A stretch of DNA of 35,264 nucleotides, from the IMG/VR virus record IMGVR_UViG_3300005541_000059, positions 1 through 35,264 of that record; one strand, written 5' to 3'. The notes under the pieces were generated by a model, which saw only the letters and a program-made list of their open reading frames with translations, was not told where the DNA came from and did not search any database. Positions 1 to 35,264 of this stretch are shown in pieces; the stretch's first letter is position 1; each line of letters begins with the position of its first letter. The DNA comes from a virus. Both the position numbers and the translations under genes were made by a program.

Positions 1-163
1 AATACTTTTGATAGCCTCCAACTCTACAGTATCCATTTGAATTAGATCTAATCTTGGCTGGAATCCAGCAGCCATTAGAATTAATAATTTTAGGTAGAGA
101 TAATATATAGTCTTTCGTGAAAGTTACTAAGATACGTTTACGTATATATCTCTTTGGTTTCAT
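1..163 (-). CDS. HNH endonuclease, N-terminal part (cut by window edge)
   Basis: ATG at 163-161 overlaps the stop of the upstream gene as ATGA, and the frame stays open to base 1 (54 codons). The visible protein is basic at the start and then has the pattern NGCWIP followed about 13 residues later by NGYCRVGGY. This GCW...GYxR pattern is the usual N-terminal strand pair of phage HNH (His-Me finger) endonucleases; the catalytic histidines would lie beyond the left edge. Such enzymes nick or cut DNA and are often mobile free-standing genes in phages. The family call rests on this short motif, so the active site cannot be checked. Confidence 0.6.
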   Translation of the reverse strand, partial: MKPKRYIRKRILVTFTKDYILSLPKIINSNGCWIPAKIRSNSNGYCRVGGYQKY

Positions 164-525
164 ATATCCTCTTCAACGAGAGAAGAGGCCTTTTCACTTG
201 CATTCTTAATTGTTTGAGCCAACCTTTCGGATAATGATAATGATCCATTACTTACTAGAATAGTTGGTTCTAATACTTCTTCTGAAATAGATAATTCTTG
301 GAGATTCTTTGGGCGATGGCAAGCAGGACAATGAGGTTTCGCTAGCCTTAATGAATATTCGTCCATTAAAAACTCTGAACCGCATCTCCAACACAAGCTG
401 CGCTTGCCAAGAGCTAATGCGATGTTTGATTTAAAAGAGCAGTCTGGTAATGTACAGAAGAACACTTCATTCCCCGATTTGTAACGGAGCCTCTTCAACT
501 TATGTGTGTGCTGAATCTTAGCCAT
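160..525 (-). CDS. zinc-ribbon protein, hypothetical
   Basis: 121 residues with three cysteine pairs: C24/C29, C45/C48 (CWRC) and C66/C69 (CPAC), spaced as in stacked zinc ribbons; the C-terminal 50 residues are charged and helical. No catalytic motif is visible. Proteins of this layout are frequent in the early regions of soil and freshwater phages and have no assigned function; nucleic-acid binding is a guess. It is translationally coupled to the HNH gene downstream (ATGA) and preceded by a 170 bp gap holding a long hairpin, so it may begin its own expression unit. The upstream purine run before the ATG is only a weak ribosome site. Confidence 0.75.
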   Translation of the reverse strand: MAKIQHTHKLKRLRYKSGNEVFFCTLPDCSFKSNIALALGKRSLCWRCGSEFLMDEYSLRLAKPHCPACHRPKNLQELSISEEVLEPTILVSNGSLSLSERLAQTIKNASEKASSLVEEDI

Positions 526-555
526 CTCACTCTTTCTAAATCCAATCCTCGAAGC

Positions 556-617
556 GGCCGGCTCTGACTGATTAGTAGTCCATTATTAGGCTACGTAAAT
601 CAAAATCAGAACCGGCC
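556..617 (-). repeat. 12-bp inverted repeat / RNA hairpin in the leader of the zinc-ribbon gene
   Basis: GGCCGGCTCTGA (556-567) is matched by TCAGAACCGGCC (606-617), 11 of 12 positions complementary plus one G-U pair in RNA, with a 38 nt loop. It fills the 173 bp gap between the nuclease gene (ends 699) and the zinc-ribbon gene (starts 525). No U-run follows on the minus strand, so it is not a standard intrinsic terminator. An attenuator, mRNA processing site or protein-binding element is possible. An ORF of only 18 codons after the AGGA at about 660 is the only coding alternative and is not convincing. Confidence 0.55.
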
Positions 618-698
618 TATCACTACTAAGTCAGCACTACTGTTGCTAATCATTGCTTTCATGATCCTGCAACGACTAAACTTAATAGTGAGTCTTGT

Positions 699-1616
699 TT
701 ATTCTACATTTGACATCTTTGAAGTAACATCCCACTCAGCTATTGTCACATAGTTATCTTCTAGCTTTCTATCCTTGCTATCTTGGCCTGAAGAATCGCA
801 AATCTCAAAATACTCACATAATCTTGAGAATTTATAGCACGAAGTGGGTTTTTCGACCCACTTTCCAGTAGCTACGCAAGTCAGATATTCGTTTAATATC
901 ATATCAGTTAGATTAGACTTCCAATCATTTATGTAAATAGGATCATAGCTTAAAGGAAGACGTTTGAATTTCTCTTCGGCCGTTTTAGGCTTCTTCACAT
1001 CTGGGTCTTGCAATCCTATTCTATTAACTAACAAATAGTTACTGTCTACTGCTGAACAATAGTTGATGAATTGATTACTTTTTCTCAGAACCATTGAATC
1101 TCTTGAATACGTCTTATGGTCTATTGGCAGCCGTTCGTAGCTAGCCTGTCCTCCAACTCCGTGATAGTTTACTAAAAGGTCTATCTTGCCTGAGATGATA
1201 ATACGAACTGAGTCGTCTTCAAATAGATTGTATGCGAATGGCGTTTCTACTGCAAGAACCTCAAGACAGTTTTCATCATCAGCTCTCCAGTAATCACAGC
1301 TCTCTTCGATCGCTGACAAGACACGATTTACATCATCTGATTCTAGGCTATTCTCTTCTGGATTGGCGGCCATTTCTCGAATCTTCATCAAACAGGCCTC
1401 TATTCGCTCATTGTAAGGTTGTTGCTCCTTCAGCATTGTATAGTAAACGGCTAGTCCTTCATGAGCTATAGAACCTTTCTCTAAGGCTTCTGCTTTACGA
1501 TACATTACAGGCAATGATTTGTTATGATTATGCCTGAAATTGTATCGAGCTGGACAAGTTTCGAATAAGTCTACCTTACTCGCGTCTAATATGATATTTG
1601 CTTTATTTTCAGTCAT
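699..1616 (-). CDS. PD-(D/E)XK exonuclease, Cas4/RecB-like, probable Fe-S cluster
   Basis: 305 residues with the full PD-(D/E)XK nuclease signature: GSIAH (H52), GKIDLL (D146), a DHK motif (D166, K168) and Q182. C21 in ETCPARY, together with C260, C267 and C273 near the C-terminus, gives the four-cysteine arrangement that holds a 4Fe-4S cluster in Cas4, AddB and related phage exonucleases. The likely role is 5'-end DNA processing for recombination, replication or host DNA breakdown. It lies in the leftward early operon, three genes downstream of which are zinc-ribbon and HNH proteins, and it overlaps the upstream gene by ATGA. The family call is strong; whether it acts alone or with the SNF2 ATPase upstream is unknown. 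Confidence 0.88.
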   Translation of the reverse strand: MTENKANIILDASKVDLFETCPARYNFRHNHNKSLPVMYRKAEALEKGSIAHEGLAVYYTMLKEQQPYNERIEACLMKIREMAANPEENSLESDDVNRVLSAIEESCDYWRADDENCLEVLAVETPFAYNLFEDDSVRIIISGKIDLLVNYHGVGGQASYERLPIDHKTYSRDSMVLRKSNQFINYCSAVDSNYLLVNRIGLQDPDVKKPKTAEEKFKRLPLSYDPIYINDWKSNLTDMILNEYLTCVATGKWVEKPTSCYKFSRLCEYFEICDSSGQDSKDRKLEDNYVTIAEWDVTSKMSNVE

Positions 1617-1861
1617 TTCTTATTCCAGTGTATGTTATCTTCTTTGTTCCTATGCCACTCAACATCTCTATCGTATGTGTCTCTTTCTCTCTGCTGCTCT
1701 TCTTTATATTTCTCTCTATCAGCCTTACTTCTTCCTTCAGAATCTCTAGTTCCTTTACATCTAGGAAAGTCTCTACATCCCCAAAATACACCAAACTTAC
1801 CTGTCCTAGATATCATTTCTCCACCGCAGTCAGGACATTTAACTGATTCGTATGCTCCCAT
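1613..1861 (-). CDS. topoisomerase-type zinc finger protein
   Basis: 82 residues. The N-terminal half is a C4 zinc finger of the bacterial topoisomerase I C-terminal type: CPDCGGEM (C9, C12), then GKFGVFWGC (C29) and FPRC (C35). The second half is a charged Lys/Glu/Arg helix. In topoisomerases this domain binds single-stranded DNA; here it stands alone. The ATG at 1861 shares one base with the stop upstream (TGATG); a GTG three bases earlier is the alternative. Its own stop overlaps the nuclease start by ATGA, so the two are probably translated together. A helper DNA-binding role for the nuclease is inference only. Confidence 0.75.
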   Translation of the reverse strand: MGAYESVKCPDCGGEMISRTGKFGVFWGCRDFPRCKGTRDSEGRSKADREKYKEEQQRERDTYDRDVEWHRNKEDNIHWNKK

Positions 1862-2133
1862 CACTTCCTCAATTCATTCACATTATGTGCAACAACGAAT
1901 CCTCTAGCACCAATGATACTCCAACCTATGATTTTGGCCGTTTTGGGGTGCTTGCGGCCGAGTTTATTCAGCATAAGACTAGTAGATAATGATTCAGCTC
2001 CGACAAAGCCGTCTATGACGAATGGATTCTGTGATGGGATTATCACTTCTGTTCCATTATGTTTTAATGCGTAATGAGTTGTCGTCGCGTCGGCTCCGAA
2101 TGTCAAGTTTAGCACTATTAGCATAATCTTCAA
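1861..2133 (-). CDS. small membrane-associated protein, hypothetical
   Basis: 90 residues. A hydrophobic N-terminus (MLIVLNLTF) runs into ADATTTHYALKHNG, and a second less polar stretch occurs near GWSIIGARGFVVAHNV. The DATTTxYAL pattern and a following NP resemble small integral-membrane phage and bacterial proteins of unknown role. It sits in a chain of overlapping genes: its ATG overlaps the upstream stop as ATGA, and its TGA overlaps the zinc finger start. The function is not recognised; superinfection exclusion or host membrane modification are possible but unsupported. Confidence 0.65.
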   Translation of the reverse strand: MKIMLIVLNLTFGADATTTHYALKHNGTEVIIPSQNPFVIDGFVGAESLSTSLMLNKLGRKHPKTAKIIGWSIIGARGFVVAHNVNELRK

Positions 2134-2363
2134 GGAGTTTCTCCAATCTTAGCTAGTTCGTTAATGATTTGTTCTAGTTCATTAATGCTATCATAGTATA
2201 TGGTTCCTAAATTGCTTCTTGTATTATCTTCTGAGTTCTCATAATAATTATGCTTTGTAATAATAATTTTATTAGAAATATTATATACCTCTACTTCACT
2301 CTTCACTAACACAGGAAGAGGATGTGGAAACACTCTCCATACCATCTCAACCTTTTGACTCAA
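2130..2363 (-). CDS. hypothetical protein, TTG start
   Basis: 77 residues, no recognised domain; a beta-rich N-terminal half and an acidic helical C-terminus (SINELEQIINELAK). The start is read as TTG at 2363 because it forms a TTGA overlap with the stop of the gene upstream, matching the ATGA/GTGA overlaps all along this operon. The first internal ATG (2345) would cut six residues and break the overlap. Function unknown. Confidence 0.6.
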   Translation of the reverse strand: MSQKVEMVWRVFPHPLPVLVKSEVEVYNISNKIIITKHNYYENSEDNTRSNLGTIYYDSINELEQIINELAKIGETP

Positions 2364-2515
2364 TCTTGCACTCTGTTTAATATCAATTGGAGTCTTAATG
2401 ATTTAATCTCTTTGGGATAGAATTGATCCTCTAAAGCATCCCTTATAGCTAGCTCAAAATCCTCTTTCTTCTCATAGTAAGTATGAAAATAAATTATGGC
2501 TTTAAATGATTTCAC
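2360..2515 (-). CDS. hypothetical small protein, GTG start
   Basis: A 51-codon gene read directly from the sequence. The GTG at 2515 overlaps the stop of the upstream gene (GTGA), and its own TGA overlaps the TTG of the next gene (TTGA). The product begins MKSFKAIIYFHTYY and continues with charged helical sequence. No domain is recognised. The support is the exact fit into the overlap chain with no gap on either side and a sensible amino-acid composition. Confidence 0.6.
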   Translation of the reverse strand: MKSFKAIIYFHTYYEKKEDFELAIRDALEDQFYPKEIKSLRLQLILNRVQD

Positions 2516-2655
2516 TTCATCTCCAATAGCTTTTCTTTCAGCTCTGCTAACTGTTGTTTCATCTTCAATAAGAGTGCTTCAACTTCATCGAATCTAACGT
2601 ATCTTCCGTCTAACACTTCCATCATACAGTAGTGGTGAGGTTCGTAACGTTTCAT
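2512..2655 (-). CDS. hypothetical small protein, coiled-coil C-terminus
   Basis: A 47-codon gene beginning MKRYEPHHYCMMEVLDG, ending in a Leu/Lys/Glu helix (LLKMKQQLAELKEKLLEMK) that looks like a short coiled coil. The start is fixed by a strong ribosome site, GGAGAA six bases before the ATG at 2655. The start lies inside the 3' part of the upstream membrane-protein gene (62 bp overlap in another frame). Its stop overlaps the next GTG. Function unknown. Confidence 0.68.
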   Translation of the reverse strand: MKRYEPHHYCMMEVLDGRYVRFDEVEALLLKMKQQLAELKEKLLEMK

Positions 2656-2761
2656 TATTTTCTCCTTCATTAAGAACTTCAAATATTACGTATATTATGA
2701 AGAGCATAACTCCCATCATGAATGATGCCGTTACGGCTCCTACAATATCACCTAAACTCAT
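2594..2761 (-). CDS. small single-span membrane protein
   Basis: A 55-codon gene whose ATG at 2761 forms an ATGA overlap with the stop of the upstream gene. Residues about 6-30 (IVGAVTASFMMGVMLFIIYV) form one clear transmembrane helix, followed by a polar tail. The last 62 bp overlap the next gene in a different frame; the ribosome site of that gene lies within this coding sequence. Small membrane proteins of this size in early phage operons often target host envelope functions, but nothing here shows which. Confidence 0.55.
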   Translation of the reverse strand: MSLGDIVGAVTASFMMGVMLFIIYVIFEVLNEGENNETLRTSPLLYDGSVRRKIR

Positions 2762-2973
2762 TTCATCCTCTTATGTGCCCATCGATGATTAGGAAAACTT
2801 GAGCATCCCCAAAACAATTTTCCCGTTTTGCTATTCTTCTTTAGAACTACTTCAGCTACGCAATTTCCATCATGTAACATCTGAATATAATCTTTTTCAT
2901 CTTGCTCGTTTGTAATACTATCATCCATCTCATTCATATCATCCCAATTACCGATGTAGTCTTCAGCACTCAT
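2758..2973 (-). CDS. topoisomerase-zinc-finger-like protein, incomplete cysteine set
   Basis: 71 residues. An acidic N-terminal half precedes a C-terminal segment, GKLFWGCSSFP, that closely copies the second half of the topoisomerase-type C4 finger found in the gene at 1613-1861. Only C38 and C57 are left, with H63 where the last cysteine would be, so the metal site is either rearranged or lost. The start follows the SNF2 stop directly (TAAATG), with GGAG seven bases upstream. It is probably a diverged paralogue of the other finger protein. Confidence 0.65.
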   Translation of the reverse strand: MSAEDYIGNWDDMNEMDDSITNEQDEKDYIQMLHDGNCVAEVVLKKNSKTGKLFWGCSSFPNHRWAHKRMK

Positions 2974-4554
2974 TTAAAGACTCCATGCCTTTCTTCCACG
3001 ACTAACTAACATTTCTGCCAATTCTTTCATTAAACTCTGTTGTTCCCAAGCTATTTCTCTCTTATCCATTGTAGCCGCAACGATGCTCCGTTTAATTTCT
3101 ACTAATTCAGTAAAGTATTCGTCTATAGTGCCACTCGCTAGCATGTATGTAATAGTTACTGAATTTAATTGCCCGAATCGGTGAAAACGGCCTTCAACTT
3201 GCTCTTCATTTGCCGGATTCCACTGTCTTTCAAGTATGATTGCGTCAGAACAGAATTGAAGATTTAATCCTTCACCTGCTGCAAGAGTTGATGCAATCAT
3301 CAGCCTTCTGCTGTTATCTTCCTTAAACTCTTTTACTAGCTTACTACGTTCATCTCCTGATAGTCCTGAATGCAATACGCACGAACGGCCAAAGCCTCCA
3401 TCGGATAACCATGTATCAAGCTGAGTCTGAAGCATTCCCATCACATCATTATGATGTGTAAAGATTACTATCTTCCTATCAGTTGATAAGAGAAACTCTG
3501 TTGTGAAGTCTACGCATTCTGCTACTTTAGAGATGCCTGTTACATGCCGCATTTTGCTCATAATAGCAATTTTAGTGCTTGTAGCAGCGAAACCGTCATC
3601 ATCTCCGTAAAGAGACTCTTCTAATTCTTTCAATAGGCTGTCGTAAACCTTATTCAGCTTTCTATCCAATTCTACATGATGAAACTTCCTATCAATGCTT
3701 GGCAAATCTGGTAGTACGTCAGCCTTTGTGCGACGAATGATAATGTCTTTTGTGTCTTGATGAAAACGTTCTACATCCTTAAGACCGCCAACCTTAGTTC
3801 CCCATCCTGACGAATAAGTATCACAATAGTTGTCAATAAATCTCTGATAGTGTGGAAACAATGTAGGCTTTACTAAATTCAAAACTGTGAAATACTCCCC
3901 TGCATTATTCTTGATTGGTGTGCCGCTCATTGCTACTACATGTGGAGTCGTCCGAGCTACTCGTTGAACCGCTTTCGCGCGATCAGACAAATGGTTTTTG
4001 ATTCTCTGACATTCATCTATGATAATTGTCTTTATCATTCCCTCTGGAAGCATATCAAATAAATCTTTATTCTTCAGCATATCATATGTAACAACGTAGA
4101 TTTGAAATCCTGGAAATGCTCTCTCTTTGCCTGATTGAATAACTTGAGTTAGAAACTCTTTTCCCGCTCCGCAGATACGATGAATCTCAAACATCCACTG
4201 TAGTTTAACAGTTGATGGACATACTACCACAGCAGGTAATAGTTCTGTTTGATGTAACTTTATCAGTCCTAATACCTCCCAAGTCTTTCCCAACCCTTGT
4301 TCGTCGGCAATAATACATCGAACGTCTGATTCTTCTGCAAACTTAATTGCATCAATCTGATAAGGTCTAGGCTTACAACCGTCAGATGCTACTATTGAAT
4401 CGTATAACGTTGAAACGGCTATGTTCTCTGAATAGATTGAATGTCCACAAGCTAGTTTGATGACTAGAGACTTTCCAATTTTAATTCTAGAATTCTCTAC
4501 TGCAATCTTAGAACAAACGGGGCAAGTTTGACGGATTATTGATGTTAGCGGCAT
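2974..4554 (-). CDS. SNF2-family DNA helicase/translocase
   Basis: 526 residues with all superfamily 2 helicase motifs in order: motif I DEQGLGKT (84-91), motif II DECQ (180-183, a DExx variant), motif III SGTP (210-213), motif V AAGEGLNLQ (425-433) and motif VI QVEGRFHRFGQ (452-462, arginine fingers R456/R459). The N-terminus has a CxxC...CGH zinc-binding segment (C11, C14, C36). SNF2 proteins translocate on double-stranded DNA using ATP. Phage members occur in replication/recombination modules and may clear DNA-bound proteins or reset replication forks. It is coupled to its neighbours (TAATG upstream, TAAATG downstream). The length and motif set are complete, so it is probably active. Confidence 0.93.
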   Translation of the reverse strand: MPLTSIIRQTCPVCSKIAVENSRIKIGKSLVIKLACGHSIYSENIAVSTLYDSIVASDGCKPRPYQIDAIKFAEESDVRCIIADEQGLGKTWEVLGLIKLHQTELLPAVVVCPSTVKLQWMFEIHRICGAGKEFLTQVIQSGKERAFPGFQIYVVTYDMLKNKDLFDMLPEGMIKTIIIDECQRIKNHLSDRAKAVQRVARTTPHVVAMSGTPIKNNAGEYFTVLNLVKPTLFPHYQRFIDNYCDTYSSGWGTKVGGLKDVERFHQDTKDIIIRRTKADVLPDLPSIDRKFHHVELDRKLNKVYDSLLKELEESLYGDDDGFAATSTKIAIMSKMRHVTGISKVAECVDFTTEFLLSTDRKIVIFTHHNDVMGMLQTQLDTWLSDGGFGRSCVLHSGLSGDERSKLVKEFKEDNSRRLMIASTLAAGEGLNLQFCSDAIILERQWNPANEEQVEGRFHRFGQLNSVTITYMLASGTIDEYFTELVEIKRSIVAATMDKREIAWEQQSLMKELAEMLVSRGRKAWSL

Positions 4555-4745
4555 TACCTTGACTTTCTAGCGTTATATGTTCTGCTAGTTAAGCTACTCT
4601 CTTTCATGAGATTAACGGCTTGCTGTGCTGTCATTATCTGGTCGTCTATTGTTACTATTTCATCTGCAAAAAATGGGTCATTTCTAATTTCATCTTCTAA
4701 CTCTTTTATATATTCTCTAGATGACTCTGATATATTACCTCTCAT
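4554..4745 (-). CDS. hypothetical protein
   Basis: 63 residues, mostly polar helix (SREYIKELEDEIRND, then MTAQQAVNLMKESS) with a basic C-terminus. A strong AGGAG six bases before the ATG at 4745 supports the start. The stop shares one base with the SNF2 start (TAATG), so it may be translated with the ATPase. No domain recognised. Confidence 0.68.
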   Translation of the reverse strand: MRGNISESSREYIKELEDEIRNDPFFADEIVTIDDQIMTAQQAVNLMKESSLTSRTYNARKSR

Positions 4746-4754
4746 AATATTCTC

Positions 4755-5411
4755 CTATTTAGCAAAAGGATTAAACATCTTTCTGGATGTAGTGCTATCA
4801 ATCTTCTTTTCGGCCGTTTTCACGTCAAGAACGGCCTGTTCTACAACTGCACTCTTTTCAGGATTCTTTACGGCTAATATCGTTCCGGCTCCCATCAGGC
4901 GTTGTGCTTCTTTTTGTGCGTCAAGAAGACTCATTCCAGACTTCTTAAACATCTCTTCCAGGCCAGCCTGGATTTTTTCTGATTTAGTGAGTCTCTTCTG
5001 TCTCTCTTTGATTGTATTTATTGCATCAGTCGTAGACTGGTCTGTATTCAAAGACCTTTCAAATCCCGCAGTCTTTCTCTTTTCTTTCTTTTCGTCGTCG
5101 TCTATCTTGTCAACGGCCGCTACGTGCACACGTGCTTCATGTGCAATCTTCTGCATCTCTTCTCTGTATGCACGCCTAGTTAGTGCATCCATTCCTGCTA
5201 CTATTTTTAGAGCACCTGTAAATAGCTCTTTGAATAATTCTTCTTGTGGAGTCATCGCTGCGGCCTTTCCAATTGTTAAGTGATAAATTACTACTTCTCT
5301 TATGTAATATTTATCTTGGTTGTAGACTTTAACGCCGTCAAGATTACAATACTCGCAGTAAGCATTGTAATCTCCTAGTTCGTTGCGGCATCGTTCACAT
5401 TGCCAAGTCAT
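4755..5411 (-). CDS. zinc-ribbon protein with long helical tail, hypothetical
   Basis: 218 residues. The N-terminus is a compact zinc ribbon (C5/C8 and C19/C22). The rest is highly charged helix with Lys/Glu runs near 105-115, ending in FNPFAK. This resembles the C-terminal hydrophobic hooks that tether proteins to SSB or a sliding clamp, but that is only a resemblance. It lies just upstream of the SNF2 gene, so a DNA-metabolism accessory role fits. The start ATG at 5411 is six bases after the previous stop, with no good ribosome site, which suggests coupling. Confidence 0.7.
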   Translation of the reverse strand: MTWQCERCRNELGDYNAYCEYCNLDGVKVYNQDKYYIREVVIYHLTIGKAAAMTPQEELFKELFTGALKIVAGMDALTRRAYREEMQKIAHEARVHVAAVDKIDDDEKKEKRKTAGFERSLNTDQSTTDAINTIKERQKRLTKSEKIQAGLEEMFKKSGMSLLDAQKEAQRLMGAGTILAVKNPEKSAVVEQAVLDVKTAEKKIDSTTSRKMFNPFAK

Positions 5412-5417
5412 TCATTG

Positions 5418-5609
5418 TTAATTCAAGTATTCAGAAACTTTACTAATGGAGTGGATATTCTGAACCTCCGATGAATATACACCTAATCCATTAGGTTTAT
5501 CCATCATCGGTAATGTTAGATTACGTCTTAACTCTTCTGCAATATCGCCAGTTACAGCTTGTTCATCAACATTTAATTCTAATTCGATTGTAAACCACTT
5601 CTTTGTCAT
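5418..5609 (-). CDS. hypothetical protein
   Basis: 63 residues beginning MTKKWFTIELELNVDEQAVTG. The alternating pattern suggests a small alpha/beta protein; no family is recognised. A strong AAGGAG stands six bases before the ATG at 5609. The next gene starts six bases after its stop. Confidence 0.68.
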   Translation of the reverse strand: MTKKWFTIELELNVDEQAVTGDIAEELRRNLTLPMMDKPNGLGVYSSEVQNIHSISKVSEYLN

Positions 5610-5621
5610 GTTATTCTCCTT

Positions 5622-5750
5622 CTACGAGCCGCCAAAAACGAAGATACATATTTCTGTGTAGATAATATGTAGCACTAATAGTGGGCGATAGATTATTATA
5701 CAAATTATGCCAATTATGGCTCTAATCCACTTATAGCAGCTAGTTAGCAT
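5622..5750 (-). CDS. very small membrane protein
   Basis: A 42-codon frame, MLTSCYKWIRAIIGIICIII and on, largely hydrophobic across residues 10-40 with a single Arg-Pro break, so one or two membrane spans. The ATG at 5750 overlaps the end of the upstream gene by 11 bases. There is no strong ribosome site of its own, so translation would depend on coupling. It fills an otherwise empty 130 bp slot in a packed operon, which is the main support besides composition. Confidence 0.42.
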   Translation of the reverse strand: MLTSCYKWIRAIIGIICIIIYRPLLVLHIIYTEICIFVFGGS

Positions 5751-5880
5751 GGTCGTTTGCGGCCCGGAATATCTTCAGGTTAGCTTTGAATAAATCAAAA
5801 TCAATCTTCCAAGAAGATTCAGAATTGTAATGGTCAGCAAACTTATATGCTAATACCCAGGCTCTTACTATGCTATTCAT
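5740..5880 (-). CDS. hypothetical small protein
   Basis: A 46-codon gene (MNSIVRAWVLAYKFADHYN...) with a perfect AAGGAG six bases before the ATG at 5880 and a stop at 5740. The Trp/Phe/Tyr-rich, Asp-containing helix looks like real protein. It starts one base past the stop of the gene at 5882-6169. No domain recognised. Confidence 0.68.
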   Translation of the reverse strand: MNSIVRAWVLAYKFADHYNSESSWKIDFDLFKANLKIFRAANDHAN

Positions 5881-5881
5881 G

Positions 5882-6169
5882 CTATTCTCCTTCTGAAGAG
5901 ATGCCGACAAACTTTACTGTCCTGGTTGCTTTTAGCAAGGTTGCTAGCTTGAATATCAGTGAGGCTGGAATTTCCACTTCATCATATTCAATCTCATTCG
6001 TGTCTTTATTCTTCTCGCCGGCGGAAGTGATTAGAACTTTACCATTCTCCTGAATCTTAGCGTGAATACCATAGTGCTCAATCGTCAACGGCTGATGCAC
6101 GTATCGCTTTACCATGCTTCTATCATCGTCTGAGTCTGCAAACTTTGGATTGTTTCTAAACTGATTCAT
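5882..6169 (-). CDS. hypothetical protein
   Basis: 95 residues, mixed alpha/beta: NGKVLITSAGE and EIEYDEVEIPASLIFKLATLLK look like a beta-strand pair and a helix. GGAG lies eight bases before the ATG at 6169, which overlaps the upstream stop as ATGA. Conserved-looking but not recognised. Confidence 0.7.
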   Translation of the reverse strand: MNQFRNNPKFADSDDDRSMVKRYVHQPLTIEHYGIHAKIQENGKVLITSAGEKNKDTNEIEYDEVEIPASLIFKLATLLKATRTVKFVGISSEGE

Positions 6170-6357
6170 TGTTTGTTCTCCTTACTCGTGTCTGTGTAAT
6201 CTTCAGGTTCCCACATCATATTCCTAGCTGTCTCTGACGCAATGACAAACTCTTCAATATCATTCTGTAGAATGTATTGAGTAGCTTGATTTAGGTCTGC
6301 AAATTTAAATAAATCTACATCCTCATCGTCTGAGTGTGGAGTTTCTACATAAATCAT
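6166..6357 (-). CDS. hypothetical acidic protein
   Basis: 63 residues, strongly acidic (DDEDVD, EPEDYTD). GAGG lies eight bases before the ATG at 6357. The gene is separated by one base from the preceding stop and overlaps the next start by ATGA. No family recognised. Acidic small early proteins are sometimes DNA mimics; there is no direct evidence for that here. Confidence 0.66.
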   Translation of the reverse strand: MIYVETPHSDDEDVDLFKFADLNQATQYILQNDIEEFVIASETARNMMWEPEDYTDTSKENKQ

Positions 6358-6358
6358 A

Positions 6359-6532
6359 TCAATCCTCTACAGTTTCAGTTGACATCAACTCGAAGTCTAC
6401 ATCTGAGAAATCACATTTAGTATTTAGCAATCTAGACATATGCTTAATAGCATCTTCCTTAGACAAGTCTACAAATCCATCATGTTCGATGTTAGAGTCG
6501 GCATAGACTGTAAACGTGTATCTTACTTTCAT
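6359..6532 (-). CDS. hypothetical small protein
   Basis: A 57-codon gene, MKVRYTFTVYADSNIEHDG then a helix (KEDAIKHMSRLL) and an acidic end. It fits exactly between its neighbours: the ATG at 6532 follows the upstream stop directly and its TGA is one base from the next ATG. It resembles short alpha/beta phage proteins of unknown function. Confidence 0.65.
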   Translation of the reverse strand: MKVRYTFTVYADSNIEHDGFVDLSKEDAIKHMSRLLNTKCDFSDVDFELMSTETVED

Positions 6533-6859
6533 TTAGATTTTCACTTTCTCACCAAAAAACTTGGCGTTTGCTGAATTTACCATGTTAATAAAGTCTATTG
6601 CAGACTTCCCTGTTAGCTTCCAGCAATAGATTAGATGCTCATCTGGATGAGGATTATAGTCTTTATCCATATAAGGACCATAAATCTGTCCACCAAATTG
6701 TTCAACAAACCAGTCTAATGAGTCTTTATATGGATGCTCAAAAGTTATGCTCTCATTACCTTCTGTTAGAACTACTTGGCAATGGTCATTGCCTTTCTTA
6801 GCAGCATAGAATCCAGCTGCTCGTGCTTCCTTATGCTCATTCCAATACTTATTCACCAC
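6533..6859 (-). CDS. LAGLIDADG-like domain protein, catalytic acids lost
   Basis: 108 residues from GTG 6859 (an in-frame ATG at 6877 would add six residues but has no ribosome site, whereas AGGAG sits six bases before the GTG). The segment AAGFYAAKKG aligns with the LAGLIDADG motif. The later pattern, LDWFVEQFGGQIYGPY followed by CWKLTGKSAIDFINMV, matches the second half of single-domain LAGLIDADG homing endonucleases. The two acidic motif positions are Ala and Lys, so cleavage is unlikely. It may be a domesticated DNA-binding protein or a decaying homing enzyme. The family call is by pattern and moderately sure. Confidence 0.6.
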   Translation of the reverse strand: MVNKYWNEHKEARAAGFYAAKKGNDHCQVVLTEGNESITFEHPYKDSLDWFVEQFGGQIYGPYMDKDYNPHPDEHLIYCWKLTGKSAIDFINMVNSANAKFFGEKVKI

Positions 6860-7224
6860 TATTCTCTCCTGTAGCATCTAGTTGACGGCTTCTGCTCTTC
6901 TAGTGACTGTTTATCTGAGCATACGAAGTAGTGAAAGTGGTTAACGGCGTATCTGATAGAGTAATACCATGCTGGAGTATGATTGAATGATATTACTCTA
7001 TCACATATGCAGCAACGAATCTCATTCCAGTCAAAACCTACTAGAACTTTAGGCTTTGCTAGAATTAGAGAGAATTTCTTAACAGTGCTAGGATAAAGAC
7101 GTAATTGACCAGATGCTACACTAGTAATCTGGTCTCTCTTTCCTATCACTTGACCTTTTCTAGTCTCTGCTTTCAGAGATTCTTGGAGGATTGATTCTAG
7201 TTCTGCTTTTTGCTGTTCTATCAT
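6859..7224 (-). CDS. hypothetical protein with Cys/His cluster
   Basis: 121 residues from ATG 7224, preceded by GGATGA; a TTG at 7236 is the alternative, adding four residues. The N-terminal half is a charged helix. The C-terminal half contains RCCICDRVISF and HFHYFVC about 30 residues later, a likely zinc-binding CxxC...HxH...C site. The stop TAG overlaps the next GTG. Function not recognised; probably an early regulatory or DNA-binding protein. Confidence 0.66.
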   Translation of the reverse strand: MIEQQKAELESILQESLKAETRKGQVIGKRDQITSVASGQLRLYPSTVKKFSLILAKPKVLVGFDWNEIRCCICDRVISFNHTPAWYYSIRYAVNHFHYFVCSDKQSLEEQKPSTRCYRRE

Positions 7225-7242
7225 TACTTCATCCAAGTTGGC

Positions 7243-7482
7243 TTAATAGAGTTGTTTTTTATTCTGTTCTCTAGCTGCTTTTCGGTCATATCCAAATAAA
7301 GCAGCCACACTATCACGTGTTTCTCTATTCTCTTTTCTTCTACCATTCTTATCTCTTTCCTTATCTCTACATTTATTACACCACTTCTGTCCTTCCTCTT
7401 CTGCTGTTAATACCCTTTCACATTTCTTATTCTTACATCTACCTCGCATTGGATTGAATGGTGGTGGAGTGTTAAGAATCAT
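7243..7482 (-). CDS. small zinc-finger protein, first gene of the left operon
   Basis: 79 residues: C16/C21 and C35/C38 form a zinc ribbon, followed by a very basic stretch (KERDKNGRRKENRETRD) and a short helix. The basic tail suggests nucleic-acid binding. It is the promoter-proximal gene of the long leftward operon; GAGAGG sits six bases before the ATG at 7482. The mRNA leader from the predicted promoter is about 145 nt. Confidence 0.72.
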   Translation of the reverse strand: MILNTPPPFNPMRGRCKNKKCERVLTAEEEGQKWCNKCRDKERDKNGRRKENRETRDSVAALFGYDRKAAREQNKKQLY

Positions 7483-7634
7483 TCTTACCTCTCAATGAAA
7501 ACAAGGCAATCCACGATAGTCGATGACGGTCAGCGGCAGTCGTTGTCGGTGCGACGCGGCCTGACGGCCGTAACCTGTTGACCCGCTTGGGGTTAGCGTC
7601 GATTCCGGTTCTGCTCTCGTCATGTCTATGTGAG

Positions 7635-7661
7635 AGTATCACATTTACTTTCGGGTGTCAA
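7635..7661 (-). promoter_or_regulatory. predicted sigma70-type promoter for the left operon
   Basis: On the minus strand a perfect -35 TTGACA (7661-7656) is followed 15 bases later by GATACT with a TG extended -10 element (7640-7635), or 17 bases later by TACTCT. Transcription would start near 7627 and run into the zinc-finger gene at 7482. The TTGACA overlaps the right edge of the inverted repeat at 7644-7654, so a protein bound there could control it. Confidence 0.5.
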
Positions 7662-7685
7662 GAGCAAAATTGTGGTTGGGTTGGG

Positions 7686-7700
7686 TGACAAAAATTGTCA
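7686..7700. repeat. 15-bp palindrome TGACAA-N3-TTGTCA
   Basis: TGACAAAAATTGTCA is a perfect dyad with a three-base centre, the size of a small repressor operator. Its right arm is the -35 element of the rightward promoter at 7695-7723, and its centre lies about 30 bp upstream of the leftward -35. A dimeric regulator bound here could act on both promoters. Confidence 0.5.
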
Positions 7701-7723
7701 GTTTTGTATTCTTTCTTTATAAT
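7695..7723 (+). promoter_or_regulatory. predicted rightward promoter, no gene downstream
   Basis: TTGTCA (7695-7700), a 17-base spacer and a perfect TATAAT (7718-7723) on the plus strand. The spacing and boxes are near consensus, but the -10 lies in the A+T-rich run, which raises the chance of a false match. No plus-strand gene follows before 9707; a transcript from about 7730 would be antisense to the genes at 7984-8769. It could make an origin primer RNA or an antisense RNA. Confidence 0.35.
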
Positions 7724-7983
7724 AAATATATATATAATAATATATATATGTATATATAAAAGACTCAATAACACTCAAAACGACCGACAACGCCAACGAC
7801 CGCCGAAAGTAAAACTGACCCATCTAGACGCGAAACGTGGCGCAATTCGCTAAGTGCCTGCCTGCCTTGACGTTACTGCCAGTTCGAGACGACGGAAAAT
7901 GAGCGTTTCAGATTTTTTCGCACTCGCTTGGCGTTTTCTGACGTGAACTGTCGTGGTTGAAAATTTCAGACTAAATGATTCTT

Positions 7984-8106
7984 TCAATTCATTAATTTGA
8001 ACAGTTTAATTGCCATACAAAAGGCAGACAATTCTGCGTTCTGCTGCTTTTGAGTCAAAAGGCCGGTCTTGATTGGATACTGCTTGATAAATTCTTGTAG
8101 AGTCAT
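7984..8106 (-). CDS. hypothetical 40-residue protein
   Basis: MTLQEFIKQYPIKTGLLTQK continues to a short amphipathic helix (LSAFCMAIKLFKLMN). AGGAG stands nine bases before the ATG at 8106. The start looks like a helix-turn-helix-sized segment, but 40 residues is too short to assign a fold. It lies alone between the origin-like region and a hairpin, so it may have its own transcript. Confidence 0.6.
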   Translation of the reverse strand: MTLQEFIKQYPIKTGLLTQKQQNAELSAFCMAIKLFKLMN

Positions 8107-8142
8107 TTTGTTTTCTCCTGAAGTTTGCAATTAACTACAAGT

Positions 8143-8175
8143 GAAGACTGGAATCCTCATAAAACTCCAGTCTTC
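8143..8175. terminator. 10-bp stem hairpin between small genes, possible terminator
   Basis: GAAGACTGGA (8143-8152) and TCCAGTCTTC (8166-8175) form a perfect 10 bp stem with a 13 nt loop. No T-run follows on either strand, so intrinsic termination would be weak. It separates the gene at 8278-8769 from the 40-residue gene and may act as a transcript end, an RNA-stability hairpin or an attenuator. Confidence 0.4.
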
Positions 8176-8182
8176 TATCTAG

Positions 8183-8281
8183 CTAATTGAGACGACTATT
8201 GTTGCACCAGATTTTCTCTTTCTTCGCCTTTTGGAGCAGAGACAGAAGAAAGCAGTTTTTCTGGATTCTTACTTTCTTCAC
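8183..8281 (-). other. 32-codon open frame reached by a -1 shift at a GGGAAAG heptamer
   Basis: The gene at 8278-8769 ends GCG GGA AAG TGA. The heptamer GGGAAAG (8287-8281) directly before its stop is the same slippery sequence used by phage lambda for the G/GT frameshift. A -1 shift would continue from GTG (8281) through 32 lysine-rich codons to TAG at 8183. The same GTG could instead start a separate small gene. A third frame from 8279 stays open for 27 acidic codons to 8196. The site and frames are seen; use of a shift is not shown. Confidence 0.25.
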
Positions 8282-8769
8282 TTTCCCGCCTTCAACTGAG
8301 AGGCGACAATTCCGGGCTTAATTAAAGCCACTGCGTCTTCAATCGAAACGTTTGCAGAGCCACTGTAATTCTTAACAACGGCCTTGAACATTTTCTGAAT
8401 CTCTTCAGGCCAAGTCTTGTCAACAAACTCTGCAATCGGGTCTGAAGCTTCCTTATACAGAATTTCGTTGTCTCCGAGAATGAGTCGGCGAACTACAAAC
8501 GCTTCTCCTTCGGCTTCGGAGAGTTTGTCTCCGCCTGTCAAATGCATAAACTCAGTGAATGAAGTAGGAAGAGTTTCCGGCTGAGTTTCATCCCAGTTCT
8601 CGTATTGAATTTCCTGCGGATTCCGACCGCGAGTCAATCCGAGACTAGTTCTAGTTCCCTTTCCAGTCTTTCCGGCATTCAATTTCACTTCACGCGCAGC
8701 CATTTCCGCAGTTCGCGCAGCCAAAGCCGCTTTCTTTTCCGCGTCGGTCTGTTCAGCAGTAGTTGTCAT
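8278..8769 (-). CDS. hypothetical protein, conserved-looking, own promoter
   Basis: 163 residues. The N-terminus is an Ala/Lys/Glu helix, then comes a Gly/Arg/Thr-rich basic segment (GKTGKGTRTSLGLTRGRNP), then an acidic alpha-helical domain. No family is recognised. Its codons are richer in G+C than those of its neighbours, as in a strongly expressed or recently acquired gene. It has its own sigma70-like promoter (8812-8840), an operator-like dyad at the transcription start, and AAGGA eight bases before the ATG at 8769, so it is probably expressed strongly and separately. Its stop is preceded by a GGGAAAG slippery heptamer. Confidence 0.75.
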   Translation of the reverse strand: MTTTAEQTDAEKKAALAARTAEMAAREVKLNAGKTGKGTRTSLGLTRGRNPQEIQYENWDETQPETLPTSFTEFMHLTGGDKLSEAEGEAFVVRRLILGDNEILYKEASDPIAEFVDKTWPEEIQKMFKAVVKNYSGSANVSIEDAVALIKPGIVASQLKAGK

Positions 8770-8788
8770 TTTCGTTTTCCTTTGAGTG

Positions 8789-8806
8789 TGTCGGGTAATT
8801 CCGACA
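8789..8806. repeat. dyad TGTCGG-N6-CCGACA at a transcription start
   Basis: A perfect 6 bp inverted repeat with a 6 bp centre, placed where transcription from the promoter at 8812-8840 should begin and 20 bases before the ribosome site. It can be an operator in DNA or a 5'-leader hairpin in RNA. Confidence 0.4.
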
Positions 8807-8811
8807 AGAGA

Positions 8812-8840
8812 ATTGTCTCATGTTTCGGGTCGAGAGTCAA
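8812..8840 (-). promoter_or_regulatory. predicted sigma70-type promoter for the gene at 8278-8769
   Basis: Minus-strand TTGACT (8840-8835), a 17-base spacer and GACAAT (8817-8812), 5/6 and 4/6 matches to consensus at ideal spacing. The transcription start is expected near 8805, about 35 bases before the ATG. Confidence 0.55.
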
Positions 8841-8843
8841 GGG

Positions 8844-8993
8844 TTATTTGGTGATTACACCTTCCTTTTTGCAGCCCTTTGCGGCGACTGTCTTAATTCC
8901 ACAAATGTAATACCGCTTTGGAGTCGAACCGCAATAAGCGCAACGGAGTCGAGCGAACGAAGTGAGCGAGAGACAAACTTTACACTTATACAT
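8844..8993 (-). CDS. 49-residue zinc-ribbon protein
   Basis: MYKCKVCLSLTSFARLRCAY and on: C4/C7 and C18/C21 form a zinc ribbon, with C31 and C41 as further possible ligands; the protein is basic. GGAG lies five bases before the ATG at 8993. It is separated from the next gene by the promoter at 8812-8840. Part of its coding sequence contains the repeat-like string GAGCGAACGAAGTGAGCGAG on the plus strand, whose G+C content is unlike the surroundings. Confidence 0.62.
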   Translation of the reverse strand: MYKCKVCLSLTSFARLRCAYCGSTPKRYYICGIKTVAAKGCKKEGVITK

Positions 8994-9038
8994 GGTTCTC
9001 CAAAATCTGAAATCTGAACTATTCAGGAATCAGGACCA

Positions 9039-9230
9039 CTAGCGTAGAACCTTTTTGATAATAGCTAGGCACTTGAGACAATTTACATCTTTTGGATTGG
9101 AACTAGCTTGTCTATTTTCGCCTTTTGTTTTACAAGCAATCGATGCTCCGAACCGGAAATGTATCACCTTGCCATCTTCGCCTTCGTCTCTGTAGCCAGT
9201 GTCCATACTAGTATATAAAGCATAGCTCAT
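9039..9230 (-). CDS. small zinc-binding protein, hypothetical
   Basis: 63 residues with H24, C33 and C51/C54 (CLKC) in the spacing of a phage family of short H...C...CxxC proteins with no known role. The ATG at 9230 lies inside the operator-like repeat cluster 9229-9270, so its expression may be controlled directly there. It is the rightmost leftward gene. Confidence 0.62.
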   Translation of the reverse strand: MSYALYTSMDTGYRDEGEDGKVIHFRFGASIACKTKGENRQASSNPKDVNCLKCLAIIKKVLR

Positions 9231-9270
9231 ACCAGGTCGCTACCAGGCATATAACCACAACATCTGGTAT
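9229..9270. repeat. TACCAGG direct and inverted repeats, operator-like
   Basis: TACCAGG occurs at 9230-9236 and 9241-9247 (11 bp apart, one helical turn), and CTGGTAT at 9264-9270 is the reverse complement of ATACCAG at 9229-9235. The cluster covers the start of the gene at 9039-9230 and lies at the divergence point of the two arms. Confidence 0.4.
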
Positions 9271-9317
9271 AACAACGGCCGCTAGCTACCATATATAGAT
9301 GTGTAAATAAAGTCTCT

Positions 9318-9355
9318 GGAGCCGTAGCTCTATAATGTTGGAGCCGTAGCTCTAT
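9318..9355. repeat. 22-bp-period tandem repeat GGAGCCGTAGCTCTAT
   Basis: The 16 bp unit occurs at 9318-9333 and again, identical, at 9340-9355. Each copy contains GAGC-CGTA-GCTC, a small dyad. Two perfect copies one period (about two helical turns) apart look like a protein-binding site. The unit also resembles the 5' end of a tRNA, but no cloverleaf can be drawn. Confidence 0.6.
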
Positions 9356-9577
9356 TGTTGAAAATCCTTAGGAAATATCAGCTTCTTTATGGAGACAGGC
9401 ATCATCCGTGCCAGTCAATTCCAGACCCTACCCAGCAGCCACCATATTTTGGGACTCCGGCTTGCAATACAGTGCGGACTATTCACCTCACTCTAATGAA
9501 AAGAATAATAAATCACATTCTAATAAAGAATATAATGAAAAAGGATTAATTCTGCACAATCAAAAAATAAAATAAAA

Positions 9578-9596
9578 ATTCTGAAAAAATCAGAAT
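9578..9596 (-). terminator. A+T-rich hairpin with U-tract on the minus strand
   Basis: ATTCTGA (9578-9584), five A, TCAGAAT (9590-9596). Read leftwards the stem is followed by TTTTATTTTATTTTTT, which looks like a weak intrinsic terminator. It would stop stray leftward transcription coming from the right arm and keep it out of the early genes. The stem is poor in G+C. Confidence 0.4.
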
Positions 9597-9611
9597 CTGA
9601 AATCTTCAGCG

Positions 9612-9621
9612 CCTCCGGAGG
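9612..9621. repeat. 10-bp perfect palindrome CCTCCGGAGG
   Basis: It lies 22 bp upstream of the -35 box of the rightward promoter and is followed by five T. With no loop it is a poor RNA hairpin, so an operator is more likely than a terminator. Confidence 0.35.
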
Positions 9622-9643
9622 TTTTTGCTAACAAAACGAGGGC

Positions 9644-9672
9644 TTGACAAAAAAATCTGAACCGGATATACT
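9644..9672 (+). promoter_or_regulatory. strong sigma70-type promoter for the right arm
   Basis: TTGACA (9644-9649), a 17-base spacer, TATACT (9667-9672): a perfect -35 and a 5/6 -10 at ideal spacing. Transcription should start near 9679, 28 bases before the first rightward ATG (9707), which has a GGGGGA ribosome site. It faces a block of 35 rightward genes with no clear terminator inside the window. Confidence 0.75.
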
Positions 9673-9706
9673 AGGATTCTCAGTCGAGGTGTCGGGGGAA
9701 TAGTGT

Positions 9707-9925
9707 ATGAATAATACAGATAGAATGAAAGAATCAGCTGAACGCAGAGCATTAATAGCCGCAAGCGGGATAGCGAAAAGAGTTTCTGATAGGATTACGT
9801 TTCCTAAACTTTATTGTAATTGCCCTCCTAGAGAAGTTAAAGCTTTAACGACTCGTTACGACTGGAATAGCTACGTAGAATATTGTGACAACTGCAAGCT
9901 CCTGCTTCGCAGAGAAAATGAATAG
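9707..9925 (+). CDS. small zinc-binding protein, first rightward gene
   Basis: 72 residues: a basic helical N-terminus (MKESAERRALIAASGIAKRV) and a C-terminal cysteine cluster, C37/C39 and C60/C63. It lies directly behind the strong promoter at 9644-9672 with GGGGGAA nine bases before the ATG. Function not recognised; a regulator of the right arm is possible from its position. Confidence 0.7.
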   Translation: MNNTDRMKESAERRALIAASGIAKRVSDRITFPKLYCNCPPREVKALTTRYDWNSYVEYCDNCKLLLRRENE

Positions 9926-9928
9926 GCA

Positions 9929-10057
9929 ATGGCTACTAAGTGTATGGTTTGTGGATGTCCTGTAGCTTTTAGATTGAAGCAAGCATCTACAGTAGGTGAA
10001 TCTTTGTGTTGGCCTTGTTGGGTTTGGGCAGGTAGAATCCTCAAATATCCTTGGTGA
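9929..10057 (+). CDS. 42-residue zinc-ribbon protein
   Basis: MATKCMVCGCPVAFRLKQ followed by LCWPCWVWAG: C5/C8/C10 and C27/C30 make a compact zinc ribbon. It starts three bases after the preceding stop and ends six bases before the next ATG, so it fits the operon exactly. Function unknown. Confidence 0.62.
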   Translation: MATKCMVCGCPVAFRLKQASTVGESLCWPCWVWAGRILKYPW

Positions 10058-10063
10058 AAGTAT

Positions 10064-10561
10064 ATGATCATTAATAATGATGAAGCTTCTAAGAGATTGA
10101 ATTCTCCGTTGAATCTAATTAATAAACTTCGTGAAACGAAGGCTAATGCAAAAGCTAAAGCCGCAATGGCCATATTCATTCCTCAAAACAGAAAGGAGGT
10201 TACAGCTGAATCCATTCCCATTGGTTCCAGAGTTAATGCCGGGGTTCAGCATCCGGCAGAAAACACTGAAACATTAGATTCAATATTAGAGAACAGCGAA
10301 GCTCAGATAAGCTTAGGACTTGCTCATGACTCAGCTCTTAAGTTGTTAAATAGTTCAATAACAAGATTATCAAATAATATAGACGAAGTTAAAGCTGAGA
10401 AATTGCCACAAGCAATACTCGCAGCTAGTAAAGTCGTAGAATCAATCCGCCGCGAACGTAACGAAGCACTGAAGAATAATAAAGACCGAGAAGTACATTA
10501 TCACTTCTATACGCCGGAACAGAAAACTTTAACAGACTACGAAGTAATCGAGGTTCAATAA
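10064..10561 (+). CDS. conserved phage protein, possible terminase small subunit
   Basis: 165 residues: a basic helical start, an extended Pro-containing segment, then a long charged helix with LPQAILAASKVVESIRRERNEA and a C-terminal VHYHFYTPEQK followed by a beta strand. A DNA-binding N-terminus, oligomerising helix and C-terminal strand would suit a small terminase subunit, and none is seen elsewhere in the window. However, it is separated from the large terminase by the lysis-like block and no sequence signature proves it. GGTGA lies before the ATG. Confidence 0.6.
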   Translation: MIINNDEASKRLNSPLNLINKLRETKANAKAKAAMAIFIPQNRKEVTAESIPIGSRVNAGVQHPAENTETLDSILENSEAQISLGLAHDSALKLLNSSITRLSNNIDEVKAEKLPQAILAASKVVESIRRERNEALKNNKDREVHYHFYTPEQKTLTDYEVIEVQ

Positions 10562-10572
10562 AGTCTGAGACA

Positions 10573-10926
10573 ATGGCTGAAGAGTCAGTTGCTGGAGTTA
10601 TTTCGGCTGAGATTCCCAAGCAAGTAGTAGGACTGATTCCAGCTTCAATTCCACCGACTACAACAACTGAGCAGAATTTAGTAACTGCTGGACAAAGAAG
10701 AATAAACCTAATATGGGAGTGGACACAATCTATAATCTCTGTGTCTGTTGTATTGGCTAATATGATAGTAGCAGTTTATGACGGAGTAGTAAATAAAGCT
10801 CCAGCATTTCCTACCGTCTTGTCGTCAGCACTCTTTCTAGTTGTCGGCTTTTATTTCTCTAGAACTAATCATTCTGCAATAGGTGGAGTCGGTGATAAGA
10901 CGGCAACAATTTACGCAGGACGTTGA
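10573..10926 (+). CDS. two-span membrane protein, holin candidate
   Basis: 117 residues. A polar N-terminal 40 residues is followed by two hydrophobic helices, about 48-70 (WTQSIISVSVVLANMIVAVY) and 78-96 (FPTVLSSALFLVVGFYFS), and a short polar tail. The size and topology match class II holins, which open the inner membrane at lysis. The neighbours (exported PAP2 phosphatase, more small membrane proteins, lysozyme-like protein) support a lysis block. There is no sequence motif unique to holins, so the role is inference. Confidence 0.6.
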   Translation: MAEESVAGVISAEIPKQVVGLIPASIPPTTTTEQNLVTAGQRRINLIWEWTQSIISVSVVLANMIVAVYDGVVNKAPAFPTVLSSALFLVVGFYFSRTNHSAIGGVGDKTATIYAGR

Positions 10927-11394
10927 TTGACTAGGTTCTTAACGGCCGTTGCGACGGTATTATTCTATTCTACAATCCTCTCTGCACAACCGACCGTATT
11001 AGATCCTCCTAATCCAACCTGGAGTAATACTAACGCAGCAAACATTGCTAGTTATATTCCAGTAGCCGCAAGCATCGTATATGATTCGTATAAGTCTTAT
11101 AAGTCTGAAAACAGAAAACGAAGTTTTCTGATGCAAGGAATAAAGACTGGAACTAACCTTGGAGCGGCCGAGGCTATTAAATTGTTAATTCACAGAATCA
11201 GACCTGATATGTCAGATAATAAATCATTTCCATCAGAACACACTGAACTTAGTGCGATGGGAACTTCAATAGCAGTATCAATCCCATTGGCAGCCGGAAC
11301 GGGCTATCTTCGGATGGCTGCAAACAAGCATTTCCTGACTGATACAATTACAGGATTGGGAATTGGTTTCCTTACAGGACGTTACATTAGATAG
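10927..11394 (+). CDS. exported PAP2-family phosphatase
   Basis: 155 residues starting at TTG 10927, directly after the previous stop, with AGGA seven bases upstream. The first 20 residues (FLTAVATVLFYSTILSAQ) are a signal peptide or anchor. All three PAP2 motifs are present: K85-x6-RP (92-93), PSEHT (102-106; the usual Gly of PSGH is Glu) and R129-x5-H135-x3-D139. These residues form the lipid-phosphate phosphatase site, which acts on phosphatidate or undecaprenyl pyrophosphate outside the membrane. A periplasmic phosphatase here could interfere with cell-wall lipid carrier recycling or lipopolysaccharide at lysis. Whether Glu104 permits activity is unknown. Confidence 0.85.
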   Translation: MTRFLTAVATVLFYSTILSAQPTVLDPPNPTWSNTNAANIASYIPVAASIVYDSYKSYKSENRKRSFLMQGIKTGTNLGAAEAIKLLIHRIRPDMSDNKSFPSEHTELSAMGTSIAVSIPLAAGTGYLRMAANKHFLTDTITGLGIGFLTGRYIR

Positions 11395-11423
11395 CACCGA
11401 GCGACTGAAAGGAGCGAGGTGAA

Positions 11424-11621
11424 ATGAATTGGACAGCACTTCTACAAGTCGTCTTGAATGTATTCGAAAAAAATCCACAATTGGCTGAAACTCTTCTCAC
11501 TACTCTATTTAGTTTATTTGCTAATAATCCTCCGCTAGTTGCTAAAGCCGTTCAGGTCGGATTAGCTCATGCTTCTGCAATAGCTCCGGCAGCTCATGTA
11601 GTTGAGGTTAAAGCGGCATGA
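11424..11621 (+). CDS. small amphipathic protein, hypothetical
   Basis: 65 residues, helical, with hydrophobic stretches (ALLQVVLNVF, ETLLTTLFSLF, AKAVQVGLAHASAIAPAAH). AAAGGAG and GAGG lie upstream of the ATG at 11424. It sits in the lysis-like block and overlaps the next small membrane protein by ATGA. It may be membrane-associated. Function not recognised. Confidence 0.68.
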   Translation: MNWTALLQVVLNVFEKNPQLAETLLTTLFSLFANNPPLVAKAVQVGLAHASAIAPAAHVVEVKAA

Positions 11622-11761
11622 ATATGCATCTTCTCTTGTTAGTGTTTGCATTCGTATTATTTGTTTTAGCAGCTATTCCATTCACTCCGACTGAACCCTA
11701 TTGGAATAGACTCTGTGCAGCAGGACTGGCTTGTTGGGTGGCTGCTAGTTTATTTGGATAA
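11618..11761 (+). CDS. small membrane protein
   Basis: 47 codons, MNMHLLLLVFAFVLFVLAAI, then a polar link (PFTPTEPYWNRL) and a second hydrophobic helix (AAGLACWVAASLF): two spans. The ATG overlaps the previous stop (ATGA). The size suits a spanin or pinholin-like accessory, but no lipobox or coiled coil is present. Support comes from composition and exact fit in the operon. Confidence 0.6.
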   Translation: MNMHLLLLVFAFVLFVLAAIPFTPTEPYWNRLCAAGLACWVAASLFG

Positions 11762-11764
11762 AGA

Positions 11765-11920
11765 ATGCAACTCTTCACACTAGCCAACGGCAATGTAATT
11801 AATCTGGTACAGGTTGTAGAGATTGTAGGTCTTGTTATTCATATGACTAATGGAACATCGATCACAATAACGGCCGAAGATAAGATTAACATCTTGCGGC
11901 TTCCGTTGATTGTAGTTTAG
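11765..11920 (+). CDS. hypothetical 51-residue protein
   Basis: MQLFTLANGNVINLVQVVEI and on, alternating hydrophobic residues that predict a small beta-sheet protein (also VIHMTNGTSITITAED). The ATG is three bases after the previous stop and the stop is 15 bases before the next gene. No family recognised. Confidence 0.58.
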   Translation: MQLFTLANGNVINLVQVVEIVGLVIHMTNGTSITITAEDKINILRLPLIVV

Positions 11921-11935
11921 TTCAGGAGAATCATA

Positions 11936-12292
11936 ATGGCAACTGTTGTTGCTGCCATGTCGGGAGTTCCTTTTCAGCAGTTAGTAGCTACAACAACTGG
12001 GTCAGGGACTGTGTTAGCCATTCCCATGAGTTGGAGAAATCATACTTGGATTATAACAGGTGCGGCCGGGATTACGGCAGGTAGTGTACAAATAGAAACA
12101 GGAACAGATCCCACATTAGATACTGGAACATGGGCCGCTGTAGGGGCCGCAGTGACCCCATTATCTAGCACTGATTTACTTGTTCAAGCAACAGGTATAT
12201 TTGAGTTTCTAAGAGCTAGAGTAGCCACAACTATTTCTGGAGGTGGTGCTCCTTCTGTTACTGTTACATATATTGGAGGAAAGAGCTTCTAA
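11936..12292 (+). CDS. putative beta-sandwich virion protein
   Basis: 118 residues with Thr/Ala/Gly-rich beta sequence (GSVQIETGTDPTLDTGTWAAV...) and an ending like small head or tail decoration proteins: FLRARVATTISGGGAPSVTVTYIGG. AGGAG stands eight bases before the ATG, one of the best ribosome sites in this arm, so it is probably abundant. A virion role is inferred from composition and similarity in style to the gene at 31473-31847. Confidence 0.6.
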   Translation: MATVVAAMSGVPFQQLVATTTGSGTVLAIPMSWRNHTWIITGAAGITAGSVQIETGTDPTLDTGTWAAVGAAVTPLSSTDLLVQATGIFEFLRARVATTISGGGAPSVTVTYIGGKSF

Positions 12293-12298
12293 TTAGTT

Positions 12299-12370
12299 AT
12301 GAAAGATAAGCTTTATAGGCTGTTACGATGGTTTGTCGTATCGTTATTCAAAGGAACTCCTGAAAAGTGA
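12299..12370 (+). CDS. possible 23-residue peptide
   Basis: ATG at 12299 encodes MKDKLYRLLRWFVVSLFKG and four more residues, a basic amphipathic peptide. The stop overlaps the next gene start as TGATG. There is no ribosome site. It may be only a coupling leader, or a membrane-active micropeptide. Confidence 0.28.
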   Translation: MKDKLYRLLRWFVVSLFKGTPEK

Positions 12371-13008
12371 TGTTCAGCATTTTGGTTTTGATTCTTCTTC
12401 AACGGCCTGCTACATTCATGCTTCAATCTAGTACTACTGGGGCCGTTACGGCCTCTTGGAGTGCTAATGCTCCGTCAGATAATGTAGTAGTTTATAGGCT
12501 ATACTACGGAACGGCCTCGAATATATACACAACTACAATAGATATAACTGCTCCATTAACTTCTGTAGTTGTTCCAAATCTCACAACAAATACAACATAC
12601 TATTTCGCAATTCAAGCTCGTGCTGCGACTTTGTTTTCTGCTCTTTCTCCAGAGGTTTCTATAACAATTCCTCAAGCAAATCCATGTTTAGATAGTGGTG
12701 GAAACAATGTTGTTCAACTCCGTGTTTTATCATTCACGTCGCTGTTAGCTGCTAACGGCCTTGGGCAGCTATTGTGGACTATCACATCAGTAGCTAGAAT
12801 AGTAAATATTACAGCAACTCTCAATGGCAATCCAATATCAGTGATTAACGGAGCTGATAGTAAAACACTAGATCTTGCGCGAAGCGCAGGAGTGAATTTC
12901 AATGCTCCTTCTACAAGTGGAGCTTATACTTTAGTAGTAAGCGCAGTAGATATTAACGGTTGTAAAGCTGATACTAGTTCGATAACACGAATAGTAAATG
13001 TTCCTTGA
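12370..13008 (+). CDS. fibronectin type III domain protein
   Basis: 212 residues from the ATG at 12370 (GTG three bases earlier is possible). A short hydrophobic start (MFSILVLILLQ) may be an export signal. Residues about 18-98 are an FN3 domain: TASWSAN, VVVYRLYYGTAS, LTTNTTYYFAIQARA. The rest looks like a second Ig-like beta domain. FN3 domains in phages usually sit on virion proteins and bind carbohydrates or cell surfaces weakly. It is followed by an Ig-like protein and a lysozyme-like protein. Confidence 0.78.
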   Translation: MFSILVLILLQRPATFMLQSSTTGAVTASWSANAPSDNVVVYRLYYGTASNIYTTTIDITAPLTSVVVPNLTTNTTYYFAIQARAATLFSALSPEVSITIPQANPCLDSGGNNVVQLRVLSFTSLLAANGLGQLLWTITSVARIVNITATLNGNPISVINGADSKTLDLARSAGVNFNAPSTSGAYTLVVSAVDINGCKADTSSITRIVNVP

Positions 13009-13141
13009 TTCTTGGAGAAAGAGGTTGTCAGACGTATACAACATCACGATAAACATTCGGAGACATAAAAGAAAGAAGATTAGGAAGTTAGTTCTTAAAT
13101 TCGGACAACCAACTTGGAAGACGATAGAAGGAAAACAAACA

Positions 13142-13528
13142 ATGGCAACTCCAGTGATTCCCGGTACTCCCGCAGCCGCAGTGATGGCAGATGGTCAGCA
13201 ACTATCTGCTACGATAACTCCAGAAGATGCTAATGGGAATGTAGTTCCTATTCCTGATGGTGACGCAGTAGTTTGGTCTAGCTCTGATCCAACTATTGTT
13301 ACCGTAACGGCATCTGTTGATGGTCTTTCTGCCGTTTGCGCTAGCGCAGCAAAGGTTGGCAGTGTCACGATTAATGTTGTAATTAATAGTGCCGCTGGAG
13401 TCGCCGTCGCTTCTGCATCAGGCACTATTCAGGTAACACCAGCCGGTTTGAGTCAGGTAGCAATTAGTTTTGGTGCTCCTTCCGCAATAGCACCCGGAAC
13501 AACGGCTGGAGTAGCTAAAGCTAAATAA
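13142..13528 (+). CDS. Ig-like (Big_2-type) domain protein
   Basis: 128 residues from ATG 13142, supported by AAGGA nine bases upstream. The frame is open back to 12998; a TTG at 13025 with GGAGAAAGAGG before it would add 39 very basic residues, so the start is not settled. The core (ATITPEDANGNVVPIPDGD, VVWSSSDPTIVTV, GLSAVCASAAKVGSVTINVV) is a bacterial Ig-like fold, common in phage head and tail decoration proteins where it binds surface sugars. It lies between the FN3 protein and the lysozyme-like protein. Confidence 0.78.
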   Translation: MATPVIPGTPAAAVMADGQQLSATITPEDANGNVVPIPDGDAVVWSSSDPTIVTVTASVDGLSAVCASAAKVGSVTINVVINSAAGVAVASASGTIQVTPAGLSQVAISFGAPSAIAPGTTAGVAKAK

Positions 13529-13587
13529 TAGTTTGAGACGACGTGACAGAGAGAAGCGGGAATGAACGTAGGAAAGTGATAAGAAGA

Positions 13588-13977
13588 ATGCCAAAGTATC
13601 CTCAGACTGTAATTGATTTGGGGAAAGCAATTGCACATGCTGAAGGTTTTGGTGTTCCCGGCACTGTTCCAACTAGGGCTCATAATCCGGGTGATCTGAA
13701 AATCCCTAACTGGAATGGTGCCGTTACAGGCACGGAAGGCATTTCTGTATTCCTAACTGATGAACAAGGCTGGGATGCTCTGTATGATCAGCTCTTAAGA
13801 ATTCAAGTTGGAAATTCTCATGTTTATAGATTAGAGATGACATTTACTGAGTTCTCTAGACACTGGACTGATACACAAGAAACTAACTGGATAGACAATG
13901 TAATGTATTTATTGCAATCATTAGGTCATTCAGTTGATGAACAGACAAAACTTGGTGATTACTTTAGCAATGGTTAA
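13588..13977 (+). CDS. lysozyme-like peptidoglycan hydrolase
   Basis: 129 residues from ATG 13588; the frame extends to a GTG at 13543. The N-terminal pattern IAHAEGFGVPGTVPTRAHNPGDL is typical of phage lysozyme-like or transglycosylase domains: the Glu of AEGF is the probable catalytic acid and the HNPGDL segment shapes the cleft. The later part has Trp/Tyr-containing helices as in the same family. It may be the endolysin or a virion-associated wall-opening enzyme. It lies directly before the terminase, after the FN3 and Ig-like genes. No signal peptide is seen. Confidence 0.75.
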   Translation: MPKYPQTVIDLGKAIAHAEGFGVPGTVPTRAHNPGDLKIPNWNGAVTGTEGISVFLTDEQGWDALYDQLLRIQVGNSHVYRLEMTFTEFSRHWTDTQETNWIDNVMYLLQSLGHSVDEQTKLGDYFSNG

Positions 13978-13989
13978 CCAGCGAAGCTG

Positions 13990-15699
13990 ATGCCTACAAA
14001 TCTAGCTAACGGAATAGAACTTGGAGATCCTGGCAACGGCTTCTATGAAGACTATCTCAGAGAAAGAAATATTAAACCACATCCAGTTCAGGAACAGCTT
14101 TTAACTCTTCCAGATGAAATCTTTGAAGCCCTATATGGAGGAGCTGCTTATGGAGGAAAGAGTTGGATTCTTACGTTGCTCCCGCTATTTCGTGGATTCT
14201 ACAAATTTAGGGGTTATAAAGGAATTATACTTAGAAACAAATTCCCAGACTTGGAAAGAGAGATAATACGTCTTTCTAAAGAATATTATCCAAAAACTGG
14301 AGCAAAGTATAATGAACAAAAACATAGCTGGGAATGGCCAGAGTACAACTCATATCAGGATTTCGGACACGTTCAGCATAGTAGTGATATTGCTATGTAT
14401 GATTCTAGCCAATATAACTATTGTTCTTTCGATGAGCTCACGCATTTTTCTGCTTATCCATATCATTATATGGTTGGTTCTCGTGTTCGTCCTTCGTCAT
14501 CATTTAACATTGCAATCGTCAGAAACGGTTCGAATCCCGGAGGAGTAGGCCAAACATTTGTTTATGATAGATTCGTTAAGCCATTCGAAGATGGTAATAG
14601 AATCATTCGTGACAAGTCTACAGGTCTTCTACGGATATTCATTCCAGCTAAAGCTGAAGATAATCCTTATGGAATGGAATACGATCCGTTATATGTTAAG
14701 AAACTCGAGATCCTTAAGACAGTCTCCGAAGCAGAATATAGAGCAAAAAGATTTGGCGACTGGCATGCATTTAAAGGCTCCGTTTTTACTACATTCAGAC
14801 CACTTAGATTTCCAGGTGAGCCAGATAACGCACTGCATGTTATTAAACGATTTCAAATACCTGAATGGTGGCCAAGAGTACTGTCAATTGACTGGGGAAA
14901 ACGGGCAATGTGCCATGCAATGTGGATTGCAATTTCTCCAAATCATAGAGCTTATATCTACAGAGAACGAGCTTGGTATAACAAGGACATAAGTCAATGG
15001 GCTAATGAGATTAGAGAACTTGTATATGAGAATAGTGAAACAATTCTTCAGACCACACTTTGTGGGAGTGCTTGGCAGAGTCGAGGTGGAGAATTGATTT
15101 GTGATGAGTTCCAGCGTTATTCTAGATTGGTTCCTTCTTCATCGGAGAACTCTCCTGGTTCCAGGGTGGCTGGATTGCAATTAATACATGACTATTTGAG
15201 GTGGGAGAAAGTTGCTTCATTAAAGTCAAAAGGTGAGTTCTATGATATGCAATTAGCTCAGGGAATATATAGGAAATACGGGCCGGTCGCACTGGAGGCA
15301 TATAAGAAACAATTCTATGATGAACCAGAAGAAGATAATCTTCCAGTTCTACAAATCTTCGAAGAGTGCAAAGTTTTAATTGATACAATTCCAATGGCCG
15401 TTTATGCCGAGGATAAACCGGGCCGTCCTGCGGAGGATATTGCTGAATTTGAAGGAGATGATCCTATTGATAACTTGAGATATGCCTGCAAGACTATTAA
15501 ACGATATTTAGCCGGTGAGATTTCCGGTTTGGACTTAGCGGCCAAGAAACAACTAGTAATGACTGATTATGGAGTAGATAATGATACAACTAGAATGTAT
15601 AGAAGACTAGAAGCAATTGAGATGCATGACCATCATACTCTTCAGGATTGTATTCCTGTTAGCCGTCGAAGTAGATTTGCAAGGAGGATGGTGCATTAA
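13990..15699 (+). CDS. terL: terminase large subunit
   Basis: 569 residues. The N-terminal ATPase has Walker A GGAAYGGKS (50-58) and Walker B YCSFDEL with D148/E149. RNGSNPGGVG (178-187) follows as in other large terminases. The C-terminal nuclease has LSIDWG (D301) and DPIDNLRYA (D494) as metal-binding acids. The enzyme pumps DNA into the prohead through the portal and cuts the concatemer. The length is normal. The ATG follows the previous stop by 12 bases, and its stop overlaps the next start as TAATG. Confidence 0.95.
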   Translation: MPTNLANGIELGDPGNGFYEDYLRERNIKPHPVQEQLLTLPDEIFEALYGGAAYGGKSWILTLLPLFRGFYKFRGYKGIILRNKFPDLEREIIRLSKEYYPKTGAKYNEQKHSWEWPEYNSYQDFGHVQHSSDIAMYDSSQYNYCSFDELTHFSAYPYHYMVGSRVRPSSSFNIAIVRNGSNPGGVGQTFVYDRFVKPFEDGNRIIRDKSTGLLRIFIPAKAEDNPYGMEYDPLYVKKLEILKTVSEAEYRAKRFGDWHAFKGSVFTTFRPLRFPGEPDNALHVIKRFQIPEWWPRVLSIDWGKRAMCHAMWIAISPNHRAYIYRERAWYNKDISQWANEIRELVYENSETILQTTLCGSAWQSRGGELICDEFQRYSRLVPSSSENSPGSRVAGLQLIHDYLRWEKVASLKSKGEFYDMQLAQGIYRKYGPVALEAYKKQFYDEPEEDNLPVLQIFEECKVLIDTIPMAVYAEDKPGRPAEDIAEFEGDDPIDNLRYACKTIKRYLAGEISGLDLAAKKQLVMTDYGVDNDTTRMYRRLEAIEMHDHHTLQDCIPVSRRSRFARRMVH

Positions 15700-15899
15700 T
15701 GCAACCACATGAAGAGAGAGTTGTAGTAGAAAAGAAAGAGTTAGATGAGAAAATAATGAAGTTGAATACTTTTATTATTAGTAATAAGATTTTTCAAGAG
15801 TTATCAGAGGACGATAAAGATTTACTTGAGGCTCAACGTGTTGCTATGGAAGAATACTCAGAGATTCTAGGGCATCGCATTCATAGATTTAATTCATGA
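15699..15899 (+). CDS. small conserved phage protein (crossover-helix type)
   Basis: 66 residues: MQPHEERVVVEKKELDEKIMK, then a helix ending EYSEILGHRI. This short all-helical pattern (RV..EK.ELDEK...L..FI, F..L...D..LL..Q...M..Y...L..RI) is widespread in tailed phages without a settled function. TAATG coupling to the terminase and an ATGA overlap with the next gene place it in the packaging group. Confidence 0.75.
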   Translation: MQPHEERVVVEKKELDEKIMKLNTFIISNKIFQELSEDDKDLLEAQRVAMEEYSEILGHRIHRFNS

Positions 15900-16261
15900 C
15901 CAGATTCTTTCTTAGACTATTCGGAATTAGAGATTTTGAACCTTGTTCTAGTTGCGAGAATCTAAAAGAACAACTCAGATTTGAGAGAGATAATAATCAG
16001 AGATTTGTTGATACACTTATTCAGATAATCTCGCCGAAGGCGGTTGAGCAGCCTCCTGTGGAGATAAATCAAATAGCCGCAAGCTCCGCATTATTTAGTC
16101 GTCGGAGAGCAGCAATGGAAGCAAAGGATAGAGAAGAAGCTAGAATATTAAAGAATTCTACTAATTTAGGAAAGCCTGACGATGCGATAAAGAAGCTAGA
16201 ACATGAGATGGGCATAGCAGATTACGATAATTCAATCCAAAGAGCAGAAGAAGGAGTGTAG
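15896..16261 (+). CDS. hypothetical protein, partly coiled coil
   Basis: 121 residues. CSSCENLKEQLRFERDNNQ starts a helix after a CxxC pair; a basic stretch (ALFSRRRAAMEAKDREEAR) follows. The ATG overlaps the previous stop (ATGA). No recognised family. Its place between terminase and portal suggests a packaging or head accessory. Confidence 0.68.
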   Translation: MTRFFLRLFGIRDFEPCSSCENLKEQLRFERDNNQRFVDTLIQIISPKAVEQPPVEINQIAASSALFSRRRAAMEAKDREEARILKNSTNLGKPDDAIKKLEHEMGIADYDNSIQRAEEGV

Positions 16262-16267
16262 AAATCA

Positions 16268-16498
16268 ATGGCAAACGCAGCACCGGCTACTGTAACGACA
16301 TCATTGGCAACTGGACCAGGACAAGCATTGAGTTCAGTTAAGTTTACAGATGTTAATTCTATTGAGGTTGATTTCCTTCGTAATCTATTGAAAATTACAC
16401 GTTCTGGTTCTGGCTCAACTCTAATATGTGCATATGACGCTGCGGCTACTATTACTTGGACCGTAGCGGCTGGTGTTTCTACATTGGCATTTAGCTAA
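16268..16498 (+). CDS. small beta-rich virion-like protein, copy 1
   Basis: 76 residues, Ala/Thr/Ser-rich with a beta pattern: KFTDVNSIEVDFLRNLLKI and TITWTVAAGVSTLAFS. It has the same layout and length as the next gene (16504-16740), and both start MAN and end in a strand with Ser. The pair looks like an old tandem duplication. Probably a small virion or assembly protein. Confidence 0.62.
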   Translation: MANAAPATVTTSLATGPGQALSSVKFTDVNSIEVDFLRNLLKITRSGSGSTLICAYDAAATITWTVAAGVSTLAFS

Positions 16499-16503
16499 AA
16501 TCA

Positions 16504-16740
16504 ATGGCTAATCAACCAATAATCATTGGAACTGTAAAAGTTACAGCTAAAGACATAAACGGAAATAATATTGCTAAACAATTCAACTCTGTATATTCTT
16601 TGTCATTCGATTATAATAAAGGAATGATTAGTCTTGTAGATGTTACTGGACAATTTTATTTTCCATTAATTCCTATGACTACATTGACATACACAATGAC
16701 TCCTGGTCCTAGTGCTACGCATACTATCGTAATGAGTTAG
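16504..16740 (+). CDS. small beta-rich virion-like protein, copy 2
   Basis: 78 residues: MANQPIIIGTVKVTAKDING, then SVYSLSFDYNKGMISLVD and TLTYTMTPGPSATHTIVMS. It lines up along its length with the gene upstream at low identity. The next gene starts two bases after its stop. Function unknown. Confidence 0.62.
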   Translation: MANQPIIIGTVKVTAKDINGNNIAKQFNSVYSLSFDYNKGMISLVDVTGQFYFPLIPMTTLTYTMTPGPSATHTIVMS

Positions 16741-16741
16741 T

Positions 16742-17101
16742 ATGGCTGCCTGGAACAGCTCATCGTTAGGCTTTAGTGATCATAATGGTATGAGACAGAG
16801 TAGTGGTTTGCTTAAAAATTTAACAGAGCGTATTAGCAAACAGCATTTGACTGAGCATCGTATGTTCGGAAGTAGGAGAGGACATACACAAGCTAATCCA
16901 TTGAAAATAGGCAAGAAGTTTAAGATGAAGGGTAAAGGAACAACTAGAACATTGAGCAGTTCTGATAAATCAACAAGTCCTAAAGGTGGAGGTATTAGTC
17001 CTTCGATTGAAGAGTTTGATAAGATGATGTCAAGAGTAGCTGGTAAGAGTTCTACTGGGTTTGGTGGAAAGAAGATGTTCAGCCGCAAGTCATTTGGATA
17101 A
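16742..17101 (+). CDS. basic hypothetical protein before the portal
   Basis: 119 residues, Lys/Arg/Ser/Gly-rich and largely disordered (KIGKKFKMKGKGTTRTLSSS), with a short helix (SIEEFDKMMSRVAG). It lies four bases before the portal gene. The strong positive charge suggests contact with DNA or the acidic scaffold. Not recognised. Confidence 0.66.
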   Translation: MAAWNSSSLGFSDHNGMRQSSGLLKNLTERISKQHLTEHRMFGSRRGHTQANPLKIGKKFKMKGKGTTRTLSSSDKSTSPKGGGISPSIEEFDKMMSRVAGKSSTGFGGKKMFSRKSFG

Positions 17102-17104
17102 ATA

Positions 17105-19588
17105 ATGTTTCCACCTAATCCGCCTAATCAACCTCCGCCGCAACAGCCGCAGAAAGAAAAGAAGAAGAGAGAACAGTCTGAACAGGAATTTGATGAAATT
17201 TCTTCATTGCTAAAGACTGTTTCAGATCACTTCATTGCAGAAGATAGGATGACTCGTGAAAGACAGATTAGACACTGGAGACGGCTCAAACTTTATTGGG
17301 CCAACTTCAGCCAGATTTATTGGAGCGAAGTTGCACATGATTATAGAATATACAATAGGGACATCAACGCTACAGACACAGACCAGGACTATTATGATAA
17401 ACCAGTCAACATTTTCAAGGCCTTTCTTGAGACAATTATTGCGGCACTTTCAATTCAAATCCCTGCTATAAACTGTGTTCCAGATGATGCCGATAATCCA
17501 CTAGATTTACAGACGGCTAAAGCCGGAGATGAAATTTCTAAGCTAATTTATAAACATAATGATGTGATGTTCTTGTGGCTTCATGCTCTCTATATTTACT
17601 GTACAGAAGGGATGATCTGTTGCTATTCGTATCCAAAGGCTAAGAAAGAGTATGGAACATACGATAAGCCTAAATATAAAGATGAAGAAATACAAGCTAG
17701 AGTCTGTCCGCAATGTGGTTCTCGTCAGCCAGATGAAGCATTCTCGGAAGAAGAAGAATTTGAATTTGAGCCGGATGATGACGATGTAGACATTAAGAAT
17801 GCACTAAGCGAAGGACCAATCTGTCAGGAGTGCGGAGCACAGCTTGATAAAGATCTCCAGAAGACTAAGCTAATAGTTCCAAGATTAGTCGGAGTAACGG
17901 CCGAACCTAAGAGTCGAATTTGTTTAGAAGTATATGGTGGATTGTACGTTAAGGTTAGTAATACAGCTAAATGCCAAGAAGACACTCCTTATTTGATTTA
18001 TAGTTATGAAACTCATTATTCTAATGCACTAGAATGTTATCCTGATTTGCGTGAAAAGATGCCGCACGGTGGATGGTCTAACATTGGAGTTTCTGATCCA
18101 TACGAGCAGTATGGCCGTCTTAACACTCAATTCCGTGGAGAGTTTCCAGAAGAGAATGTAACTGTTAAAAATTGTTGGCTGCGGCCTTCTTCTTTTAACG
18201 TTTTACCTGAAGATGATTACAAGAAGCTAAAAAAGAAGTTTCCAGATGGATGCCGTTTCGTAATGGTTAATGATATTCCGGCAGAATATGAGAATGAATC
18301 ACTGGATGACCATTGGACTCTGACTGAGAATCCAATGAGTGATTTTCTGAATCATGATCCTCTTGGAGAGCTTCTAACTAATATTCAGGATATTGTTAAT
18401 GATCTTATTTCACTGACATTGCAAACTATTGAGCATGGCATTAGTCAAACATGGGCCGATCCGGCCGTTGTTAATTTCGCAGCTCAAAGACAAATAGAAG
18501 CAATGCCAGGTACTATCACTCCTACTAAACCAATATCAGCCTCAAAGAATGTAGGAGAAGCATTCTATTCGTCAAAGACGGCCAGTCTAGCTCCAGAAGT
18601 ATTTGCATTCTATAAGATCATTCAAGAAATGGGACAGTTTGTTTCTGGTGCTCTTCCGAGCATATTCGGAGGAAATCAAGCCGCTGGGAGTTCTAGAACA
18701 GCTAGCGAATATGCAATGTCTAAAGGCATGGCATTGCAGAGATTACAGACTCCCTGGCGGATGATGACCATCTGGTGGAAGAAGATATTTGGTAAAGTAA
18801 TACCGATGTATATTAAGAACCTATACGAAGATGAAAGAGTTGTTGAAAAGGATGAACAAGGTAATTTCATTAATGTCTTTATTAGAAAAGCTGAGCTTGA
18901 CGGCCGCATTGGGAGTATTGAATTAGAACCAGATGAGAAACTCCCAATTTCAGATGAGCAGCAAGCTGATTCGATTATGCAGTTATTCCAGATAAATAAC
19001 CAGGAAGTCACAGCGGCATTGATGGACCCTGAGAATCTCCCATATATTGCTAAAATCATCAAGATTCCAGAGTTCAGAATTCCTGGTGAAGACGATAGAG
19101 AAAAGCAATTCGAAGAAATTAATGAGCTGATAAATGCTTCTCCAATTCCTCCCGACCCTCAAGCTGTTCAACAGTTTCAACAAGCATCTCAGCAAGCGCA
19201 GCAGGCACAACAAGCTGGAATGCCTCCGCCGCAAATACCTCCACAGCCGCAAGAACAGCCATCAGTTCAAATAGATCAAGATGTAGATAATCATCAGATT
19301 GAAGCAGTTATTTGTAAAAATTGGTTAATTAGTAGTGCTGGAAGATTAGCAAAACGAGAGAATCCTAACGGCTATAAAAATGTATTATTACATATGAAAG
19401 CTCACATGGCTATTGTTCAACAGCAACAGCAAGCACAGCAATTACATCAAGATCAAATGCAATTAGCTACTGGGATGGAAAAGAAGAAAATTGGAGAACC
19501 AAGCGGAAATACTCAGGAGGCTAAGCCGAAGCATCCTGAAAAAATAAAGACTGGAGCTCAAGGTGCCGATAGAAGTCCTATCTCCTGA
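17105..19588 (+). CDS. portal protein with an inserted zinc ribbon
   Basis: 827 residues, podovirus-portal size. A Pro-rich start is followed by a helical wing (HWRRLKLYWANFSQIYWSEV), the middle part of the ring (NPMSDFLNHDPLGELLTNIQ, then the stem helices), SRTASEYAM and a Gln-rich C-terminal barrel-like region (QQAQQAQQAG near 700). The portal is the dodecameric ring at one vertex through which DNA enters and leaves. An unusual insertion at 201-243 has C201/C204 and C240/C243, a zinc ribbon whose two halves are split by an acidic run (211-231). The call is by position and overall pattern; the insertion is clearly seen. Confidence 0.88.
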   Translation: MFPPNPPNQPPPQQPQKEKKKREQSEQEFDEISSLLKTVSDHFIAEDRMTRERQIRHWRRLKLYWANFSQIYWSEVAHDYRIYNRDINATDTDQDYYDKPVNIFKAFLETIIAALSIQIPAINCVPDDADNPLDLQTAKAGDEISKLIYKHNDVMFLWLHALYIYCTEGMICCYSYPKAKKEYGTYDKPKYKDEEIQARVCPQCGSRQPDEAFSEEEEFEFEPDDDDVDIKNALSEGPICQECGAQLDKDLQKTKLIVPRLVGVTAEPKSRICLEVYGGLYVKVSNTAKCQEDTPYLIYSYETHYSNALECYPDLREKMPHGGWSNIGVSDPYEQYGRLNTQFRGEFPEENVTVKNCWLRPSSFNVLPEDDYKKLKKKFPDGCRFVMVNDIPAEYENESLDDHWTLTENPMSDFLNHDPLGELLTNIQDIVNDLISLTLQTIEHGISQTWADPAVVNFAAQRQIEAMPGTITPTKPISASKNVGEAFYSSKTASLAPEVFAFYKIIQEMGQFVSGALPSIFGGNQAAGSSRTASEYAMSKGMALQRLQTPWRMMTIWWKKIFGKVIPMYIKNLYEDERVVEKDEQGNFINVFIRKAELDGRIGSIELEPDEKLPISDEQQADSIMQLFQINNQEVTAALMDPENLPYIAKIIKIPEFRIPGEDDREKQFEEINELINASPIPPDPQAVQQFQQASQQAQQAQQAGMPPPQIPPQPQEQPSVQIDQDVDNHQIEAVICKNWLISSAGRLAKRENPNGYKNVLLHMKAHMAIVQQQQQAQQLHQDQMQLATGMEKKKIGEPSGNTQEAKPKHPEKIKTGAQGADRSPIS

Positions 19589-20834
19589 TAATTCTGGAAT
19601 AAAGCCATCAGCAAAAACGGCTGATGATATTAATGATCTCTTCAAGGAGATAGACAGTGAAGACTCTGGTCATAAAACTAAAGAGCGAGATGCGGCTAAA
19701 GGAGATAAAGAAGGAGGTAGAGAAACTAGAGAACTTCCTGAAAAAGACAGAGACGAAAAAGAAGAAGATGAATTAGAGCTTAAAGAACCTGACGAGGAAG
19801 ATGAAGAGAAGCTAGATTTAACTAAAGAAGATGATTTTGAAATTCAAACTCCTCCAAGGAAGAAGGAAATATTAAAGAAGTATCCTGAGCTATTTAAAGA
19901 TTATCCATTCTTAGAAAAGATGATGTATCGTGATAGACAATGGAATGAGATTTTCGGTAGCTTTGATGACGCTAAGGAGTTGGCAGATAAGGCTGAAGTT
20001 TTTAGTAATTTTGAAAATCAACTATTGGCCGGAAACACTACTGATATTCTAAATGAAGTAAAAGAGGCTGATAAAGCAGCATTTGATAAAATAGTTGATG
20101 ATTATTTACCGGCCTTACACAAAGTTGACAAAGAAGCATATTATCAAGTTGTCGGAAACTTAAATCGTAGATTAATTTTGGAGATGGTTCAGGAAGCTAA
20201 TGATACAAATAATGATGACTTAAAGCAGGCCGCTCTGCTCGTCAACCAATTCGTTTTCGGCACGTCAAAGTTCACTGCTCCGCAGAATAGAACTCAGAAT
20301 AATAATGGGCAGCAGAACGAAGTTCAACAAGAACGTATTAATTTTGTTAAAGAACGGTTCGAAACGGCCCGTGATGATCTTCAAACAAAAGTTGATAACA
20401 CTCTTAGGGCGACTATATCAGATTATATTGATCCTAAAGGAGTCATGAGTAGTTATGTTAAGAAGAATGCTGTTACTGATGCTATGAAAATACTGACTAG
20501 TTCTATTGCAAGAGATCCAAGTGTTATTAAGAATCTTGATACATTGTGGAGAACAGCATTTAACACTAAGTTCTCAAAAGATAGTCTAAGCAAGATTCAA
20601 TCATTCTATCTTAGCAAGGCCAAGGGGAACCTTAAAAATGCGATTCTCAAAGCTCGTTCTGAAGCTTTGAAAGATCTAGCACCTCGTCATAGAGAAACTG
20701 ATGACGATACAGACAGGGAAGAAGAAACTCGTCCACAAAGACGACAAATTAGTGCTGGCCGTCCAAGCCAATCAACTGGTAAAAACCAAATGAAGAAAGG
20801 TGAATCCGTAACCGATTTCTTTATGCGAGATTGA
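19563..20834 (+). CDS. scaffolding protein
   Basis: 423 residues from GTG 19563, preceded by GGAG at six bases and overlapping the portal end by 26 bases. Very acidic and charged: an acidic segment at 60-90 (KEEDELELKEPDEEDEEKLD), long helices, and a basic C-terminus with MKKGESVTDFFMRD. Long helical, charged proteins between portal and capsid genes act as internal scaffolds that bind the coat through a basic C-terminal hook and leave before DNA enters. There is no protease motif, so it is probably released rather than cut. Confidence 0.82.
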   Translation: MPIEVLSPDNSGIKPSAKTADDINDLFKEIDSEDSGHKTKERDAAKGDKEGGRETRELPEKDRDEKEEDELELKEPDEEDEEKLDLTKEDDFEIQTPPRKKEILKKYPELFKDYPFLEKMMYRDRQWNEIFGSFDDAKELADKAEVFSNFENQLLAGNTTDILNEVKEADKAAFDKIVDDYLPALHKVDKEAYYQVVGNLNRRLILEMVQEANDTNNDDLKQAALLVNQFVFGTSKFTAPQNRTQNNNGQQNEVQQERINFVKERFETARDDLQTKVDNTLRATISDYIDPKGVMSSYVKKNAVTDAMKILTSSIARDPSVIKNLDTLWRTAFNTKFSKDSLSKIQSFYLSKAKGNLKNAILKARSEALKDLAPRHRETDDDTDREEETRPQRRQISAGRPSQSTGKNQMKKGESVTDFFMRD

Positions 20835-20844
20835 GGTTTAATAT

Positions 20845-22098
20845 ATGCCAGGACAAGTAGTTGAATCTGTAGTTGCCGGAACAGAGCTGGAACGTGTGTT
20901 GCCGAAAGTGACTACGGTCTTTGAAAGCGATGACACCTTTTTTGGAAATATTAAAAAAAGAGATGTAGAAGTAGTTAGCTATAGAGAGATGCGAGCACCT
21001 ATGGAACTAAGACCAGGTGGTCGTTTTCAATATTTTAATCCCGATGGTGGAGATATGGGCCGCGGTGGTGGTCCTACTTGGGATAAAGCCGTTCTGCGTC
21101 CTGTATTTCTATCAGAGAATATTGAATATACTAAACTAACTCAGTGGTCTACAGATGACCGTAGAAAGTCTGTTATCAACGCAGTCCGTCGTTTGACTGC
21201 GGGAGCTACTGTCGAAATTAAAAGACAGCTAGATGCTCAACTACAAGGTACTGGAACCGGCCAAGTAGGAACTATTACTACTCAGACTACTACTGCTGGA
21301 GTAGATACGTATGTTATGGATGCCGAATTTGGTGCACGGCTAGTAAGATACGATCAAGTAGTGCAGGTTTATGATACTACTTTGGCTACATTTAGAGGAA
21401 AGGGTGTTGTAACGCTATGGGACGTTGAAGCAAAGACTATTAACGTCACTCCAGCAATTACAGGCTCTACAAATACAGATGTATTAGTTGTAGATGGATT
21501 GACTAATCCTACTGCACTCCCTGGATTGTATGGTGTTCCATATCATCATAGTAATGCTAGTACAGGCACTTGGTTGGGTTATGATAGAGCTACAACTCCT
21601 GAAATTCGAGCTAATCGAGTTAATGGAAACGCTAGTGCTCTAACACTGCCACTTCCAAGACTAGCAATCAATAAGATTGGTAATAGAGTTGGTATTGATA
21701 ATAACTTTGATCCTCAGGCTTGGACACATCCTTGTCAAGCTCAGGCTTATGAAGAGATTGGACAGCTAATTTCGATTATCCATAAAGCACCTAAAGATGA
21801 ATCTTTGAATTTGTATTTTGGTGATAACATGCAGCTTGCTGGTGCTCCAATCCGGCAGCATTTTAATTGGTCTAAGAAACGTATTGATTTTATTGTTAGC
21901 TCTGTTTGGGGCCGCGCTGAGATATTGCCTATTGGATTCTATACGAGTGATGGCCGTCGCATCTTTGAACTTCGTGGTAGTTCAGGAGGCGTTGCGGCTG
22001 CTGATATTTTCTATATGGTCGTGGGATTTCAGACCTTCGTGCTCAATCCCGCAGCTTGTGCATATATCGATAATTTGGCTATTCCTTCTGGATACTAA
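20845..22098 (+). CDS. major capsid protein
   Basis: 417 residues. It begins with a helical N-arm and then FGNIKKRDVEVVSYREMRAP and the Gly-rich FNPDGGDMGRGGGPTWDKAV, an E-loop-like part. The long C-terminal half has strands and the helix DPQAWTHPCQAQAYEEIGQL as in HK97-fold coat proteins of short-tailed phages. Its position after the scaffold and before a decoration gene is decisive. It should be the most abundant virion protein. The ATG is ten bases after the scaffold stop. Confidence 0.85.
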   Translation: MPGQVVESVVAGTELERVLPKVTTVFESDDTFFGNIKKRDVEVVSYREMRAPMELRPGGRFQYFNPDGGDMGRGGGPTWDKAVLRPVFLSENIEYTKLTQWSTDDRRKSVINAVRRLTAGATVEIKRQLDAQLQGTGTGQVGTITTQTTTAGVDTYVMDAEFGARLVRYDQVVQVYDTTLATFRGKGVVTLWDVEAKTINVTPAITGSTNTDVLVVDGLTNPTALPGLYGVPYHHSNASTGTWLGYDRATTPEIRANRVNGNASALTLPLPRLAINKIGNRVGIDNNFDPQAWTHPCQAQAYEEIGQLISIIHKAPKDESLNLYFGDNMQLAGAPIRQHFNWSKKRIDFIVSSVWGRAEILPIGFYTSDGRRIFELRGSSGGVAAADIFYMVVGFQTFVLNPAACAYIDNLAIPSGY

Positions 22099-22110
22099 AA
22101 GGAGAATAAA

Positions 22111-22449
22111 ATGAGTGACCAACTCTTTCAGAACATTTCAACTGTTCAATCAGGACTACAGCCTACTCCTATTACAGTTACAGCTGCTGCTACTATTGCA
22201 CCACAGAATTTTCTAACTGTTTTGACTGGTAATACTGCTGTTTCAACTATTATTCCACCTGTTACCGGAGTGCATATGCTAGCTATTATGGCCGGAACGA
22301 CTACTGGTTTTACAACTGGTGGGAATATCGTTGGAGCCACAACTACAGTAGCTAGTAGAGTTTATCTATTCGTATTTAATCCACTAACAGATGCTGGATT
22401 TGCTACAACTGGTGGACATTACTTGCTTGTTAGTTCAACTACGAGCTAG
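22111..22449 (+). CDS. head decoration / fibre-like protein
   Basis: 112 residues, Thr/Val/Ala/Gly-rich beta protein (PITVTAAATIAPQNFLTVLTG...). AAGGAG lies seven bases before the ATG, the strongest site in this area, so high expression is expected. A small beta protein directly behind the coat gene is usually a capsid decoration protein that stabilises the shell. No closer family match can be named. Confidence 0.65.
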   Translation: MSDQLFQNISTVQSGLQPTPITVTAAATIAPQNFLTVLTGNTAVSTIIPPVTGVHMLAIMAGTTTGFTTGGNIVGATTTVASRVYLFVFNPLTDAGFATTGGHYLLVSSTTS

Positions 22450-22455
22450 CGGAGT

Positions 22456-22483
22456 GTGCAGGCTGGAGAAATCTGGCCTGCAC
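22456..22483 (+). repeat. 8-bp stem hairpin GTGCAGGC/GCCTGCAC between capsid and glycosyltransferase genes
   Basis: A perfect stem (22456-22463 with 22476-22483) around a 12 nt loop that carries GGAG, the only ribosome-site-like sequence before the ATG at 22491. No T-run follows. It may reduce read-through and translation after the highly expressed head genes, or protect the upstream mRNA end. Confidence 0.5.
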
Positions 22484-22490
22484 AAATAAA

Positions 22491-23237
22491 ATGAAACAAA
22501 AAAAGATTTTAGTGGGCTTGTCAACTGGTGAACACATTCGTAGGGCTGAGTTTCTGCCATCATTCATAGGCTTGATGCGGCCAGAGAATTGTTTTACAGC
22601 AACAGTTCATGGTCAATCACCTGCTAAATCAAGAAATCTGCTAATAGATAGAGCTATAGAAAATGATTGTACACACATCCTATTGCTCGACGATGATATG
22701 ATTCCTCCGTCAGATACATTGATAAAACTAGTTGAGCACAATAAAGATGTCGTGTCGGCATTATATCTTTTGAGATCATTTCCACATAGACCTGCACTTT
22801 TCGATAAAGCATACGAAAACGGCAAGTGTAAATTCATGTCTCTCACTCCTGAACTTTCAGGACTAGTCGAAGGAGTGAATTGCGGATTAGGCTGTGTTTT
22901 AATTGCAACTAGAGTGTTTGAGAAGATGGAAAGACCTTATGTAAGATTGGGAGAATTAGAACAGGATGAGTGGTGTGATGATGTAGGATTCTTCAACCGA
23001 GTTAAGAAAGCAGGTTTTAAGGTATTTTGTGACCTTGATTGTCCAGTTGGACATATGACTAATTTAACTATTTGGCCGGAAAAAGTTAACGGTGTATGGT
23101 TAACGAATTACAAACATCCTGATGGTAATATTCATATTGCACAGAATATATTAACTGATGCACAGATTAAAGAACAAGAAGAAAAGAATGACGCTTTATC
23201 ATTAAAATCACGCAAACATTCTCTGTCTCACGTTTAG
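22491..23237 (+). CDS. GT-A fold glycosyltransferase (family 2-like)
   Basis: 248 residues. An N-terminal Rossmann-like strand (KILVGLSTGEH), then THILLLDDDMIPP with the DxD metal/nucleotide-sugar motif at D67-D69, and a later EWCDDVGFFNRVKKAGFKVFCDLDCPVGH. This is the usual acceptor-side DD and His of GT-A transferases that act on sugar-nucleotides. It has no membrane segment. Sitting between head genes, it may glycosylate virion proteins or, less likely, modify host surface sugar. No good ribosome site precedes the ATG; a hairpin does. Confidence 0.82.
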   Translation: MKQKKILVGLSTGEHIRRAEFLPSFIGLMRPENCFTATVHGQSPAKSRNLLIDRAIENDCTHILLLDDDMIPPSDTLIKLVEHNKDVVSALYLLRSFPHRPALFDKAYENGKCKFMSLTPELSGLVEGVNCGLGCVLIATRVFEKMERPYVRLGELEQDEWCDDVGFFNRVKKAGFKVFCDLDCPVGHMTNLTIWPEKVNGVWLTNYKHPDGNIHIAQNILTDAQIKEQEEKNDALSLKSRKHSLSHV

Positions 23238-23243
23238 TGAGAT

Positions 23244-23257
23244 CGTGCTAACGCACG
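23244..23257 (+). repeat. CGTGC-TAAC-GCACG mini hairpin before a ribosome site
   Basis: A perfect 5 bp stem with a four-base loop just upstream of GGAGAAGGA and the ATG at 23271. It could hold the ribosome site open or mark an mRNA processing end between the glycosyltransferase and the next virion gene. Confidence 0.4.
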
Positions 23258-23270
23258 GGAGAAGGACAAA

Positions 23271-23984
23271 ATGTCAACAGTAACGATGGACCCAACCCCG
23301 GCATCATTTACACCAATCAATATGTTCGCAATGTTGCGAGCTATGGTGAACAACAATGTGCCATTTCTAACTATTTCTGGAGCACCTGTAAATGGAGCTT
23401 CTGGTTCATTCGCTGGACAAGCTGGTCCTGGAGTCGGATTAGTTGACTATTTGAACGGAATAGAGTATCAGAATACTGGAACTCTAGCATCTCCAGTTTG
23501 GACTAGACAGACTGTTGCCGCAACGGGGTTAACATCGAATCAGATTAATGCTGGTATTATCCAGACTATTACCGGACAGATTAGTGCCGCTAATATTATT
23601 GCAACTACTGCTGGAGCACTAGGACATGCTAATGGTGTTATCATGGTTCCAGCTTGTGCCGCTAAGTCTGTAAACGTTCTATTGTCAGCTACAATAGCTA
23701 TGGACTTTCTAACTGCCGCTTACACGGCTGGTGGAAATACTACGGTTAATATTGGTGGAGGTGGTGCCGCATTGACTGGATTAGTTAATACAACTACATT
23801 CATTCAGGCCGCAAGCGACGTAATCATCAACTTGGTTCCACTCGCAGCAACAAATCTTAGTTATGTAACTGGTGCTAATAGTTTGAATCTAGTGACTAGT
23901 ATTGCTCCGACTAATCCAGGGACTGCTGCTGGAGTAATTAACTATCAAGTAACCTATCAGACAATTCCTGCTCTGATTGACTAG
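23271..23984 (+). CDS. virion structural protein, Ala/Thr/Gly-rich
   Basis: 237 residues with beta-rich, low-charge sequence (GASGSFAGQAGPGVGLVDYLNG, then GNTTVNIGGGGAALTGLVNTT). Composition and position between head and connector genes fit a head fibre or decoration protein. GAGAAGGA lies six bases before the ATG. No domain recognised. Confidence 0.66.
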   Translation: MSTVTMDPTPASFTPINMFAMLRAMVNNNVPFLTISGAPVNGASGSFAGQAGPGVGLVDYLNGIEYQNTGTLASPVWTRQTVAATGLTSNQINAGIIQTITGQISAANIIATTAGALGHANGVIMVPACAAKSVNVLLSATIAMDFLTAAYTAGGNTTVNIGGGGAALTGLVNTTTFIQAASDVIINLVPLAATNLSYVTGANSLNLVTSIAPTNPGTAAGVINYQVTYQTIPALID

Positions 23985-24002
23985 TTTTTGGAGTTCTGAA
24001 GG

Positions 24003-24533
24003 ATGGAGCTAAGAGAGAGCATCGAGTCGATAAATTCACGATTATCTGATGAGTTTGGAAGAGATATAGGCGACGGACGGCCGTTTTATCGTGTAGTTTG
24101 GAGTGATGATCAATTTGAGAAAAGAATAACTACGCATACACATTTTGGAGATGAGCTAATTCATCCAGAAGTTAGATTGTTGCCAAAATATAAACAATAT
24201 ATTCAGCATAGATACGTCTTAGAACGGCTAACTCCTATTGTGGGAGAGACTGATCTTGTAGATAAAATAGCATATGAAGTTGTATGGACATTTCAGGATA
24301 AAAAAGGCAATTATCTACCGCCTTGGTTTGAAGCGTGTAAATTTATAGTTGAGAATATTCTTATGAATCTAGGAGCTAAGAATTACTATGCTAAATATAA
24401 GGATATTATGGATGAAGAGCACTACTTAGCTGAAGTCCAAAAAATGCAAGACGAACTTTTTGGTAATGAGACGGACGTTGGAGATCACTTAGCGTATGGG
24501 ACAGGAGTTGTAGTTCCTGGAAGGATTAATTAA
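24003..24533 (+). CDS. conserved structural protein (head-tail region)
   Basis: 176 residues. PFYRVVWSDDQFEKRI, LPKYKQYIQHRYVLERL and VWTFQDKKGNYLPPWFEACKF form a pattern I know from podovirus-like morphogenesis regions without assigned role. GGAG nine bases before the ATG; the stop is coupled to the next gene by TAATG. It is probably a connector or virion accessory. Confidence 0.7.
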   Translation: MELRESIESINSRLSDEFGRDIGDGRPFYRVVWSDDQFEKRITTHTHFGDELIHPEVRLLPKYKQYIQHRYVLERLTPIVGETDLVDKIAYEVVWTFQDKKGNYLPPWFEACKFIVENILMNLGAKNYYAKYKDIMDEEHYLAEVQKMQDELFGNETDVGDHLAYGTGVVVPGRIN

Positions 24534-25252
24534 TGGCTGAAGTTGGAGCACCGATCATTGCTGGAAATACCCCATTAGAATTTACTAATAGTTTCTTGAA
24601 TAGCCGCAGGCTAGTTCGAGCTCAGAAAAATCCGATGGATAAATGTACTATTATTAGTATTTATCCTAGGGAGATTAATGAAGTTAAACATACGATTGAG
24701 CCAGGACATTTTCATATTGAAGCTGGAACGTTTGAGAATCCTTCAATCCTAATAGTTGGTTCTAGCTCATGGTTTAAGGATATTGACGTGGCACAGCCTA
24801 TGATAGAGATTCCAAATAGTAGTATACAAATAGCTGAATCTATCATTAAAGATTATGCGGGCAGTTTGCTCGGCGTCACTCCGGATGTTGGGCCAGGGTT
24901 GTTTTTTGTTTTGGGAGAATATAAGATTTTAGATATTAAAATGAAATATAAGAATGAGTTAGATAGAGCTAATGAGAAACAGATACGATGGTATCAAATA
25001 CTAGTTCGTCTTGCAGATAGTTTGTGGGCTCGGAGTAATGGAAACCCATTGGTGATTTCAGATGATGCTAGATTAGCCGCAAGGAGCTTACATCAAAATG
25101 ATAAACCGTGGCTGAAAGATTTTGCTGCTATTCAACGAGTGCCTTGCCGCTTCTGTGGAAATTTAAGAGATCCCGCGTTCCCAATCTGCGCTGCTTGTAA
25201 GGCAATAGAACCTACGCATCCACTCGCCAAAGAGATAAAGTTTGCTATATGA
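24533..25252 (+). CDS. conserved head-tail region protein with C-terminal zinc ribbon
   Basis: 239 residues. The body (KCTIISIYPREI, FHIEAGTFENPSILIVGSSSW, SIQIAESIIKDY, PGLFFVLGEY, WARSNGNPLVISDDARLAA) matches a conserved uncultured-phage protein type found beside connector genes. The C-terminus carries C205/C208 and C219/C222, a zinc ribbon. TAATG start; ATGA overlap with the next gene. Function not established; a connector-associated virion protein is likely. Confidence 0.7.
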   Translation: MAEVGAPIIAGNTPLEFTNSFLNSRRLVRAQKNPMDKCTIISIYPREINEVKHTIEPGHFHIEAGTFENPSILIVGSSSWFKDIDVAQPMIEIPNSSIQIAESIIKDYAGSLLGVTPDVGPGLFFVLGEYKILDIKMKYKNELDRANEKQIRWYQILVRLADSLWARSNGNPLVISDDARLAARSLHQNDKPWLKDFAAIQRVPCRFCGNLRDPAFPICAACKAIEPTHPLAKEIKFAI

Positions 25253-25605
25253 GCATAACAGCATCTCGGACAGTCCAGATTCAATATTCAGGAGACATGA
25301 GTTCTCAGATAATTAATTCTGCTATTGACAATACAACAGCATTCGGTGAAACAGATACAGATACTCTAGCAATTGGAGCTAACACAATAACAGCACCGGT
25401 AGTATCTGGATTGACTATTTCAGGATTAACCATAATACCACCTGCCGGAAATGTCAATCTGATAATACTCAAGGGAGTAACTGGCGACGTTGGAGTGCCA
25501 TTACATAAAACGGACCCGACTTCTATAGCATTGGATTCTACATTTGTTAGTTTAGTATTGACAGTTACTGTTGCAGTAGTCGGAGTTCGTTTGATTTGGA
25601 CGTAA
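25249..25605 (+). CDS. small beta-rich virion protein
   Basis: 118 residues: MSITASRTVQIQYSGDMSSQ, then ITIPPAGNVNLIILKGVTGD-like strands and LHKTDPTSIALD, ending VRLIWT. This pattern recurs in podovirus-like phages between connector genes and is thought to be structural. It is the likely partner of the adaptor that follows. ATGA coupling with the gene upstream. Confidence 0.68.
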   Translation: MSITASRTVQIQYSGDMSSQIINSAIDNTTAFGETDTDTLAIGANTITAPVVSGLTISGLTIIPPAGNVNLIILKGVTGDVGVPLHKTDPTSIALDSTFVSLVLTVTVAVVGVRLIWT

Positions 25606-25608
25606 TTC

Positions 25609-26322
25609 ATGCCAAGACCTAGTGACATCATTACGACCGTATCAGGACTCATGAATGACAGTGCACAAACACTTTACACGAATGCTGTTTGTTTGCCATT
25701 TCTGAATCTTGCATTAGATGAACTTCAAGAAATTTACGAGCAGAATGGATTGCCAATCACCAACGAAACGAGTGCTGCTATAACGATTCTATCATCGAGT
25801 GCTAACACTAAGATAATAACAGATATAGGATTTGATACAGTTCCGGCTCTTCCGTCCGATTTGATAGAAATCCAAGATCTATGGGAATCACCAACTGGAT
25901 TGAATAAATGGACTGAAATGGTGAAAAAAGAATTTATTCCTAACTATCTAAAAGATGGGACCCAAATCTCTCAGTTTTTGATTTGGGCATGGGAGCACGG
26001 ACGAATCAAGGTGGTTACAGCTAATCAGAATAATGATATTAAGATAGATTATACTGCTTCGATATTTAACACTCCTATTCAAATCAAAGATATTGCTGTG
26101 AGTCTGCCATTTACGAATATAAAAACTTATTTAGAGTACAAAACAACGGCCCTATGCAGTATGTTTATTGCTGAAAACGAGACTAGAGCACAAGCTTTAG
26201 ACAGTCTTGCAGGAACCGCATTGAATAGAGCACTCGGGATTCCGATCAAAGGTATGCAATCTGTAGTTACGAGAAGACGGCCGTTTCGACATTCGTTTAA
26301 ACATCGCGGAATAAGCTATTAG
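25609..26322 (+). CDS. head-to-tail adaptor protein
   Basis: 237 residues. A helical N-terminus (PSDIITTVSGLMND) and FLNLALDELQEIYEQNGLP begin the adaptor pattern; it ends with a helix of repeated Leu/Ala and a basic tail RRRPFRHSFKHRG. This all-helical pattern is that of the ring that joins portal and tail in P22- and T7-like viruses (gp4/gp11-like). Position directly before the nozzle gene supports it. No residue proves the family. Confidence 0.72.
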   Translation: MPRPSDIITTVSGLMNDSAQTLYTNAVCLPFLNLALDELQEIYEQNGLPITNETSAAITILSSSANTKIITDIGFDTVPALPSDLIEIQDLWESPTGLNKWTEMVKKEFIPNYLKDGTQISQFLIWAWEHGRIKVVTANQNNDIKIDYTASIFNTPIQIKDIAVSLPFTNIKTYLEYKTTALCSMFIAENETRAQALDSLAGTALNRALGIPIKGMQSVVTRRRPFRHSFKHRGISY

Positions 26323-26324
26323 CC

Positions 26325-27845
26325 ATGTCTCCAGTCAGAGATCATCAAGGAATAACATTAGCAACATTTAATGGTTTGTGGAATAGGGGAGATCCAGATA
26401 CAACTCCTATCGACCATTTTAGTGATTGCAATAACATCAGATTTATAGGAAATTCATTCAAATGGCGAGACGGGATAGGAATATCGCAAAATGTAGCCGT
26501 TCCGCTCTACAATATTAAGAGAATCTACAACTATCCTACACAGACTGCGAATACGTTGTTAGTTCTAACCTGGGATGGAACTACTGGAATCATCTATCAT
26601 GTAGTTTCTTCGATTTTAACATATTCAATACTAACAATCATTGGAATGGAAGATTTTGCTTTTGTTCCTTATGCTGGTAGAGCATTCATCTCTCCTTTTT
26701 CATCTATTATAGTTGGAACCAATGTTATTGAGGTTGGTTTAGCTAATCAATTCTTATATGTTTACGCTGGTGACGGAACGGCCGCTAGGAAGGCTGCTGG
26801 TTCTGGAATGACTGGAACCATGACAGTAGCTTTTGGGGCCGCTGGACATACAGATCCAGGATTACATATATTTGGATTCGTATCACAAACTATTTCTGGT
26901 TATAATGCTCCTCCAGGTATTTTAACTAGCTTTACGACAGTTGCTGCTAGCTCTGTATCTTTTGGAAGCATTCCAACATCAGGTGATCCAACTGTTGTTA
27001 AACGATTACTTGTTTCGTCGAAGGCTATTGATCCAACTGTATTTGCTGCAAGTCCAGATTTGACTGGATATGAACTCTTTTTTGTTCCAAATGGAGTTAT
27101 TAACGATAACACTTCAACATTCTTGAATAATATATCATTTTATGACGCCGATTTGCTGGCTGATGCATCTAATCTTTTATCAAATTATACAGCAATTCCT
27201 GCTGGAGCCTCATTGAGTTTATATCATGAAAGACTATGTTTAGCGGCTACAGCTACAGACATATCTTTAATGTTAGTTTCTCAACCAGGTGAACCTGAAG
27301 CCATTAATCAGATTACCGGTCTTATCGTAGTACCGCTAGATGGAAATCCAATTACTAATGCTCAAGAAATGAGAGATGTTCTATATGTATTTAAGAGAGC
27401 TAGAACCATAGCATATGCTGATAATGGAGGAGATCCTGTTTCTTGGCCGTCCACAATTATTGACAATGCTTTAGGAACTTGTGTTCATGGAATAGCTACT
27501 GTTTTAGACTCCGGAAGTTCATCAATCGACTATTTGATCATCTGCACATATCAAGGGATTAGTCAATTTAATGGAAAATACGTAGTTCCTGAACTTTCAT
27601 GGAAGGTTGAAGGTTTTTGGAAGACTCTTGATCGTACTAAATTCAATATTATACAGATAATTAATGCTCCGATTCAAAAAGAGATATATGTTGTATTGCC
27701 AACTAGGAATATGTTAATTGGAAATTATGCAAATGGAATGGACTGGAAGAATATTAGGTGGAGTCCTTGGTCATTTTCGATGCCAGTTAATTCTGTTGCC
27801 GTTCAGAATATTTCTGATATTATTCTTGGGATGAATCTAACGTAA
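26325..27845 (+). CDS. tail nozzle / DNA stabilisation protein, beta-propeller-like
   Basis: 506 residues. The start (HQGITLATFNGLWNRGDPDT, then DCNNIRFIGNSFKWRDGI) is the typical opening of phage nozzle proteins, in which ...NGLW...P..F....N....R.G marks the first propeller strand. Repeated W/Y strands run to the end, with YHERLCLAA in the middle, another nozzle hallmark. The protein closes the tail tube below the adaptor (P22 gp10-like). It is adjacent to the adaptor (two bases) and overlaps the next gene by TAATG. Confidence 0.75.
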   Translation: MSPVRDHQGITLATFNGLWNRGDPDTTPIDHFSDCNNIRFIGNSFKWRDGIGISQNVAVPLYNIKRIYNYPTQTANTLLVLTWDGTTGIIYHVVSSILTYSILTIIGMEDFAFVPYAGRAFISPFSSIIVGTNVIEVGLANQFLYVYAGDGTAARKAAGSGMTGTMTVAFGAAGHTDPGLHIFGFVSQTISGYNAPPGILTSFTTVAASSVSFGSIPTSGDPTVVKRLLVSSKAIDPTVFAASPDLTGYELFFVPNGVINDNTSTFLNNISFYDADLLADASNLLSNYTAIPAGASLSLYHERLCLAATATDISLMLVSQPGEPEAINQITGLIVVPLDGNPITNAQEMRDVLYVFKRARTIAYADNGGDPVSWPSTIIDNALGTCVHGIATVLDSGSSSIDYLIICTYQGISQFNGKYVVPELSWKVEGFWKTLDRTKFNIIQIINAPIQKEIYVVLPTRNMLIGNYANGMDWKNIRWSPWSFSMPVNSVAVQNISDIILGMNLT

Positions 27846-29086
27846 TGCCAACAGTAACATTAACTCTTGGTGGAGCCTCTCAAGATCATTGTGTTACTCC
27901 ACCATTTTCTAATTATTGGAACTCAACAACAATTATTGGAAATTCAGTTTCACTTAATAACATAGTTTTACAAATTGTTGAAGCAAACACATTTCTTCCT
28001 ACATTTGCTTCTATCATATCTGCTACTTTAAATATTACTACTGCCTTTGCTGGACATACTACTTCATCAACTGAAATCTTTTTATATGCAGCACTTAATG
28101 CTACTGATTTTGAGACTTCATTAGCATTTATAATTGGTTCATATGGTGTTCTAAATAAGCCATATGGAACATATGCAATTCCTCTTACTCACGATCCAGC
28201 TTGGCCATATGCTGCTCAATATCCTTATATTGGTTATCTTATAAATGGATATAGCTCTAATTCTCAAATTGGTATAACATCTGCGAACGTAGTTATAGTC
28301 TATAATAGTATTGATGTCACGGCAATCACACCCACGAACGGCCCGATTAAAGGTGGAACTCCTATCGTTATTTCAGGTGATGGATTCTCAACAGTTAGCT
28401 CTGTCACATTTGACGGCATTGCGGCTACATCAGTAGTAGTAGTTAATTCTAATACTATTACTTGCATAACACCTCCGCACGCAACTGGTGTTTATATAGA
28501 TGTTGTTATTACTGCAACTGATGGTTCTATAGCAACTCTTCCAGCTTCCTATCAGTATAGAAATGTCCCATTTTCGTGGACTATTAATGGGATTCCATCA
28601 ATCGCTGGAAATCCTCCAACGGTTCCATTAGATTATAATAATCCAATCAATATTGTAACTACTGGTCCGAATGGAGTTCCAACTGGAGTGATTTCTCCTG
28701 GTGCAATTCCTGTTCCGGATGGGATAACTACACCGATATATATTACGTACACTCCTATATCTGGTTCTCCTATAACAATAGAAGTTCCTTCATTACCTCC
28801 TGGAATTGATCCAACTACTCCAATTCCTCCAGGAACTATTCCAACTCTTCCGCTTCTTCCTGGTATAAATCCTAGTATTCCTGTAGTTTTATCTGGCACC
28901 CCGACGGAGTTTTCAGGAACTGTAGCATTAGGATTATTTACTATCACGATAGTTAATGGTGCCGGAATTTATGTTATCACTCCTGGGAATACAGCAGATA
29001 CGCTGTATGTGAATAGTCCAATTAATAATACTACTGCTCAAGTGAAATTTCCAGATCCATTCGTCAAAACAGCTTTTATCCCATAA
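27845..29086 (+). CDS. tail appendage protein with IPT/TIG domain and Pro-rich repeats
   Basis: 413 residues. After a beta-rich N-terminal half, residues about 158-240 are an IPT/TIG Ig-like domain (TAITPTNGPIKGGTPIVISG, then SVTFDGIAA). From 240 on is a Pro/Thr/Ile-rich section with repeated PPGI/PPGT motifs near 310-350 and a C-terminal beta segment. Such proteins form tail fibres or appendages and bind host surface sugars. TAATG coupling to the nozzle gene suggests it is built into the tail. Confidence 0.75.
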   Translation: MPTVTLTLGGASQDHCVTPPFSNYWNSTTIIGNSVSLNNIVLQIVEANTFLPTFASIISATLNITTAFAGHTTSSTEIFLYAALNATDFETSLAFIIGSYGVLNKPYGTYAIPLTHDPAWPYAAQYPYIGYLINGYSSNSQIGITSANVVIVYNSIDVTAITPTNGPIKGGTPIVISGDGFSTVSSVTFDGIAATSVVVVNSNTITCITPPHATGVYIDVVITATDGSIATLPASYQYRNVPFSWTINGIPSIAGNPPTVPLDYNNPINIVTTGPNGVPTGVISPGAIPVPDGITTPIYITYTPISGSPITIEVPSLPPGIDPTTPIPPGTIPTLPLLPGINPSIPVVLSGTPTEFSGTVALGLFTITIVNGAGIYVITPGNTADTLYVNSPINNTTAQVKFPDPFVKTAFIP

Positions 29087-29089
29087 GAA

Positions 29090-29395
29090 ATGGCCAAGAA
29101 AGCTACAGTCACAGACGAACAAGTAATTAATCATTATGGCGCTGTTAGATTACGTGTTAATGGCTCAGGAAATCTTTTAATGACACTGTTCAGCTTTGAT
29201 GAGGTTAGGAATAATATTCTAGTGCCAGTTCCATTACAGACTACAACAAGTACAGAGCCAAATAGATTAAGTAACTTTACTCAGCAGAGAGCTAAGTTGA
29301 TGATTAGTACGCAGAATATAAATGAAACATTTCAAATCTCTAAAATTATAGTATTTGTCAAGCCAGTAGCAAAATCATTCCCAGAAACTAGCTAA
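29090..29395 (+). CDS. conserved tail-region protein
   Basis: 101 residues, AVRLRVNGSGNLLMTLFSFD and VPLQTTTSTEPNRLSNFTQQ, ending QISKIIVFVKPVAKSFPETS. Short strands separated by polar loops suggest a small beta protein that sits between appendage genes. Similar small proteins occur beside tail fibre genes in podovirus-like phages. No function named. Confidence 0.66.
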   Translation: MAKKATVTDEQVINHYGAVRLRVNGSGNLLMTLFSFDEVRNNILVPVPLQTTTSTEPNRLSNFTQQRAKLMISTQNINETFQISKIIVFVKPVAKSFPETS

Positions 29396-29400
29396 CTGAA

Positions 29401-31119
29401 ATGGCAACAACCATCGATCCTGCCCGTCTATATGCAATCTTGATGAATACTGGTCTACAGAATAAAGACCAGCCTCTTTATCAAGTAATACATGATTTGA
29501 TTGCGACTCTTGTATCTGTTAATACTCAAGTTACTACTCTTCTTTCTACTATTGCTAGTTCTCCGTCAATTTCTCCGTCATCTGGTAGTTCTAAAATAAT
29601 GCAAACGATTCCATTTTTTGATGATAATAGCAGTGACGATTTCTTTTTTCCGCCAAGCAGCAGTAATTCAAATTCGTCATCAATATTGGATGATAATTCT
29701 ACAAATGCTAATATGTATCCAGTGTGGGTGAATGCAACTCCTGGGAATCAGCAATTAGAAACATCTTCGACTGAATTAATTTGGAATCCTAATTTTGGTT
29801 CTTTTGGTTTTAATGTTATTCCACCAGATAATGAATATCGAGTTATTATTAAAGCCGTTGCGGCCGGTTCCATTTCAGCATTATCATTAAGAATGAATTT
29901 AGGTAGTGCTCCTGGAGTATTTGATAGCCGAGTAATGTCAATTGTTAATGAGGGATTTTCACAGCAATTTTTTACTATTAATTTATCTTCTACAGCTGTA
30001 CAAGTTAAATCTGGAGTCGCTGGAGTTAATTTAGGTTTAGATTTAGCAACTATTGGTGCTGCTCCATTAACATTAAGTACTGCTGCAACAATTAGATGGA
30101 CTCTTTATCCTACTGGTGGATTTTCTAATACTGGAGTTGATCCTAGTGCAACTAATGTAGCAGTAGCTGGAAATCTTGCTGTTAAAGGATTAATTACTGG
30201 TAATTTACCAGTTCAGGGTTTAATTAATTGGGATAATGATGTTGATGATTGGCCGAATTTCACTCCTATAATTCAGAATTTTACTGGAATAATAACTGAT
30301 AACCAAAATAATATTGCAGTAACCTCAACAGATGGAATGGCTGTTAAAAATGAAACTCCATCAACTGCTGGTGTTCCAATCCAACAGTCTCCAAGATTAC
30401 GATTTAGAAGTCATGTTTGGAATACTACTACTCCAGCAGATAATACGAGTGATTTCTGGTGGGAGAGTGTTCCTATAAGTGCAGCAGCACCTAGAGGATT
30501 AATGCAACTTGGCACATCACAGAATGGGGCAGCCGCAACGTTCCCATTTTCTGTGACAGATCAAGGTATTCTAACATCTGCAAATGAATTAAATAGTACT
30601 AGTGGAGGATTGACTATTAATCAAGGTGGACAGATTACTTGGGGAGCACGTGGCCGTATCAATACTCCAGCAGATGCACAATTTAATTTTGTTAATCATG
30701 CAATAACAATTGGTGTTGGATTTGATGTTTCTACTACTGCATTACTGAAGATTCGCACATTAGCACAAACAGGTGATGGTTCACTCTCAGCTCTTAACAT
30801 TACAACTTCTGGAACTTTGATTGATAAATCATATAATATTGCAGCTCCAGTAACTCTTGGAACTGTAGTAATGTCTGCTGGACAGCAACGTCAAATTATT
30901 AATCCAGCTGGAACTCTTGCAGTCTTGACTGTAACTCTTCCATCGTCACCCACAGATGGACAGATTGCTGGAATAAGTTTCACTCAAGCAATTACAGCAT
31001 TGACAATAAATGCTCCTGGTGGTGCTACAGTTATTGCTCCATTAACAGCAGCCGCAATAGATACTAATATTAGATTTGTTTATCAGGCATCTTCAACTTC
31101 GTGGTTTCCAGCGGCTTAG
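29401..31119 (+). CDS. tail fibre protein
   Basis: 572 residues. The N-terminal 55 residues are helical, then a Ser/Asn/Asp-rich linker (about 53-100), then repeated beta segments of Gly/Asn/Thr-rich sequence (AVAGNLAVKGLITGNLPVQG, LTINQGGQITWGARGRI) as in trimeric fibres. The C-terminal 100 residues (PVTLGTVVMSAGQQRQIINP and on) look like a fibre tip. It is the largest tail protein and the main candidate for host binding. No chaperone or enzyme motif is seen. Confidence 0.72.
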   Translation: MATTIDPARLYAILMNTGLQNKDQPLYQVIHDLIATLVSVNTQVTTLLSTIASSPSISPSSGSSKIMQTIPFFDDNSSDDFFFPPSSSNSNSSSILDDNSTNANMYPVWVNATPGNQQLETSSTELIWNPNFGSFGFNVIPPDNEYRVIIKAVAAGSISALSLRMNLGSAPGVFDSRVMSIVNEGFSQQFFTINLSSTAVQVKSGVAGVNLGLDLATIGAAPLTLSTAATIRWTLYPTGGFSNTGVDPSATNVAVAGNLAVKGLITGNLPVQGLINWDNDVDDWPNFTPIIQNFTGIITDNQNNIAVTSTDGMAVKNETPSTAGVPIQQSPRLRFRSHVWNTTTPADNTSDFWWESVPISAAAPRGLMQLGTSQNGAAATFPFSVTDQGILTSANELNSTSGGLTINQGGQITWGARGRINTPADAQFNFVNHAITIGVGFDVSTTALLKIRTLAQTGDGSLSALNITTSGTLIDKSYNIAAPVTLGTVVMSAGQQRQIINPAGTLAVLTVTLPSSPTDGQIAGISFTQAITALTINAPGGATVIAPLTAAAIDTNIRFVYQASSTSWFPAA

Positions 31120-31134
31120 TTTAAGGGAATTAAA

Positions 31135-31473
31135 GTGTCAAATGGAAATGCGATAACTCAGATGGGTCTTGCACATGATTCATCATTTTTAAATCGTGTG
31201 CAATATTTGATGACTCAAAATGCACTAACAATCTTAGCTGAAATCAATACAACTCCAAATCATAATCTTAGAGTTCAATTAGCTCATCAAGTATTAAGCA
31301 ATCCTGGTCAAGCAGCATCTAATGCTTCTGTGGTTATTGTAGGAAGTGCTAATTTAGTTGCAGCAAATACTACAACTAATGCTGATGGAAGCGTAACAAC
31401 TGATGCTACTGATGCCGCAATATTATCACAAATATTCACTTTGTGGAGTGCTCTAGCAGGAGTTTCAACTTAA
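31135..31473 (+). CDS. conserved virion-region protein, GTG start
   Basis: 112 residues from GTG 31135, supported by AAGGGA seven bases upstream. GLAHDSSFLNRVQYLMTQNA and LAHQVLSNPGQAA follow the pattern DxxFxxRVxxxxxxxA...H..R...A..VL of a widespread small phage protein placed next to tail genes. Helical N-terminal half, disordered Thr-rich middle. TAATG overlap with the next gene. Confidence 0.68.
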   Translation: MSNGNAITQMGLAHDSSFLNRVQYLMTQNALTILAEINTTPNHNLRVQLAHQVLSNPGQAASNASVVIVGSANLVAANTTTNADGSVTTDATDAAILSQIFTLWSALAGVST

Positions 31474-31847
31474 TGGCTCAGAACAAAGTCATCCGTTTCG
31501 GACCAGTTGCACTAACTAATACACTAACAACGAATATTATTAACTGCAATATTACGTCACTAGCTGGGCCAGTTGGATATACACAGACTCAGCCTTATTT
31601 GATTATTAAACATATAAGAATAGTGAACAAAACGGCCTCAGCGGCTACATTTAGTCTATGGATTGGTGCTACGGGTGGCAACGTAGCTGGAACAGAAGCT
31701 ATTGGAAACGCATTATCAGTAGCTGCTAATTCTTCATTTGATTGGTATGGTTATTTGCGGCTCGATGCGGCTGATTTCCTTGTTGGGGGAGCTTCTGCGA
31801 ATACTACTCTCACACTAGAAGCAGAAGGGGAAATTGGATTGGTGTAA
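31473..31847 (+). CDS. conserved beta-sandwich virion protein
   Basis: 124 residues from ATG 31473 (an earlier GTG at 31443 lies inside the gene upstream and is unlikely). HIRIVNKTASAATFSLWIGA, then LDAADFLVGGASANTTLTLE and an EGE end. This pattern is a small beta-sandwich seen in tail or head appendages of many phages. AGGAG lies ten bases upstream. Confidence 0.7.
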   Translation: MAQNKVIRFGPVALTNTLTTNIINCNITSLAGPVGYTQTQPYLIIKHIRIVNKTASAATFSLWIGATGGNVAGTEAIGNALSVAANSSFDWYGYLRLDAADFLVGGASANTTLTLEAEGEIGLV

Positions 31848-31850
31848 AAA

Positions 31851-32474
31851 ATGGCTACAAACTACGATCTTCTCAAATCAAGTAGTCCGGGTGAGGGTAT
31901 TGCTCCACAAATGATATCATCTAATCCAAATGAAGGTGTTGCTCCTATTTCTCCGAGTTCTAATATGATTTCATCCAGTCCTATTAGTTCTCTTCCTACT
32001 GGTTTAGGAAGTCCTGGTGGTGGTAGTTATAATGCTTATGCAGGTGGAGGAGCTTCTGGTGTAGTACCTGGAGGTGGATCTATTGCCTCTCTAAATAATA
32101 GTAGTCCAGCTACTAACCCTAATGGTGGTGGAATGGGTGCTGGTTCTTATGTGAATGGGGTACTACCGCCTAGTAATAATACAACTAATAGTTCTCCTAA
32201 TAATTACTCTCAAATGATCACATCGAGTCCTAATATGACTCTCCCAACTAATACACTTGGATCAAGTATGATTACTAATAATGCCACTCCGAATTTAGCA
32301 TCTCCTATTTCTGGAACTACTAATGTTGCAGCTCCTACAGGTTCTACTCCAAGTACGATGAATACTCAGCCTTCTAATATTATGAATCCTGCAATGCAAG
32401 GTAGTATGAATCAGCCGTCTCTAAATTCATTAGGAAGTAGAAATAAGCTTTCTACGTTTGGAGCACTACAGTAA
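31851..32474 (+). CDS. disordered Ser/Asn/Pro/Gly-rich protein
   Basis: 207 residues, nearly free of charged residues, with repeated SSP/NSSPN motifs (SSSPGEG, SSNPNEG, SSSPISS, NNSSPATN, TSSPNM) and Gly patches. It should be unfolded in solution. Position between the tail and the internal protein genes suggests a virion-injected or linker protein. Both neighbours are coupled (three-base gap; TAATG). No family recognised. Confidence 0.66.
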   Translation: MATNYDLLKSSSPGEGIAPQMISSNPNEGVAPISPSSNMISSSPISSLPTGLGSPGGGSYNAYAGGGASGVVPGGGSIASLNNSSPATNPNGGGMGAGSYVNGVLPPSNNTTNSSPNNYSQMITSSPNMTLPTNTLGSSMITNNATPNLASPISGTTNVAAPTGSTPSTMNTQPSNIMNPAMQGSMNQPSLNSLGSRNKLSTFGALQ

Positions 32475-33529
32475 TGCCATTTAGTGCAATGGGTAGAATG
32501 CCATTTGCTAATACTAATACGACTGCATCTGGTCCTATTTCAACATTTGGTGATCCATTGAATTTTAATGCAGCCGCTAATACACAAGCTAGTGATTATG
32601 ATACAATAATGGCAAATTATAATAATATTATAAAAGCAAATCAGAATAACCCAATCACGTCTACGAATGTAACTCCACAGACCTCAGCGGCTCCAGCGAA
32701 TGTAACTGCACAAACTGTTACTCCACAAACTATAAATGCACAGAATGTAACTGCACAAAAATCTGGTTATCAGCAATCTGGTGATGTAACTCAATCTCTA
32801 GCTGATTTATCAAATCTAGCACGAACTGGTGGATACACAGCTCAAGGAATTGCTGATATTAGAGCTAGAGATATTTCTCCTACTAGATCTATTTATGCTA
32901 ATGCTCAACAGAATGTGGATAGGGCTAGGGCATTAGGTGGCGGCTATTCACCGAATGCTAATGCTACACAAGCTCAAATGGCTAGAGATGAATCTAGCCA
33001 GATTAGTGATATCGGAGTTAATGCAAATGCTGGAATCGCACAAAATGTAGCTGCAAATGAATTAGCCGCAAGTGGGGCTTATGGAAGTGCTGCTGGAGCT
33101 GCAAATGCACAACAAGCCCAAGCTGGAGAATTTGACGCTAATGCAGTAAATCAAGCTGGTGAGTTTAATGCTGCTAATGCTTTGACAGCTAGTACAGGTA
33201 ATGCTGCTAACGCATTAACGGCTAGTGCTGATAATGCTGCCAATGCCCTAGCGGCTAGTACTGGTAATGCAAATAGAGATACGCAAAACAATCAATTCAA
33301 TGCAAATAATGCTAACACTGCTAATACTGCCAATGCTGATAGATCTTTATTGGCTCAATTTAATAATAGAAATAGTACTATAGGGGCTATACAGGGACAA
33401 GCTAATTTATACGGTACTACACCAGCACTTACGAATACATTTGGTAATCAAGTCATGCAAGCACAAAGTTCTGGACAAAACCAGCAAAATATAGATAATG
33501 CCCAACGCAGAGCTCTCTTCGGGTATTGA
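32474..33529 (+). CDS. internal virion (ejection) protein, Ala/Asn-rich
   Basis: 351 residues. A disordered Asn/Thr/Gln start is followed by ISPTRSIYANAQQNVDRARA-like helical sequence and GGGYSPNANATQAQMARDES, a pattern I associate with podovirus internal proteins, and a long Ala/Asn-rich helix. Residues 232-264 are three 11-residue repeats (NAANALTASTG, NAANALTASAD, NAANALAASTG), a hendecad coiled-coil pattern. Such proteins are packed inside the head and ejected to form a channel through the envelope. TAATG start. Confidence 0.7.
   Translation: MPFSAMGRMPFANTNTTASGPISTFGDPLNFNAAANTQASDYDTIMANYNNIIKANQNNPITSTNVTPQTSAAPANVTAQTVTPQTINAQNVTAQKSGYQQSGDVTQSLADLSNLARTGGYTAQGIADIRARDISPTRSIYANAQQNVDRARALGGGYSPNANATQAQMARDESSQISDIGVNANAGIAQNVAANELAASGAYGSAAGAANAQQAQAGEFDANAVNQAGEFNAANALTASTGNAANALTASADNAANALAASTGNANRDTQNNQFNANNANTANTANADRSLLAQFNNRNSTIGAIQGQANLYGTTPALTNTFGNQVMQAQSSGQNQQNIDNAQRRALFGY
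33167..33265 (+). repeat. 33-bp tandem repeats, three copies, inside the ejection protein gene
   Basis: Three in-frame 33 bp units encode the 11-residue repeats of the Ala/Asn-rich helix. They differ at a few bases, so the copies are old or under drift. Copy number may vary between related phages. Confidence 0.6.
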
Positions 33530-33531
33530 TT

Positions 33532-34473
33532 ATGCCAACTTTTATGGATTCTCTAACGGCTAACCCTTCTGGTAGCGGTGGAATATATAATAGCCAAAAG
33601 CCTCCTGATCAAGCTAATGAGTTAGCTATTGTAAATCAATTAAAAGATAGAGAGATGCGAGATTTTAAAGATAAAGCTGGCTTTATGGCCGATTTGAGCC
33701 TAAAGCAAGAACGATTACGAGCAATGTATGATCCTACTGCTCTGCATCAGCAAGATGCACAAAATCCTAATCAACAACAGGGGCCACAAGTTAGCCAAGT
33801 TAGAGATCCTAATGCTATGAATGCTAATCAAAAAGGTGAATTGGATATTAAACAGCAGGGATTGAATTTAGATAAACAAAAGTTAGACCAACAGAAACAG
33901 CTTGGTCAAGAAGCTCAAGATACAAAGAGTGCTCAAGAAAAGTTAAATCAGCAGAAGAGTGATCAGATTCATGCTCAGAAAATAGCTGAATTAGAAGCTA
34001 AACAAGCAGAATCAAAAAATAAGCTAGATTTAGCTCATCAAGCACTAACAGATAAGAATACCAATCTCCAGAATCAACTAGAACTTCATGATACCATAGC
34101 TAAGAATACAAAGGCATATCATGATGCTGAAATGTCTAAAAAAGATCTAGTTTTTGCACAATCTCAGAAAGCTCATCAAGACTTGATGGATGCAATGCAG
34201 AAGAAGCTTGATGCCGCTAATAAGACTACAACAACGACATTAAATCCTGATGGAACTAGCAAGACTGTTAAAACAACTACTGGTTCTGATGCTGGCACAG
34301 TTCAAGTTAAAGGGAAGGACGGTAAAACATATGAAATACCTGCTAATAAGCAAGATGAATGGAATCAGCAACATGCTCCAGATAAAACTCCGCCAGCAGC
34401 ATTAGCTGGGCCGCAAGCTGGTCAGGATAGTTCCGATGACGAAGAGAATGATTCTAGTGAGAATGGACGATAA
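33532..34473 (+). CDS. coiled-coil internal virion protein
   Basis: 313 residues from ATG 33532 (a TTG at 33526 gives a TTGA overlap with the gene upstream and is the alternative). After a polar start, residues about 95-230 are a long Gln/Lys/Leu/Ala coiled coil (LDKQKLDQQKQLGQEAQDTK and on). The last 80 residues are Thr/Lys/Asp-rich and disordered. Long helical proteins next to the Ala/Asn-rich protein are typical of the internal core. TAATG overlap with the deoxyhypusine-synthase-like gene. Confidence 0.68.
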   Translation: MPTFMDSLTANPSGSGGIYNSQKPPDQANELAIVNQLKDREMRDFKDKAGFMADLSLKQERLRAMYDPTALHQQDAQNPNQQQGPQVSQVRDPNAMNANQKGELDIKQQGLNLDKQKLDQQKQLGQEAQDTKSAQEKLNQQKSDQIHAQKIAELEAKQAESKNKLDLAHQALTDKNTNLQNQLELHDTIAKNTKAYHDAEMSKKDLVFAQSQKAHQDLMDAMQKKLDAANKTTTTTLNPDGTSKTVKTTTGSDAGTVQVKGKDGKTYEIPANKQDEWNQQHAPDKTPPAALAGPQAGQDSSDDEENDSSENGR

Positions 34474-35264
34474 TGCTACCGCGTGAAATCAAGCAGCCAA
34501 TAGAAGTTAAATTATCTGGAAATACGTCTAAATTCATTCGACGGAATTATCATCATTTTAATGCACTAGTATTAAAAAATGCCACAATGGCATATAAGAA
34601 GCTATTAGATGATAACGGTAAAATGTTCGTATCTATGGCCGGCGCTATGTCTACTGGAAGACTAGGAATTTCATTAGCCGCTATGATTCGAAAAGGATAT
34701 GTTTCCGGGCTTAGTGTCACAGGGGCAAATCTAGAAGAAGATGTTTTTAATCTAGTGGCAAATAAAGAATATGTTCACATCCCAGATTACAGAGACATTA
34801 CTCCGGAAGATAATAAGGAGATGTTAGATCAGAAATTGAATAGAGTAACTGATGTGGCTATTCCTGCTAGTTCAATGAAGGAAGTTGAAGACGTTATTAT
34901 TGAAGCATGGAAGAGTTCTGAAGATAGGAAATTCCCACATGAGTTTCTTTATGAAATTCTTCTAGCTGGAAAGCTTAAGAAATACTATCAAATTGATGAA
35001 GCTGAAAGTTGGCTACTTGCAGCGGCCGAAAAAGACATTCCAATCGTAACTCCAGGTTGGGAAGACTCAACTCTAGGCAATGTTTTTACTGCTCTCGTAC
35101 GTAAACAGGAAGTTGATTTATCAGTACTGAAGAATGGCATCGAAGCCATGAATTATCTAGCTGATTGGTACTTAAAAACTAAAGAGAATAAAGGATTTTT
35201 TCAAATCGGAGGTGGAATTGCTGGAGATTTTAGTATTTGTGTAGTTCCTTTTTTGAAACAAGAT
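34473..35264 (+). CDS. deoxyhypusine synthase-family protein (cut by right edge)
   Basis: 264 codons, open to the window end; the family is usually 310-350 residues. It shows many DHS-family blocks: GAMSTGRLGISLAAMIRKG (57-75), SVTGANLEEDVFNLVA (81-96), IPDYRDITPE (103-112), LNRVTDVAIP (122-131), FPHEF (154-158), TPGWEDSTLGN (193-203) and GFFQIGGGIAGDFSICVVP (241-259). This is the bacterial branch. Eukaryotic enzymes move an aminobutyl group from spermidine to eIF5A using NAD; bacterial relatives act in polyamine synthesis. The catalytic lysine (in a WGK motif) would lie past the edge. It is coupled to the internal protein gene by TAATG. Family sure; substrate unknown. Confidence 0.9.
   Translation, partial: MLPREIKQPIEVKLSGNTSKFIRRNYHHFNALVLKNATMAYKKLLDDNGKMFVSMAGAMSTGRLGISLAAMIRKGYVSGLSVTGANLEEDVFNLVANKEYVHIPDYRDITPEDNKEMLDQKLNRVTDVAIPASSMKEVEDVIIEAWKSSEDRKFPHEFLYEILLAGKLKKYYQIDEAESWLLAAAEKDIPIVTPGWEDSTLGNVFTALVRKQEVDLSVLKNGIEAMNYLADWYLKTKENKGFFQIGGGIAGDFSICVVPFLKQD

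Follow-up and report, generated by a model that had tools for sequence, protein, structure and literature searches.

A deoxyhypusine synthase-family gene in a phage virion module, a candidate polyamine synthase gene of a subfamily distinct from SpeY

Two homologues of deoxyhypusine synthase (DHS) have been described as polyamine synthases. SpeY, of Anabaena and other cyanobacteria (NF001980/PRK00770), produces homospermidine from putrescine (PMC9992855, PMC10407285), and CdmS of Thermus thermophilus, the bis-guanidino-aza-nonane/caldomycin synthase (NF002699), couples agmatine with agmatine and yields diguanidino-homospermidine (PMC10981699). Phage-encoded polyamine synthesis as such is known: SpeD with its ADC/ODC derivatives, SpeE and HSS are viral genes for polyamine supply, and the 2023 PNAS survey of these enzymes found by BLASTP no SpeY/DHS homologue in viruses or phages (PMC9992855).

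The window, that is the whole 35,264-nucleotide stretch of viral DNA analysed here (IMG/VR record IMGVR_UViG_3300005541_000059), ends with a plus-strand gene (34473-35264) that is open up to the contig edge, where its 3' part is cut off after 264 of ~330 codons. A sequence-only reading of this DNA had assigned the 264-aa product to the DHS family, and the assignment is confirmed, as the partial protein matches PF01916 (deoxyhypusine synthase) with E 2.4e-28 and a score of 99.7 bits, where the cut-off is 27, far beyond chance. The contig also encodes phage hallmarks, a terminase and a major head protein, and the synteny around the gene is kept in ten related contigs. No DHS-like relative was found by tblastn in 50,697 phage records with the window protein and a large-phage homologue as queries, the BFVD viral fold library gave no match at E<=0.001, and we found no report of a viral DHS or SpeY in the open-licence literature, a scope that leaves subscription papers aside. 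Within this scope the occurrence of the DHS family in phages and its position in a virion operon are new, and the contigs would supply a third viral polyamine route, that of the DHS/SpeY family, recurring in several phage groups. The viral HSS is non-homologous to the window enzyme, although the outcome, homospermidine, may be the same.

Relatives beyond the contig edge

Close relatives of the window protein are encoded in seven viral contigs (67-86% identity), and a profile search brought in more (50 loci); pattern-based scans of the collections recover only part of them. The window's own group, hereafter group A, consists of ten contigs (L001-L007, L094, L095 and L098), whose DHS proteins are 330-337 aa long, uninterrupted and with normal ends, and from L001, which is 86% identical, we infer that the window gene ends as they do. 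The earlier reading had proposed to look for the catalytic lysine past the edge, where its site lies, and had named a premature stop or the loss of this lysine as the danger. Neither was found: a WxK motif (ITWDK) is kept in the related phage contigs (62-86% identical), its lysine, K302, corresponding to human K329, and none of the full-length relatives examined lacks it. Across nine phage DHS genes dN/dS was 0.05-0.15 wherever dS could be estimated, with synonymous sites near saturation, and by this measure the group A DHS genes are under strong purifying selection.

As the contig end cuts the window gene, one may ask whether it is an assembly chimera, host contamination or a captured gene in decay. 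We regard this as hardly credible, for the identical arrangement is found in a further ten contigs, which come from several metagenomes, and the low dN/dS speaks against both a chimera and decay. In a careful tree, moreover, the window protein falls within a clade of 17 sequences (96/98), all of them viral and representing several unrelated groups of phages, and the host-DNA chimera that a tree might have uncovered finds no support; two long-branch viral sequences of unsure position, L117 and L134, were left out of this tree. For the group, the shared arrangement, the intact reading frames and the low dN/dS together rule out a chimera or a pseudogene.

A subfamily apart from SpeY and CdmS

Bacterial and phage members share the signature E-K-I-[TS]-W-x-K. 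Against the NCBIfam models the scores were low: 113, 101 and 123 bits for SpeY (NF001980, cut-off 450), 69, 76 and 79 bits for CdmS (NF002699, cut-off 500) and 92-105 bits for the DHS models (cut-offs 304-364). In a tree that had eight cyanobacterial SpeY, one planctomycete SpeY and another DHS-like protein as references, the proteins of the phage type and their relatives in bacteria formed one clade (100/99), apart from SpeY, on a branch of ~4.8 changes per column. Aquisphaera insulae (L037/L137) carries a true SpeY (569 bits) together with a phage-type paralogue, and Sorangium cellulosum (L059/L136) the phage type together with another DHS-like paralogue, which suggests that the two DHS-family genes of these bacteria have different jobs. 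Based on the low NCBIfam scores, the separate clade and the paralogue pairs, we conclude that by sequence the window protein belongs to a DHS subfamily distinct from SpeY and CdmS and widespread among many bacterial phyla. The earlier reading had claimed neither this separate subfamily nor its recurrence in several unrelated phage groups. The subfamily thereby exposed, with its EKITW signature, lies outside every NCBIfam equivalog model, and we know of no member that has been assayed.

An AlphaFold2 model of the full-length L001 protein (pLDDT 93, pTM 0.92) has as its best PDB matches only DHS structures, 8put, 7cmc (Pyrococcus) and human 1dhs, with TM 0.70-0.77. A profile alignment to human DHS, for which the roles of the human residues were taken from PMC10981699, PMC7226451 and general knowledge of DHS, pairs W300 with W327, E296 with E323 and D198 with D238 besides the catalytic lysine, and the GGG and EED blocks match as well; W300, K302, E296, D198, GGG246-248 and E88/E89 are invariant in 56 full-length homologues. 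Four of the aligned regions are encoded within the window, all on the plus strand. G57-A-M-S-T61 (34641-34655) aligns with the human T-S-N-L-I-S block of the NAD site, G57, A58 and S60 being invariant in the 56, and E88-E89-D90 (34734-34742) is the human EED block, also of the NAD site. D198 lies in G195-W-E-D198-S-T-L-G-N203 (35055-35081), and G246-G-G-I-A-G-D252-F (35208-35231) stands where the human enzyme has GGG-VVK-H288, with the histidine replaced and D252 invariant in the subfamily.

The residues that hold spermidine in the human enzyme are substituted, D243 by N203, D316 by Y289 and the H288 region by G-D252-F, the position of H288 being approximate on account of an alignment gap. An extra lysine, K297, stands invariant beside the catalytic block, and the pocket residues Y289, N203, D252 and K297 are unique to the subfamily. 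The NAD- and substrate-binding blocks that had been read from the sequence are borne out in part: the motifs on the NAD side are retained, as is the W/K/E catalytic block, whereas the human spermidine-binding residues are replaced. Sequence and model alike point to an intact-looking, predicted enzyme.

With SpeY the subfamily shares the Pfam family, the fold, the W-x-K block, the equivalents of E323 and D238, the glycine block of the NAD site and a polyamine gene neighbourhood, but it has GGGIAGDF for GGGSPKNF, EKITW for EAVSW and GYSGA for GLSGA, and the window-type gene is phage-encoded, in a separate clade and at 101-123 bits. CdmS has the catalytic lysine and glutamate in common with it and is likewise without human Asp243 and Asp316 (PMC10981699), the substitutes being F/L in CdmS and N/Y in the window type. 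Human and archaeal DHS (1DHS, 7CMC, 8PUT) are alike in fold, NAD site and catalytic block, but their identity is 15-22%, the spermidine pocket residues are replaced and these phages show no eIF5A target of their own; an eIF5A-like gene (PF21485) was found in none of 34 viral records, with archaeal controls positive. As the equivalents of D243, D316 and H288 are replaced and the viral records show no eIF5A gene, protein hypusination by the window-type enzyme appears unlikely.

Position among virion genes

The genes that precede the DHS gene make up one same-strand late module, which includes the terminase large subunit (13990-15699, plus strand; phrog_979, E 2.3e-27), matched by 464 phage records at <60% identity in tblastn, and the major head protein (20845-22098, plus strand; phrog_14242, E 6.7e-8). 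A TIG-domain protein and a weak SU10-adaptor-like protein are also encoded upstream on this strand, and with these four genes ahead of it the DHS gene stands last in the virion module, as far as the window extends. In the same head/tail module, just past the major head protein region, there is a glycosyltransferase-like gene (22491-23237; phrog_1574, phrog_12406). The window holds no tRNA genes, and a search for the host by terminase, across 199 genomes from the same phylum as L010 (an Acidobacteria MAG), gave weak, distant matches only.

Closer to the DHS gene and in the same operon is a plus-strand ORF for an Ala/Asn-rich repetitive protein (32474-33529), conserved in group A, which contains a 33-bp tandem repeat (33166-33270) of NAANALTASTG-type units. 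It is followed on the same strand by a Gln/Lys-rich ORF (33526-34473), for which Pfam and PHROGs gave no match and whose product is probably a coiled-coil protein of the virion module. A homologue of this gene directly precedes the DHS gene in all group A contigs, overlapping it by 1, 4 or ~32 bases (the last in L098). In the window its stop TAA (34471-34473) shares one base with the DHS start ATG (34473-34475), and the TAATG so formed (34471-34475, plus strand), with overlap or near-overlap in the ten related contigs too, upholds the translational coupling proposed earlier; a promoter scan of the DHS region gave no signal above that of shuffled sequences. On its other side the group A DHS gene is followed by a gene for a ~1,000-1,400-aa protein, mostly with an overlap or a gap of <=2 bases (108 in L004). 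In L001 (8993-12472) and its group A homologues the N-terminal part of this protein is proline-rich and variable and the C-terminal part conserved, and the downstream ~1,160-aa protein had no credible Pfam or PHROGs match. The description of the flanking genes as encoding internal virion proteins is plausible, but Pfam and PHROGs give them no such name.

Similar positions recur elsewhere. Within the virus-only clade the DHS-like gene of L097 lies near a major head protein gene, a neighbourhood repeated in L111 and L131, that of L120 adjoins virion structural proteins, and that of L093 is preceded by a gene resembling phrog_2534, annotated as 'released from the phage upon host infection' (E 1e-10). 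Outside this clade, the DHS-like gene comes after a tail protein gene in L134 and before one for a virion structural protein (phrog_14478) in L096. The three phages L097, L111 and L131 also carry a Radical-SAM/QueE-like gene (L097, 3533-4738).

This position leads one to expect late expression, and it bears on two other proposals for the enzyme. According to one, the enzyme would modify a phage virion protein in a hypusine-like manner, by transferring an aminobutyl-type group onto one of its lysines, and this would explain the place of the DHS gene between virion genes; consistent with it, the two genes to which the DHS gene is coupled are the same throughout ten related contigs, and DHS-like genes also occur in the virion modules of further phage groups. 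We nevertheless think it unlikely, given that the 34 viral records hold no eIF5A-like gene, that D243, D316 and H288 are substituted, and that many viral and cellular relatives adjoin polyamine genes, away from virion genes. According to the other, the enzyme would itself be part of the virion, be ejected along with the DNA and act early instead of late, and the conserved ~1,000-1,400-aa protein directly after it in group A, the phrog_2534-like gene of L093 and the structural protein of L096 could be read in this way. This proposal appears less probable still, as the protein carries no packaging signal or added domain, its length being that of the bare DHS fold, and the large-phage relatives lie outside recognised virion modules.

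Polyamine gene neighbours and the predicted reaction

A SpeA-type arginine decarboxylase and/or a SpeB-type agmatinase is encoded within 4 kb of the cellular relatives at eleven loci (L012, L021, L028, L029, L031, L032, L039, L043, L045, L048 and L056), and a SpeD homologue lies within 4 kb at three others (L023, L027 and L080). SpeD is also carried by 10 of the 39 viral contigs with a DHS-like gene, namely L119 and nine contigs of a group that includes large phages, some of them with terminase and/or gp23. The window-group phages were found to have no SpeA-type decarboxylase, SpeB or SpeD, and the host must therefore supply the diamine; a PLP decarboxylase (PF02784) was present in none of the 39 viral records.

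Based on the linkage to SpeA, SpeB and SpeD, and on the known DHS homologues that use putrescine or agmatine, we propose that the window enzyme couples two diamines and so makes a polyamine, homospermidine or its diguanidino form, late and together with the virion proteins, a reading to which we give a probability of about 0.6. The gene would encode a catalytically competent enzyme of the distinct bacterial and phage subfamily. Bound NAD+ would oxidise a diamine, putrescine or agmatine, and the aminobutyl (or guanidinobutyl) group would be kept as an imine on K302, handed to the amine of a second diamine and reduced by NADH, giving homospermidine or a diguanidino precursor. As it is cotranslated with virion genes the enzyme would be made late, and the long polyamine would rise in the cell during genome packaging and the translation of virion proteins. 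Substrate, product, timing and benefit are thus what we infer from sequence and gene context. Among the jobs listed earlier for the enzyme a homospermidine-type polyamine is the best supported, by the relatives that adjoin SpeA, SpeB and SpeD, and protein modification is disfavoured by the altered pocket and by the lack of an eIF5A gene in the viral records. The product may serve to neutralise packaged DNA, another of the jobs listed earlier, or may act in late translation.

Against the coupling of two diamines stand the scores below the curated SpeY (113 versus 450 bits) and CdmS (69 versus 500 bits) cut-offs, the subfamily's own pocket residues, and the phage-type paralogue of Aquisphaera insulae, which may do something else than the true SpeY beside it. 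The same coexistence, the long branch from SpeY (~4.8 changes per column, 100/99) and the invariant K297 with Y289, N203 and D252 near the predicted substrate site could point to a different amine pair, for instance one with an amino acid or with an amine peculiar to phage or host, in place of the homospermidine route. We take this to be a real though clearly lesser possibility, as several phyla, and large phages too, repeat the adjacency to SpeA, SpeB and SpeD.

With the constant position of the DHS gene among virion genes, an old question can be put to the test, namely whether phages produce polyamines of their own for the particular purpose of packaging or late translation. A more tentative, indeed doubtful, extension is that an ancient phage-owned DHS lineage, represented by the virus-only clade over several groups, has been kept in the virion module either because a homospermidine-type product of the unusual pocket is dedicated to assembly or packaging, or because the enzyme travels in the particle.

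In six viral contigs SpeD lies within ~3 kb of the DHS-like gene, and in L132 only ~40 bp away; the spans of the pair are 1735-3145 in L132, 5832-8978 in L109, 6433-8975 in L108, 5546-8266 in L106, 4729-8978 in L102 and 5832-8978 in L110. It is possible that the two genes of the large phages form a two-gene viral polyamine module. The large-phage SpeD has the motif HSFEE, without the usual proline, where the bacterial relatives have HTFPA, and according to PMC10407285 it is a proline hereabouts that distinguishes true AdoMet decarboxylase from its arginine decarboxylase derivatives. By that criterion the large-phage SpeD homologues may, in our own estimate from the motif, be arginine or ornithine decarboxylases. 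Two putative viral contigs, L101 and L119, had no gp23 or Terminase_6N match; in both, a gene for a SpeB-like ureohydrolase lies directly beside the DHS-like gene, overlapping it in L101 (7186-8984; 1334-3417 in L119).
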